DNA of 64,000 nucleotides, taken from contig JANLFN010000006.1 in NCBI GenBank assembly GCA_024655885.1, positions 62,001 through 126,000 of the forward strand. The letters run 5' to 3'. The notes beneath the pieces are model-generated. The model had not been told where the DNA came from and searched no databases. It saw only the letters and a program-made list of their open reading frames with translations. The stretch's first letter is position 1; every line of letters starts with the position of its first letter. A program made the translations under genes and the position numbers. The stretch comes from Eubacteriales bacterium (GTDB lineage Bacteria; Bacillota; Clostridia; Acetivibrionales; JANLFN01). Of this stretch, positions 1-64,000 are shown in pieces.

Positions 1-210
1 CGGTTCTTCACTTTGCATAATAAAGAGCCATCCCCGCCTTTGTTTATCCCTATCTAAATTCATAGCACCCTTTCCATTGGATGCATTCACCGCGGCTCAA
101 TTTTTTCCCGGGACCCCCGATCAGGTTGAAATAGGTTTTTCCATAGGCCTCGGTAAATACGGTAGGCTGGTTCGGACCAATGCTTTCAAATCTTCCAACC
201 GTCCCTGAAT

Positions 211-1053
211 TTACAATTTTGAGGCCATCTTTATGATGAGGCTGGCGGCAAATTCCCCCTTTACCGTGCCTGAAGGCCCTGCATTTTGAAGCCAGTATTC
301 GGGGCTCTCGATGATCCCTTTTTCATGCAGCAGCTTTACGGCATCTTCCAGATTTTTATAGTAATTTTCCCGTATGGCAGCCAGCTGCACGCTGTTTGAC
401 CCCTGGTAGCTCCAATAGCTGAAAACAGGGGTTCTTGCGGCCCGGCACATGGCGTTAAAATCCTGTATCTCTTGGGGTGTGGCGTCTCCTGATATTTGCC
501 CGATAGGGTAAATGGGAATTTTATACTGGCTGTACTGCTGTATGGACGTATTGAAGGCCTTCTCCAGGGGCCAGCGCATATAAGACCAGTAAATCTGGGG
601 CATTGCAAATTTGCTGTATTTTGAGAAAATATCGTAGGGCAGAGGATGGTAATTGGGTATGGCAAAGGACGTATAGCCGATGGGTACGCTGCTGTCCTTG
701 ATCCCAAGCATCAATTTTTCTGCTGCATCCCTCATGTTCCTGTTCTCAAATTCCACCTCCACATCAGCCACATAGAAATCCGCCCCGTTGGAAATGGACT
801 CCCTTATAGCTGCAATCTCCCCGTTTATATTTTTTCCGTAACAGTATCCCCACGCTCCGCATTTCAAGCCGTAAGTCTTGATATTTTTGATCATTTGTGC
901 CTGCTGCCATACACTTGTGCCATCATGGGTTTTTATAATATAGCCTGCCAGACCTAATTCCTTCGCTTTGTGTGCTAGCTTGCTTATATCCCCGTTTTCG
1001 CTGTATTTTATCTCGCATATCCAAACATATTTGCCTTGCATAGAATTCAACAA
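211..1053 (-). CDS. putative glycoside-hydrolase-like TIM-barrel protein with a short C-terminal cell-wall/endolysin-like tail
   Basis: 280 aa ORF; ADFYVADVEVEFE and FAMPQIYWSYMRWPL segments resemble GH-like barrels; SPEYWLQNAGPSGTVKGEFAASLIIKMA tail resembles that of cell-wall hydrolases. Confidence 0.55.
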   Translation of the reverse strand: MLNSMQGKYVWICEIKYSENGDISKLAHKAKELGLAGYIIKTHDGTSVWQQAQMIKNIKTYGLKCGAWGYCYGKNINGEIAAIRESISNGADFYVADVEVEFENRNMRDAAEKLMLGIKDSSVPIGYTSFAIPNYHPLPYDIFSKYSKFAMPQIYWSYMRWPLEKAFNTSIQQYSQYKIPIYPIGQISGDATPQEIQDFNAMCRAARTPVFSYWSYQGSNSVQLAAIRENYYKNLEDAVKLLHEKGIIESPEYWLQNAGPSGTVKGEFAASLIIKMASKL

Positions 1054-1176
1054 CCCCTCCCAAAATTAATACGGTGTTATTTAATAATACGCCGCATCCC
1101 TATCCAATATGAAAACAATCAAACCTGTTTCAAATTATATGTTTTGCGGTAAAACCGCGCTGCCCTTTAAACCGCT

Positions 1177-4100
1177 TTATTCCTCTTTCCCCATGACCAC
1201 CTGGATAACATGCTTTACGCCATCCCTGGCAAGACTTATGGGGTCATTTCTCCCAACGGCCCTTCCATCCACAGTGATGCTTCTTACCCCCCTGTTCACT
1301 CCTTCCGGGTTGCTGAAGTTTATTTCATAAGTGGTACCGTTCATTTGGTATTTCACCCTGTATTCCTTCCAGCCTGCGGGTATGCAGGGGTCAATCTTTA
1401 TTCCGCCTTCCGACCTCTTGATGCCCAGGATATACTCTACCCCTACCCTGTACATCCAACCCGCGGCCCCCGTATACCAGGTCCATCCGCCCCTTCCGGT
1501 GTGAGGCTGGACCGCCAGTACGTCCGCCGCCATAACATAGGGTTCTACCTTGTACCTGGACACCTCGATGGGAGTCCGGGCATGGTTTATGGGATTGATC
1601 AAATGGTACAGCTCCCACGCCTTATCGCCTTTGCCCAGTGCGGCAAAGGCAAGTATTACCCAGGCTGCCGCATGGGTGTACTGTCCTCCGTTCTCCCTCA
1701 CTCCCGGCACATAGCCCTTGATGTACCCCGGATTCAGCCTCCCTTCGTCGAAAGGGGGCTCCAGAAGCTTAATGATCCCTTCCCCGGTGTCTACCAGGTA
1801 TTTCTCTACGGCGTTCATGGCCTCTTCCGCACGCCGGGGTCTGGCTGCGCCCGAGATGGCCGACCAGGACTGGGAAATGGAGTCTATCATGCATTCCTCA
1901 TTCTGTACCGAGCCCAGGGGAGTTCCGTCATCAAAATACGCCCTGCGGTACCAGCTTCCGTCCCAGGCGTTCGCTTCAATGGCATTTAAAATTTCCGCGG
2001 CTGCGGCCTCATACCGTCTGGCCCTCTCATCGTCCTTTTTCACAAGGCATATAGGAACAAACCTGTTCAAAATAACATACAGGAACCATCCCAGCCATAC
2101 ACTCTCCCCCCTGCCCCTGTTTCCCACCATATTCATACCGTCGTTCCAGTCCCCGGACCCCATCAGGGGCAGTCCGTGATCTCCAAACCTCAGGGCCTTT
2201 TCAACCGCCCTTATGCAGTGCTCGTACAGCGTAGCCCCTTCCGCAGACACGCGGGGCGCATCATATTTTTCATTTTCGCCCTCTTTAAGGGGGTCACCCT
2301 CCAGGAAGGGTGTCTTTTCCTCCAGGATGCCCCAGTCTCCTGTACACCGTATATAATCGGCGGTTACATAAGCAAGCCACAGAAGGTCGTCAGAATATCG
2401 GGTGCGTATTCCCTTTCCGGTGTCCGGATGCCACCAGTGCTGCACATCCCCTTCCACAAACTGCCTGGAGGCGTGAAGAAGGATCTGCCGGCGGGTAAGC
2501 TCAGGCCAGGCGTACACCAGCGCCATGGAATCCTGCAGCTGATCCCTGTAGCCGTAAGCACCGCCGCACTGGTAAAAAGCGGATCTGGACCACATGCGGC
2601 ACGCAGTGACCTGGTATAAAAGCCATCCGTTCAACAGGATATCCATGGATGGGTCGGGGGTTGTCACCTGGATTGTTTCAAGCTTATCCTTCCAGAACCC
2701 GGCCGCCTCAAGGCACGCCTTCTTTGCTTGGGCAGCATCCCTGTATTTTTGCGCAATTCGAAGGGCTTCCTCTTCATTCTTACCCTGTCCCAGAAGGAAT
2801 ACCACTTCCTTCTCCTCGCCTCCCTCAAGCTGAAGCTTTGCCTGCAGCACCGCACAGGGGTCGAAACCGGCCCCTGTCCTGCCTGAAAGCCCTGCTTTTT
2901 TCAGGCCTGCGGGTTCTTTCACACTTCCGTTCGGCCCTATAAATTCAAACCTGTCTCCGGTACAGCCGCACTCCTTTAACGAGGAGCCGATGACTGCGGT
3001 CCTGTCCCGAAAATCGCTGTTAAACACGTTTTTTATAAACAGCAGCCCCGTTCCTTTGTGGAACCGGGTCACAATGTACTGTGCCGTGGACTCATCCGTG
3101 ACCCCCATGACGGGCCTGATATAATACGTTATGGATAATTTTTTAAGGGATGAGGAGGTGTTTTTCAATTTTATAATACTGATCTTTACCGGGTCTTCCA
3201 CCGGCACAAAAACAGTAAGCTGCTGCTCTATATGGTGGCTGTGATGCTCAAAGGCCGTATATCCGAAGCCATGCCTGACGGTATAGGTTCCCCGTTCCCT
3301 TACGGGCATAGGGGTGATGCTCCAAAAATCTCCTGTGTTTTCGTCCCGGATATACAGCACTTCCCCCGGCAAGTCGGAAACGGGGTCGTTGGACCAGGGA
3401 GTAAGCTTGTTTTCACGGCTGTTTTCAGCCCAGACATAGCCCGAACCGGACTCAGATACCTGGAATCCGAAGCGGCTGTTGGAAATCACGTTGATCCAGG
3501 GTGCAGGCGTATGCTGGCCTTCTCTCAGCCGGATTACATATTCCTTGCCGTCGGAACTGAATCCACCAATTCCGTTAAAGTACTGCAGCCTGTGAGATTC
3601 AGCCCCATGAAGCCCACCGGAGCTTCTCTCTTCTCCGGGAATTGTGCCGACTGCCGCAGAAGCCGAAGGTGCTGCGGGGAAGGATACCTTTCCCTCGCTG
3701 CTTTCCATTTTCATCTGTTCTTCCACAGGTCCTCCGTCACCCCTGAGCATGATGCGGGCTGCGGTACACAGCAGAGTGATGTCCTCTTCCGACATTTGCT
3801 TTGAGCTGCGTATAAATACGCCGCCCCTCCTGTCCTGCAAATCCCTGGCATGACTTGCGGCTACGGCATCCCTCACCACCTCCATGAGGGGCTGCATATA
3901 GCCGTCCTCATCCTCAAGCAGCACTACCAGATCCACGTTTAGGCCCTTCATCCTCCAGTACTCATGGGCTTTAAGCATCCAGTCCACCAGGTCTATCTCA
4001 TCCCTGCTTTTAATGCGTACCAGCACCAGGGGCAGGTCCCCGGAAATTCCAAAAGGCCACAGGTCCGGCTGTCCTTTGACATTCCTTTCAATGATCCCTT

Positions 4101-7100
4101 CCCACCGCCTCCTGAGCGGGCTGGGAAACAGCAATAGGGGAATCATGTTTAAATACTGCTCCACATCCTCCGCTCTAAACCCCAGATACCTGGACTCCAC
4201 CTGGCTGCGGGTCCAGGAGAGTTCAAAGGCCCGTTCAGCGGCTTTCAGATCGCCGTATTTCTCCGCCAGTTCAAGAGCATTTTTACGCGTTTCCGAAACC
4301 GCCACTACATAGGAGATCCTCACGGTCTGCCCCGGCTCTATCTTTACCCTTCCCCTTATGCTCATAATGGGGTCAAGCACGGCACCCACCGTATTGGTGA
4401 GGGGCTGGTCCGCATCCATAGCCAGGGGGTTGGAGAGGTCCCGGTTCCTTCCTATGAATTTAGACCGGTCGGTTTCATACTGTATGTTTCCCACCGTCTC
4501 CCCTTCCACCGACAAAGTATGTATGGCCCACAGGGGTTTTTCCGATGCACTTCTCGGCTTTCTCCAGGCTATCAGGCAGTTGGAGCAGGGTAAAAACTCG
4601 GTGCGGACAAAAAGGTTGCTGAAGGCGGGGTGGGCAGCGTCCGCATCGGGGTGGGCAAGCACTACCTCCAGGTAACTGGTGACCTCCATCACCCTGGGGT
4701 GCTGGCTCCTGTTGGTCAGGGACACCCTTCTTATCTCCGCATTGTCTTCGGGGGACACCACAATTTCGGTATGGGTCTCAATATTGCCGTCCTTCCGCAT
4801 AAATTCGGCCTTGTCCGGCGAAAAAACGACGCTGTATCTCTCGGGGACCGTGTTGCAGGGTTCAAATGTAGCCGACCACATTTCGTTGGAATTAATATTC
4901 TGGACATACAGGATAAAGCCTCCGTTAAAGTCCCTGAGGCTTCCCCTCCACCTGGACACGGCCGCACCGCTATTCCGGCTGTAGCCTGAACCCCTGTCGG
5001 TAACCATGACGGAATAGCTCCCGTTGGAAAGAATGTGCACATGGGGCAGCGGTGAGTCCGGTATGCCGTATGTCCTGACAACCTCCCCCTCCTCCTGCTC
5101 CACTTTTTTCGCGGAGACAGGCTCCGCACTGTGCTCTTTGTTGAAGACCACGCCCAGGGGGACCCTTTCCTGGAGCAGGAGCTCCGCCGACTTTATGATG
5201 GGATTGGCGTGAAACCGGTTTTGCATGATGTTGCCGTTAATAAAATTGTTCAGTGCAATCATGCTCATCCCCTGATGATGCGCCATAAAACTTTTCACAA
5301 TATTGCCTCTGCTGTCCTTTAAAAACCTCCGGCTGGTATAGTCTATGGCCTCATAAAACCCGAATGCCCCTTCCAGCCCCCGGGCCTTCAGCTTTTTCAT
5401 ATTTTCCACCGCCCCCGGCGGGTCAACGGCCAGTGCCAGTACGGTGGCATAGGGCGCCACCACCAGGTCATTCCCCAGGCCTCTCTTGAGCCCCAGCTCA
5501 GGGACCCCGAAGGCCTTGTACTGGTAGTTCAGGTTTAAATCAAAAGCGCTGAAGCCCGACTCGGAAATGCCCCAGGGCACATTCCTCAGCCGGCAGTACT
5601 CCTTTTGATTTTTCACTACAAAAGAATATGTCTCGTCCAGCAGGGTGTTTTCGTAGTTTTTCATGATGAGCAGGGGCATGAGGTACTCAAACATGGTGCC
5701 GGTCCAGGATACCAGCCCCTTGAAGCCGTCAATCATGGTGAGCATCCTTCCCAGCCTGAACCAGTGCCTCTGGTCGATTTCCCTCCTGGCCACGGCGATA
5801 AAGCTTGTCTGTCTTGCTTCGGAAGCAAGCAGGTCATAATAGGATTTGCTCAAATGTCCCTCTTCCACGTTGTAGCCGATGGAAAAAAGCTGGCGCTTGG
5901 GGTCGAAAAGAGGTCTAAACTCCATGCTGCCTACCAGGGATTGTATTCTCATTATCAGGTCCTCAAATAAAGATTTTGCGTCGGTGACCCTGTTTAAGGC
6001 TTCTGATATGATTCCCTTCAGTTTGATGAGGGAATAGGCCTCCACCCTTTCCTCCGCCGGCAGGTTTTCCATAATTTCTTCCCTGCCGCCATACCCTTTT
6101 TCGGCGATAACTTTGTCTATGTCCGTTAAAACCCGGGTGTACGCCTCAAATAGCCCCTGCAGGGACGGATCTGCGCCGATTCGGGCCAATACTGCGTCAA
6201 GCAGCTGGCCTGCGGCCTTTCCGTTTGAGCCGGGAGCCACCGTAACCTCCCCGCAGAGTTCTCCCTCCTCCGCGGACGCCTCTGCCAGGTTTCGGGACAG
6301 AAGGGCCGGCGGAATCAATTGGCTTATCTCCGTCTTAAATGAATTCATCATGGATAAGGCCTTGTTTTCCCACAGCAGGCAGGCGGTCTTGCTCTCTTCA
6401 TGCTTCCTGTAAATGCTGCAGGAAATACGGTCTATAGCTGCGGCCCATGCCTTGAGGTCCACCATCCCGCTTGAAAAGGCCTCAAGAAGAACCGACGTGT
6501 CCACTTTCTCCCCCGGTTCCCCCCTCTCTTCATTTAAAAGGCCCAGAGTATCCCCTATCCCAAGGGCCATATGGATATCCACCAGAGGCCTTTTGATATA
6601 CTCCTTCAGCCCCTGTTCAAGGACCATCAGATAGCCGATGAAGTTCCCGCTGTCAACGGTGGAGACATACAGGGGGCGTAAAGTGTTCAGGGTCACCGTG
6701 TCATACCAGTTATAAAGATGTCCGTTCCATTTGTCCATTTTTTCAATGGTCAAAATAGTATTGCGGATCCTCTCACCCATTTCCACCGTGCCTATATACC
6801 CGAGGTCGCGGGCAGCCATGATGGATATGAGAAGCAGTCCTATGTTTGTAGGCGATGTCCTGTGGGTGATGCCCCTGGGAGGGTCTTCCTGGTAGTTGTC
6901 CGGGGGGAGAAAGTTTTCTCCGCTGCCTGCGAAGGTATCAAAGTAATCCCATGTCTTTCTTGCAAGCCTTCTCAGCTCCCGGATATCCTCCTGGGGCACC
7001 GCCTGCTTTTCTTTTGAATACGGTTTACTGATAGCATAGGCGATGAATGGGGATGAGCTCCAGATTACAAACAGCAGCACAGCCAGAGGCAGGGCTCCGG

Positions 7101-10041
7101 GTAACAGCAGTGCGGCAAGGGCCACAACGGCCGCTCCCCATAAGGCCGAAACCCACATTCTTTTCCAGAAGCTTTTCAGGTCGTTTTTCAGGCTGGACTC
7201 CATATCGGCGGCCGTTACCCACTCCAGCAGGTTCTTCCTGGTAAAAAGCACCCTGCCCAGGGTTCTCAAAATGGCATCGGACATCATGTAGGCCTGGTAA
7301 GGTAGAAAAGCAAACAGGATGGCTGTTTGATAGAAAAGGGCTTTCATGCCGTATAAAATAGTGCAGCTCATTTTTTGCCTGCAAATCCGGGTTTTTCCTG
7401 AAAACAGCGTATTAACCCCGTAGGAGATGATAGGGGTTGCAGCGGTCAGCAGGGCAAATCCAAACCAGACCAGCACACTGCCCGGCAGAATCCCGAAGCC
7501 CAGTGTGATTAAAAGGATCAGGGAGAGGCTGTTAAGGCTCCTGCGCATATTATCAACGATTTTCCACTTGGAAATGGCTGAGAGGGGGTTTGGAACAACT
7601 TTTCCCGATTCATCCCTCACTCTTGCTCCAAGCCAGGGCAGCAGTTGCCAGTCCCCCCTGACCCATCGGTGCAGCCTCATAATATAAGCGTTGTACCTTG
7701 CGGGATAGCCGTCCACAAGCTCAATATCGGTTACCAGTCCCGCCCTCACATAGCAGCCTTCCAGCAGATCATGGCTCAATACGGTGTTCTGGGGGATGGA
7801 GCTTTGCAGGATATCCCTGAATATATCCACTTCATAGATCCCTTTTCCCGTAAAAATCCCCTCACCGAATATATCCTGGTACACATCCGAAACCGCAGTG
7901 GTATATGGGTCTATACCTCCCTGTCCCGCAAAAATGCGTGTAAAAAACGTGCTGTTGGCGCTGTTGATGCTCACGCCCACCCGCGGCTGAAGGAGCCCGT
8001 ATCCCTCCACCACCGTTCCCTTTTTTCTGTCCACCACAGCCCTGTTCATGGGGTGGGCCAGGGTGCCGATCAGCCTCTTTGCCGCTCCCATGGGGAGGCT
8101 GGTATCCGCATCCAGGGTTATGACATACCTGATAAAAGGCACCTCTGACGGATCAACACTGGAAATGGAATAACTGGTATCCCGGGCGCCCCTAAGCAGG
8201 TTGTTCAGTTCATAGATAGCGCCTCTTTTGCGCTCCCATCCGATCCACTTTCCCTGTTTCGGGTTATACTGCCTGTGCCTGTGGAAAAAGTAAAATATAT
8301 CCCTGTCTCCCGTTTTGTAGCGGCTGTTTAGATCCCTTATCCCTTCCAGTGCCGCGGCGGTAATTTTTTCATCCTCAGGCGTGCTCTTCCTGTCTGAATC
8401 CTTATAGTCTCCCACCAGGGCAAAATACAGGTTACGCTCCTGATTGGCAAGAAAAAAAACTTCCATTTGCTCCAAAAGCTCCTTAACCCGTTTTTCACTG
8501 GGAAGCAGCGTAGGAATAATCACCATGGTGCTCAGTTCCTCCGGTATCCCCTCTTTTAACTCCAGCTTGGGGAATTTATACGGGCGGTAGATATGACTGG
8601 CTATGCAGTTGACCAGTGCCACGGCCAGATCACTTGCCGGCACCAGTACGGCCAGCCCTGCCGCAACTGTCCTGACTGCCGTCAAAGATGCGGACTGCCG
8701 CCAGGCATAGCACACAAAGCCCAGCGTTATCAACACTGTGGCGGCAGCGATAGATCCAATGTAGACCTCCGCAGGATGCCGTTTTAAAGCGCGCACCAGA
8801 ATCCTTAAGCCTTCGGGCTTGTATCCTATTTTATTTTCAAGGCATTTTTTCCCTTTACCTATTAAATAATATCCTATATGCCTCTCCACCGCCGCGGGGT
8901 CGTCCGTTTCCTTTTCGGCAGCACACTCCACCGCTTTCCTGGCCACATTGATCTCCGAAGTGTCAAATTTTTGGGCCAGTTTTTCTATTTCATGCCTGTA
9001 GTGGTCCCTTGACTCAAAGTCCATGCAGGAATAGACACCCGCCGGGTCCTGTTCCAGGATACACTCCACCTGGCTTAAGGAGTCGAATATTTCGGCCCAG
9101 TCGGTGTTTGAAACCAGTCTCAGGCTTGTGATGGTATTCCCGAGAGAAACCTGCCTGGAAGCCTGCAGCTGGTGTTCCAGCGACGTCATCCTATCGATGG
9201 ATGAGTTTTGCTCCGACAGCTTCATATCAAGAAAATGTATCACAGTGGAAAACTTATTTCCCTGTTTTCTCAACCTCCTCAGCAGGTACTCCACAAAGGA
9301 GGGGCTTATTTCGCCTCCGGCGTCCAGGCTCCTTTTTATCACGCCAAGCAGCCCATCTTCGGTGCCGCCGGAAGCGGCGCTGATTTCATCTGCCGTTTTA
9401 TCCGCTTTATGCCATTGCTGTTGTGATTCCAGCACCTTTTCACAAATATTCCTGATATTCTCAATCAATGCAATTCTCAGCATAACGGCCAGTGCCCATA
9501 ATTCACCCACAGACAGCAGCGCTTGGGACTGGTAAGCCTCTATGAAAGCAGTCAATGTCCTTTCATCAATCCTGCCGTCGGTATGGGCCACCAGTTCAAG
9601 GGCTATGGCATACACCCTTGGATATCCGGCCAAATGCCCGCTTTTTAACACCGGAAGTTCGGTACTATGTCTGTTTGAAAGGTTTTTTCTAATGTCCTTC
9701 ACCTGTTCTTCAATGATGTAAAAATTGTCCAGCAGCCACTCCGCCGCAGGTGCCGTAGCAAATGTATCCTTTATGTCACGGTTTAGGGCCTTGTATACCT
9801 CCGAAATAAATGAAAAATTTTCATTCATCCTGGGGAGCAGCTGTTGAGAGCTTTTCCTCTTTTTCTCCACCACGTGGCTTCTTGCAATATCCACGGCATG
9901 TTTTTCCAGTTCGTCCGGTGAAAGCATTGTGTCCTTTATTTCAATAAATTCCTTTTTCCTGTTGAATGTCATTAAAACCAGCAAAAGTATGACCAATCCG
10001 CCTAAAACTGCATAAGTAGCAACAATTATCATCAAACTCAT
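1177..10041 (-). CDS. cyclic beta-1,2-glucan synthase (NdvB/Cgs type: GT84 plus glucoamylase-like plus GH94-like C-terminus)
   Basis: 2954 aa ORF; VITLDADTSLP, HDLLEGCYVRAG, RLHRWVRGDWQLLPWLG (GT motifs), multiple TM segments, C-terminal SGDWNDGMNMVG and TGAAGWMYRVGVEYILGI typical of GH94. Confidence 0.93.
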   Translation of the reverse strand: MSLMIIVATYAVLGGLVILLLVLMTFNRKKEFIEIKDTMLSPDELEKHAVDIARSHVVEKKRKSSQQLLPRMNENFSFISEVYKALNRDIKDTFATAPAAEWLLDNFYIIEEQVKDIRKNLSNRHSTELPVLKSGHLAGYPRVYAIALELVAHTDGRIDERTLTAFIEAYQSQALLSVGELWALAVMLRIALIENIRNICEKVLESQQQWHKADKTADEISAASGGTEDGLLGVIKRSLDAGGEISPSFVEYLLRRLRKQGNKFSTVIHFLDMKLSEQNSSIDRMTSLEHQLQASRQVSLGNTITSLRLVSNTDWAEIFDSLSQVECILEQDPAGVYSCMDFESRDHYRHEIEKLAQKFDTSEINVARKAVECAAEKETDDPAAVERHIGYYLIGKGKKCLENKIGYKPEGLRILVRALKRHPAEVYIGSIAAATVLITLGFVCYAWRQSASLTAVRTVAAGLAVLVPASDLAVALVNCIASHIYRPYKFPKLELKEGIPEELSTMVIIPTLLPSEKRVKELLEQMEVFFLANQERNLYFALVGDYKDSDRKSTPEDEKITAAALEGIRDLNSRYKTGDRDIFYFFHRHRQYNPKQGKWIGWERKRGAIYELNNLLRGARDTSYSISSVDPSEVPFIRYVITLDADTSLPMGAAKRLIGTLAHPMNRAVVDRKKGTVVEGYGLLQPRVGVSINSANSTFFTRIFAGQGGIDPYTTAVSDVYQDIFGEGIFTGKGIYEVDIFRDILQSSIPQNTVLSHDLLEGCYVRAGLVTDIELVDGYPARYNAYIMRLHRWVRGDWQLLPWLGARVRDESGKVVPNPLSAISKWKIVDNMRRSLNSLSLILLITLGFGILPGSVLVWFGFALLTAATPIISYGVNTLFSGKTRICRQKMSCTILYGMKALFYQTAILFAFLPYQAYMMSDAILRTLGRVLFTRKNLLEWVTAADMESSLKNDLKSFWKRMWVSALWGAAVVALAALLLPGALPLAVLLFVIWSSSPFIAYAISKPYSKEKQAVPQEDIRELRRLARKTWDYFDTFAGSGENFLPPDNYQEDPPRGITHRTSPTNIGLLLISIMAARDLGYIGTVEMGERIRNTILTIEKMDKWNGHLYNWYDTVTLNTLRPLYVSTVDSGNFIGYLMVLEQGLKEYIKRPLVDIHMALGIGDTLGLLNEERGEPGEKVDTSVLLEAFSSGMVDLKAWAAAIDRISCSIYRKHEESKTACLLWENKALSMMNSFKTEISQLIPPALLSRNLAEASAEEGELCGEVTVAPGSNGKAAGQLLDAVLARIGADPSLQGLFEAYTRVLTDIDKVIAEKGYGGREEIMENLPAEERVEAYSLIKLKGIISEALNRVTDAKSLFEDLIMRIQSLVGSMEFRPLFDPKRQLFSIGYNVEEGHLSKSYYDLLASEARQTSFIAVARREIDQRHWFRLGRMLTMIDGFKGLVSWTGTMFEYLMPLLIMKNYENTLLDETYSFVVKNQKEYCRLRNVPWGISESGFSAFDLNLNYQYKAFGVPELGLKRGLGNDLVVAPYATVLALAVDPPGAVENMKKLKARGLEGAFGFYEAIDYTSRRFLKDSRGNIVKSFMAHHQGMSMIALNNFINGNIMQNRFHANPIIKSAELLLQERVPLGVVFNKEHSAEPVSAKKVEQEEGEVVRTYGIPDSPLPHVHILSNGSYSVMVTDRGSGYSRNSGAAVSRWRGSLRDFNGGFILYVQNINSNEMWSATFEPCNTVPERYSVVFSPDKAEFMRKDGNIETHTEIVVSPEDNAEIRRVSLTNRSQHPRVMEVTSYLEVVLAHPDADAAHPAFSNLFVRTEFLPCSNCLIAWRKPRSASEKPLWAIHTLSVEGETVGNIQYETDRSKFIGRNRDLSNPLAMDADQPLTNTVGAVLDPIMSIRGRVKIEPGQTVRISYVVAVSETRKNALELAEKYGDLKAAERAFELSWTRSQVESRYLGFRAEDVEQYLNMIPLLLFPSPLRRRWEGIIERNVKGQPDLWPFGISGDLPLVLVRIKSRDEIDLVDWMLKAHEYWRMKGLNVDLVVLLEDEDGYMQPLMEVVRDAVAASHARDLQDRRGGVFIRSSKQMSEEDITLLCTAARIMLRGDGGPVEEQMKMESSEGKVSFPAAPSASAAVGTIPGEERSSGGLHGAESHRLQYFNGIGGFSSDGKEYVIRLREGQHTPAPWINVISNSRFGFQVSESGSGYVWAENSRENKLTPWSNDPVSDLPGEVLYIRDENTGDFWSITPMPVRERGTYTVRHGFGYTAFEHHSHHIEQQLTVFVPVEDPVKISIIKLKNTSSSLKKLSITYYIRPVMGVTDESTAQYIVTRFHKGTGLLFIKNVFNSDFRDRTAVIGSSLKECGCTGDRFEFIGPNGSVKEPAGLKKAGLSGRTGAGFDPCAVLQAKLQLEGGEEKEVVFLLGQGKNEEEALRIAQKYRDAAQAKKACLEAAGFWKDKLETIQVTTPDPSMDILLNGWLLYQVTACRMWSRSAFYQCGGAYGYRDQLQDSMALVYAWPELTRRQILLHASRQFVEGDVQHWWHPDTGKGIRTRYSDDLLWLAYVTADYIRCTGDWGILEEKTPFLEGDPLKEGENEKYDAPRVSAEGATLYEHCIRAVEKALRFGDHGLPLMGSGDWNDGMNMVGNRGRGESVWLGWFLYVILNRFVPICLVKKDDERARRYEAAAAEILNAIEANAWDGSWYRRAYFDDGTPLGSVQNEECMIDSISQSWSAISGAARPRRAEEAMNAVEKYLVDTGEGIIKLLEPPFDEGRLNPGYIKGYVPGVRENGGQYTHAAAWVILAFAALGKGDKAWELYHLINPINHARTPIEVSRYKVEPYVMAADVLAVQPHTGRGGWTWYTGAAGWMYRVGVEYILGIKRSEGGIKIDPCIPAGWKEYRVKYQMNGTTYEINFSNPEGVNRGVRSITVDGRAVGRNDPISLARDGVKHVIQVVMGKEE

Positions 10042-10129
10042 TGAAGTCTATCACCATTCCATGTTATTTAAATTAATGCAATCAGCAATATCATTCCCTG
10101 ATTTTGAGGGATTCATAATAACTGCCACA

Positions 10130-11866
10130 TCATTCCTGAAATGGTGGAAACAGCTCAGCAGCTTTTGCGTACAAACCTTTCCTGTCGTAACAGTCTCCCC
10201 TGTAAGGTATGGGCTCTTTGAGCCCTGAGGGCGAAAGCAGGCTTTCTCCGTCCGTCCTGTATTCATATGGAATCCCTGCCGCTTCAAGCAGGGTGGGAGC
10301 AATATCGAGAAAGGAAGCGGCTTTTTCCCTTTCACGGTGCACCCTGTGATCCGGAGTGATCATAAAAAAGGGCACGAATTCAAGATGCCTTTTCTCCATG
10401 TCTAATGAAGCCTGGTTATACAGCCTGCTTTTTATGCCGGGGGCATGGTCGCCCCAAATGGCAATGCAGGTCTCCCCGTCCACAGACCTGATTTTCTCCA
10501 CAAAATCCCGGATGGATTGGTCTACGTAGGACAGAGAGTTGTAATAGTCTCTAACGGTCCTGTCCTTAATGTCGTTATACTGATGGTTCCTATAATAATT
10601 TAAGACATTTGTAAAAAGGCAGTGGCTGCTCATGGTAATAATATAATAAAAAAAGGGCGTCCTCTCCTCTTTCATTTTAGCGGCCGCGTATTCAAACACC
10701 TGGTGGTCGGGGGCTCCCCAGCCCACATCCTTCATTCCCATCCTTTCCATATCGAAGAAATCCTCAAAGCCCATTCGGGCAAATGCCGTATCCCTGTTGT
10801 AGTAGCTTGCCCAATTCCCGTGGAAAACGGCGGTATGGTAAGAGTTTTCGGTAAACGTTTTAGCCACCGAGTTGTGGAAGTCATAGCTTGCAAGCTTTAT
10901 TGAAGGAAAATTGCTCAAAGGCTCCAGGCTGTTAATAATGGAGAATTCCGCATCCGATGTCCCTCCGGCTTTGTGGTAGCCTAATACATAGGGATAATAT
11001 ACGCTTTTGCCAATTAGCGAATGGAGGAAAGGCATGACATAGCTCCCGTTGTGCCGGGCATTCACGGCGTTTGCGTCCATGGACTCCACCTGTATGGCCA
11101 CAATATTCAACTTTCCCCTGCTTTCCTTATTTGCAAGCACCTTCTTTCCATAAGTGAACCGGCCTATCCTGTCCTTTTCGGTCTTGAAAACAGCCATATC
11201 CACAAGTATGTTGACCAGTGTGCCGTATTTCTCCACAACCTGCTCTTCACTGTCAGGGTAGCGCTTTATGAGCTGCACAATGGAGGAGCCTCTCAGGAAT
11301 TTAATCGTTTCAACCGCTAAAATGATCAGTAGACACGCCGCTATCCCCATGCCTTTAAAGGCATGGAGCTGTGAGAGATAAGCCGTGTTTTGAATAAAAC
11401 CTCCCGCAATATAAATAAATATGGGAAGATCAATAAATATCAGAAGCAGGTTGGGGTTTTTGGGCACTGCAAAGTGCAGCACAACATCCAGGCTTTCAAA
11501 GAGAAGGGCCCATGATTGGGCCAGGTGGAGAAAATAGTGATAAAAGTTGTAATAGGAAAGGTTCACATAAAGATAGGCACACTGGGCGATGTAAAAGACA
11601 ATAAATGGTACCGGGCTGTTAAAACCCGGCAGGGTATATGCAAGGACTATAAAAGCCAGTGTAAAAGTGAACTTATGTACAGCCGCCCCTCTGCCGCGGG
11701 AACCCGTTATATGCATGTTAAAAATTGTAATCTTCAGGCTGTTTAAAAGGAAAAACAGCCCCATAAGGATTATAATTTTTATGCCTATGGGACCATTCCA
11801 CAAGCTTTCCATGAATTTTGCACTGTTTAAGGCGGACAATATTAGCTCCATACACACAACTCCCAA
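10130..11866 (-). CDS. LtaS/OpgB-family sulfatase-fold phosphoglycerol transferase, membrane protein
   Basis: 578 aa; N-terminal TM helices then NIVAIQVESMDA, AIWGDHAPG, SYDFHNSVAKTFTENSYHTAVFHGN typical of LTA synthase family. Confidence 0.88.
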   Translation of the reverse strand: MGVVCMELILSALNSAKFMESLWNGPIGIKIIILMGLFFLLNSLKITIFNMHITGSRGRGAAVHKFTFTLAFIVLAYTLPGFNSPVPFIVFYIAQCAYLYVNLSYYNFYHYFLHLAQSWALLFESLDVVLHFAVPKNPNLLLIFIDLPIFIYIAGGFIQNTAYLSQLHAFKGMGIAACLLIILAVETIKFLRGSSIVQLIKRYPDSEEQVVEKYGTLVNILVDMAVFKTEKDRIGRFTYGKKVLANKESRGKLNIVAIQVESMDANAVNARHNGSYVMPFLHSLIGKSVYYPYVLGYHKAGGTSDAEFSIINSLEPLSNFPSIKLASYDFHNSVAKTFTENSYHTAVFHGNWASYYNRDTAFARMGFEDFFDMERMGMKDVGWGAPDHQVFEYAAAKMKEERTPFFYYIITMSSHCLFTNVLNYYRNHQYNDIKDRTVRDYYNSLSYVDQSIRDFVEKIRSVDGETCIAIWGDHAPGIKSRLYNQASLDMEKRHLEFVPFFMITPDHRVHREREKAASFLDIAPTLLEAAGIPYEYRTDGESLLSPSGLKEPIPYRGDCYDRKGLYAKAAELFPPFQE

Positions 11867-11934
11867 ACAATAATCGTAACAATTATAATATAATTATATA
11901 ATAATAAAAGTACTTCAGGAGGTTTTTTTACAGG

Positions 11935-13683
11935 ATGCAAAACGGCTTAAAACAAGTGCTCTGGCTCAGCCTGGCCATTTCCCTCCTGCTTGTGGCCACG
12001 GGGCCCAAGATCCGGTTAATCAATGAATACCTCAACAGGTCCGTTATTCCTGTTGCCGACTATGGCGAGTTTGCGGCGGCAGTCGGCACATCGGGTGCTG
12101 ATATGGAAAATGTGCTGGAGCAGCTTAAAAGCAGCGGCGTCCTCACAATGGCAGTAAGGGAGGCAGCACCCGGAGCAGGGTTTGATGAAAAAGTGCTGCG
12201 CAAGCTGAAATCCATGGGCTTTGGCATACTGCTCAGGCCAGGGGGCACACCCTGCGCCGATGCGGATGGTTTCGCCGGATATGACCGTCTGATAGACGAG
12301 TTCAAAATCAGGTACCTGATTTTCGACGGGCCTGATGCACCCGGAGAAAATGGGAATTTGAGCCGCATGGCAGACCTCATAAAAAAACACCATATGATTT
12401 TGGGAATCATTGAGTCTCCGTCCCAGGTGGGATATGTCCCGCAAAAAGGCCTGGACAAGCTGATTCTAAGCACGGATTATGCCATAAACAGGGCTTATAT
12501 AATACCCGACTGGGATTTATTGTCCCTGGACAAAGAGGACATGTTCTTCCGCTGGGCCAGGGCCGTAGTGGACCGGGGGATAAGGTTTATCTACATCAGG
12601 CCCCTGAAAAACAAACAGCAGACGGATTTCAAAAATATGAGCGATACCCTGGAAGCGTCAAAAGCTTTTACCGGCTTTATATCGGGCAAAGGGTATGAAA
12701 TCAACGCTCCTTTAACAAAGCTTTCGTCGGCATCCCCGGGTGTTTCCGGCAGCCTGTTCCTCCTGCTCAGCCTGTGGGCCGCTCTTTTCCTGTATTTGAC
12801 TTATTTGCTGGACTTAAAAAAAGAATGGGTAATAAAACCGGCGGCTGCATGTATCCTTTTAAGCATACTTTTAACCCTCCTGGACGGAAAAGCCCCTATG
12901 GTTTTGCCAAAATTCCTTGGTCTTTTTGCCGCGCTGCTCTATCCCTCCCTTTCAAGCCTGCTGGTCCTCAAGTATTTAAAAGGCGGAAGGGAACACGGCC
13001 TGTTTAAAAAGGTAACCCTGTCCCTGGGAATCATGCTGGGCGTGGACCTGCTGGGAGCATACACCGTCTGCGCGGCTTTTTCCCACCTGCGGTTTTTAAT
13101 GGGCCTGGAATCCTTCGACGGGGTTGTCACGGCCCTCCTGCTTCCGTTAGCACTCTTTACAATAAATTATTACTTTATATTCAAAGGCTGCAGGAATATT
13201 AAAAACATTTGGCACGGATTTTTAACTACCGCCAAAACCCCGGGCACCATATTTCTGCTTGTGCTGGGGGCAGCGGTCTTATACCTTTACATCGGACGCA
13301 GCGGCAACAACTATGGTGTCCCCGTATCTCTGCCTGAACAGGTGATACGGAAAGCTCTGGAAAAGACCCTTGTGGCAAGGCCGAGGTTCAAAGAATTTCT
13401 CATAGGCTATCCATGCCTTTTCGCCTTTATTTATCTTTACCATAGAAAAGGGGAAAAAAGCATCCTGCTGCTGCCGGGCATGGGCTGGGTAATAGGGAGC
13501 ATATCCATCCTCAACAGCTTCTGCCACGTATTTACTCCTGTCTCGGTCTCCCTGCACAGGACGTTGAACGGTCTGGCCCTGGGTGTGGCTTCAGGCGGCC
13601 TGCTGCTTGTGGCTCTATCCTTAATCCTCCGCTTTGTCCATCCCCGCATAAAGGGTTTTATTAAACAGGTCCCGGGGCATTAG
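11935..13683 (+). CDS. DUF5693-family multi-TM membrane protein
   Basis: 582 aa ORF with RBS (caggaggttttttt); N-terminal extracytoplasmic domain and many C-terminal TM helices; resembles Firmicute DUF5693 proteins. Confidence 0.7.
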
Positions 13684-14888
13684 AGCATGCTGTCCAGCCT
13701 TGCCCTGATTTCCTTCAGGAAATCGGCTGTGTTCACAACCTTGATATCCGGCAGCTGGGCCAGCTGTGCCAGGTCTTTGGTCATAACGCCTTCCTCAATG
13801 GTCTTTAAAGAAGCGGCTTCCAGGTTGCCGGCGAAATCTACAAGTTCATTTATTCCGTCTATTTCCCCCCGTTTTCTAAGGGCACCGGTCCAGGCAAACA
13901 GGGTGGCCATGGAATTTGTGGAGGTTTCCTCGCCTTTCAAGTGCTGGTAGTAATGCCTTTGGACCGTCCCATGGGCCGCCTCGAATTCATAAAACCCTTC
14001 CGGGGACACAAGCACCGACGTCATCATGGCCAGGCTTCCGAAAGCGGTGGCCACCATATCCGACATTACATCTCCGTCATAGTTTTTGCAGGCCCATACC
14101 ATGCCGCCTTCCGACCGGATGATGCGGGCAACCGCATCGTCAATCAGGGTGTAAAAGTACTCTATGCCGGCCGCTTTAAACCTTGCCTCGTATTCCTTTT
14201 TATATATTTCCTGGAAAATGTCCTTAAAGGTATGGTCATATTTCTTGGAAATGGTATCCTTGGTGGCAAACCAGAGGTCCTGCTTCACATCCAGGGCATA
14301 GTTAAAGCAGGCTCTTGCAAAGCTTGAGACGGATTGGTCCAGGTTGTGCATTCCAAGCAAGACCCCTGCACCCTTGAAGTCATGAATGGTCTGCCTTGAA
14401 ACCTCACCGTTTTCAGCGGTAAAAACAAGCTCTGCCCTGCCGGGGCCTTCCACCCGGTATTCCACATCCCTGTAAACATCTCCGTAGGCATGTCGTGCAA
14501 CGGTAATTGGCTTCTTCCATGTCTTTACAAAAGGTTTGACACAGTCCACAAGGATGGGAGCCCGGAACACCGTTCCGTCCAAAATAGCCCTGATGGTGCC
14601 GTTGGGGCTCTTCCACATCTGCTTCAGGTTGTATTCCCTCACCCTTTCGGCATTGGGAGTTATGGTGGCGCACTTCACAGCAACGCCGTACTTTTTGGTA
14701 GCCAAAGCCGCGTCCACGGTAACCTGGTCGTCGGTTTCATCCCTGTGCTTGAGACCCAGGTCGTAATACTCGGTTTTGAGGTCTATATAAGGCTCTAAAA
14801 GCTCATCCTTTATCATTTTCCATATGACTCGCGTCATTTCATCCCCGTCCATTTCCACCAGGGGCACTTTCATTTTAATTTTTTCCAT
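13680..14888 (-). CDS. icd: NADP-dependent isocitrate dehydrogenase
   Basis: [33 protein letters not shown]...; start placed at ATG 14888 after AAGGAG. Confidence 0.95.
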
Positions 14889-14922
14889 GATCTTTTCTCC
14901 TTGCATTGTAAGTATTTATATA

Positions 14923-15855
14923 TCAATTGTTTTTTAAAGACACAGGCTGAATGTTTCTCGCCGCGCTCACCTGGGAAAAGGAAAAAACAACCAGCGCAGC
15001 CCAGATAAATCCGAAGCTTATTAAGTGTGTTCTTGTAAACTGCTCTTTATAAATAAGCACCCCGATGATCAAGCTGATGGTGGGGGAGATATACTGCAAA
15101 AAACCCATGGTGGACAGTTCGGTCCTCTTTGTGCCTTTGGCAAACCACAGCAACGGAACAGCCGTGGCAACCCCCGTGCACAGCAGCAAAACCGCAGTTA
15201 CCGGTGGAACAGAGCCAAGCGCCGCCGTACCCGTCACCTGTTTGAAGGCCAGATAGGCCACGGCCAAAGGGGTAACAACAGCGGTTTCAAGTGCCAGCCC
15301 TGCCGCCGATTCCGCCGCAACCAGCTTTTTAAACAGGCCGTAAAGCGCGAAGGTAGTCGCCAGGACAAGGGATATCCACGGAATTTTCCCATATTGTACC
15401 GCCAGTATGATTACACCCGCCGCCGCAAGGGCAAAAGCGATATACTGGAAAATTCCCAGCCGCTCTTTTAGAACGGTCATGCCTAAAAACACAGCCATCA
15501 GGGGATTAATATAATAGCCCAGGCTTGTTTCCACAATATGGCTTGAATTGACGGCCCATATGTACGTAAACCAGTTTACGGTGATCAAAACAGAGCAAAA
15601 GGAAATGAATAAAAGCTTCTTTTTGTCCTTTACTATCCCCAGCAAATGGCTCAGGCCGCCTGAAAAAAGTAATAATGCCGCAACGAAAACAAAGGACCAG
15701 ACAATCCTGTGGGCTAAAATTTGGTCTGCGGGTACGGGGGTTAAAAGCTTCCAGTAGAGCGGTAAAAGCCCCCATAAGGTATAGGCCGACACACCGTATA
15801 TTACACCGGTCAGTTTATTGTTTTGTCGTTTTTCATATGTATTCCTGTTATCCAT
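14923..15855 (-). CDS. rarD: EamA family transporter, RarD
   Basis: 310 aa; GVIYGVSAYTLWGLLPLYWKLL...HRIVWSFVF typical of RarD. Confidence 0.9.
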   Translation of the reverse strand: MDNRNTYEKRQNNKLTGVIYGVSAYTLWGLLPLYWKLLTPVPADQILAHRIVWSFVFVAALLLFSGGLSHLLGIVKDKKKLLFISFCSVLITVNWFTYIWAVNSSHIVETSLGYYINPLMAVFLGMTVLKERLGIFQYIAFALAAAGVIILAVQYGKIPWISLVLATTFALYGLFKKLVAAESAAGLALETAVVTPLAVAYLAFKQVTGTAALGSVPPVTAVLLLCTGVATAVPLLWFAKGTKRTELSTMGFLQYISPTISLIIGVLIYKEQFTRTHLISFGFIWAALVVFSFSQVSAARNIQPVSLKNN

Positions 15856-16013
15856 GCTTAAATAACTCCTGTAAAATTTGCCGTGTTAAATTCGTAATAC
15901 ATTATATAATAGCAGTAATTTCACCCGATTTCCACCCTGTAGTAAAAATCATTGATTCAACCATCCCGCACCGGAATTGTCGCATATCTGTGTCCATAAA
16001 ATATAGTATTCTT

Positions 16014-18371
16014 TTATGCCTTCAACTCCTCCCACTCCTGTTTGGTGATCAACACCTGCCTTGGTTTGCTGCCCTCAGGAGGCCCGATGATCCCCCATGC
16101 CTCCATCTGGTCCAGTATTCTTGCCGCCCTGGAATATCCCACTTTCAATTTCCGCTGTACCAGGGAGGTAGAGGCCTGTCCTAACTCTATTACCAGGTCC
16201 ACCGCCTGTGTCAGCAGTTCATCATCCCCTTTGGGCTCTACTGGAGCCTGTCCGGTTTTCTTATCGATTTTCTCCATGATTTCCTCGTCATACTCCGCCG
16301 GTATGCTGGATTTGATAAAGGATACGACGGCCTCCACCTCTTTATCGGATATAAAAGCCCCCTGCACCCGGATGGGCTTCGGTTCGCCAATAGGGCTGAA
16401 CAGCATGTCTCCCCGCCCCACCAGCTTTTCCGCGCCGGACATGTCCAGGATGGTGCGGGAATCAATCTGGGAAGACACGGCAAAGGATATCCTCGACGGT
16501 ATATTGGCTTTAATAACACCTGTGATTACATCCACCGACGGTCTCTGGGTGGCTATTACCAGATGCATCCCGGCTGCCCTGGCCATCTGGGCCAGCCTGC
16601 AAATGCAGTCCTCTACATCGCCCGGCGCAACCATCATCAAATCAGCCAATTCGTCAATAATGATCACAATTTCGGGAATGGTGTTTTCATCTCCTGCTTC
16701 TCTGAGCAGACTGTTATATCCCGCCAGGTCGCGCACATTATTCTCCGCAAAAAGTTTATAGCGCAGCGTCATTTCCTGCACTGCCCAGCTTAAGGCTCCC
16801 GCCGCCTTTTTGGGGTCTGTGACCACCGGGACCAGCAAATGGGGTATGCCGTTGTAGATTCCAAGCTCCACCACCTTGGGATCCACCATTAAAAGCTTGA
16901 CCTCTGAAGGGGCGGCCTTATAGAGGATACTGACGATCAGGGTGCTGATGCACACGCTTTTGCCGGAACCTGTGGCCCCTGCAATCAAAAGGTGGGGCAT
17001 TTTTGCTATATCCGCCACAATGGTATTTCCCGCTATATCCTTGCCCACGGCAAAAGCGAGCTTGGAAGGATGCCCGGCAAACTGTTCCGATTCAATGACT
17101 TCCCTTAAAGAGACGGAAGTAATTTCCCTGTTGGGAACCTCTATGCCTATGGCCGCTTTTCCGGGTATGGGGGCTTCAATTCTCACACCGGTGGCCGCAA
17201 GATTCAGCGCAATATCGTCAGCCAGGCCCACAATCTTGCTCACCTTTACTCCCACATTGGGCTGGATTTCATAGCGTGTCACCGAAGGGCCCCGGCTGAT
17301 GTTGGAAACCCTGGCCCCCACTCCGAAACTGGCCAGCGTGTCAATCAACTTCTTTGCGCTGCTGTGCGGGTCCTCCAGGGCAAGTTTTTCAATATTGCCA
17401 TGGGAAGGTTTTTTCAGCAGCTCTACCGGCGGCATGAGATATTCCCATTTTTCCCTTTCCTTGGGCACACTTCCATTATGGGCTTCCTTATCTGCCGGGT
17501 CCCCACTCTCCCCATGGGGCAAAGCTCCTTCTGCAAGATCCTCCCGGCTGTCCGCATTTTCTCCGGCGGTACCGCTTGTATCCTCCAAGGAAACAAGGGG
17601 GAGCATCCCGGCTTCGTTTTCTTCCCCGGATGGGGTCTCTTCTTTCAATTCCGTTCCGGATTTGCAGGGTTCCTCTACAGCTTCAACAGGCTCTTCAAAA
17701 TCTTCCTCCGGTTTTTCATAAATATCCACAAAGCGCAGGCACCTCTCCGCCGCGTCTTCAGGGCTGCCCGGCTCCGGTTCCCCGCAGCCCTCAAGGACGC
17801 TGTTTGGCTCCTCCGTCTCACCCATGCTTTCCGGTGCTTCTCCTGCTTCATCGGCAGGCTGTCCCTCTCCTGTTAAACCGCTTGCCGGGTTGATGGGATC
17901 AAAAGGAGACCGGTATGGGAAAAAACTCTCCTTTTTCTCTTCAAGTCCCGTTTTGAATCCCTCTTTATCCAATTCGGTTTTTTTCTCCCGGGTATTAATG
18001 ACCCAGTTAAAATTTTTAGGGGCTAATCTTGTATATCTTTCGGGTGTGCCGCTCCCACCGCCTGAATTCATCCTTCTTTTCTGCCCCAATGAACCCGCCG
18101 GCGTTAATGAGGGCTTCCCTTTGGCTCCCGATCCTCTTTGAAGCTTTGTCTTAGGCCTGTTTGCCGTAAACAATAGAAAAACTCCCAGCATACACCCCAC
18201 TTCTATTGCCAAAGTTATAAAAAAGCCTTTTACCGACCTTCCAAAAATCAATAACCCGGACACAAAAACCATAGCAGATAAAACGGCTATACTCTGCCTG
18301 CGGGAGTTTTTCTGTTTTTTACCAACTTTGTTTACATAAGTTTTCCGTGACTGCGGACCTTTTGTTTTCAT
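16014..18371 (-). CDS. DNA translocase FtsK/SpoIIIE
   Basis: Walker [12 protein letters not shown], Walker [17 protein letters not shown]-terminal gamma domain ([41 protein letters not shown]); long acidic linker. Confidence 0.95.
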
Positions 18372-18694
18372 AGCTGCTTAACATACCTTCCTGAGCAGGT
18401 TCTTGCCCTATTGAATACGTCCGGAAAATTGCAGGAGGATATGCGTATTCAATCTCAACCCGGGAATATGATTTTACAAAATCCGAATAAAAATGTAAAG
18501 GTTTTTTGTAAAACGCAAGGTTCTATTTCCAGCGGTCTAAAGCAATAATCAGTATAACAAATACTTCTATTTTATCATATATTTTAATATACCGCACCCG
18601 GAATGTCAAAAACGGACCTGCCTCAAATAACCGTCCATTCGTAGAATAAACGGTTTTTTCGTATTATTCCCACCCATTGGGAAATTTTAGGCAT

Positions 18695-18757
18695 AAAGAC
18701 AAGGGGACGGTTCTTCTGTCTGGCGAAGCCAGACAGAAGAACCGTCCCCTTGTCTTT
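18695..18757. repeat. perfect 30-bp inverted repeat with 3-nt loop; REP/RAYT-type GGGGACGGTTCT element
   Basis: aaagacaaggggacggttcttctgtctggc-gaa-gccagacagaagaaccgtccccttgtcttt. Confidence 0.95.
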
Positions 18758-18758
18758 T

Positions 18759-19616
18759 CTATACGGCTTTAACCTGGCTGAGCTGCCCGCACCCGCCTTT
18801 TATGTCACTGCCGAAATTAAAGAACCTGCCGCAGTCTATCCTCTTGGCCAGCCGGTGGTAAAACCTCATAAAATGTTCTTCCGGAACGGCCTGCAGCCCG
18901 GGTATGTGGTTGTCGTTGTACTGGGAAAGGATGAGCTTCACCGGCTTGTCTGCCAGCAACCTGCTCAGGCTGTCTATATCCTCATCCCGGTCATTAATGC
19001 CTTTAAATAGGGCATACCGCATTCTGACCCTTTCGTTAAAAGCCCGGGAATATTCCACAGCCGCTTCGATTATATCGGATATGTTGTAGATAGAGGTATA
19101 GGGGATGAGCGTTTTCCTTGTCGCATCGTTGGAAGCATGCAGGGATATGTTCAACCGGATGTGGCTCTCCCCATTTTTAAAATCCTCAATCAACCGGCGT
19201 ATTTGCGGGACTATGCCCACCGTCACGATCTCAAAATCCTTTATGCCCAGATCCCGGTAAGTTTTATCTATTGCCTGTTTTACATTTTCATAATTCAGCA
19301 TGGGTTCGCCCATACCCGCAAACACCACAGCTTCCAAGGGTCTAAATCCCGACTGCCTGCAATCGGCACTGCAGGCCTCTACCTGCTGGAAAATCTCATC
19401 TGCGGCAAGGTTCCTGATAAACCCCTGCCGTCCGGTAGCACAAAACCTACAGCCCACCCTGCAGCCCACCTGGGAAGATATGCAAACCGTACTGTTAAAA
19501 GTCAGTTTGAAACCATCGTCGTGCATGTACAGGGTTTCCACCGTGTGATTGTCCTCAAGCTTGAATAGGTACTTGACGGAACCATCTTTGCTGACCAGCC
19601 TTTTTAGAGTTTCCAT
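18759..19616 (-). CDS. RlmN/Cfr-like radical SAM protein lacking the N-terminal accessory domain
   Basis: CISSQVGCRVGCRFC (CX3CX2C plus upstream Cys) and C-terminal GGCGQL; start re-assigned to ATG 19616 (RBS aaggtgg), because the listed 19706 start lies inside the riboswitch attenuator leader. Confidence 0.88.
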   Translation of the reverse strand: METLKRLVSKDGSVKYLFKLEDNHTVETLYMHDDGFKLTFNSTVCISSQVGCRVGCRFCATGRQGFIRNLAADEIFQQVEACSADCRQSGFRPLEAVVFAGMGEPMLNYENVKQAIDKTYRDLGIKDFEIVTVGIVPQIRRLIEDFKNGESHIRLNISLHASNDATRKTLIPYTSIYNISDIIEAAVEYSRAFNERVRMRYALFKGINDRDEDIDSLSRLLADKPVKLILSQYNDNHIPGLQAVPEEHFMRFYHRLAKRIDCGRFFNFGSDIKGGCGQLSQVKAV

Positions 19617-19647
19617 ACGCAAAACCACCTTTTTATAAAATAATAAA

Positions 19648-19671
19648 CCCCTTAACTCTAAAGTTAAGGGG
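19648..19671 (-). terminator. intrinsic terminator/attenuator of the cobalamin riboswitch
   Basis: CCCCTTAACT-TTAG-AGTTAAGGGG followed by TTTATTATTTT, immediately upstream of the RBS. Confidence 0.85.
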
Positions 19672-19724
19672 TCAACAAACACACCTGCCTCTGTGGATAC
19701 TTCCAATATCCCCTATCACTCGTA

Positions 19725-19910
19725 GAGTTATTTTGAAAGCTACAGGCAGGTCTTCTGGCTCAAGCGTTATCATTCTCCCAACCTTCCCAGTATTCCCAGT
19801 GGCATCCAGGGAGAACTCTTCTCTTACAGCGGCGGGACCGCACAGGATTTGCACCTGTTTCCCTATTCTTTAACCTTTCGGTTAACACCTATAACCGTAG
19901 TATTCAATTG
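19725..19910 (-). ncRNA. cobalamin (AdoCbl) riboswitch
   Basis: minus strand: GGTGCAAATCCTGTGCGGTCCCGCCGCTGTAAG...GATGCCACTGGGAATACTGGGAAGG...GAGCCAGAAGACCTGCCTGTAGC (B12-box consensus). Confidence 0.95.
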
Positions 19911-20056
19911 TCGATGATATTATTTTACCACAAACACAGCTTTTTTCAAGAATAAAATTTTAACCGGCGCGTCTTTTCACTTTTACTGTTCTGGCAAATT
20001 ACTGCGCTTGACCCTCATCCCCTCACCCCGGAGCATCGGGGAAAGGGGCCCTTATT

Positions 20057-20791
20057 TCAGGTATTTAGAGGAGACAAGCCCACGTTGAGAATCCTGGATG
20101 CCCTCTCCACCTGCTCCGGACTTGGGGATTCAACCCCTTCCAAGGGGTACTCTACGCCCAGCTTATCCCACTTATATTTCCCCATGCTGTGGTATGGAAG
20201 CACCTCCACCTTCTCCACGCTTTTCAGCTGCCCGATGAACTCCGCCGCCTGGGCCAGGTCCCGTTCACCGTCGGTATATCCGGGCACAAGGACATAGCGG
20301 ATCCACACCGGAATATTTCTTTCGGATACATAAAGGGCGAATTTCTTAATCTTATGGTTGTCCACGCCTGTGATCACCCTGTGCTTTTCCGCATCTCCGT
20401 GCTTGATATCCAGCAAAACCAGGTCCGTAAACCCCAGCAGTTCCTCCACCCTTCCGATCTCCACAAAACCTGAAGTGTCAAGGGCCGTATGTACGCCCAT
20501 CTCTCTGCACTTTTTGAACACCTCGGTGACAAACTCCGCCTGAAGGGTAGGTTCCCCGCCGCTCACCGTGATGCCTCCGCCCGACAGCCGGATAAAATCC
20601 AGGTATTTTCCCATTTCGTTTAAAATATCCTCTACGGTATATTCCCTGCCTCCCCGGGCATCCCAGGTATCCCTGTTATGGCAGTACAGGCACCTTAAGG
20701 GGCAGCCCTGCATAAAGACCACAAACCTTATACCGGGTCCGTCCACGGTGCCAAAGGATTCAAAGGAATGGACCCTGCCGGTTACACTCAT
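20057..20791 (-). CDS. pflA: pyruvate formate-lyase activating enzyme
   Basis: radical SAM; GIRFVVFMQGCPLRCLYCHNRDTWD; directly downstream of pflB. Confidence 0.97.
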   Translation of the reverse strand: MSVTGRVHSFESFGTVDGPGIRFVVFMQGCPLRCLYCHNRDTWDARGGREYTVEDILNEMGKYLDFIRLSGGGITVSGGEPTLQAEFVTEVFKKCREMGVHTALDTSGFVEIGRVEELLGFTDLVLLDIKHGDAEKHRVITGVDNHKIKKFALYVSERNIPVWIRYVLVPGYTDGERDLAQAAEFIGQLKSVEKVEVLPYHSMGKYKWDKLGVEYPLEGVESPSPEQVERASRILNVGLSPLNT

Positions 20792-20814
20792 GCCAACACC
20801 TCATTTTGTACAGC

Positions 20815-23043
20815 TTATATGTGTTCGTGGATGGTCCTGTTGATCACATCCAGCTGCTGTTTTTTCGTAAGCCTGGTAAAATTGACGGCATAGCCGGATA
20901 CCCTTATGGTGAGCTGGGGGTACTTCTCAGGATGCTCCATGGCGTCCAAAAGGGTCTCTCTCTCGAAGACATTCACATTGATATGGTGTCCGCCCTGCTT
21001 GAAGTAACCGTCGAGAAGAGCCACAAGGTTGCTGATTCTTGTTTCGCCGTCCCGCCCCAGAGCCCTGGGAATAATTGAAAAGGTGTAGGAAATACCGTCC
21101 TGTGCATATTCATAGGGAAGCTTGGCCACAGAACTCAAAACGGCCAGGGCACCCTTGATATCTCTTCCGTGCATGGGGTTTGCCCCCGGAGCCAGGGGTT
21201 CTCCCGTTTTCCTCCCGTCCGGCGTATTCCCCGTCTTCTCACCGTATACCACGTTGGAGGTGATAGTCAACACCGAAAGGGTGGGCATGGAGTTCCTGTA
21301 AGTGCGCTGTTTTCGCAACTTGTCCATGAACAGCTTTATAACCCCGGTTGCAATGGAATCCACGCGGTCGTCGTTATTTCCGAACTTGGGATAGTCTCCT
21401 TCCACCTCGTAGTCTACCACAATGTTGTTTTCATTTCTTATGGGTTTGACCCGGGCATACCTTATAGCGCTCAATGAGTCCGCTACCACCGACAGTCCCG
21501 CGATGCCGCAGGCCATGGTCCTGAACACCTCCCTGTCGTGGAGTGCCATTTGCAGTCTTTCATAGTCATATTTGTCATGCATGGAGTGTATGATGTTCAG
21601 GGTGTTCATGTAAAGCCTGGCCACCCAGTCCAGCACCATATCAAACCTTTCCATCACATCGTCGTAATCCAGGTATTCGGTTTCTACAGCGGAAAACCGC
21701 GGTGCCACCTGGATACCCGTCATCTCATCCCTGCCGCCGTTGATGGCATAAAGCAGCGCTTTGGCAAGGTTGCACCTGGCGCCGAAAAACTGCATCTGTT
21801 TTCCAAGTCTCATGGCGGATACGCAGCAGGCAATTCCATAGTCGTCGCCCCAGTGGTATCTCATGATGTCGTCGTTCTCGTACTGTATGGAACTTGTGTG
21901 AATGGACACCCTGGCGCAAAACCTTTTAAAGGCGGAGGGAAGGCGGACAGACCACAAAACGGTCAAATTGGGTTCAGGCGAAGGTCCCAGGTTGAACAGC
22001 GTATTAAGTATCCTGAAAGAAGATTTGGTCACCAGGGTCCTTCCGTCCAGGCTCATTCCCCCGATGCTCTCGGTCACCCATGTAGGGTCCCCGCTGAAGA
22101 GCTTCTCATATTCGGGCGTTCTTAAAAACCGGACCATTCTCAGCTTGATGACAAACTGGTCGATTAATTCCTGCACCTCTTCCTCGGTGATTTTTCCTTC
22201 CTTTAAATCCCTCTCAAAGTATATGTCCAGGAAAGTGGAGGTTCTTCCCAGGCTCATGGCCGCCCCGTTTTGCTCTTTTATGGCGCCGAGGTATGCAAAG
22301 TACAGCCACTGCACGGCTTCCCTGGAATCCCTTGCAGGCTTTGATATATCAAAGCCGTAGCTTTCCGCCATTTTTTTCAGCAGCTCCAGGGCGTTTATCT
22401 GTTCACGGATTTCTTCCCTGTTGCGGATGGTTTCCGCGTCCATGTAGTCAAATTCCAGGTTTACCATCTCATACTGCTTTTCGGCAATCAGCCGGTCAAC
22501 CCCATAGAGGGGCACTCTCCTGTAGTCCCCTATGATCCTGCCCCTGCCGTATGCGTCGGGGAGCCCTGTAATGATACCCGCTTTTTTAGCCCTCCGCATT
22601 TCTTCGGTATAGACGTCATAAACCCCCTGGTTGTGTGTTTTTCTGAACTGTGTAAATATTTCAACCACATCCGGGTCCACTTGCTTTCCATAGGACTCAC
22701 ACCCTTTTACCACCATTCTTATCCCGCCGAAAGGCATGATGGCCCGCTTCAGGGGTTCATCCGTCTGAAGCCCCACCACCTTTTCCAAGTTTTTGTCAAT
22801 ATAGCCCGGCTTATGGGAAACGATAGTGGAAATGGTATGGGTGTCGATATCCAGTACCCCGCCGTTTTCCCTCTCCTTTCCCAGCAGCCAGGTCACTTTG
22901 TCCCACAGCTTGCGCGTGGTTTCCGAAGCTCCGCTTAAAAAGCCTTCATCTCCTTCATAGGGCGTGTAATTCAGTTGAATGAAGTTCCTCACGTCAATCT
23001 CCGAACACCAGTTGCCCTTCACAAAACCGTCCCATGCTTCCAT
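20815..23043 (-). CDS. pflB: formate C-acetyltransferase (pyruvate formate-lyase)
   Basis: glycyl radical motif RVSGYAVNF near the C-terminus; [12 protein letters not shown] start at 23043 with RBS GAGGTG. Confidence 0.97.
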
Positions 23044-23127
23044 ACAGCAACACCTCAAATATTTAAGTATTACTATAAATTTGCCCCGATATGGGACAAA
23101 TTATCCATGGGACCGGAGAATGTCAAA

Positions 23128-23168
23128 GGGACAGGTACCGTGGCCCAAAATGCCGCCGTACCTGTCCC
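23128..23168. repeat. inverted repeat of the GGGGACAGG type
   Basis: gggacaggtac-N19-gtacctgtccc, 11-bp perfect arms. Confidence 0.8.
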
Positions 23169-23192
23169 CCTGGCTGTACCTTACCCCGCTCC

Positions 23193-23783
23193 CTATTCCA
23201 GTTCATCCAGGGTCAGGGAAAAGCTTGGTATAAAGTTTTTCATAAAATACTCCACTTCGGGGGCGTTGATTTCCACAATGGACTTGTGGATGGACTCACT
23301 GGCCTTCTTAAACTCCATGTTCCCCGCCTTCACCTCTTCAAGGCATTTGATATAGGCGGCAATCCTGTCAGCGGCCTTGACGATCTTATAGCTTTCATAA
23401 TCGCTTTGTTCCTGGAACAGCAGCCCGGAATACTCTTCCTCCAGCTCCCGGGGCAGCATGGACAGCAGTTTCTTTTTCGACACCTCTTCAATATCCTTGT
23501 AAGCCCGGTTGATTTCAGGGTTGAAGTACTTGATGGGCGTAGGCATGTCTCCGGTAATGATCTCATTGCTGTCATGGAACAGTCCCAGGACCGCAATTCT
23601 GTCCGCATTCACATTTCCTGAAAAAAACCTGTTTTTTATCACAGCCAGGGCATGGGCGATGATGGCCACCTGCAGGCTGTGCTCCTGGATGTTTTCCGGC
23701 TGGGTATTCCTCATAAGGCCCCAGCGGGTTATGTATTTCATCCGTGAAAGGTATGCAAAAAAATGAAATTTCGGTTTGGACAC
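23193..23783 (-). CDS. yfbR: YfbR-like HD-domain 5'-deoxynucleotidase
   Basis: FAYLSRMKYITRWGLMRNTQPENIQEHSLQVAIIAHAL...LFHDSNEIITGDMPTPIKY. Confidence 0.93.
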   Translation of the reverse strand: MSKPKFHFFAYLSRMKYITRWGLMRNTQPENIQEHSLQVAIIAHALAVIKNRFFSGNVNADRIAVLGLFHDSNEIITGDMPTPIKYFNPEINRAYKDIEEVSKKKLLSMLPRELEEEYSGLLFQEQSDYESYKIVKAADRIAAYIKCLEEVKAGNMEFKKASESIHKSIVEINAPEVEYFMKNFIPSFSLTLDELE

Positions 23784-23852
23784 AACACAGCCTCCCTTTT
23801 AACAAAGCAAAACTTTTGATCCCTATGCCCTGCTGCGTGGACTCCGGCCTGC

Positions 23853-25004
23853 TCATACCCAATAGATTTCGTCAAAGCAGCTCAGGGCAAAATTATCGGT
23901 CATCCCTGCAATAAAATCAATCACTTTTTGTTCATTGGTGTCCTCTTCGGTATAGCCAATATCCTGAATAAAGTTGTAAAACTTCTGGTAAATCTTCATC
24001 TCGCTGTTTTTCATTTTTTCCAGGTCTTCTGTATTCTCCAGGAGATTGAAAAACAGGCCTTCCAGGGTGTTTTCCGCCGTTTTTTCATACCTTTTGATCT
24101 TGTCCGCCTGGTAGATCAACCGCACATTTTCATTGATGAGGGCCTCCAGGGCCTTCCCTTTATCCGGGCTTAACTGGATGCAGTCTTTGTTATAGCTGTT
24201 TTCTATAATATCACAGACCAGGGTATTTATGATTTCCCCGTTTGTAAAGCCCAGCTCCTTTCGGATTTCTCTGGAAATATCATTGATATCTATCAGGTGT
24301 ACTCTTATGGCGTCCTCAATATCCCTTCCCACATAGGCAATTCTGTCCACCAGCCTTACCACACACCCTTCCAGCGTATAGGGCATTTGAGGCTGCCGGC
24401 CCAGCTCCTTCAAACTGGAAAAATCCTTGCTTCCGTCCCTTTCCAGGCGGTATTCGCCGTACTTCTCCCCGCAGTGGCACGCAATCCCGTCTCTCACTTC
24501 AAAAGTGAGGTTGAGCCCGCACTTCTCATTTATCTTTTCCCTTGAAACCCGGGTCGCCAGCCTGTCTACAACCCTGAGGCTGTGCAGCTCGTGCTGGAAG
24601 GAGTAGCTGCTGTTAATTTTTTTCAGGCACCTGTCCAGCACCTTTTCGCCTGTGTGGCCGAAAGGCGCATGCCCCAGGTCATGGCCCAGGGCAATGGCAT
24701 AAGTGAGGTCCTGGTTCAGGTTCAGGGTCCTGGCAATGGTAACGGCAATGGAGCCCACATAGAGCACATGCTCCATCCGGGTGCAAATGTGGTCGTTTTT
24801 CGCATTGAAGAACACCTGGGTCTTATGTCTTAACCTCCTGAATTCCATGGAGTAGAGTATCCTGTTGGCATCTCTCTCATACTCCGTCCTGACAGGACAC
24901 TTTGCCTCATGGATGATCCTGCCCTTGGACCTGCTGCTTTTTGCAGCGTAAGGGCTCAACATTTCTTCCTGCTTTTCCCTGATCTCTCTCCACGCAGCTC
25001 CCAT
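23853..25004 (-). CDS. dgt: deoxyguanosinetriphosphate triphosphohydrolase-like HD protein
   Basis: YSMEFRRLRHKTQVFF...RMEHVLYVGSIAVTIARTL...ALGHDLGHAPFGHTGE. Confidence 0.93.
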   Translation of the reverse strand: MGAAWREIREKQEEMLSPYAAKSSRSKGRIIHEAKCPVRTEYERDANRILYSMEFRRLRHKTQVFFNAKNDHICTRMEHVLYVGSIAVTIARTLNLNQDLTYAIALGHDLGHAPFGHTGEKVLDRCLKKINSSYSFQHELHSLRVVDRLATRVSREKINEKCGLNLTFEVRDGIACHCGEKYGEYRLERDGSKDFSSLKELGRQPQMPYTLEGCVVRLVDRIAYVGRDIEDAIRVHLIDINDISREIRKELGFTNGEIINTLVCDIIENSYNKDCIQLSPDKGKALEALINENVRLIYQADKIKRYEKTAENTLEGLFFNLLENTEDLEKMKNSEMKIYQKFYNFIQDIGYTEEDTNEQKVIDFIAGMTDNFALSCFDEIYWV

Positions 25005-25213
25005 GTTCCACCTCTCCCCAAGGCCAAATTTAATGCGATAATATAATTATACAAAAATGAACATTTTATAACAATACAATTGTTCTGGTGAACACTATAA
25101 TGTTTGTACAACTCTATGCTATAATAGAAAAGGATTTTGCTTTTTGTCGAAGAAATCCTCATGGACATGGAAGGCAAACTACAGTCAAATACGGATGGAA
25201 CGGATGGTGTTTT

Positions 25214-26653
25214 ATGGCGTATAAAGACCTGCAGGACTTTATAAATGTACTGGAACAAAAACATCTTTTAAAGAGGATCAGTGTGGAAGTAGACAGCCAT
25301 CTTGAAATAACCGAAATCACCGACAGGGTGGTTAAAGCCGGCGGCCCCGCCCTGCTGTTTGAGAAGGTGAAGGGTTCGCCCTACCCTGTGCTCATCAATG
25401 CCTTTGGAAGCTATGAACGGCTTAACCTGGCCCTGGAGGTAGACGACATCAACGACATATCCAAACTGATCAGTGACTTCATGGACATGTCGAGCTACCT
25501 GGGCCTTGTAAACAAGATGAAGTCGGTCCCCAAGCTTGCACGGCTTGCAAAGGTATTCCCCTGGAAGGTCCCTACGGCAGCCTGCCAGGAGGTGGTGGAA
25601 GAGCCCGACCTTTCCAAGCTGCCGGTCCTGAAGTGCTGGCCTGAAGACGGCGGAAGATTTATGACCCTCCCTCTGGTCGTTACCAAAGACCCTGAAACAG
25701 GGATGCAGAACATGGGAATGTACAGGCTCCAGGTGTACGACAGGAACACGACGGGTATGCACTGGCATCTCCATAAGGATGGAAGAGCCATCTATGAAAA
25801 GTACAGGAAGCTGGGCGGCAAAATGCCCGTATCCGTTGCTCTGGGCTGCGACCCCGCCACCATTTACTCGGCTACTGCCCCGCTGCCCAAAGAAATTGAC
25901 GAAATGCTGTTTGCGGGATTTTTGAGAAAAATGCCCCTGCCCATTGTAAAGTGCAAGACAAACGATATTTACGTCCCTGCCAACGCCGAGTTTATACTGG
26001 AAGGCTATGTGGATGTGGACGAGCTCCGGGAGGAGGGACCCTTCGGAGACCATACCGGTTATTATTCCCTGAAGGACATGTACCCCGTATTCCACGTCAC
26101 CTGCCTCACCCGGCGGAAAAACCCGGTATACCCGGCCACCGTTGTAGGCAAGCCCCCCATGGAGGACTGTTACCTGGGCAAGGCCACCGAGAGGATATTC
26201 CTGCCTCTGCTTAGGATTCAATGCCCGGAAATTGTGGACATGAATTTCCCCCTGGAAGGCGTGTTCCACAACTGCGTCATCGTTTCCATCAAAAAGCGCT
26301 ATCCCGGGCAGGCAAAAAAAGTGATGCACGCACTGTGGGGGATGGGACAGATGATGTACACCAAAATGATTGTGGTGGTGGACGAAAATATAAACCCCCA
26401 CGACCTTTCCACCGTTGCCTGGAAGGTTTTTAACAACATAGACGCCGCCAGGGACCTGGTTATCGTGGAGGGGCCTCTTGACGCGCTGGACCATGCATCC
26501 CCCCTTCCCCACTATGGACACAAGCTGGGCATAGACGCCACAAAGAAAGGCCCCTCCGAAGGCCATTTCAGGGAATGGCCCAACGATATAGAAATGGACA
26601 GTGAAACCAAAGAACTGGTTATCCGGAGGTGGAAAGAGTATGGTATTGAGTAA
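25214..26653 (+). CDS. UbiD-family decarboxylase
   Basis: YKDLQDFINVLEQKHLLKRISVEVD...EGPFGDHTGYYS...; start preferred at ATG 25214 over 25088. Confidence 0.93.
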   Translation: MAYKDLQDFINVLEQKHLLKRISVEVDSHLEITEITDRVVKAGGPALLFEKVKGSPYPVLINAFGSYERLNLALEVDDINDISKLISDFMDMSSYLGLVNKMKSVPKLARLAKVFPWKVPTAACQEVVEEPDLSKLPVLKCWPEDGGRFMTLPLVVTKDPETGMQNMGMYRLQVYDRNTTGMHWHLHKDGRAIYEKYRKLGGKMPVSVALGCDPATIYSATAPLPKEIDEMLFAGFLRKMPLPIVKCKTNDIYVPANAEFILEGYVDVDELREEGPFGDHTGYYSLKDMYPVFHVTCLTRRKNPVYPATVVGKPPMEDCYLGKATERIFLPLLRIQCPEIVDMNFPLEGVFHNCVIVSIKKRYPGQAKKVMHALWGMGQMMYTKMIVVVDENINPHDLSTVAWKVFNNIDAARDLVIVEGPLDALDHASPLPHYGHKLGIDATKKGPSEGHFREWPNDIEMDSETKELVIRRWKEYGIE

Positions 26654-27500
26654 GCTCAGGACCTACGGGGAGCTTGTCATGTTTTCACATACTCTTTTTT
26701 CCATTCCTTTTGGACTGATAGCCATGTTCCTGGCTGCAGACGGGCTTCCGTCCCCATGGATAACCCTGTGGACCTTGATTGCGCTGGTCAGTGCCAGGAC
26801 AGCCGCAAACGCTTTAAACCGGGTGGTGGACAAGGATATTGACGCCTTGAACCCCAGGACCGCGGGAAGACATTTTCCAAAAGGCCTGGTTAAGACCTCC
26901 GAGGTGCTCCTCTTCATACTGGTATGCCTGGGACTCTTGGTGCTTTCCGCCTTCATGCTGAACCCCGTGTGTGTGGTACTGCTTCCTGTGCCCCTCTTCA
27001 TTTTTTTCGTCTATTCCTTTACTAAAAGGTTCACCTGGGCATGCCACATCATTCTGGGCATGGCCTGCGGAGGAGCTCCTGTGGGCGCGTGGATCGCCGT
27101 AACGGGGAATATCACTTGGGTTTCACTAATCCTGGGGACGATAGTCATGTTCTGGGTGGCCGGCTTTGACATTATATATGGCGCGCAGGATGTGGATTTT
27201 GACAGGGAAGAAGGCCTTTATTCCATACCCTCGGTATTCGGAGTAAAGAAGGCTTTAATTGTATCGGCGGTGTTTCACTTCCTCTGTGTCCTGCTTCTTA
27301 TTTACGTGGGCTTTTTAGCCCGTTTGGGCTGGATTTACGCTGCAGGCGTGGCCATAGGCACTTGTCTTCTGTTCTACGAGCACCGGATCGTCTCACCCAC
27401 CAACTTAAAAAACGTAACCATCGCATCCTACAGCGTAAACCAGGTTGTAAGTACGGTACTGCTGGTATTTACTACGGCAGATATATTTATTCTGAGGTGA
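26640..27500 (+). CDS. UbiA-family prenyltransferase (MqnP-like)
   Basis: ANALNRVVDKDIDALNPRT and FDIIYGAQDVDFDREEGLYS Asp-rich motifs; start at 26640 overlaps the ubiD stop with RBS ggaggtgg. Confidence 0.93.
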   Translation: MVLSKLRTYGELVMFSHTLFSIPFGLIAMFLAADGLPSPWITLWTLIALVSARTAANALNRVVDKDIDALNPRTAGRHFPKGLVKTSEVLLFILVCLGLLVLSAFMLNPVCVVLLPVPLFIFFVYSFTKRFTWACHIILGMACGGAPVGAWIAVTGNITWVSLILGTIVMFWVAGFDIIYGAQDVDFDREEGLYSIPSVFGVKKALIVSAVFHFLCVLLLIYVGFLARLGWIYAAGVAIGTCLLFYEHRIVSPTNLKNVTIASYSVNQVVSTVLLVFTTADIFILR

Positions 27501-27504
27501 TAAC

Positions 27505-28086
27505 GTGTCCAGGTATATCGTGGGCATTACAGGCGCCAGCGGCAGCATCTACGCCGTCAGGCTGGTGGAAGAGCTTTTGAAATACGGTCATGAGGTGCAT
27601 CTCGTCATAACCGACAATGGACGTAAAGTGATGGCTTATGAGACAGGGTTGGACGGCGGGCAAATACTGCAAAAGACAGGCGGCATCAGCCGCAGGTCCG
27701 GCATTTATGACAACAGCGACCTGTTCGCTCCTATCGCAAGCGGTTCATTCAAAACGGACGGAATGGTTGTGATCCCTTGCTCCATGGCCACCCTGGGGGA
27801 AATAGCCTCAGGTTCTTCCAAGAATCTGCTGGGCAGGGCTGCCGATGTGTGTATCAAAGAAAAAAGAAAGCTTGTGCTGGTTCCCAGGGAAACCCCCTTA
27901 AGCAGCCTACACCTCAGAAACATGCTGACCTTAAGTGAGGCGGGAGTCCTTATTTTTCCGGCGATGCCCGCTTTCTACCACAGGCCTTCCAGTGTTGGGG
28001 AGATGGTGGACTTTATCGTCGGAAGAGTGCTGGACAGCCTTGGAGTAAAAAATGAGCTCTATAAGGAATGGGACGGAGGGAGTTGA
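27505..28086 (+). CDS. UbiX-family flavin prenyltransferase
   Basis: GTG start after GAGGTGATAAC; YIVGITGASGSIYAVRLVEELL...VLVPRETPLSSLHLRNMLTLSEAGVLIFPAMPAFY. Confidence 0.95.
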   Translation: MSRYIVGITGASGSIYAVRLVEELLKYGHEVHLVITDNGRKVMAYETGLDGGQILQKTGGISRRSGIYDNSDLFAPIASGSFKTDGMVVIPCSMATLGEIASGSSKNLLGRAADVCIKEKRKLVLVPRETPLSSLHLRNMLTLSEAGVLIFPAMPAFYHRPSSVGEMVDFIVGRVLDSLGVKNELYKEWDGGS

Positions 28087-28133
28087 GAGCGGAGGGTTGA
28101 GATTGGAAAGCGGAGAGCGGAGAGTTGAAAGGA
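28082..28133 (+). repeat. short degenerate GCGGAGAG/GTTGA purine-rich repeat downstream of ubiX
   Basis: gttgagagcggagggttgagattggaaagcggagagcggagagttgaaagg. Confidence 0.6.
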
Positions 28134-28171
28134 TAGGATAAAACATAAACAAAGGTTGAACGGAGGTATTC

Positions 28172-29107
28172 ATGATGAAAAAAATAATTTCTTTGATCTT
28201 TATTGCTTCTTTGGCTGCTGCTTTGGTTTCGTGTACAGGCGGGGCAAAAAAAGCTTCGGAGCCTTTAAGCATCGGCGTACTGCCCGATGTAGACTCCATC
28301 CCTCTCATCCTGGCCGACCACAACGGATACTTTGAGAAAGCGGGGGTAAAAGTGGATATCCAGCACTTTAAAAGTGCGGCGGAAAGGGACAGCGCCTTTC
28401 AAAGCGGAAAGATCGACGGCGCCATATCCGATGTTATGGCTGCGGCTCTCGCAAAGGAGGGCGGCTTCGATGTAAAAATCACCTCCATGACCAGCGGAAG
28501 CTATAAGCTGCTGGCAAGCAACAAATCGGACATAAAGGACATCGCCGGGCTCAAAGGGAAAAATGTTGCGATTTCAAAGAATACCATTATCGAATACGTT
28601 ACCGACAGTGCGCTTTCTAAGGTAAATATCAAACCGGAGGAAGTAAACAAGGTGGTCATACCCCAAATCCAGGTAAGGCTTGAAATGCTCCAGAACGGCA
28701 AGGTGGACGCGGCAACGCTTCCCGAGCCCATGGCTTCGGTGGCCATTGGAAACGGAGCAAAGCTTTTGAGCAGTTCGGATAAGCTGGGCATTAATCCGGG
28801 GGTCATTGTTTTTACCAAAAAATCCGCCGATTCCAAGGCCGAAGAAATAAAATCCTTTTACAATGCCTATAACCAGGCTGTCGAGTATTTGCAAAAGGAA
28901 AACGTTTCAAGTTATATCGATATACTCATTAAAGAATCCGGTTTCCCGGAATCGGTGAGAGGGACCATTGTGCTTCCCTCCTATGCTAAAGCGGCTCTGC
29001 CGTCCGTAAGCGACTTTGACAGTGTGATTCAATGGCTGAAGGACAAGGCACTCATAAAGAATGCCTATAAATTCGATGACTTAGTGGACCAAAGGTTTGT
29101 GAGGTAG
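28172..29107 (+). CDS. ABC transporter substrate-binding lipoprotein, NMT1/SsuA-like
   Basis: lipobox ALVSC; PLSIGVLPDVDSIPLILADHNGYFEKAGVKVDIQHFKSAAERDSAFQSGKIDGAISD. Confidence 0.9.
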   Translation: MMKKIISLIFIASLAAALVSCTGGAKKASEPLSIGVLPDVDSIPLILADHNGYFEKAGVKVDIQHFKSAAERDSAFQSGKIDGAISDVMAAALAKEGGFDVKITSMTSGSYKLLASNKSDIKDIAGLKGKNVAISKNTIIEYVTDSALSKVNIKPEEVNKVVIPQIQVRLEMLQNGKVDAATLPEPMASVAIGNGAKLLSSSDKLGINPGVIVFTKKSADSKAEEIKSFYNAYNQAVEYLQKENVSSYIDILIKESGFPESVRGTIVLPSYAKAALPSVSDFDSVIQWLKDKALIKNAYKFDDLVDQRFVR

Positions 29108-29113
29108 GGTTGA

Positions 29114-29866
29114 ATGCTTGAAATCAAAGGCCTGACCGTTAAATACAAAGTTGAGGGAAAGGAGTGCCTTGCCCTGCACCATCTGGACATGAAGCTGGAA
29201 GAAGGCGATATCTGCGCAGTCATCGGGCCTTCCGGCTGTGGCAAGAGCACTCTTCTCCATGTACTCTCGGGCATCCTTTCCGACTATTCGGGCTTGGTGA
29301 CAATAGACGGAGGACCTGTTGATCCCAAGCAGAAGCGCATCGGGTTCGTACCCCAGAATTACGGCCTTCTGGAGTGGGCAAACGCCTACGACAATGCGCT
29401 GCTGGGGCTTGACATCAAACATGAGAGCCGGCTGGGGCAGGGGCCGTATATTGAATACATCCTGAAGCAGTTGGGGTTGTGGGATATAAGGTCCAAGTAC
29501 CCCAGCCAGTTGAGCGGCGGACAGAAGCAGAGGATCGCCATTGCCCGGTCATTCATACTGAAGCCCCACCTGCTGCTTATGGATGAGCCGTTTTCGGCTT
29601 TGGATGCCATCACCCGTGAAGAAATCCAGGATTTGTTCCTTGAAGTGTGGAAGGAAAATAAGGTCTCCACGGTTTTTGTGACCCACAGCATGGAAGAAGC
29701 CGTCTATATAGGCAGAAAAATTGCCGTCATGTCTCCTTCCCCCGGACGGATTGTAAAGGTTCTTGAAAACCCTCTTTTCGGCGCCGGAAATTTGAGGCTG
29801 AGGGATGAGTACTACCGCTTCGTCATGGAGCTGAGAAAAATGGCAAAAGAGGAATGGTCCAATTGA
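29114..29866 (+). CDS. ABC transporter ATP-binding protein (SsuB/TauB-like)
   Basis: Walker A GPSGCGKST, LSGGQKQR signature, LLMDEPFSALD. Confidence 0.95.
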   Translation: MLEIKGLTVKYKVEGKECLALHHLDMKLEEGDICAVIGPSGCGKSTLLHVLSGILSDYSGLVTIDGGPVDPKQKRIGFVPQNYGLLEWANAYDNALLGLDIKHESRLGQGPYIEYILKQLGLWDIRSKYPSQLSGGQKQRIAIARSFILKPHLLLMDEPFSALDAITREEIQDLFLEVWKENKVSTVFVTHSMEEAVYIGRKIAVMSPSPGRIVKVLENPLFGAGNLRLRDEYYRFVMELRKMAKEEWSN

Positions 29867-30606
29867 GCAGAAAAAACAAAATTACAGGCTATTTGGCCGC
29901 ATTGATTTTTTTATTCGCCGCATGGTACGGGCTGTCTTTTCTCGCACAAATACCCTTTTTACCCTCTCCTGCGGTGGTTTTTGTAAACATCAAGAAAATA
30001 TTTATCTCGGATATCCTGGTCCATCTGGTCTACAGCCTGTGGAGGATTGCCGCCGGCATCACCGCATCGGTCCTTGTCGGCATCCCCCTCGGGCTGTGCA
30101 TGGGCTATTACAAGACCTGGGACAAGCTTCTTTCCCCGGTAGTCTACTTCACCTACCCCATCCCCAAAATCGCGCTTATACCCCTGATTATGCTTATTTT
30201 CGGGCTTGGGGAACTGTCTAAAATCGCCATGATCTTTCTCATCGTGGTCTTCCAGATTATCGTGTCGGCCAGGGATTCGGGAAGAGCCATTCCCAAGGAA
30301 ACCTTTTATTCCCTGTATTCCCTGGGGGCCGGTTCCCTTGATATTTTCAGGAGGGTTATCCTGCCCGCCTCCCTGCCCGGCCTGCTCACCTCCATCCGCA
30401 TAAGCCTGGGCACCTCCCTGTCGGTGCTTTTCTTTACCGAGACCTTCGGCACCCAGTACGGCATGGGATATTTCATCATGGATTCGTGGATGCGGGTAAA
30501 CTACATCGACATGTTTTCCGGTATCCTGGTGCTGAGTGTGGCCGGGTTCCTCCTTTTCTTCCTGGTGGACCTGCTGGAAAGGCTTTTGTGCCCCTGGAAG
30601 CCCTGA
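29854..30606 (+). CDS. ABC transporter permease (SsuC/TauC-like)
   Basis: multi-TM protein, IALIPLIMLIFGLGELSK...ILPASLPGLLTSIRISLG EAA loop; overlaps the ATPase gene. Confidence 0.93.
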   Translation: MVQLSRKNKITGYLAALIFLFAAWYGLSFLAQIPFLPSPAVVFVNIKKIFISDILVHLVYSLWRIAAGITASVLVGIPLGLCMGYYKTWDKLLSPVVYFTYPIPKIALIPLIMLIFGLGELSKIAMIFLIVVFQIIVSARDSGRAIPKETFYSLYSLGAGSLDIFRRVILPASLPGLLTSIRISLGTSLSVLFFTETFGTQYGMGYFIMDSWMRVNYIDMFSGILVLSVAGFLLFFLVDLLERLLCPWKP

Positions 30607-30814
30607 CTGCTCCCGGCATGTTATATCCCGCTGTTTCGCTCTGCTGCGCGTGAAAACGGTCAATTTTTTCTTTATCCTCACAGGAGTTTTTTATCTAATC
30701 TGCCTTTTCTGGCAAAAGAGTAGCATTTCCAGGACGAATTTCAAATTTCCCTATAATTGTTTTACCATCAACATCATACAGTGGAATTTCTTTAACTCAT
30801 ATTTCGCCGGAGCC

Positions 30815-32110
30815 TTACAGGCTGCCCAGCACCTCATCCAGCTTCAGCAGCATATCCCGTATATCCTCGCCGGTGATCACAAGGGGAGGTTGAAACGCCA
30901 GCACATTGCGGTATCTTCCGTTTTTACCCACCAGGACGCCCGCATCCTTCATTTTTTCAAGCACAATGTCTGTTTCCTCTGCGGCAGGCTCCCCATTTTC
31001 CCTCAGCAGCTCCGCCCCCTGCATCAGCCCCATACCCCGCACATCCCGGATGATGGGGTATTTTTGTTTTAATTCGGCAAGTCCCCGGGACAATTGCCTC
31101 CCCAGTTCCTCTGCCCTGGCCGCAAGCCCTCTGCTCTGTATGTACTCCAAAACAGCCATGGCCGTGGCGGAGGCCACCGGATTTCCTCCAAAAGTAGAGG
31201 AGGAAGGCCTGGTAAAGGCAGCGGCAATCTCCGCTCCCGCCGCGAAAGCGGAAATGGGGATCCCGTTTCCAAGGGCTTTGGCCACGGTAATAATATCCGG
31301 AACCACCCCAAAGTGTTCTATGGCAAACATCTTTCCCGTACGCCCGAAGCCGGTCTGTATTTCATCGATGATCAGCAGGGCGCCGTGGTCCTCCAGCAGT
31401 TTTTTCAGAGCGCGGAAATAGCCTCTGGGAGGGGTCAGAATGCCTCCGTTTCCCTGGATGGGTTCCGCAATAAGCGCCGCTATTTTTCCCTTCCGCTCCT
31501 GGAGAATTCTCCCTATGTCCTCCAGCGATTTGCGGCCGCTTTCTTCTATGTCCTCTTCCCCTTTGCTGAAGTCGGGATAGGGGTTTTGGGCTATATGGGT
31601 GCCCGCCGCAGGCACGGGGGACGCCCGCCACATGTCCAGTCCCGTCAGCCCCATGGTCAGATGGGTCCTGCCGTGCAAACCGTTTTTCAGGGCGATAAAC
31701 TCGTCCCGCCCCGTATAGAGCTTGGCCAGAAGAAGCGCGCCTTCATTGGCTTCGGAACCCGAGGTGCAGAAAAAGCTGTGGTCTATATCCCCGGGCAGGA
31801 CTTCCGCCAGCTTCTCCGCCAGCTCCACCACAGGCTGGTTCAAGTATATGGATGTGGTGTGCTGCAGGGTCTGCATCTGTTCTACGGTTTTCTGGACGAT
31901 CTCTGGATTGCAGTGGCCGCAGCTCACAACAGATACGCCTGCAAAGCAATCCAGATACCGCTTCCCCTGATGGTCAAAAAGGTACTGCATTGAACCCCGG
32001 ACCATCTGGGGGGGATTTTTGTAAAAGTGGCTTGTGCAGGGTATGAGATACTGTTTTTTCTTTTCAATAATTGCCTCGGGACCTATATACATGCAATCAT
32101 TCCTCCTCAA
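30815..32110 (-). CDS. class III PLP aminotransferase (AGXT2/GABA-type)
   Basis: LIIDEIQTGFGRTGKMFAIEHFGVVPDIITVAKALGNGIPISAF PLP-lysine motif. Confidence 0.93.
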   Translation of the reverse strand: MRRNDCMYIGPEAIIEKKKQYLIPCTSHFYKNPPQMVRGSMQYLFDHQGKRYLDCFAGVSVVSCGHCNPEIVQKTVEQMQTLQHTTSIYLNQPVVELAEKLAEVLPGDIDHSFFCTSGSEANEGALLLAKLYTGRDEFIALKNGLHGRTHLTMGLTGLDMWRASPVPAAGTHIAQNPYPDFSKGEEDIEESGRKSLEDIGRILQERKGKIAALIAEPIQGNGGILTPPRGYFRALKKLLEDHGALLIIDEIQTGFGRTGKMFAIEHFGVVPDIITVAKALGNGIPISAFAAGAEIAAAFTRPSSSTFGGNPVASATAMAVLEYIQSRGLAARAEELGRQLSRGLAELKQKYPIIRDVRGMGLMQGAELLRENGEPAAEETDIVLEKMKDAGVLVGKNGRYRNVLAFQPPLVITGEDIRDMLLKLDEVLGSL

Positions 32111-34029
32111 TCAAAATAAAACGCGCCAAGGGTGTAGCCTGGGCCCTCGCTTTTCATGGACATGAACAGCTCCGGGCTGCTGTCCAAATCGGCCATTGCT
32201 TTTTTATACACCCGCAGGATTCTTCGAAGGGAAGGCGTGGAATAGCCGCGGGCCTCAATACGGAAGCGGCTCACGCCGGCGGAGCACAGCTCCTTCAAAA
32301 CAGGCAGCAGGCACAGCTCCTTGTAAAGAGTCATGTGATTCCTGCCTGCCTGGTCCCGGAACACGGGGTGCTCATAGCCGGCATCATCCTTCAACACCAG
32401 TATCCGGTCATCCACATGCCGGTTTGCCTCCTGTCCCGCCGGGGGATAGGCCCGGGTATTCTCATAAAGGTCATGCTCCATATACATTACAACAGGCAGT
32501 CCATGCACCACCATTTCCACAGGAATGGGAGAGCCCTGGACCAGCTCCCTTGTGTTTCTTACCGGCGATTCAAGGGATGCGGTTATCCAGGTCAGGCCCT
32601 GGGCGGCATAAAAAGCGGCCGCCATAGGATTGTAAATATTCAGGCTGAAATCCCCGCCCATTTCCAGCTCAAACTTTTTAAGAGCGTGAATGGCTCCCAG
32701 ATTGGTTACAAGCAAGCCGTCTACGTTCAAATTCTCCGAAAGCAAATGCCTGTAGCGTGAAATATCCTCTTCAAACGTCATCCTGGGGAGTGCCAAAAAC
32801 ACTTTGGATTTCCCTTTCATGGAGGTGAGGCGGAGAATCTCCTTTTTACCCAGGGGAATATCGGGCTCAAACACGTCGCCTGCAAGGTAAATACAATCTG
32901 CGCCCTCCTCCAGGGAGGCCGTCGCCTGCTCAAAGGAATTCACCCTGACGCCAAGCACCGGTTTTTGGGCATTCTTCAATCCGGTTCCCAGCATTTCCCT
33001 GACCCTTTGAATGCGCTCCGGGGTAATCTCATGCTCCTCCACCGGCTTGCTGAAAACCTGTCCCGTGCTGTAAAAAGCTCCCGTGCCTTCCAGCCTTTTA
33101 TTGATATTGGAAAGCCCGGGCTTTCCGAAGGCATAGCCGATGGAAAAGTCCCGTTTGCGGTGCTGGTAGAGCACCTCCGCATGCCTCCTGCGGTCATAGG
33201 CAAGAGGGTCGTCGATATAGCGGTCAATGGCGTCGCTGTAGCAGTTGACCAGGTGCACGATATAGTCCGCGTCCCTCATCCTGCCCTCTATTTTGAAGGA
33301 AGTGATCCCCGCCTGGATCATCTCGGGTATATTTTCATACATGTACATATCCTTCACCGCCATGGGGTATCCCGTTGGGTACACACTGCCGTCCTTTTTA
33401 ACCGAAAACCCCCACCGGCAGGGCTTCATGCACATGCCCCTGTTGCTGCTTTTCCCAAACAGGATGCCGCTGTAGAGGCACTGGGAGCCATGGGCTATGC
33501 ACATGTCCCCATGGGTGAAATACTCAAATTCCATGCCGGTCTGGAGGTGCAGGGCCTTCACCTGGGCGAGCCCCATTTCCCTGGAGGCCACAACACGGGT
33601 TATGCCCAGCCTCTGCAGCTCTTTCAGCGTTTCCAGGTTATGCGCGTTCATCATGACCGAGGCGTGGAGGTTTAAGCCCAGCTTCTTTCTCCGCACCATT
33701 TCGATGACGCTGAAGTCCTGGACAAGCACGGCGTCGGGCCGTATTTCGCCCAGGAATTCCAGAAACGCTTCCACCTCCTTTAACTCCTTGCACTCATACA
33801 GGTTGTTTAAAGTGATATATATTTTCTTGCCCATGGAATGGCTCATTTCCACAGCCTGCCGCAGTTCGTCGTCGGTGAGGTTGTAGTCCTTCCTGTGGAT
33901 GCGCATGTTCAATTTTTTCCCGCCGCAGTAAATGGCATCCGCACCGGTTTCCACAACCCTTTTAAAAATTTCAAAGGTGCCCGCAGGCGCCAGAAGTTCA
34001 ACTTCCTTTCCGTCAAAATATCTCGCCAA
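32107..34029 (-). CDS. peptidase U32 family protein
   Basis: VELLAPAGTFEIFKRVVETGADAIYCGG; FEYFTHGDMCIAHGSQCLYSG; FKIEGRMRDADYIVHLVNCY. Confidence 0.93.
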   Translation of the reverse strand: MARYFDGKEVELLAPAGTFEIFKRVVETGADAIYCGGKKLNMRIHRKDYNLTDDELRQAVEMSHSMGKKIYITLNNLYECKELKEVEAFLEFLGEIRPDAVLVQDFSVIEMVRRKKLGLNLHASVMMNAHNLETLKELQRLGITRVVASREMGLAQVKALHLQTGMEFEYFTHGDMCIAHGSQCLYSGILFGKSSNRGMCMKPCRWGFSVKKDGSVYPTGYPMAVKDMYMYENIPEMIQAGITSFKIEGRMRDADYIVHLVNCYSDAIDRYIDDPLAYDRRRHAEVLYQHRKRDFSIGYAFGKPGLSNINKRLEGTGAFYSTGQVFSKPVEEHEITPERIQRVREMLGTGLKNAQKPVLGVRVNSFEQATASLEEGADCIYLAGDVFEPDIPLGKKEILRLTSMKGKSKVFLALPRMTFEEDISRYRHLLSENLNVDGLLVTNLGAIHALKKFELEMGGDFSLNIYNPMAAAFYAAQGLTWITASLESPVRNTRELVQGSPIPVEMVVHGLPVVMYMEHDLYENTRAYPPAGQEANRHVDDRILVLKDDAGYEHPVFRDQAGRNHMTLYKELCLLPVLKELCSAGVSRFRIEARGYSTPSLRRILRVYKKAMADLDSSPELFMSMKSEGPGYTLGAFYFD

Positions 34030-34106
34030 CTCTATTCCTCCTATTGCAAGGCTCTTACCGCTTGTCCCCTGCGGTTAAATTCCCCGCCGATTTTTTTCCT
34101 TCCCCG

Positions 34107-34123
34107 GGGGACAGCCTGTCCCC
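34107..34123. repeat. GGGGACAGCCTGTCCCC palindrome, relative of the GGGGACAGG motif
   Basis: ggggacagcctgtcccc followed by ttgtgtcg. Confidence 0.7.
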
Positions 34124-34207
34124 TTGTGTCGTGCCTGTACAGCAGATTACGGGGTGCCGACAATAAATTAATTATAGCAAATCCGGCGGGTAAAATTCAA
34201 CCTTACG

Positions 34208-34594
34208 TCATTGTTGGGCTGTTTTCAGCTTATCAAGGATCAGCTTTTCCGCATATTCCTGACTGAAAGGCAGTTCTATCCTGAGGTCGCCGGATACCAG
34301 GAAAACCTTTTCCTTTCCGTCCTGCTCCTCTTTCCGTATCTGTACATTGTTGGCATCCACCTTGTATTCATGCCCCTTGAACTTTAATGTGGCCACCGAC
34401 CCGCTGACCTGGAAGGTGGGCAAATTCACATAGACCGTTACCGCCAGCGCGATGATTGCAACGAATACGGCCAGCTTTATCAGCTTCTTGGATATCTTAA
34501 TAATGACAAACAGCAGAACAAGGACGATTAAAGCGGGTATTATGAATTCCGGCCCGGTAAAATTCAAACCTTTTAAAGCTTCCGGCATAAGCAC
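34208..34594 (-). CDS. small membrane protein of unknown function
   Basis: 128 aa ORF, two hydrophobic helices, RBS ggaggaaag upstream. Confidence 0.75.
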   Translation of the reverse strand: MLMPEALKGLNFTGPEFIIPALIVLVLLFVIIKISKKLIKLAVFVAIIALAVTVYVNLPTFQVSGSVATLKFKGHEYKVDANNVQIRKEEQDGKEKVFLVSGDLRIELPFSQEYAEKLILDKLKTAQQ

Positions 34595-34660
34595 TTTCCT
34601 CCTTTAATAAATACTATTCGGTACATTTCCAACTATTCCTTTTAAAATGGACAAAATCTT

Positions 34661-35980
34661 TCAAAAATTTACAAAGTATTTCTGATACCGGAGGGGCCTG
34701 TTTTCCTCCCAGGGCCTATAGCTGTTTGCAAAGTCCACCCGCTCCTTAAAGGTGGGATGGTCATAGCTCCAGAGCTTATAGATGATTCCCGGCTGAGGGA
34801 GGGTAAGGCTGCCCTGGTGCAGCTTCACCATGGCGGAGGCGGCGGCCTGGTTATCGCGGGTCAATTCCAGCTCAAACCGGTCCGCTTCGGTCTCCATATG
34901 CCTGGAATAGGCATTTTCAACGGGAGCCGCCGCAAACATGAATAAATTGATTAAAAGGATGAGCAGGGGCAGGGAGGCGATGTCATAGAGCCTGGTAAAG
35001 CCGAAGGCTCCTCCTGACCTGTCCAAAATCCAGAGGGCACTCTTATGGACCAGGTAAAGTACGGCGGCGCACAGCAGCGCTCCCAGCCCTATGGACTTCC
35101 ACACATGTCCCAGTGCATAGTGCCCCATTTCATGGGCCGTGACCCCCAGGACTTCCCTCTGGCTCAGGTTGCGTATGGTGGTATCCCACAACACAATCCG
35201 TTTGGTATTGAACATTCCCGTCATATAGGCATTCATCTGGTTGGTGTCCACGCTTTTGTCCACCTGGTACAGCTGGCAGTCCCGGATGACCGTGCGGCTT
35301 ATCTGCGAACGGAGTTTTTCCTCCAGCGCCTTATCCTGGATGGGCTGGTATTTATTAAAAAGGGGATCGATGAAAACAGGGCTGATATAGCTTATAAAAA
35401 TTAATACGGGGATGGACAGCAGTGCCATGTACAGCCACCAGCGCCCCGGTGATTTTTTTATGGCAAGGTAGGGCAGCCACACGAAAGCCGCACCGGAAAA
35501 AGTATTAATGGCAAAGCTCTTCAGCGAATCGCCCAGCCATTTTGTAAAGGGCTGATTTGAAAGGCCATAGGAGTGCAGCCGTACAAAGCCGCTGTAAAAG
35601 TCCAGGGGAAAGCTCAGCAGGTAATCGATGCAGGAATAGATTATAAAGTATAAGGCGAGGATAACGATAAAATTTTTACTTTGACTCCGGGCCCAATTCC
35701 TCACTCCCGCCGACCAGCCGCTGAACAGGAGAAAGGCAGGAATGGCGAGGCTTAATAAAAACCGGACAATCCAGACCGCAACCTTGTTTTTCTCGAATTG
35801 AACCGCTTTCTGGGTGGGGGCGGGGATGTCAACCAGGCCGGCGTTTCCACTGTTTGGAAGCTGGGAATATTCTGAACGGATGGTTTCCAGATTCACTTTT
35901 TCTGTTATAATCACTCCTGCGATAAACAGGGCCATAACCCCCAGGGTTATGATCATGGCTGAAATCAGTTGCTTTTTCAT
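34661..35980 (-). CDS. M48-family (Ste24-like) membrane zinc metallopeptidase
   Basis: VTAHEMGHYALGH HEXXH motif; N-terminal TM segments; start preferred at MKKQLISAMI (35980). Confidence 0.93.
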   Translation of the reverse strand: MKKQLISAMIITLGVMALFIAGVIITEKVNLETIRSEYSQLPNSGNAGLVDIPAPTQKAVQFEKNKVAVWIVRFLLSLAIPAFLLFSGWSAGVRNWARSQSKNFIVILALYFIIYSCIDYLLSFPLDFYSGFVRLHSYGLSNQPFTKWLGDSLKSFAINTFSGAAFVWLPYLAIKKSPGRWWLYMALLSIPVLIFISYISPVFIDPLFNKYQPIQDKALEEKLRSQISRTVIRDCQLYQVDKSVDTNQMNAYMTGMFNTKRIVLWDTTIRNLSQREVLGVTAHEMGHYALGHVWKSIGLGALLCAAVLYLVHKSALWILDRSGGAFGFTRLYDIASLPLLILLINLFMFAAAPVENAYSRHMETEADRFELELTRDNQAAASAMVKLHQGSLTLPQPGIIYKLWSYDHPTFKERVDFANSYRPWEENRPLRYQKYFVNF

Positions 35981-36082
35981 AGAAATCCTCCAAGAATTCT
36001 GTCTTTTAATAATGTATGCAGGTCCCGGCGTGAATATCAGAGATATTATCCATGCCTGTTTCACAGGCATCAAAAAATACCC

Positions 36083-36128
36083 TTATAAAAGCAAATTGCG
36101 GGGGTCTCCGCAATTTGCTTTTATAAAA
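36083..36128. terminator. intrinsic terminator hairpin
   Basis: ttataaaagcaaattgcgg-ggtct-ccgcaatttgcttttataa. Confidence 0.8.
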
Positions 36129-36184
36129 GTAAAATTTCATAGCCGTAACCATGCTGTTTTTCAATCCCACAAGCACTTCTTCAT

Positions 36185-37120
36185 CTATGCCTCTTCGAAC
36201 AGGGGAGTAGAGAGATACCGTTCCCCGGTATCGGGCAGGATCACCACCATGGTTTTTCCGGCATTTTCAGGTCTTTTGGCCACTTGAACCGCCGCGTATG
36301 CGGCAGCGCCCGAGGATATGCCCACTAAAAGCCCTTCGCTCCTTGCCAGTTCACGAGCAGTCTCAAAGGCTTCTCCCGTCTTTACCTGGAAAAACTCGTC
36401 AACAACCGATCTATTAAAGACTTCAGGTACAAAGCTGGGCGCAAGCCCTTGTATCTTATGGGGTCCAGGCTTTCCTCCCGAAAAGACCGGCGAATCGTAA
36501 GGCTCAACGGCAATGACTGTCACAGAGGGCTTTTTCCGCTTTAATTCTTCTCCCACTCCCGTAACGGTCCCCCCCGTACCTGCACCTGCCACAAATATAT
36601 CCACTTCGCCGTCGGTATCCCGCCAAATTTCTTCAGCCGTGGTGCGGCGGTGGATTTCAGGGTTGGCAGGGTTGTTGAATTGCTGCGGGATAAACGAGTT
36701 GGGTATTTGAGCGGCAAGCTCTTCCGCTTTTTTGATAGCCCCCGGCATTCCTTCGGGCCCCGGAGTTAAAACCAGCTCCGCTCCAAGGGCTTTGAGGAGC
36801 TTTCTCCGCTCAATGCTGAAGGTCTCAGGCAGTGTTATGATCAGCCTATACCCCTTTGCCGCAGCCACAAAAGCAAGGGCTATACCGGTATTGCCGCTGG
36901 TGGGTTCAATAATAACCGAGCCTTTTTTCAGCAGGCCTTTCTCTTCCGCATCCCTGATCATAGCATAGCCAATGCGGTCCTTCACACTTCCCGCAGGGTT
37001 AAAGTATTCCAGTTTTGCAAGAATTTTTGCTTCTACGTTGTTGTATTTGCTGAAGTTGTTCAACTTTAGCAGAGGCGTATTGCCTATCAGGTCCGTTAAA
37101 TTTTCAGCAATCTTTGCCAA
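36185..37120 (-). CDS. cysK: cysteine synthase A (O-acetylserine sulfhydrylase)
   Basis: [58 protein letters not shown]. Confidence 0.97.
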
Positions 37121-37185
37121 AGAAATCCCTCCAACTAAATTTTAGTATCTTTCATTTCTACTTCCTTTGATTGCTTAAATATGCC

Positions 37186-38211
37186 TCACGGCTGTTTCTT
37201 GACGGTATCGGTCATCGCCTTGATATTTTCCAGGGAGGATGTGGTGCTGAGCCCGCAGGCGGGAGCAATGATATCGATTCCATCCCGTAAAAGCCTCTCG
37301 GTCTGGGCCGACACCTTTTGGGGATCTCCAAATTCCAGAAGGAAAGTACTCAAATTGCCCATGGTGGTGAGAAAGGGGAACTCCTCCTTTAGCAAACGCA
37401 GGTTTACCGGTGCATCGGTGCTTATGGCATCCGATTTGATTTTGGGGATCAGGTGCTTCACCGCATTCATATTCCCGCATATGTGGACTATAACAGGGGA
37501 ATTTAAGGAATGGATACCGTCAACAAGTTTGTTTAAATACCTTACGGCATATTCTTCGAACATTTTGGGTCCCAGGATCTCGCCTGTAGCTGTCGGGTCT
37601 CCTATGGATATCACATCTGCGCCGTTATCCAGCATAAGCTTGGCGTACTCGATAAGAAGATCCGTCACATAATCCACCACCCGGTGTGCATTCCTCCCAT
37701 CCTTTCTGAGCTCCTTCAGGAAACGCATGGGGTCGACGATGGAGGCGGCAGTGCTTATAGGCCCCGTCAGGCTCCCTATAAGGGGTACGTCGGGGAACCG
37801 CTTTGACAGCCGATAGCCCGCCTGTATAACCGTTTCAATCCGTCCCGTTTTTAAAATACTTGCAATTTCTTTATAATCAACCTGGGCAACGCTAGGAAAT
37901 ACCTCTTTTTGAATTTTAGGTTCACAGGACAGCGTCCCGAAATTTATTTCACTCCCCAGCACCTCTGCTTCCACTGTCATGCAAAAAGGTATTCCGAAAT
38001 TTTCAAATCCCGTATACTCATGTACATCGCCGGACAGCTCAGCCATGAGCTCTTCATCGTGATGGGCCTCAGGAAGGGTGTGTCCGGTTCGGTTCATAAC
38101 ATCCACCACCGCAGCGTTCATCATGCCGCCAGGACAGATGACAGGCGGCCGGTCCACCTTTTCCCTGTTTAAAACCCGGAGCAGCCTTTCTTTCTCGCTC
38201 AATTCGCTCAC
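37186..38211 (-). CDS. uroporphyrinogen decarboxylase-fold methyltransferase (MtaA/CmuA/MtsA-like)
   Basis: ERLLRVLNREKVDRPPVICPGGMMN; SLTGPISTAASIVD; VIVHICGN Zn-binding motif with C-terminal IIAPACGLS. Confidence 0.92.
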   Translation of the reverse strand: MSELSEKERLLRVLNREKVDRPPVICPGGMMNAAVVDVMNRTGHTLPEAHHDEELMAELSGDVHEYTGFENFGIPFCMTVEAEVLGSEINFGTLSCEPKIQKEVFPSVAQVDYKEIASILKTGRIETVIQAGYRLSKRFPDVPLIGSLTGPISTAASIVDPMRFLKELRKDGRNAHRVVDYVTDLLIEYAKLMLDNGADVISIGDPTATGEILGPKMFEEYAVRYLNKLVDGIHSLNSPVIVHICGNMNAVKHLIPKIKSDAISTDAPVNLRLLKEEFPFLTTMGNLSTFLLEFGDPQKVSAQTERLLRDGIDIIAPACGLSTTSSLENIKAMTDTVKKQP

Positions 38212-38388
38212 AGCAGCACCTCCTTTTTCCGCCTTTCAGGGCAGCCTGACCCTTAGGCAGTGTCAGGCATTGCCTTGTTATTTTTCAAAAGCAGATTCCG
38301 TCCGTTTCCGTACGCCCTCAGAATTTTCCGGTGGAAGGCCTGCAGCTCCCTCCACACCCCCTCGGGCGCCGTCCCCCTGTCCCCGGCA

Positions 38389-39045
38389 TCAGGGCCTGCT
38401 TCCCACCAGCCTCCTGGCAAGCCTCACAGCCTCGGCAGCGTTGACCGAATAGCCGTCCGCGCCGATTTTATCCGCAAAGCTCTGGGATATGGGGCCTCCC
38501 CCCACCATAACCTTGAACTGTCCCCGGATGCCTTCCCTTTCCAGCAGGCCGATCACCTGGGCCATTTCACCCATTGTCGTGGTCATAAGGGTTGAAAGGG
38601 CGATGATATGTGCCCGCACGGCTTTGGCCTTCTCCACGAAATCCCCCGGCGGGACATCCCTTCCCAGGTCAACCACCTCGAAGCCCGAAGCCTCCAGCAT
38701 GATCTTTACCAGGTTTTTGCCTATATCATGGGTGTCTCCTTCCACAACTCCCAGGACAACCCTGTGCTTCTCTCCCTGCTCTTCTCTCCGGATGTGGGGC
38801 TTTAATACGTCAAGCCCCGCATACATGGCATCCGAACACATTAAAAGCTCAGGGATGAAATATTCCTCTTCCTCAAAAAGCTTTCCCGCCCTGTCCATTC
38901 CATCTGCAAGGCCCCTATCTATAGCCTCATAGGCATCATGCCCCTCGGCTACCACCTCTTCCGCGACCCTGACGGTCTCCTCTTCCTCCATCTGGACCAC
39001 GGCATCTGAAAGCTTTTTATACAGTTCTTCCTTTCCTTTTGGCAT
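38389..39045 (-). CDS. methyltransferase cognate corrinoid protein (B12-binding)
   Basis: N-terminal B12-binding-2 helical domain; GVVEGDTHDIGKNLVKIMLEASGFEVVDLGRDVPP with DxHxxG motif. Confidence 0.96.
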   Translation of the reverse strand: MPKGKEELYKKLSDAVVQMEEEETVRVAEEVVAEGHDAYEAIDRGLADGMDRAGKLFEEEEYFIPELLMCSDAMYAGLDVLKPHIRREEQGEKHRVVLGVVEGDTHDIGKNLVKIMLEASGFEVVDLGRDVPPGDFVEKAKAVRAHIIALSTLMTTTMGEMAQVIGLLEREGIRGQFKVMVGGGPISQSFADKIGADGYSVNAAEAVRLARRLVGSRP

Positions 39046-39062
39046 TTTAAGACCTCCTGTCA

Positions 39063-39883
39063 GGGGACGGTTCTCATTGTCGCACTATGCCCTAAATATG
39101 ATATCTTTACTAATTCCTATGGCCTTTGACAACTGGCGGACTGAAGCCTTCACAGACTTCTTTATCTCTCTCAATATCTGATCCCTTAACCCTTTATCCT
39201 CAATACCTTTTAGACTTTCCAGACTTTGTCCGTATTTATCCAATACTTGATTCACTCTGCTTTCCAGATCGATTGAGTGTTCCGCTTTTACCGCCGGTTT
39301 TGCTTGACCGGTGGTTTCTTCACAATCAATAAATCCATCTTCCACCGGCACCTTCGTAAATTCCTTTAATTTTTCAACTGCTCGCTCGTATTTGTAACTG
39401 CTCCATTCATATGCCTCTGCTCTTGGCACCATAGCCGCTTTTACAGGATTATTGTGAATATACCTTGCTGCTGCAAGTATATATGCGTCTTCCTCCAATA
39501 CCTCACTGCAGTACCTGTCCTGGAATAAGTGGCCAATCCTGTGGTATTTTTTATTGAAATAGTATACATAGCTAATGCCGATTCTTTTCATGGACCGCTG
39601 TATGCTGTCTTTTCCTTCACGGATCAATATATGTACATGATTACTCATCAGGCAGTATGCCAATATGTCAAAATTTCCGTCCTCCTTCATCCTTTCCATG
39701 GTGTCCAAGAACCGTTTCCTGTCGTCGTCCAGAAATATTTCTTTTCTCTCATTGCCTCGCAGCATCACGTGATAAATCCTGCTTGAGCTTAACTTTCTCG
39801 GGCATCTTGGCATCTTCATCACCTGAAGTGTTTTTCCTTATTATACCATGAAAACAAAAATGCGACAAGATAGAACCGTCCCC
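39063..39883. mobile_element. RAYT (REP-associated Y1/HUH transposase) element with GGGGACGGTTCT terminal inverted repeats
   Basis: left end GGGGACGGTTCTCATTGTCGCA; right end TGCGACAAGATAGAACCGTCCCC. Confidence 0.9.
39085..39822 (-). CDS. REP-associated tyrosine transposase (Y1_Tnp, TnpA-REP)
   Basis: RIYHVMLRGNERKEIFLDDDRKRFL; CLMSNHVHILI (HUH motif); IGHLFQDRYCSEVLEEDAYILAAARYIHNNPV. Confidence 0.96.
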   Translation of the reverse strand: MMKMPRCPRKLSSSRIYHVMLRGNERKEIFLDDDRKRFLDTMERMKEDGNFDILAYCLMSNHVHILIREGKDSIQRSMKRIGISYVYYFNKKYHRIGHLFQDRYCSEVLEEDAYILAAARYIHNNPVKAAMVPRAEAYEWSSYKYERAVEKLKEFTKVPVEDGFIDCEETTGQAKPAVKAEHSIDLESRVNQVLDKYGQSLESLKGIEDKGLRDQILREIKKSVKASVRQLSKAIGISKDIIFRA

Positions 39884-39892
39884 TTATCGCAT

Positions 39893-41736
<1,844 letters not shown>

Positions 41737-41822
41737 TCCAAGTAATCCTATATGATTAATTATAATATTACTATAAAATCTTTTTTTGTCAATAGTTGAA
41801 TCCATCATATCATTATTTAAAT

Positions 41823-42275
41823 TTAAATAAAATATTCAATCAAGCCGGTGGAACCATAGGAGTCCTTGTACTTTTCGACCAAATCGGCGATGGTGACTGA
41901 AGCGGCGACCGCTTCAAGCTCGTCCGCTATTTTCTCCCATAAAACCCGGGTTGCACAGGTTTCATAGTGGTCACAAGCAGGTTTCTCATCCCTGACGGCG
42001 CAATCGACGGGGGCCAGAGGTCCCTCCAGCACATTTAAAACCTGCTTTACGGTAATTTCATTGAGATCCCTTGAAAACCGGTAGCCTCCCTGGGCTCCCC
42101 TTATGCTTTCAAGGATGCCTTTCTTCCTGAGAACCGAAAAAATCTGTTCCAAGTAATTCTCGGATATCCCCTGCCTTTTGGATATGCTCTTAAGGCTTAC
42201 ATGGCCGTCGGAAGAATAGATCGCCATATCCGTCAAAGCTTCCAGCCCATATTTTCCTTTTGTCGATATTTTCAT
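41823..42275 (-). CDS. Rrf2-family transcriptional regulator, IscR-like cysteine pattern
   Basis: MKISTKGKYGLEALTDMAIYS...GAQGGYRFS; CAVRDEKPACDHYETC. Confidence 0.93.
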   Translation of the reverse strand: MKISTKGKYGLEALTDMAIYSSDGHVSLKSISKRQGISENYLEQIFSVLRKKGILESIRGAQGGYRFSRDLNEITVKQVLNVLEGPLAPVDCAVRDEKPACDHYETCATRVLWEKIADELEAVAASVTIADLVEKYKDSYGSTGLIEYFI

Positions 42276-42477
42276 GCCCACTGCCTCCCCCAATACCACA
42301 ATTATATGTTAACATCTCCCCTCAATGCAATAAATATTTCTGGTATTTGTAGGTCCCCGTTCCGCCGCCGGGTGGAGGTGGACCGGGTTCAACTGGGTTT
42401 ACTTCGGAGTGGATTTGCGGGATATCAACAGTTTTGTGTACTATTAGTGTCCCTTTTTACAAATCAGACTTCCCCCA

Positions 42478-42516
42478 AACCCGGGCTTTCCATGTCAATG
42501 GAATCCGGGTTTTTTA
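42478..42516. terminator. strong intrinsic terminator-like hairpin
   Basis: aacccgggctttccat-gtca-atggaatccgggttttttat. Confidence 0.7.
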
Positions 42517-42824
42517 TGGGAGGCCGGCTTCACCGACCAGCGCCTTTCCGTCTCCCGCAGGCACCCGGCAAGTCCCTCCGACCATTGCCGGCATCGCATC
42601 CTCTCCCGGACGCACCATCCCCGGGGCAATAAACCGGGCCCCCTCTTTTATTTATGCCCTCTTGCCCTGTCTATTTAGCCGCCCTTTTCATCTCAAGGAA
42701 TCTTCCTTATGAAGGCGGAACAATGCCCGGCCCACTCCTGTGTCAACAGAATTTTAAACCTGATGTCCGTATACTTAAAGGGCATTTTACAAATACTTAA
42801 TAAAAAATATGCGGAGGATTCTAT

Positions 42825-43040
42825 ATGAAAGCAAACAAATTTATAATTTCCGGTCTGAACGATCCCGGCAAAATCCCGAATATTGAGCAAAGCATACTCT
42901 CCCGCAGCGGTATAAATGCCGTAAGGGTAGATATGCAAGGGAATACGGTTACTGTTGATTACGATGAGGGTCGATACAGTGAAGGGGATATCAAAAATTT
43001 TGTGACCCAGACAGGACTTACTGTGATCAAGGTTAAATAG
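42825..43040 (+). CDS. small HMA-fold-like protein lacking the CxxC metal motif
   Basis: 71 aa, RBS ggagga; IEQSILSRSGINAVRVDMQGNTVTVDYDEGRYSEGDIKNFVTQTGL pattern of HMA domains, no cysteine. Confidence 0.75.
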   Translation: MKANKFIISGLNDPGKIPNIEQSILSRSGINAVRVDMQGNTVTVDYDEGRYSEGDIKNFVTQTGLTVIKVK

Positions 43041-43140
43041 ATGATTCACAGACAAAAAAACCGTTGATAAACCGAGGCATGGAGGTGAAAGGGCCATAAG
43101 GCCCGTTACCCGGGATGCCGGGTTCAACCCGTTAATCCAT

Positions 43141-44166
43141 TTATTTTACTAGGGGAATAAACCGACCATAGCCCGCTTCTTCCATCTCCTCCAGGGGAAT
43201 GAACCGCAGTGCGGCACTGTTGATGCAGTACCGCAGCCCCCCACGCTCCTTGGGGCCATCGTTAAACACATGCCCCAGATGGGAATCCCCCACCCGGCTG
43301 CGCACTTCGGTGCGCCGCATTCCGTAGCTTTCATCGCTTCTTTCCACAATCACATCGTCGTCGATGGGCTTTGAAAAACTAGGCCACCCACAGCCGGAAT
43401 CAAATTTGTCCGATGAAACAAAGAGGGGCTCCCCGGTGACCACGTCCACATAGATGCCCCGTTGGTAGTGATTCCAGTATGCATTTTCAAAGGGCGGCTC
43501 CGTGTGGTTTTCCTGGGTGACCAGGTATTGTCCGGGGGACAACACTTTCCTGATCTCGTCCTGCTCCAGTTTGCGGTAGTGGGCAGCGTCCACTTTGGGC
43601 TTCGTATTCTCAAGGGTGTCGAAATTGACATGGCAGTATCCGCCCGGATTCTTTTCCAGGTAATGCTGGTGATAGTCCTCCGCCAGATAGTAGTGCTCCA
43701 GCTTTTTTACCTCCACGGTTATGAGGTCTTTATACTTTTTTTGCTCCTCCGCCACGACCGAGGAGATGACCGGCTTGTCGGCCTCATCGCGGTAGTAAAT
43801 CCCCGTACGGTACTGCACCCCGGAGTCACCTCCCTGCCGATTGATGCTGGTGGGGTCGATGATCATAAAGTAGTGATGCAGCAAGGTCTTCAGGCTGACT
43901 CTGCCAGGGTCGTAGCGGATGTGCACCGTTTCGGCGTGGCCTGTGATGTTCAGCTCATGGTAGGATGGGTTCCCGGTTTTTCCGTTGGCATAGCCCACCG
44001 TTGTCTCCGCAACGCCATAGATCCGGGAGAAATAGGCCTGTACGCCCCAAAAGCACCCTCCTGCCAGCCATATATCACGAAGCTTGCCCTTATCATATGC
44101 GACTCCTGTGTTGGGATTCTCCGGTAAGATGGAATTGCCCTGAGATTTTTGTGTATGATTATTCAT
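43141..44166 (-). CDS. msrAB: bifunctional peptide methionine sulfoxide reductase MsrA/MsrB
   Basis: [22 protein letters not shown] (MsrA); [47 protein letters not shown] (MsrB). Confidence 0.97.
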
Positions 44167-44273
44167 GCTCTCCTCCTTTATCCCGCCCCTCTATTTGATG
44201 AGGCGGGTCTCTGCAATTCTATTTTGCCCAAATCAGAAACTATTATAGCCTTCCCCGGCCTGACGGAGCTTGC

Positions 44274-44597
44274 TCAGATATCCGGGGAAAGCATAAAATC
44301 TCCCTTATCGGCATATTTAAGAATCATGAAGGAAAGATACAGGTTATACATGAGATGAATATTATCCAGCTTGATGTCCATAATGGCTTCAATCTTTTCC
44401 ATGCGGTAAATCATTGTTGTCCGGTGGATGTGCAGGATTTTTGCCGATTCATTCTGATTCCCTTTATTTAGAATGAAGACATAAAGGGTCCGGGTGTAAT
44501 TGGCATTATTATTCCGGTCATATTCCATCAGGGTCAGAAGAGACGGATGACAAAACTCCAATAATGGAATCGTCCCGCAGCACGCAGACAGTTCCAT
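44274..44597 (-). pseudogene. 3'-terminal remnant of a PucR/CdaR-family regulator
   Basis: LLEFCHPSLLTLMEYDRNNNANYTRTLYVFILNKGNQNESAKILHIHRTTMIYRMEKIEAIM aligns to the C-terminus of the intact PucR at 45545-47080; N-terminal ~430 aa absent. Confidence 0.8.
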
Positions 44598-44626
44598 GCA
44601 TCCCCTTTTTATTCTCCCTCATACTT

Positions 44627-44990
44627 CTATCCGTCGTCTCCACTGTAGATCATCAGCCTGCTCATGCCGCCGTCAACGGTGATATTCTGGCCTGTGATAA
44701 ATCCGTTCTCCCCGTCGCACAGGAACAGCACTGTCCGCGCTATGTCAAGGGGCTTGCCCACCCGTTTGACGGGGTGCTGTTTTTTATCCGCCGGACTGTG
44801 GTTTTCCTCGTAATTTTCGTTAAAATTGGCACTCACGTCAATCCAGCCGGGGCTTACACTATTGACCCTGATCTTTCCCCCAAGACTTACCGCCAGCCCG
44901 TGGGTTAAAGCGGAAATACCGCCCTTTGCGGCTCAAACAGGCGTTGTTAATGAGGTAATCCACCTTCCCGCAAGTTTTAATCACCTCCTC
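44627..44990 (-). pseudogene. decayed short-chain dehydrogenase (SDR)
   Basis: out-of-frame pieces: EEEVIKTCGKVDYLINNAC, then in another frame AAKGGISALTHGLAVSLGGKIRVNSVSPGWIDVSANFNENYEENHSPADKKQHPVKRVGKPLDIARTVLFLCDGENGFITGQNITVDGGMS; internal deletion and missing 5' end. Confidence 0.85.
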
Positions 44991-44996
44991 CTCGAC

Positions 44997-45535
44997 GGGG
45001 GACGGTTCTCATTGTCGCATTACGCCCTAAATATGATATCTTTACTAATTCCTATGGCCCTTGACAACTGGCGGACTGAAGCCTTCACAGACTCCTTTAT
45101 CTCTCTCAAAATCTGATCCCTTAACCCTTTATCCTCAATACCTTTTGACTTTCCAGACTTTGTCCGTATTTATCCAATACCTGATTCACTCTGCTTTCCA
45201 GATCGATTGCGTTTTCCGCTTTTACCGCCGGTTTTGCTTGACCGGTGGTTTCTTCACAATCAATAAAGCCATCTTCCGCCGGCACCTTCGTAAATTCCTT
45301 TAATTTTTCAACTGCTCGCTCTCGCTTTTCATCCTCTTTCATCCTTTCCATGGTGTCCAAGAACCGTTTCCTGTCGTCGTCCAGAAATATTTCTTTTCTC
45401 TCGTTGCCTCGCAGCATTACGTGATAAATCCTGCTTGAGCTTAACTTTCTCGGGCATCTTGGCATCCTCATCACCTGAAGTGTTTTTCCTTATCATACCA
45501 TGAAAACAAAAATGCGACAAGATAGAACCGTCCCC
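44997..45535. mobile_element. internally deleted, non-autonomous RAYT element
   Basis: same ends as 39063-39883 (GGGGACGGTTCTCATTGTCGCA ... TGCGACAAGATAGAACCGTCCCC); ORF 45121-45474 lacks the HUH/Tyr region and is frameshifted near its end. Confidence 0.92.
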
Positions 45536-45544
45536 CTATCTGAA

Positions 45545-47080
45545 TCAGCAATATTTCATCTTGTTCACATACTCAAGAATTTTAAATGAAATGTTGAGAT
45601 GAAACAGAAGATCCCTGTCATCCAAATCAACTTTCATAATATTTTTAATTTTAGAAATGCGGTAGTTCATAGTGTTGCGGTGAATATGGAGATAATCCGC
45701 CGATTCCACTTTTCTTTTATCATTTGTTATATAAGTATGGAGGCTTTGAACATAGGTCGTATTGTTTATTTTATCGTATTCAATTAGAGAAAGCAGCGAA
45801 GGGTGACAAAAATCAAGAAGTTCCTCCTTTGAGTAGGCATCCATGATATTGTAAACCGCACAGCTTTCGTAATTAAAAAGGGCTTTCCCCGTGAATATCC
45901 TCGTCCCGATTTCTATAGCTTTTAATGATTGCATATAGAATTTCTGCAGATTTATAATATTAGTAAAGCAGCGGCTGATTCCACCGAATATATGATTTCT
46001 TTGAAGGAACTCTTCCAAATCCGAAAGTTCGGCTTCATTGATCATATTCTCCCTGCTTCGGCTGATAATCATTACAATGTTGTCATTATAAAAAATAGCC
46101 TTGCTCCCGTAAATCATGCTTTCAATATAATCCTTTATCTGGAAATTCGGCGTATTTTTTTCAATAAACCTGCTTGTTTCAATGGTGAGTACATAAAGAT
46201 TTTCTTTTAGGTGCAAATCCAGATATTTTAATTTTTTTTCAACAGACTCATCGTCTCTGAGTTTTCCTTCCAGCAAATCAATGATAAAGTATTCGTACAT
46301 AACTCCCATTGTATTCCGGAAGAACTTGCTTTTCTGCATTTCGGCAGAAATCACATTGCTGAGAAATGCAGCAATTTCTAAATCAGCTTTTTTAAAAGGA
46401 TTATTATATTCATGGACAACAAGATGTCCAACTATTTTACTTCCAATGACAATATTGGAAATTATCTTTCTATTATCTTCTGACTGGAGACATTCAATGA
46501 TTGGAGTACGGCTCTTATATACTCTCTCAACGTTTTTCCCTGATTTTACTTTTAGAACATATTCATCCGGCACATGTCCTAAAGCCACGCTTTCCTGATA
46601 CAAAGAATTTTCCCAAGTAATGCCTTTAGAATAAGCAAGTATATTAAAGCTGGCATCAATTACAGTAATTGGATTGTTCAAAAGTTCATACCCCACATCA
46701 ATGATTTGTTCCAACCCTTTTCCAAGCACAAGGCAATTGACAAGCTTCAACGACCACTGACGAAACATTTCAAGGATTTCCTGGATTTCATTAAATATCT
46801 CGATGATATCCTTGTCACATTGCAACAGGATTAGATTCGAAGATTGAAAGCTTTTCTGCATGGGCTTAGTATTGAGAAATAAAATGTTTGCCGGCATGCC
46901 ATCCAGTATGCTATCAACAATTAAAAACCCATCTGTCAGGTATAAAACCTCAGGATCAAGAGTCAAAGCGTTTTTAGCCAGCAGCTTCACGGTTTTAATT
47001 TGAGCATTTTCATCGTACAGATAAGATTCGAGGCTGTAATGCTTTAGTCTTTCCAAAAGCATATAAAGCTTAATTTCCAT
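45545..47080 (-). CDS. PucR/CdaR-family transcriptional regulator
   Basis: C-terminal ESADYLHIHRNTMNYRISKIKNIMKVDLDDRDLLFHLNISFKIL HTH; start at MEIKLYMLLERL after AGGTGATTTT. Confidence 0.9.
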   Translation of the reverse strand: MEIKLYMLLERLKHYSLESYLYDENAQIKTVKLLAKNALTLDPEVLYLTDGFLIVDSILDGMPANILFLNTKPMQKSFQSSNLILLQCDKDIIEIFNEIQEILEMFRQWSLKLVNCLVLGKGLEQIIDVGYELLNNPITVIDASFNILAYSKGITWENSLYQESVALGHVPDEYVLKVKSGKNVERVYKSRTPIIECLQSEDNRKIISNIVIGSKIVGHLVVHEYNNPFKKADLEIAAFLSNVISAEMQKSKFFRNTMGVMYEYFIIDLLEGKLRDDESVEKKLKYLDLHLKENLYVLTIETSRFIEKNTPNFQIKDYIESMIYGSKAIFYNDNIVMIISRSRENMINEAELSDLEEFLQRNHIFGGISRCFTNIINLQKFYMQSLKAIEIGTRIFTGKALFNYESCAVYNIMDAYSKEELLDFCHPSLLSLIEYDKINNTTYVQSLHTYITNDKRKVESADYLHIHRNTMNYRISKIKNIMKVDLDDRDLLFHLNISFKILEYVNKMKYC

Positions 47081-47273
47081 AAAATCACCTGTATAGATTA
47101 TATTATATTTTGAGGAATTATTCATCCTCAATATGGGTATACATTCATGCAGCATTAAGCACAAATTCTTATATATAAATTTCTTGCCCTCTGCACAATG
47201 AAATCGGCATGTCTGTGTGATAGTCTAAAAGCACAGGAATAATTACTTTTTGCTAAATGGAGGGGGTATCAAA

Positions 47274-47900
47274 ATGAGTAAAAATCTTATTAATGCAATG
47301 GCTGACCTCAACGAAGATGTGGTGCTTGAAGAAGTAAAAGCATTGAAGGCCCAGAATGTGCCTGCTTTGGACATCATAGCTTCCCTGCAGGAAGGTATGA
47401 GCATTGTAGGCAAAAGATTCGAGGAAAAGGAATATTTCCTTTCGGAGCTTATAATGTCCGCAGAAATATTCAATGAGGCTTCTAAGCTTATAGGCGGAGC
47501 TGCAGATGGCGAAGCCGCTTCCAGGTATGGAACTTTTGTCATGGGAACCATTTATGACGATATCCATGATATTGGAAAAAACATTGTTACTACAGTCATG
47601 GGCAGCAACGGCTTTAATGTAATCGATTTGGGTGTTGATGTTCCTACAGAAAAGTATATCGACGCAATAAAGGAGTACAAACCCAAGGTGATAGGCATTT
47701 CCTGCCTGCTCACTACCGCTTTCGATAACATTAAGGAATGTATACAGACCATAGAGAAAGAAGGTCTGCGTAAGGACCTAAAAATTCTTATCGGCGGAGG
47801 CCCTGTTGACGAAGCTACTTGCAGGTATGTAGGCGCTGACCATGTCTGTAAGAACGCCCAGGAAACAGTTGAATATTCAAAAAAATATATGGGGGTGTAA
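47274..47900 (+). CDS. methyltransferase cognate corrinoid protein (B12-binding)
   Basis: SKNLINAMADLNEDVVLEEVKALKAQNVPALDIIASLQEGMSIVGKRFEEKEYFLSELIMSAEIF; GTIYDDIHDIGKNIVTTVMGSNGFNVIDLGVDVP. Confidence 0.96.
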   Translation: MSKNLINAMADLNEDVVLEEVKALKAQNVPALDIIASLQEGMSIVGKRFEEKEYFLSELIMSAEIFNEASKLIGGAADGEAASRYGTFVMGTIYDDIHDIGKNIVTTVMGSNGFNVIDLGVDVPTEKYIDAIKEYKPKVIGISCLLTTAFDNIKECIQTIEKEGLRKDLKILIGGGPVDEATCRYVGADHVCKNAQETVEYSKKYMGV

Positions 47901-47905
47901 TAAAT

Positions 47906-49012
47906 ATGCCAAATCAGGAACTATTTAATACACGTGTTAACAGGATAATGACTGCGGCAACTCTGGGAAAACCGGATCAGATTCCAGTTGTTCTTACCGC
48001 AGATGCTTTTTGCGCAAAGCACATGGGAGTAAAACTGGCCGACTTTATAAAAGACTACAATTTTGGAGCTGAAATAATGCTGAAGTCCTTTCTGGACCTC
48101 GGCGGAGTAGACGGAGTGCAGTGTCTTGTTCCTGCGGCAATGGAAATAAACAATTCCTGGCTGTCGAGGTACAAGCTTCCCGGAAGGGAGCTTGGAGATG
48201 ACGAGCTATGGCAGGTTAACGAGCTTGAGGTCATGCATCCTGAAGATTATGATGACGTAATAAAAAAAGGCTATAACCGGTTCTGCAATGACATAGTGAT
48301 ACAAAGGTTGGGCGGAACAGGAGCGGAAATGGAGCCTATGCTATCCGCCGCACCTGCAGCGGCCCAAAATGCTATTGAGGCAGGAATAGTTCCATTTGTA
48401 GGTGGTGTATCCACTATACCCTATGAAACCTTCTGCGGCGGCCGCACTATGGCTAAATTCATGCAGGACCTATTTAAAATTCCCGACAAGGTGCAGGAAG
48501 CCATGGATGCATCAATGCCGGATATCATCGGAGATGCTAAAGGAATGGTCGCCATGGCCAAGCCGTTGTCGGTATGGGTCGGAGGATGGCGTACGGCAAG
48601 CCAGTTCCTGTCACGCAAGCTGTGGGAGCGTTTTGTATGGCCTTATTTTAAAATGTTGACCGAGGCGTTTATAGATGAAGGCGTAATACCCACTCTGCAC
48701 CTTGATGCGGATTGGGAGCGCGATCTCAATTACTTGCTTGAACTCCCCAAGGGAAAATTTATTTTTTCTCCTGACGGAGCTACTGATATGTACAAGGCAA
48801 AGGAAATCCTGGACGGGCACGCCTGTTTCATGGGCGATGTACCCCCTGCCATGCTTGCACTAGGTACTGTAGATGGCGTATATAACTACAGCAGAAAGCT
48901 CATCAGTGATTTCGGCCCATCAGGATATATACTTTCACAGGGCTGCTGCATACCGCCCAATGCAAAGGTGGAGAATGTAAAAGCTATGATCGCTGCTGCA
49001 ACAGGGAAATAA
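47906..49012 (+). CDS. uroporphyrinogen decarboxylase-fold corrinoid methyltransferase
   Basis: NRIMTAATLGKPDQIPVVLTADAF; LHLDADWERD and GCCIPPNAKVENVKAMI (UroD/MtaA-type ligands). Confidence 0.92.
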   Translation: MPNQELFNTRVNRIMTAATLGKPDQIPVVLTADAFCAKHMGVKLADFIKDYNFGAEIMLKSFLDLGGVDGVQCLVPAAMEINNSWLSRYKLPGRELGDDELWQVNELEVMHPEDYDDVIKKGYNRFCNDIVIQRLGGTGAEMEPMLSAAPAAAQNAIEAGIVPFVGGVSTIPYETFCGGRTMAKFMQDLFKIPDKVQEAMDASMPDIIGDAKGMVAMAKPLSVWVGGWRTASQFLSRKLWERFVWPYFKMLTEAFIDEGVIPTLHLDADWERDLNYLLELPKGKFIFSPDGATDMYKAKEILDGHACFMGDVPPAMLALGTVDGVYNYSRKLISDFGPSGYILSQGCCIPPNAKVENVKAMIAAATGK

Positions 49013-49132
49013 AAAATTTTTTATATACGGATATACGAAATATAAGTAATATTAATACCCTTGCAATCATCATTTAGAGAATGCTATTTTACCAACATGT
49101 AAAGATCTCCCCATGAATAGCAATATAATACG

Positions 49133-49165
49133 AAGCTGACATTGATTTATCATCCGTGTCAGCTT
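49133..49165 (+). terminator. hairpin downstream of the corrinoid/UroD pair
   Basis: aagctgaca-N15-tgtcagctt. Confidence 0.6.
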
Positions 49166-49433
49166 TGCTATTAGTTGTATGGCTATGAGAAAGACACAAA
49201 CAATATCCTTAACACACTATAAGTATCCTAATTAAGAAACTCACTACATAGCCATACCCTGTCCTGTTTGTGCATTATCCTTTAAGAACAAATTCAGTCG
49301 CTGATGTTTGCAACCTTTGACTTATCTTATTTCCGGAAATACATCCGCCAGCCTGCACATCCACCCATGAAACCGCTCATCAAACCGCTTATTCCGTTGC
49401 CGATAGCATTTTCCGCTATACTATTGGAAGAGG

Positions 49434-51392
49434 TTAATTTTCCCTTGCATATTTGGCCGCATATTCCCCCGAAAGGCGACCGGAGGTATAAGCATACATC
49501 ATGGTTGTTCCACAAATGTCATAGTAAGGTTTATGGAACATGCTGCCCCCATCCACTCCGGCGACATAAAGTCCGGGAATCGGATTCTTTTTAGAATCCA
49601 GGGCCTGGAAGTTTTCATTTATAACAATTCCTCCCAGAGTGTTGAAGACTCCTGGTAAGAATTTGATTGCATAATACGGACCTTTTTCTATAGGTGTAAG
49701 ATATAAAGGTTTCTTAAGGAAATCATCGTCTCTTCCCTTTGCTACAAAGCCCTTATAGCGGTTTACAGAGTCAACCAGGTTTGGAAGCTTTGCCGCCTCT
49801 GCCAGCTCGTTAATAGAGTCGGCCTTGTAAGCCCATCCTGATTTTAATGCAAAGTCAAGTTCAGCCGGAAGGTTGGACAAAGGGTATGCTGCCCCTGCAA
49901 ACATGGGAGGTACTCCTCCAACAACTCCAAAGTGGCTTAATCTTTGGAATTGGGGTCTTTGTTTCTCTGCTTCTTCAGGTGTCAGCAGACCTTCAAGGCC
50001 TTTCTGAGTAAGCTTGTCAATGGTAGCTTGGTCCAGAATGACATAATAGGGTCCGTTTGCGGCAACAGCAGCACCACCCTGATTAAGGGGTTGTTCGCGG
50101 AAAAGCGACTCGTCGAAATACCGATTTCCTTGAGTGTTAACGTGCATCAGTGCGGCAGATGCAACTAAATTAATGTTAAATTTTGTATCAGGGGCAACGG
50201 CAGACTGCATTCCTATTTCTGCGACTTCGACAAACATCTCGCCTGTTGTAGCCGCACCAATTTCGGTAGCCATTTTGATTCCGTCGCCTGTGCATACATT
50301 ATAACCCATTTGCTCGTATTCAGCGGATCCGGTGTATTGTTTCAACATTTCGTCATTTGAAATTGCTCCGCCTGTAGCTAATATTACAGCCTTAGAGCGG
50401 ACATTTACTAAAGTTCCGTCAGCCTTTTTCGCCTGGACGCCGGCAACCTTGCCGTCTTTCATGATTAGCTTCTGCCCGGTTGTTTCAAGCATCAGCTTGC
50501 CGCCATTCTTTGCAAAATCATCGTAGAACGGTTTCATACGCTCCTGTCCAAATGTGGTATTGAGGTGATATGTATCAAAAGCTTCTTTTCCCCAGATGTT
50601 TGGAGTTATGAATTGAAAGTTCCATTTGAAATCATTTTTTAACCATGAGATGGTTTCAGCTGAGTTGTTCAAAATTTTTCTTAACAGAGGCAAATTGACT
50701 GTTGCGTTGGTGTAGGATACCATGTGTTTGTATACATCATCTTTTGTAAATTTAATACCGGCTGCCTTCTGATATTCGCTTTCGACAGCAGCAAGACCTG
50801 CACCTTGTGCACCCAGACCACCTGGAATACAGCTCTTTTCCAGGAGAACCACCTTTGCTCCATCCCTTGCGGCCTGTACGGCAGCTGCCGTTCCTGATCC
50901 ACCTGCTCCGACAACACAGACATCTGCTGTGTATTCCTCCGTTGGCCCTGGACTCTTTGGAACAGGATTCTTAAACTTTTCCGGGTCAGCTCCAGCCTGT
51001 TTTACTGCATCTCCTATCGCATCGAGCAAACCTCTACTGGAGAATGTCGCACCTGAAACAGCATCAACTGCCAGAGATTGATTCTTGATTACCGCTTCAG
51101 GGATACGCTGGAATGCAACACTTGAAAGCTCCTTTGTTTCATTGCTTGATACTACTTTTATTGTTTTGACGCTGGTATTGTCAAAAGTTACTTCAGCCGT
51201 TATCGGTCCCAGCCTGCCTATCCCAGTCCCCTTATAGGTCCCTGGAGTAAACTTGACACTCTGGGGCAACTGAGTCTGAGTCGGAGCACCAGCACCACCC
51301 GTGCCTGCAGGCTGAGATTGGCAGCCGGCACTGCTCAGCATCATGGCCACAGCAATTAAAAGACTTCCAATTCCTCTCACAAAGCTTTTCAT
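49434..51392 (-). CDS. secreted lipoprotein FMN-binding / FAD-dependent fumarate-reductase-like flavoprotein (urocanate/cinnamate reductase class)
   Basis: lipobox SSAGC; FMN-attachment motif DAVSGATFSSRGLLDAIGDAV; ADVCVVGAGGSGTAAAVQAARDGAKVVLLEK FAD domain; IPGLYVAGVDGGSMFHKPYYDICGTTMMYAYTSGRLSGEYAAKYA. Confidence 0.93.
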   Translation of the reverse strand: MKSFVRGIGSLLIAVAMMLSSAGCQSQPAGTGGAGAPTQTQLPQSVKFTPGTYKGTGIGRLGPITAEVTFDNTSVKTIKVVSSNETKELSSVAFQRIPEAVIKNQSLAVDAVSGATFSSRGLLDAIGDAVKQAGADPEKFKNPVPKSPGPTEEYTADVCVVGAGGSGTAAAVQAARDGAKVVLLEKSCIPGGLGAQGAGLAAVESEYQKAAGIKFTKDDVYKHMVSYTNATVNLPLLRKILNNSAETISWLKNDFKWNFQFITPNIWGKEAFDTYHLNTTFGQERMKPFYDDFAKNGGKLMLETTGQKLIMKDGKVAGVQAKKADGTLVNVRSKAVILATGGAISNDEMLKQYTGSAEYEQMGYNVCTGDGIKMATEIGAATTGEMFVEVAEIGMQSAVAPDTKFNINLVASAALMHVNTQGNRYFDESLFREQPLNQGGAAVAANGPYYVILDQATIDKLTQKGLEGLLTPEEAEKQRPQFQRLSHFGVVGGVPPMFAGAAYPLSNLPAELDFALKSGWAYKADSINELAEAAKLPNLVDSVNRYKGFVAKGRDDDFLKKPLYLTPIEKGPYYAIKFLPGVFNTLGGIVINENFQALDSKKNPIPGLYVAGVDGGSMFHKPYYDICGTTMMYAYTSGRLSGEYAAKYAREN

Positions 51393-51461
51393 TGATAGCC
51401 CTCCTAACACATATAATTTATTATTTATCGTATTTGATAAAACGATAAATCAAGACTAGAC

Positions 51462-51481
51462 AACCGGCCGTCCGGTCGATA
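51462..51481. promoter_or_regulatory. candidate TetR operator upstream of the flavoprotein gene
   Basis: reverse strand TATCGACCGGACGGCCGGTT matches 52120-52139 TCGACCGGCCGGCCGACTTA. Confidence 0.7.
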
Positions 51482-51490
51482 TTGCTGCTG

Positions 51491-51522
51491 CATATACCCG
51501 GCAAAGGTTTGCCGGGTATATG
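51491..51522. repeat. perfect 15-bp palindrome without a U-tract between the flavoprotein gene and tetR
   Basis: catatacccggcaaa-gg-tttgccgggtatatg. Confidence 0.85.
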
Positions 51523-51540
51523 TTTGTCAGCTTTATGTCC

Positions 51541-52101
51541 CTATCTTGCTACGAAATCCCATATCATCTGGGCAATACAGTCGAGAAAACGTTCATTTTT
51601 ATAATAATCCGGATAGATTATTACATACTTATTAAATATTGTGATGATATGTCCAATAAGATAATTCAACAAATCTAGAGGACAGTCCTCTTTTACAGCC
51701 TGGCGCATTCTCCTTCCACTTTCCTTGTCCTCAAATAGTTTAAAGGAAAATAACCCAAAGGTGTTCTTATCGTAAAAATGGAGATTGATATATTTGTCGA
51801 GAAATTCCATCTCCCCGGGCCTTTCCAAAGGCCAGGCAAAGGAACTTCTTACAAGCTGCTTGATTACAGTTTCTGGTTCGGCTTCATAATCAACTCTAGG
51901 CAATAAGAAGCTCAGAGCATTGGATTTTACATATTCAAATGCAGAATCAACCAGTTCCTCTTTACTTTTGAAATAGTAGTACAGTGTTCCTTTTGATATT
52001 CCTGCAGCTTCGGCGATCGATGAAATTGCAGCCGCCTGTATACCGTATTTATTAAATTGAGATATTGCGCACTGAATTATATGTTCTCTCTTGTTTTCCA
52101 T
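51541..52101 (-). CDS. TetR/AcrR-family transcriptional regulator
   Basis: KREHIIQCAISQFNKYGIQAAAISSIAEAAGISKGTLYYYFKSKEELVDSAFEY. Confidence 0.95.
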   Translation of the reverse strand: MENKREHIIQCAISQFNKYGIQAAAISSIAEAAGISKGTLYYYFKSKEELVDSAFEYVKSNALSFLLPRVDYEAEPETVIKQLVRSSFAWPLERPGEMEFLDKYINLHFYDKNTFGLFSFKLFEDKESGRRMRQAVKEDCPLDLLNYLIGHIITIFNKYVIIYPDYYKNERFLDCIAQMIWDFVAR

Positions 52102-52119
52102 TATAAGTCTCCCAACATT

Positions 52120-52139
52120 TCGACCGGCCGGCCGACTTA
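52120..52139. promoter_or_regulatory. candidate TetR autoregulatory operator
   Basis: tcgaccggccggccgactta 19 nt upstream of the tetR start. Confidence 0.7.
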
Positions 52140-52221
52140 CTTTTATTATATTATGAATCATCCAACTTTGTCAATATTTAACCATAATCCCATCAATGCA
52201 GCAAATATTTACGAATAGTTA

Positions 52222-52902
52222 CTATCTCTCTCCCAGGGACCTGGGGCAAACAACCCTGCACTTGTTGCAGTTGCACACCGGGAAACCCCTTTTATTATTG
52301 CCGTATGTATATTCTCTGCACAGCTTTTGATTTGCCGTTTGGCCGTCAAGTGCCTTTTGCGGGCAGCTGTCCAGGCAAAGCCGGCAACCGTCGATGCACA
52401 TTTTCTCTGAAAAGGGATCTGATTTCAAGTCTAAATTTGTCAGCACCGCACCCATATTCAGCATGTTGCCGTATTTCTTATTTATTATAAGAGTGTTCTT
52501 GCCCATGCTCCCTATTCCGGCCAACAGCGCCGCATGTTTCATGGACAGCAGGCCTCTGCCCTCCAGATTATCGCTGTCCCAGTATTCATATGGGGAGTCT
52601 GACGGCATGGGAACAGCGATACCTCCCAGTTTTTCGATTTCTATACTGCCTAAGTAGCTTATGCGGTCCAACTCATTCAGATTTGTGTCCGTTGCTTTAA
52701 TATACACATTTCTCGGGCTGACCCAGGCCAGTCCTTTGGGCATGCACTTGGCAAATACGACCACCGATTTACATTCTTCATATATATCCGCGGGATGAAA
52801 ACCGGACGGTGCGTCGGTGAACCTCTCAATATTCGCAATTCCGCAGATATCCGCCCCCAGCTCCATAAATATCTCCTTAATCCTGTCTTCCATGATATCC
52901 AT
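52222..52902 (-). CDS. QueG-like 4Fe-4S protein (epoxyqueuosine reductase-related)
   Basis: MGKNTLIINKKYGNMLNMGAVLTNLDL; CIDGCRLCLDSCPQKALDG; CNCNKCRVVCPRSLG. Confidence 0.82.
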   Translation of the reverse strand: MDIMEDRIKEIFMELGADICGIANIERFTDAPSGFHPADIYEECKSVVVFAKCMPKGLAWVSPRNVYIKATDTNLNELDRISYLGSIEIEKLGGIAVPMPSDSPYEYWDSDNLEGRGLLSMKHAALLAGIGSMGKNTLIINKKYGNMLNMGAVLTNLDLKSDPFSEKMCIDGCRLCLDSCPQKALDGQTANQKLCREYTYGNNKRGFPVCNCNKCRVVCPRSLGER

Positions 52903-52940
52903 CCTCCACTCATTATATTTCCCGGAACCCGTATGATTGT

Positions 52941-53369
52941 TTATTTCTTGTTTATGAGTATCAAGCCTGCAATACAAAATGCTGCGCCCAGTATTTTATT
53001 GAACCCAAACCCTTCTTTGAAAAGCAGTATTCCGATAGGAATCAGTAAAACCGCAAGAATAATATTTGCCACCAAAGACCCGATGCTGATATTCCACCCC
53101 GCTCTATAAGCCATTAAATAGCCGAATTCAAGGCCCACAATGGAAACGCCGAGGGCTATGCTGGTCCAATTTAATTCTTTGAATGATTGAAAAAGTCCTT
53201 TATCCGTCTTGTAAAACGGGAATGCAATGACAGACAGAACTGCTGCGGTCAAATAGGTGACCAGTAATGCCGAAAAAGGGTTCGCTCTCTGCGGCGTCCA
53301 TTTCTGGCATAGATTATACATGATATTGGACGCTACTATCAGTACAATAGAAAATATGTACATAAACAT
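52941..53369 (-). CDS. EamA/DMT-family small multidrug-type transporter
   Basis: 142 aa, four hydrophobic helices; GSLVANIILAVLLIPIGILLFKEGFGFNKILGAAFCIAGLILI. Confidence 0.85.
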   Translation of the reverse strand: MFMYIFSIVLIVASNIMYNLCQKWTPQRANPFSALLVTYLTAAVLSVIAFPFYKTDKGLFQSFKELNWTSIALGVSIVGLEFGYLMAYRAGWNISIGSLVANIILAVLLIPIGILLFKEGFGFNKILGAAFCIAGLILINKK

Positions 53370-53445
53370 AAATTAACCTCATCATTTGATGTGTCTGGTC
53401 TCTTAAAAATTTCCTGCTGTGTTAATTATGGCCTCCCGTGAATCA

Positions 53446-53766
53446 TCAGAAAATCCACGTCAATAGCCCAACGGTGCATATTCCCGTAATTATGGATGCG
53501 AGCATGTTCTTGCTGAAATAGCTCACCAGTATGGTTGCAGCAGCCGCTATGATATAGTGGTTTGACAGGGAGATATCCAGCCTGCCCTGCTTTGCAAAAA
53601 CAGCGGGGACGATCAAAGCGGTCAAAACCGCAGGGGCGATGAAGCTCATGTATTTTACAAGCCGCGGGGGTATTTCCTTCCTGCCTGAAAGGATCATCAG
53701 GGGAAACCTGGTAAAATAGGTAGCCACCGCTGCGCCTAAAATGGCTATAAGCATTCCGTTATTCAT
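53446..53766 (-). CDS. azlD: AzlD-family branched-chain amino acid transport protein
   Basis: MNNGMLIAILGAAVATYFTRFPLMILSGRKEIPPRLVKYMSFIAPAVLTALIVPAV. Confidence 0.92.
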   Translation of the reverse strand: MNNGMLIAILGAAVATYFTRFPLMILSGRKEIPPRLVKYMSFIAPAVLTALIVPAVFAKQGRLDISLSNHYIIAAAATILVSYFSKNMLASIITGICTVGLLTWIF

Positions 53767-54490
53767 TGTCCAGCACCTCTCCTTTCTCCAATGCCGCTTG
53801 CCCCGCCGGGCCTTTGACGCTGCTTGCGGCATAGCCCACAAGGCTTGCCCCGATTCCTGCAATCAGGATATACCATTTGCCCGGAATATACAGGCAGCCT
53901 GCAATGGATATGGCTGCGGAAGCAATGACGGTAACGAGTACCGGCATATCCTTTATCATGGGCACCAGGATTCCGATAAAGGCCGCTGCAAAAGCAAAAT
54001 CAAAAACGTAATTCACCTGGGGCGGAATAATGCTGCCCGAAAGGTATCCCAGCACTCCTGAAGCTCCCCAAAACAGGTATATGTTCAGGCCGCTCCCCAG
54101 GAAATAAAAAGGGGAGGGCTCATTTTTTTGGAAGTGGTTATAGGTCACGGCATAGCTCTCGTCGGTCATAAAGTATGCGCAAACCATCTTGATCCTGGTG
54201 GAAAAATCCTTAAGGTACGGCGCAATGGAGGCCGCCAGCAGGTAGTGCCTCAGGTTGATGATAAATATGGTCAGGACCACCGATATGGGGCCGCTTCCCA
54301 GGGCCAGCATCTGGACTGCGGCCATCTGGGAGGCGCCGGCAAATACAAAGGAAGACATGGCTATGACTGCAAAAATGGAAAGTCCGGCCTTTCCCGCAAG
54401 CACACCGTAGACAATTCCGTAGATGGAAACGCTGATTCCCAGAGGGATGGTATCGGTAAACCCCTTTAACAATTCATTCCGTTTTGTCAT
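53759..54490 (-). CDS. azlC: AzlC-family branched-chain amino acid permease
   Basis: FTDTIPLGISVSIYGIVYGVLAGKAGLS...MSSFVFAGASQMAAVQML. Confidence 0.93.
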   Translation of the reverse strand: MTKRNELLKGFTDTIPLGISVSIYGIVYGVLAGKAGLSIFAVIAMSSFVFAGASQMAAVQMLALGSGPISVVLTIFIINLRHYLLAASIAPYLKDFSTRIKMVCAYFMTDESYAVTYNHFQKNEPSPFYFLGSGLNIYLFWGASGVLGYLSGSIIPPQVNYVFDFAFAAAFIGILVPMIKDMPVLVTVIASAAISIAGCLYIPGKWYILIAGIGASLVGYAASSVKGPAGQAALEKGEVLDNE

Positions 54491-54680
54491 ATACAACCTC
54501 ATTTCATAGAAGAATAAAAAATACCTTAATTTCTAATTATATCAGTTTTTATCCCGGTGAAAACATCCAATTGGCCTATTTTTTATACCAGCCAATTTCA
54601 AAATCCGTTTCCATGAAAAAAGCCGGGAACCTGGCTATTTTTAGACACCATTGCTCAGAGAATGAGCAATTCTCAATTTC

Positions 54681-55220
54681 TTATCCGTTGGAAACACTAT
54701 TCCTCAGCATGAGCCTTGCCCTGAACAGTCTGTTCTTGATTATGGACATGGGTTGGTTGAGCATGCGGGACATTTCTTTATAGCTGGCCCCTTTCTGATG
54801 ATACAGGAGGATCGGGGTCCTGTACTTTTCCGGAAGTTCCATAATGGCCTGCCGTATCTCCAAAGCCCTTTCCTTGCTCAAGTACTTTCTCTCCGGTGTG
54901 TCCTCTTCGGTTGAAACTCTTTCGATTTCCTCCATAGGCACTGAATTTACCTTTTTCTTACGGATTATGTCCAGGCACAAGTTTGTGGCAATCTTTACCG
55001 ACCAGGTTGAAAACTTGTACTGCGGATTGTAGCCGACAAGGGATTTATAGATTCTTATGAACACCTCCTGGGATATGTCGTCAACCTCTTCCCGGTCATT
55101 GATAAATTTATAGACAACACTGTAAATCAGTTTCTTATATCTCGAAACTAGTTCGGCAAAGGAATCCTGATCTCCCTGCAGGCATTTTTGCACCAGTTCA
55201 TAATCGGTTACTTCCAACAT
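54681..55220 (-). CDS. RNA polymerase ECF-type sigma-70 factor
   Basis: DQDSFAELVSRYKKLIYSVVYKFINDREEVDDISQEVFIRIYKSL; C-terminal region 4 GASYKEMSRMLNQPMSIIKNRLFRARLML. Confidence 0.93.
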   Translation of the reverse strand: MLEVTDYELVQKCLQGDQDSFAELVSRYKKLIYSVVYKFINDREEVDDISQEVFIRIYKSLVGYNPQYKFSTWSVKIATNLCLDIIRKKKVNSVPMEEIERVSTEEDTPERKYLSKERALEIRQAIMELPEKYRTPILLYHQKGASYKEMSRMLNQPMSIIKNRLFRARLMLRNSVSNG

Positions 55221-55297
55221 CGGTATACCCTCCTGTTAACTTTCAGACACGTACTTATTAACCGCTTTAGACCTTATCTATCTTCAACCCATGGTTC

Positions 55298-55678
55298 TTA
55301 GGCCCCTGGGCAGTTTTTTTCATTACAAATGCCGTTTATGGCTTCCAACAGCTTCTCCGGCTGGTCTCCCTTGCTTACAAAAACATCCACACCGGCTGCG
55401 GCGGCAGAACTGCGTGACTCAGGCCTTCCACTCAAAGCCACAATGCTCAGGCCTGTATGCAGTGCACGTAGAACGGGGACAAAATCCGCCATATTCAGAT
55501 TGGACAATTCCCAATCCAGAAGGACCATATCCGGTCCGGTCTCCAATACCTGCGCCAGCAGTTCTCTAATCCCTCCGGCCTCTCCCACAACCTTCACGTG
55601 GGGCTCCTGCTCCAGTAAAATTCTCAATCCCGACCGGACTTCTATTTGATCATCTGCCAGTAAAATCCGCATTCCCAC
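55298..55678 (-). CDS. stand-alone response regulator receiver protein
   Basis: RILLADDQIEVRSGLRILLEQEP...DMVLLDWELS phosphoacceptor; no output domain. Confidence 0.88.
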   Translation of the reverse strand: MGMRILLADDQIEVRSGLRILLEQEPHVKVVGEAGGIRELLAQVLETGPDMVLLDWELSNLNMADFVPVLRALHTGLSIVALSGRPESRSSAAAAGVDVFVSKGDQPEKLLEAINGICNEKNCPGA

Positions 55679-55812
55679 TCACCTCTGAATTCAGTCGTCA
55701 AAACCTTGCATTTCCTTTCCTCATCCTTTCACAATACCATTTTAAACAAAAAACTCCCCGGATAAATCAGCCATCCGGAGAGATTTTTATTGGCCACAAG
55801 GGGAGTCTTTTA

Positions 55813-55931
55813 CCTGGCCAGATGGCCAGGGAGCGCGGAGATGCGCGGTAGGCGCGCTGAGAAGCTGAGTAAGGCTGTCGCCTTGCTGAAGGCTGACCTT
55901 CTTCAGCCTTAAATGCGCAGCTTGCTGCGCA
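55813..55931. repeat. cluster of hairpins including a GGCGCGCTGAGAAGCTGAG repeat
   Basis: cctggccagatggccagg; ggcgcgctgagaagctgagtaaggctgtcgcc; aaggctgaccttcttcagcctt; tgcgcagcttgctgcgca. Confidence 0.85.
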
Positions 55932-55937
55932 TTATAC

Positions 55938-56612
55938 TCACTCTATCAGTTTATGCTGCAAGGCCAGGGCCACGGCCTCTGTCCGGCTTGAAACCCCAAG
56001 CTTGGAGAGTATGCTGCTGACATGAAATTTGACGGTAGACCGGCTGACCACCATCTTCGCGGCAATAACGGGATTGCTGAACCCTGCCGCCATCAGGCTT
56101 AAAACCTCCTTTTCCCGCGGGGTCAGGTCATAATCCTGTTCCCCCGGGTTTTTTGCCGCACTGATGAGCACCTGGGTAGCCTCGGGGGCCAAGGTGGGTC
56201 TGCCTAATTTGGCCGAACGTATGGCGGAGGCCAGCTCATCGACGGTTACATTTTTCAGCAAATACCCGATGGCTCCTGCCTGGAGCGCATCTTCTATGAG
56301 ATTTTGTTCTTTAAAGCTGGTCAGCACAATCACCTGAATATGGGGATACCTTGTACGGATCTCACGGGTGGCCACCGCGCCGTCCATTTCCGGCATGACA
56401 AGGTCCATCAGCACCACGTCGGGCTGAACGGTGGCGCACAGTTCAACCGCTTCGGCTCCCCCGGATGCCTCGCCCACCAGTTCCAGCCCGTCACAGGCCA
56501 TCAGGAAAGCGGATAAACCACCCCGCACCACCGCATGGTCATCCACAACCATCACTCTAATCACGCTATCATCGGTCATCGCTATTTTCCCCCTACCAAC
56601 GTTTTTCACCAT
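55938..56612 (-). CDS. NarL/FixJ-family response regulator
   Basis: VMVVDDHAVVRGGLSAFL...VVLMDLVMPEMDG; LTPREKEVLSLMAAGFSNPVIAAKMVVSRSTVKFHVSSILSKLGVSSRTEAV. Confidence 0.95.
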   Translation of the reverse strand: MVKNVGRGKIAMTDDSVIRVMVVDDHAVVRGGLSAFLMACDGLELVGEASGGAEAVELCATVQPDVVLMDLVMPEMDGAVATREIRTRYPHIQVIVLTSFKEQNLIEDALQAGAIGYLLKNVTVDELASAIRSAKLGRPTLAPEATQVLISAAKNPGEQDYDLTPREKEVLSLMAAGFSNPVIAAKMVVSRSTVKFHVSSILSKLGVSSRTEAVALALQHKLIE

Positions 56613-57074
56613 TTAAATTATACTATTATGGAGGTATACCTTCAATACCAAGCACCTGCCTCGGTCTCTTTTCATTTTTGGTATTCCCGTCCATTGCCAA
56701 ACCTGACCCTCAGAATATTAATGGAATCTAATGGACCACTTAAAATTTTAAAGACCTATCCGATAAATTTAACACTCCGGCCCTGTAATCCCTGTGGGTC
56801 CACGGATATGCGGCCCTCACTTGACAGCATCCCCCGGCATGCTATACTACATATAATAAAGCCTGAGGGCTTTGGGATGTGCCGTGTTGTTTTTGCCTAA
56901 AGTGTGACGGCATGCATATGAGCCGCATACATTGGAACAAAAACATCTTGCCTTGTAAAGCGTTTTGTGTTAGAATTACACAATACAGAGACAATTGTAT
57001 CCAATACACGCACATAGATACCGACTTTTGTGCTATGAGACCAACAAATTTAAATATTCTCTAGAGGTGATAAC

Positions 57075-58160
57075 ATGGGCAGTAAATTGAAAGCAGGTAT
57101 TATTGGGGGAACCGGGATGGTCGGGCAGCGTTTTATCTCACTCCTGGAAAACCATCCCTGGTTTGAAGTGACGTGCATCGCCGCCAGTGAAAATTCCGCC
57201 GGGAAAAGCTACGCCGAGGCTGTGGACGGAAGATGGAAGATGAGCACTCCCATACCCGAAAAGGTTAAAAATATTATTGTAAAAAATGCCAATCAGGTTG
57301 ACGAGATCGCGGATGAAGCAGATTTCGTATTTTGTGCCGTGGACATGAAAAAGGACGAAATAAAAGCCCTGGAGGAACGGTATGCCAGAGCCGAAACCCC
57401 GGTAGTTTCCAACAATTCGGCCCACAGGTGGACTCCGGATGTCCCCATGGTCATCCCGGAAATCAATGGGGAGCATATAGAAATCATTCCTAGGCAGAGA
57501 AAGCGCCTGGGTACAAAAAAAGGCTTCATAGCCGTTAAGCCCAACTGCTCCATTCAGAGCTACGTGCCCGCCCTTCACCCGCTCATGGAATTCGGCCCCG
57601 CAAAAGTTGCGGTCTGCACCTATCAGGCCATATCCGGAGCCGGAAAGAGCTTTGCCGACTGGCCGGAAATGGTGGACAACGTCATCCCCTTTATCGGGGG
57701 GGAAGAGGAAAAGAGTGAAAACGAGCCTCTTAAAATCTGGGGTGCCATCCAAGGGGACGAAATCGTCAGGGCAAAAGAGCCCCTCATCACCTCCCAGTGC
57801 ATCCGTGTCCCCGTAACCGACGGCCATCTGGCCGCAACCTTCGTCTCTTTCAGGACAAAGCCCTCAAAGGAGGAGATCCTGGAACGGTGGAACAGCTACA
57901 AAGGGAGGCCCCAGATTTTAAACCTTCCCAGTGCGCCAAAGCAGTTCATCAAATATTTTGCGGAAGACAACAGGCCTCAGACCAGGCTGGACAGGGATGC
58001 GGAAAATGGCATGGGCATCACGGTGGGAAGGCTGAGGGAGGATGGGCTGTTTGACTACAAGTTCGTGTGCCTCTCCCACAACACCCTGAGGGGCGCTGCA
58101 GGAGGCGCGGTGCTCATTGCCGAGCTGCTCAAGGAAGAAGGGTATTTGCAGGCAAAGTAA
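57075..58160 (+). CDS. asd: aspartate-semialdehyde dehydrogenase (archaeal/fungal-type subgroup)
   Basis: KAGIIGGTGMVGQRFISLLENHPWFEV; AVKPNCSIQSYVPALHPL; YQAISGAGKSFADWP. Confidence 0.93.
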   Translation: MGSKLKAGIIGGTGMVGQRFISLLENHPWFEVTCIAASENSAGKSYAEAVDGRWKMSTPIPEKVKNIIVKNANQVDEIADEADFVFCAVDMKKDEIKALEERYARAETPVVSNNSAHRWTPDVPMVIPEINGEHIEIIPRQRKRLGTKKGFIAVKPNCSIQSYVPALHPLMEFGPAKVAVCTYQAISGAGKSFADWPEMVDNVIPFIGGEEEKSENEPLKIWGAIQGDEIVRAKEPLITSQCIRVPVTDGHLAATFVSFRTKPSKEEILERWNSYKGRPQILNLPSAPKQFIKYFAEDNRPQTRLDRDAENGMGITVGRLREDGLFDYKFVCLSHNTLRGAAGGAVLIAELLKEEGYLQAK

Positions 58161-58172
58161 AGTGTGCCTCAA

Positions 58173-58206
58173 GGCGCACGCTGAGAGGCTGAGAAGGGCT
58201 GACGCC
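58173..58206 (+). repeat. second copy of the GGCGC..GCTGAGARGCTGAG element
   Basis: ggcgcacgctgagaggctgagaagggctgacgcc; followed by ccctcagcttctcagctctcagc. Confidence 0.8.
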
Positions 58207-58295
58207 GCAATCCTTCTTTCCCTCAGCTTCTCAGCTCTCAGCCTGATTATCCCCTCTGGTTTTCCTCCCCGGCATACGATGTCTGTGACATACTT

Positions 58296-59699
58296 TTAGA
58301 AATCCGCAGATTTAACGGTCCTGGGGAAGGAGATCACATCCCGGATATTGGACATCCCGGTGATGTACATGATGACCCTCTCAAAGCCCAGGCCGAAGCC
58401 GGCATGCCTGGTTCCGCCGTATTTTCTAAGGTCAAGGTACCACCAGTAATCCTCCTTGCAAAGCCCCAGCTCATCCATCCTCTTCTCAAGGACGTTCAGC
58501 CTTTCCTCCCTCTGGCTCCCCCCGATGATTTCTCCTACCCCGGGCACCAGGAGGTCCATGGCGGCCACCGTCCTGCCGTCGTCATTCAGCCTCATATAGA
58601 ACGCCTTTATGCCCTTGGGGTAATCGGTCACGAATACAGGCTTTTTAAAGATTTTCTCGGTCAAATACCTCTCATGCTCGGTCTGCAGGTCGCAGCCCCA
58701 TTCTACCGGGTACTGGAACTGGTCCTTTTCCTTCTTAAGCAGTTCAATGGCCTCGGTATAGGTAATATGGCCGAAATCGGAATTTAATACGTTGTTCAAC
58801 CTGTCCAGAAGGGTGTTGTCTACAAAGCTGTTAAAGAACTCCATTTCTTCAGGGGCTTTTTCCATAACATAGTTTATGATATACTTGAGCATGTCCTCCG
58901 CCAGTTCCATGTTGTCCTTTAAATCCGCAAAGGCGATTTCCGGCTCTATCATCCAGAATTCGGCCGCATGCCTGGCCGTATTGGAGTTTTCCGCCCGGAA
59001 GGTGGGGCCGAAGGTATACACCTTGCCGAAGGCCATGCAGTAAGTTTCTACATTCAACTGTCCGCTGACCGTCAGGTTTGTTTCCTTTCCGAAGAAATCT
59101 CTTGAAAAGTCAACTGCCCCCTGCTCATTCCGAGGCAGCTCATGCAGGTCCAGGGTGGTAACCTTAAACATCTCGCCGGCTCCTTCACAGTCGCTTCCGG
59201 TGATGATGGGGGTGTGGACGTACACGAAGCCCCTCTCCTGGAAAAACGTGTGGATGGCATGGGCGGCCAGGGACCTGACCCTGAAAACCGCTGAAAAGGT
59301 GTTTGTCCGCGGCCTTAAATGGGCTATGGTCCTCAAAAATTCAAAGGAGTGCCTCTTTTTCTGGAGCGGATAGTCCAAAGCGCACAACCCTTCTATCACA
59401 ATTCTAGCCGCTTTTACTTCAAAGGGCTGTTTTGCCCCCGGCGTCTCCACCAGCTGCCCCTCCACCAGAATGGATGAGCCTGCCGTAAGCCTGCTCACCT
59501 CTTTAAAGTTGTCTATCTTCCCTTCCTCGTAGACAACCTGAAGGTTTTTAAAGAAAGAACCGTCGTTGATTTCAATAAATCCAAAAGTCTTCGATTCGCG
59601 TGCCGTCCTTACCCAGCCTGCCACCTTTACGGTCTGGTTCAAATATTTCCCGGGCTCCCTGAATATTTGCTTTAAGGCCACATTATCCATTCTTTCCAT
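58296..59699 (-). CDS. asnS: asparaginyl-tRNA synthetase
   Basis: class II motifs: [74 protein letters not shown]; start at 59699 with AAGGAG. Confidence 0.97.
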
Positions 59700-59863
59700 T
59701 AGCTCCTTTACTAATAATTTCCAGAAACCTTTTCCTGCTGTTGTTCCACAAAACAAATTATATCACTTTTTACAGCAAATTTATCTGTTTTAAAAAAAGA
59801 GACTAGTTATACTATGGCATGTCTAATCTCCTTTTATGTTGCAAAAACTTTCATATACTGTTT

Positions 59864-60577
59864 TTATTTTTTACTCTGGCCCAGGTAAGCCCTTTTAATG
59901 TCCTCATTGCTCAGCAGCTCTTTCCCCGGCCCCTTCAGCGTTATTTTCCCCGTCTCCATGACATATCCCACATCGGCAATATGCAGTGCCGCATTGGCAT
60001 TCTGCTCTATCAATAGGATGGTAACCCCCTGCTTGTGAATCTCCTGGATGATCCTGAATATATCCTTTACAACCAGCGGGGCAAGGCCCAGGGAAGGTTC
60101 ATCCATCATGAGCAGCTTAGGCCTGGACATCAGCGCCCTTCCCACGGCCAGCATCTGCTGCTCGCCTCCCGACAGTGTTCCCGCAAGCTGCCAAGACCGT
60201 TTTTCCAGGATGGGAAACAGGGAATACACCCATTCAATATCCTGTTTGATTCCCTTTTCGTCTTTTCTGATAAAGGCGCCGATTTTAATGTTCTCCAGCA
60301 CCGTAAGGTTCGCAAAAACTCTTCTTCCCTCCGGTACCAGCGCAATCCCCCTGCATACCATGTTCTGGGTTTTCTCACTTAAGAGGTCCCTGTCATTATA
60401 AACAATGGTGCCGCTTACAGGTTTGACCAGCCCCATGATGGTCCTTAAGGTGGTGCTTTTGCCCGCACCGTTGGCCCCTATCAGGGTGACAATTTTGCCG
60501 TCTTCCACTTCCATGCTTATGCCTTTTAAAGCCTCAATGCCCCCGTAGGACACTACCAGATTATCGATTTTAAGCAT
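59864..60577 (-). CDS. livF: branched-chain amino acid ABC transporter ATP-binding protein LivF
   Basis: GANGAGKSTTLRTIMGL; LSGGEQQMLAVGRALMSRPKLLMMDEPSLGLAP. Confidence 0.95.
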   Translation of the reverse strand: MLKIDNLVVSYGGIEALKGISMEVEDGKIVTLIGANGAGKSTTLRTIMGLVKPVSGTIVYNDRDLLSEKTQNMVCRGIALVPEGRRVFANLTVLENIKIGAFIRKDEKGIKQDIEWVYSLFPILEKRSWQLAGTLSGGEQQMLAVGRALMSRPKLLMMDEPSLGLAPLVVKDIFRIIQEIHKQGVTILLIEQNANAALHIADVGYVMETGKITLKGPGKELLSNEDIKRAYLGQSKK

Positions 60578-61340
60578 TTTCTTCCACCCCCAGGTATGCC
60601 TCGATTACACGCTGGTTGTTCTGTATTTCCACAGGGCTTCCATGGGCTATGGTAACACCGTAATCAAGCACATAGATTCTTTGCGATATTTCCATTACTA
60701 CATCCATATGGTGCTCAATCATAAATATGGTCAGGTTATACTCATCCCGGATCTGCCGGATAAAATGAGTCAGGTCTTCCGCCTCTTTCGGGTTCATTCC
60801 CGCCGCGGGCTCGTCCAGAAGGAGCACCGTAGGGTCGGTGGCAAGCGCTCTGGCGATTTCAAGCCTCCTCTGCTTTCCATAGGGCAGGGAATTGGATTTT
60901 TCGTCCTTCAAATCCGCCAGTCCCACCTTTTCCAGGAGCATCAACGACTTCTGGCGCATAGCCCTTTCTTCTTTCCGGTACCCCGGAAGCTTTAAGACCG
61001 CTTCCATGAAATTGGACTTAATGTGAACATGGTTTGCAATCAGAACATTGTCCAACACGCTTAAATCCTTAAACAGCCTTATATTCTGAAATGTCCTTGC
61101 AATACCCAGCCTGGTGATCTGGTCCGGCCTCAATCCGGTGATGTTCTTACCTTTAAAAGTTATCCGGCCCTTTGTGGGCTTATAAACCCCGGTGATGGTG
61201 TTGAAGGCCGTGGTCTTCCCTGCCCCGTTGGGGCCTATGAGAGCTACGATTTCCCCCTTTTCCAGCCTGAGGTTAAAATCCTTGACGGCGGTCAAGCCGC
61301 CAAACTGCATGGTGACATTTTCCACATCCAGCAGGCTCAT
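60570..61340 (-). CDS. livG: branched-chain amino acid ABC transporter ATP-binding protein LivG
   Basis: GPNGAGKTTAFNTITGVYKPTKG; LPYGKQRRLEIARALATDPTVLLLDEPAAGMNP; start ATG 61340 overlaps livM stop (ATGA). Confidence 0.95.
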   Translation of the reverse strand: MSLLDVENVTMQFGGLTAVKDFNLRLEKGEIVALIGPNGAGKTTAFNTITGVYKPTKGRITFKGKNITGLRPDQITRLGIARTFQNIRLFKDLSVLDNVLIANHVHIKSNFMEAVLKLPGYRKEERAMRQKSLMLLEKVGLADLKDEKSNSLPYGKQRRLEIARALATDPTVLLLDEPAAGMNPKEAEDLTHFIRQIRDEYNLTIFMIEHHMDVVMEISQRIYVLDYGVTIAHGSPVEIQNNQRVIEAYLGVEENA

Positions 61341-62413
61341 TGGTCGGTACCTCCTTTCTCCAGAGGCTTCCTTTGAAATATTCTCCCCCATCTCGATTTG
61401 TCAAACAGCCTGTCCCAACTGAATTCACTGGTACCCATAAGCCCTTGGCTATAGAACAGCACCACAACCATCAGCAGCGCTGAAAAGACCACCGCCCTCA
61501 GGCCCAGCTTTCCGTTAAACACAATAAAGCCCAGGTCGATGGACTCGTCCAGGAACCTCAAAACCTCATTGGCGATGGTGATGATAAAGGCGGATATGAT
61601 GGTTCCGGTGAAGCTTCCCATACCGCCCAGCACTACGATGAGCAGGATATTGAAAGTAAAGAGGAAATTGAACTGTTTGGGGTCAATGGTGCCCAGCAGG
61701 TTTCCCAGCAGTCCGCCGCCAATGCCGGCAAAGAAGGCTCCTATAATAAAGGACAGGTTCTTATGGAAGAACAGGCTCACCCCCATGCTCTCCGCCGCTA
61801 TTTCATCCTCCCGGATGGCTTTCAAAGCCCTTCCGTAGCTGCTGTTTATCAGCGACATCAGCACAACCAGCGTGAAAGCCGCTGTCCCGAAGCTCCACCA
61901 GAGGTTTGTGGTGGCAGGTATTCCCTTTAATCCAAGAGCCCCGTTGGTTATATTCTGGGTATTGGTAAAAATAACCCTTATAATCTCTCCAAAGCCCAGG
62001 GTTGCAATAGCCAGGTAATCCCCCTTAAGCCTCAATGTGGGGGCACCTATGATGTAGGCCGCCAATGCCGCCAAAACACCGCCTGCTATTAAAGCCGCAG
62101 GGAAGGGCAGAGTGATTGCATCCAGAGGCTTAATGAGCGGAGCCATATAGAATATTTGCTTTTTCACAGCCGGAGACATGGTCAAGAGTGCCGTGGTATA
62201 TGCCCCAACCGCCATAAATCCCGCATGGCCCAGGGAAAACAAGCCCGTAAAGCCGTTGACCAGGTTCAGGCTCAGGCCCAGTATGGTATAGATGGCGCAA
62301 ACATTCAATATTCTAACTACATATATGTCAAGGAAATTATTTGCGTATACCAGAAATAAAGCCAGCAATAGTATAGAAATTATTGTAAGAATCGCGTTTC
62401 TTTTTTTATTCAT
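61337..62413 (-). CDS. livM: branched-chain amino acid ABC transporter permease LivM
   Basis: ILGLSLNLVNGFTGLFSLGHAGFMAVGAYTTALL. Confidence 0.95.
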   Translation of the reverse strand: MNKKRNAILTIISILLLALFLVYANNFLDIYVVRILNVCAIYTILGLSLNLVNGFTGLFSLGHAGFMAVGAYTTALLTMSPAVKKQIFYMAPLIKPLDAITLPFPAALIAGGVLAALAAYIIGAPTLRLKGDYLAIATLGFGEIIRVIFTNTQNITNGALGLKGIPATTNLWWSFGTAAFTLVVLMSLINSSYGRALKAIREDEIAAESMGVSLFFHKNLSFIIGAFFAGIGGGLLGNLLGTIDPKQFNFLFTFNILLIVVLGGMGSFTGTIISAFIITIANEVLRFLDESIDLGFIVFNGKLGLRAVVFSALLMVVVLFYSQGLMGTSEFSWDRLFDKSRWGRIFQRKPLEKGGTDQ

Positions 62414-62416
62414 AGG

Positions 62417-63352
62417 TCACACCTTCTCCGCTATTTTTTCGCCGACGATTCCCGTTGGTTTGCATAACAGTATTACTATAAGCAAAACAAAGGCGAAGGC
62501 ATCTCTATAGCCGGTTAAATTGGGGAGGAACGCGACCAGCATTATTTCACCGATCCCCAGGATAAACCCTCCCAGCACCGCACCTTTTATGTCTCCTATG
62601 CCGCCTATGACCGCTGCAATAAAGCATTTCAGTCCGGGTATGACTCCCATGAGAGGCGCAATCTGGGGATACTTCATCCCCCACATGATCCCGCCGACAG
62701 CGGCCAGCATTGATCCGATCCCGAATGTCAGGGAAATGGTCCTGTTGACGTTGATGCCCATAACCTTTGCCGTCTCATGATCCTTTGAAACAGCTCTCAT
62801 GGCCATGCCGGTTTTTGTCTTGTTGATCAGGTATAAAAGTGCAACCAGGAAAACCAGGGTAACGGCAGGAATATAAAATATCAGCTTTTGAACCATTAAT
62901 CCGTTTCCCAGTGTGACGACGCCCGTAAAAATTTCCGGGGTGGGAAAGGGTCTCGGCACTCCCCCGAATATCACAGTTGCAAGATTTTCCAGTAAAAAGG
63001 AAGCGCCTATGGAGGAGATTAGAATAGATATTTTAGGCGCATCCCTGAGAGGCCTGTAGGCGGCAGCCTCCACCAGCATACCCAGCAAACCCGTCATTAC
63101 CAGTACAATGGGAAATGCCACATACCACGGCATACCGAAGGTAACGACACCGAAGAATGCAAAATAGGTAGCTGTCATGAATATGTCTCCATGGGCAAAG
63201 TTAATCAGCCGCAGTATGCCGTAGACCATGGTATAGCCTATGGCTATCAGGGCATACAGGCTTCCCAGGGAGATCCCGTTCAAAAGATGCTGTAAAAACA
63301 TATTGAGAGTCATGCCGTTGAAAAGATGTTGTAATAACCAATCGAGAGTCAT
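62417..63352 (-). CDS. livH: branched-chain amino acid ABC transporter permease LivH
   Basis: GSLYALIAIGYTMVYGILRLINFAHGDIFM. Confidence 0.95.
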   Translation of the reverse strand: MTLDWLLQHLFNGMTLNMFLQHLLNGISLGSLYALIAIGYTMVYGILRLINFAHGDIFMTATYFAFFGVVTFGMPWYVAFPIVLVMTGLLGMLVEAAAYRPLRDAPKISILISSIGASFLLENLATVIFGGVPRPFPTPEIFTGVVTLGNGLMVQKLIFYIPAVTLVFLVALLYLINKTKTGMAMRAVSKDHETAKVMGINVNRTISLTFGIGSMLAAVGGIMWGMKYPQIAPLMGVIPGLKCFIAAVIGGIGDIKGAVLGGFILGIGEIMLVAFLPNLTGYRDAFAFVLLIVILLCKPTGIVGEKIAEKV

Positions 63353-63569
63353 AAATACACCACCAATATTTTATTAAAACAAAGCTATCATGCCCTATGG
63401 CAGCAAGGCTACAATGAACCATGGGCGCCATTTATCCGCATATTGCAGAATCCTATTCCTTGATTCATGTGCCGCACAATAATCCCGTGTAAATTCTTTT
63501 GTGCAGCATAAAAGCCTAATCAATAAAATTCTATATCAGGAAAAATTATAACATTTTTGAATTACCAAA

Positions 63570-63606
63570 AATACGCTCCCTTCTTTTCGCAAAAAGGAAG
63601 CGTATT
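63570..63606 (-). terminator. hairpin downstream of livK
   Basis: aatacgctcccttcttttcgcaaaaaggaagcgtatt. Confidence 0.65.
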
Positions 63607-63623
63607 CATTGCGGATTTTGTTT

Positions 63624-64000
63624 TTATTTGGGTTGAATGGTATCAAGGTACACAAACTTGCCGCCCTTTACCTGTTTAATGACTGCGGACTTTACCGCAT
63701 TCCTGTTCTCATCCAGTGTAATGACTCCGGCAGCGCCTTCAAAGTCCTTTGTTTTAGCCAACTCATCCCTTACCTTTACGGTATCGGTTGTTCCGGCCCT
63801 CTTTATCGCATCCAGTATGAGGATGTATGCGTCATATCCAAGTGCCGTCACAGCGGCAGGGTCTTTTCCCCCGTTTTCATCCCTGTAAGCCTTTAAGAAC
63901 TTCTCCGATTCCTTGGTTATAGGTTTCTCGGTAGCGAAGAAGGTGGAGAATGCCGCCCCCTCTACAGCGTCCTTGCCGATATCCAGGAATTGCTGAACCT
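63624..64000 (-). CDS. livK: branched-chain amino acid ABC transporter substrate-binding protein (C-terminal part; truncated by window edge)
   Basis: open frame to 64000: VQQFLDIGKDAVEGAAFSTFFATEKPITKESEKFLKAYRDENGGKDPAAVTALGYDAYILILDAIKRAG; upstream of livHMGF. Confidence 0.9.
   Translation of the reverse strand, partial: VQQFLDIGKDAVEGAAFSTFFATEKPITKESEKFLKAYRDENGGKDPAAVTALGYDAYILILDAIKRAGTTDTVKVRDELAKTKDFEGAAGVITLDENRNAVKSAVIKQVKGGKFVYLDTIQPK

Follow-up and report, generated by a model that had tools for sequence, protein, structure and literature searches.

Why should a gene of the RlmN/Cfr type of radical SAM enzymes stand behind a cobalamin riboswitch? The question is raised by a minus-strand locus in a 64-kb stretch of DNA from a Eubacteriales bacterium, in the following called the window. 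A sequence-only reading had described here a B12 riboswitch followed by an attenuator hairpin, a ribosome-binding site and an ORF that keeps the catalytic cysteines of RlmN and Cfr while the accessory N-terminal domain of RlmN is absent. It had suggested that the encoded protein either replaces a B12-dependent function or acts on a corrinoid-related substrate. Our analyses bore out the described architecture and point to a role of the protein in the synthesis of a cobamide lower ligand.

The riboswitch unit

On the minus strand, the locus has the order promoter-like site, riboswitch, terminator hairpin, RBS and ORF (Table 1). The covariance-model match to the cobalamin riboswitch family covers all 189 positions of the RF00174 model at a score far above the gathering score of 31.5 bits, and it is the sole Rfam match in the entire window. 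From its sequence, the hairpin is predicted to be the transcriptional OFF switch of the riboswitch. The source genome contains 8 cobalamin riboswitches in 3.44 Mb, and a chance adjacency to the ORF is hence negligible. A longer in-frame ORF starting with TTG at 19706 was rejected, because its reading frame would cross the terminator. The inverted repeat that immediately follows the ORF is likely a terminator as well; no second occurrence of its arm was seen in the window. Directly upstream of the riboswitch unit and on the same strand lies a gene pair for a pyruvate-formate-lyase-like glycyl radical enzyme and an activating radical SAM enzyme, with the promoter-like site and the riboswitch located in between.

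Table 1. Features of the locus and further features of the window
Feature	Position	Strand	Basis or remark
Cobalamin riboswitch aptamer (RF00174)	19728..19907	-	116.5 bits, E 1.6e-28, complete model
Sigma-70-like promoter, upstream of riboswitch	19922..19949	-	TTGAAA, 16 nt, TG-TAAAAT; consensus match only, such matches near chance number
Intrinsic terminator hairpin, expression platform	19646..19673	-	12-bp stem and U-rich tail
RBS-like AGGTGG	19625..19630	-	sequence
RlmN/Cfr-like radical SAM protein, predicted adenine C2-methyl synthase	18759..19616	-	285 aa and stop; profiles, alignment, tree, structure model
Inverted repeat right after ORF	18703..18749	.	near-perfect, stem at least 20 bp
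Glycyl radical enzyme and activating radical SAM enzyme	20057..23058	-	
Corrinoid (B12-binding) protein	37186..39045	-	beside URO-D-type methyltransferase
Corrinoid (B12-binding) protein	47250..49012	+	beside URO-D-type methyltransferase
IS200-like (Y1) transposase	39085..39822	-	
Shortened near-copy of transposase start	45121..45474	-	

An RlmN-like protein without N-terminal domain

The ORF contains all five catalytic cysteines of RlmN and Cfr, i.e., the CX3CX2C cluster (C52/C56/C59) and the catalytic pair C45 and C276, at the positions of C112/C116/C119, C105 and C338 in Cfr. With 207.4 bits in the TIGR00048 profile of RlmN, it stays under the curated cut-off of 290, and scores with the Cfr profiles lie far under their cut-offs (135.6 vs 550 bits for TIGR04432, 146.8 vs 530 bits for NF000424). 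The TIGR00048 match begins only at model position 73 of 355, from which it follows that the N-terminal domain is absent. Similarly, solved RlmN chains align with the protein only from their residue 68–89 onward. RlmN was also the best PDB match of a structure model with a pLDDT of 87.5, in which the C-terminal tail from residue 274, C276 included, is not confident; TM-scores were 0.81–0.88 by query and only 0.67–0.74 by target. A second, full-length rlmN, the existence of which the sequence-only reading had left to be checked, is present in the source genome and codes for 346 aa, with an rsmB- and a PP2C-type gene on either side (G000:C55:97671-98468).

A separate clade with frequent cobalamin riboswitches

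We found at least 16 further loci of this RlmN-like clade, at least 17 together with the locus in the window. Three relatives within the order showed 59, 58, and 56% identity and one within the class 63%. Family or order searches yielded seven relatives, and at least five came from named genomes: Clostridium sp. CX1 and BSD9I1, one Negativicutes MAG, and two further MAGs that carry the labels Clostridiales and Papillibacter. With the query genomes counted, the gene is rare: it occurred in 4/60 relatives, in 2/388 genomes of a class sample and in 1/398 of a phylum sample, in 4/251 and 4/210 genomes of two families, and in 4/4 genomes of a small Negativicutes order. No relatives were found on viral contigs, and on plasmids there were only rlmN/cfr-type matches, with a best identity of 36% among the matches listed.

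An alignment of 15 members has a mean column identity of 65%. Each member starts at the beta extension, without the N-terminal HhH2 RNA-binding domain, and the catalytic cysteines are invariant. In a maximum-likelihood tree, the bootstrap of which is not fully settled, the 15 members cluster together at 100/100 support and are separated from Cfr and the 71 RlmN rows. Cfr itself is placed on a long branch among the RlmN rows, outside the RlmN-like clade.

A cobalamin riboswitch is located directly upstream of the gene at 12 of the 17 member loci (that of the window, L004, L006, L008, L009, L012, L131, L132, L134, L135, L139 and L140), and each of these 12 has a strong hairpin with a U-run after the riboswitch and before the start codon. 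None was found at L003, L005, L086, L007 and L138; a weak PreQ1 match near L086 was under the cut-off and was taken as chance. By comparison, no cobalamin riboswitch was found at 11 rlmN control loci (about 141 kb scanned). Shared ancestry lowers the number of independent riboswitch associations, but the proteins share only about 47–62% identity with that of the window. None of the three outcomes named beforehand as refuting the sequence-only reading, namely no covariance match, a sole rlmN together with A2503 methylation by such orthologues, or no riboswitch association, occurred, and the separate clade without N-terminal domain for which it had suggested a test was recovered.

A LOG protein as partner

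A LOG protein (TIGR00730) is encoded by the gene that follows, on the same strand, at L009, L012, L131 and L132, all from one family, and at each of the four Negativicutes loci. The genomes with this arrangement represent two lineages (G813, G814, G981, G912; G812, G1272-G1274), and in both the partner has the PGGxGTxxE motif and the family score. LOG overlaps the end of the radical SAM gene in L009 and in L148, a longer stretch of L132, and the linked LOG was the only one of its genome in 6/6 such genomes searched. LOG proteins hydrolyze AMP-type nucleotides to the free base, for example adenine from AMP (PMC4979012). In the source genome, LOG is found unlinked on the same contig, about 37 kb from the ORF; it is 67% identical to the LOG of L007 and belongs to the same subfamily. 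LOG of the partner subfamily occurs unlinked too. In four Clostridium genomes and in G029 no LOG was found. LOG is therefore not required everywhere, and it is here that the argument based on this partner is weakest. Some LOG proteins are extended at the C-terminus by a further domain of some 140 aa (L009:6876-7844, L012:1384-2358, L148:8975-9931), for which L009 gave a weak CutA-like match.

Cobamide metabolism in member genomes

CobT was present in 10/10 member genomes tested vs 7/14 unrelated control genomes; G811 and G812 each have a cobalamin riboswitch immediately ahead of a CobT-family gene. In the source genome, a cbi operon that includes CbiD and cobalt-transport-type genes is situated near riboswitches. 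A BzaA/B/F-type paralogue was not found in the fifteen member genomes tested, nor was a ThiC/Bza-family protein in the source genome. Other member genomes have at most one full-length ThiC-family copy, and eight of these copies that were tested score as ThiC and under the BzaB cut-off. Judged by this ThiC/Bza-family (BzaA/B/F-type) marker, the anaerobic benzimidazole route is not evident, and one would thus most simply expect purine-type ligands. Phenolic ligands may be used in addition by the Negativicutes MAG G812. It contains three CobT-family genes (C132:14905-16958 and C48:14306-15283), two of them adjacent in an ArsAB-like arrangement, riboswitches directly before C132:14905 and C48:14306, and 13 cobalamin riboswitches in total.

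The sequence-only reading had also drawn attention to two corrinoid proteins in the window. These lie 19–30 kb from the ORF in unrelated methyltransferase loci, with no riboswitch nearby in the Rfam search of the window, and a link to the ORF did not emerge. The window further contains an IS200-like transposase, the start of which recurs as a shortened near-copy.

Proposed supply of 2-methyladenine for factor A

RlmN chemistry yields 2-methyladenine, the base that serves as lower ligand in the cobamide factor A. C. cochlearium is a known producer of factor A; to our knowledge, no member genome comes from a proven producer, and we know of no gene for the 2-methyladenine lower-ligand step. Among the papers searched, none connected 2-methyladenine with a gene for its synthesis, and none brought a cobalamin riboswitch together with rlmN. 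A cobamide-repressed RlmN relative that has no RNA-binding domain and is found, in two lineages, beside a base-releasing enzyme is best explained as a supply of 2-methyladenine. We hence propose that the ORF encodes a dedicated adenine C2-methyl synthase that provides 2-methyladenine for 2-methyladeninylcobamide (factor A) and is switched off by cobamide. As we infer both product and substrate, we hold this proposal with a confidence only a little better than even.

In such a reaction, C276 would be methylated with SAM, as in RlmN, and a 5'-deoxyadenosyl radical would then generate a methylene radical on C276. This radical would add to C2 of adenine, C2 rather than C8 being assumed from RlmN, and the product would be freed with the help of C45. 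Rather than RNA, the substrate would be a small molecule containing adenine, with AMP and adenine itself as the likeliest candidates. The base would be freed by LOG or, in members that lack it, by a different nucleosidase, and AMP may be methylated before this release, or adenine after it. CobT would then attach 2-methyladenine as the lower ligand of factor A, whereas plentiful cobamide would cause the riboswitch to terminate transcription.

When cobinamide is provided, E. coli produces both factor A and pseudo-B12, using its own internal bases (PMC9426567); its lower-ligand attachment thus accepts 2-methyladenine. This 2-methyladenine presumably results from the turnover of RlmN-modified RNA. 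Since E. coli makes it without a gene of the clade, the synthesis does not, strictly speaking, depend on a dedicated enzyme.

Factor A could also arise by methylation of the adenine in alpha-adenosine phosphate, which CobT produces, or in the finished pseudocobalamin, with LOG only supplying adenine from AMP. This would account for the members without LOG and for the riboswitch control, and both the presence of CobT in 10/10 genomes tested and the changed RNA backbone contacts described below agree with it, although the residues do not separate this substrate from AMP. RlmN pockets, however, recognize beta-adenosine nucleotides, and we regard this route as rather unlikely.

If methylation of free AMP or adenine is the true activity, an RNA-modifying radical enzyme would have been converted to a small-molecule role. 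The wider claim is evenly balanced in our view: the ORF may encode the first enzyme dedicated to making a purine lower ligand of cobamides, an RlmN descendant that has come off RNA to form the 2-methyladenine of factor A while LOG releases the base, and may serve as a genomic marker for producers of 2-methyladeninylcobamide. This cobamide was reported as the most abundant one in human stool (PMC6461909). Genome-based prediction has not reached the producers of purinyl cobamides: of the predicted cobamide producers, only 58% could be assigned a lower ligand, and purinyl cobamides may be what the others make (PMC6461909). A riboswitch-controlled candidate gene would help to fill this gap.

Residue changes at the RNA contacts

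In Cfr, RNA is contacted by S187 at the phosphate of U2504, by R327 at the ribose and by N288 at the phosphate of A2503 (PMC13001441). All three positions differ in all clade members: S187, a Thr in 92% of RlmN, is replaced by an invariant Glu129 (E129), R327, an Arg in 100% of RlmN, by Phe265 (F265), and N288, an Asn in 94% of RlmN, by Ile/Val229. M31 (Cfr M95) and the catalytic cysteines are kept across the clade. N156, R198, R200 and S231 are clade-specific invariant residues, and R154 is invariant too; the phosphate of a nucleotide would be a fitting ligand for the new arginines. A Glu at an RNA-phosphate-binding position argues against a polymer substrate. Because profile score, N-terminal domain and RNA contacts all depart from RlmN, we do not class the protein as RlmN, yet its sequence predicts RlmN-like chemistry.

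A protein that still methylates RNA when B12 is scarce, be it tRNA, rRNA or another kind, would fit the RlmN/Cfr fold and the full catalytic apparatus, and RNA of two kinds is modified by RlmN itself. With these fixed contact changes, the HhH2 domain missing from every member and a full-length RlmN in the genome, this is improbable, and it would leave the LOG linkage and the cobamide control unexplained. Another small-molecule methylation tied to corrinoid metabolism, for example to C8-methyladenine or another purine, we consider very improbable, as an 8-methyladenine cobamide is absent from the list of known lower ligands (PMC8123684). In its favor, the five invariant residues N156, R198, R200, S231 and R154 show a remodelled pocket. 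Least credible is that the protein substitutes, independently of B12, for a B12-dependent enzyme, as MetE does for MetH; such substitutes share the OFF-type riboswitch logic, but CobT occurs in the genomes tested, the source genome has cobamide synthesis genes, the partner LOG works on AMP-type nucleotides, and we know of no B12-dependent adenine-methylating enzyme or other isofunctional counterpart. Of the two suggestions in the sequence-only reading, we thus favor the corrinoid-related substrate, here sharpened to 2-methyladenine lower-ligand synthesis; the replacement of a B12-dependent function found no support.

Comparison with known systems

The riboswitch is a full member of the RF00174 class with a terminator-type expression platform and is unusual only in the gene it controls. 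With the bza pathway (BzaA-F), the ORF would share the role of making a cobamide lower ligand, and bza operons are under cobalamin riboswitches as well; chemistry and ligand class differ, with a purine for the ORF vs a benzimidazole for bza. The partner gene has motif and family score in common with the LOG phosphoribohydrolases of TIGR00730, and its substrate is a predicted one. Cfr, the 23S rRNA A2503 C8-methyl synthase, has the same fold and mechanism type, but it contains the N-terminal domain, belongs to another clade and shares only 24% identity with the protein in a structural alignment. RlmN (TIGR00048), which is the C2-methyl synthase for 23S rRNA A2503 and tRNA A37, is closest, with about 33% identity, the radical SAM barrel, the five catalytic cysteines, the GMGEP motif and, if our prediction holds, C2-methyladenine as product. 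Unlike RlmN, the protein lacks the N-terminal RNA-binding domain, has altered RNA-backbone contacts, scores under the curated cut-off, falls in a separate clade and stands under a cobalamin riboswitch.
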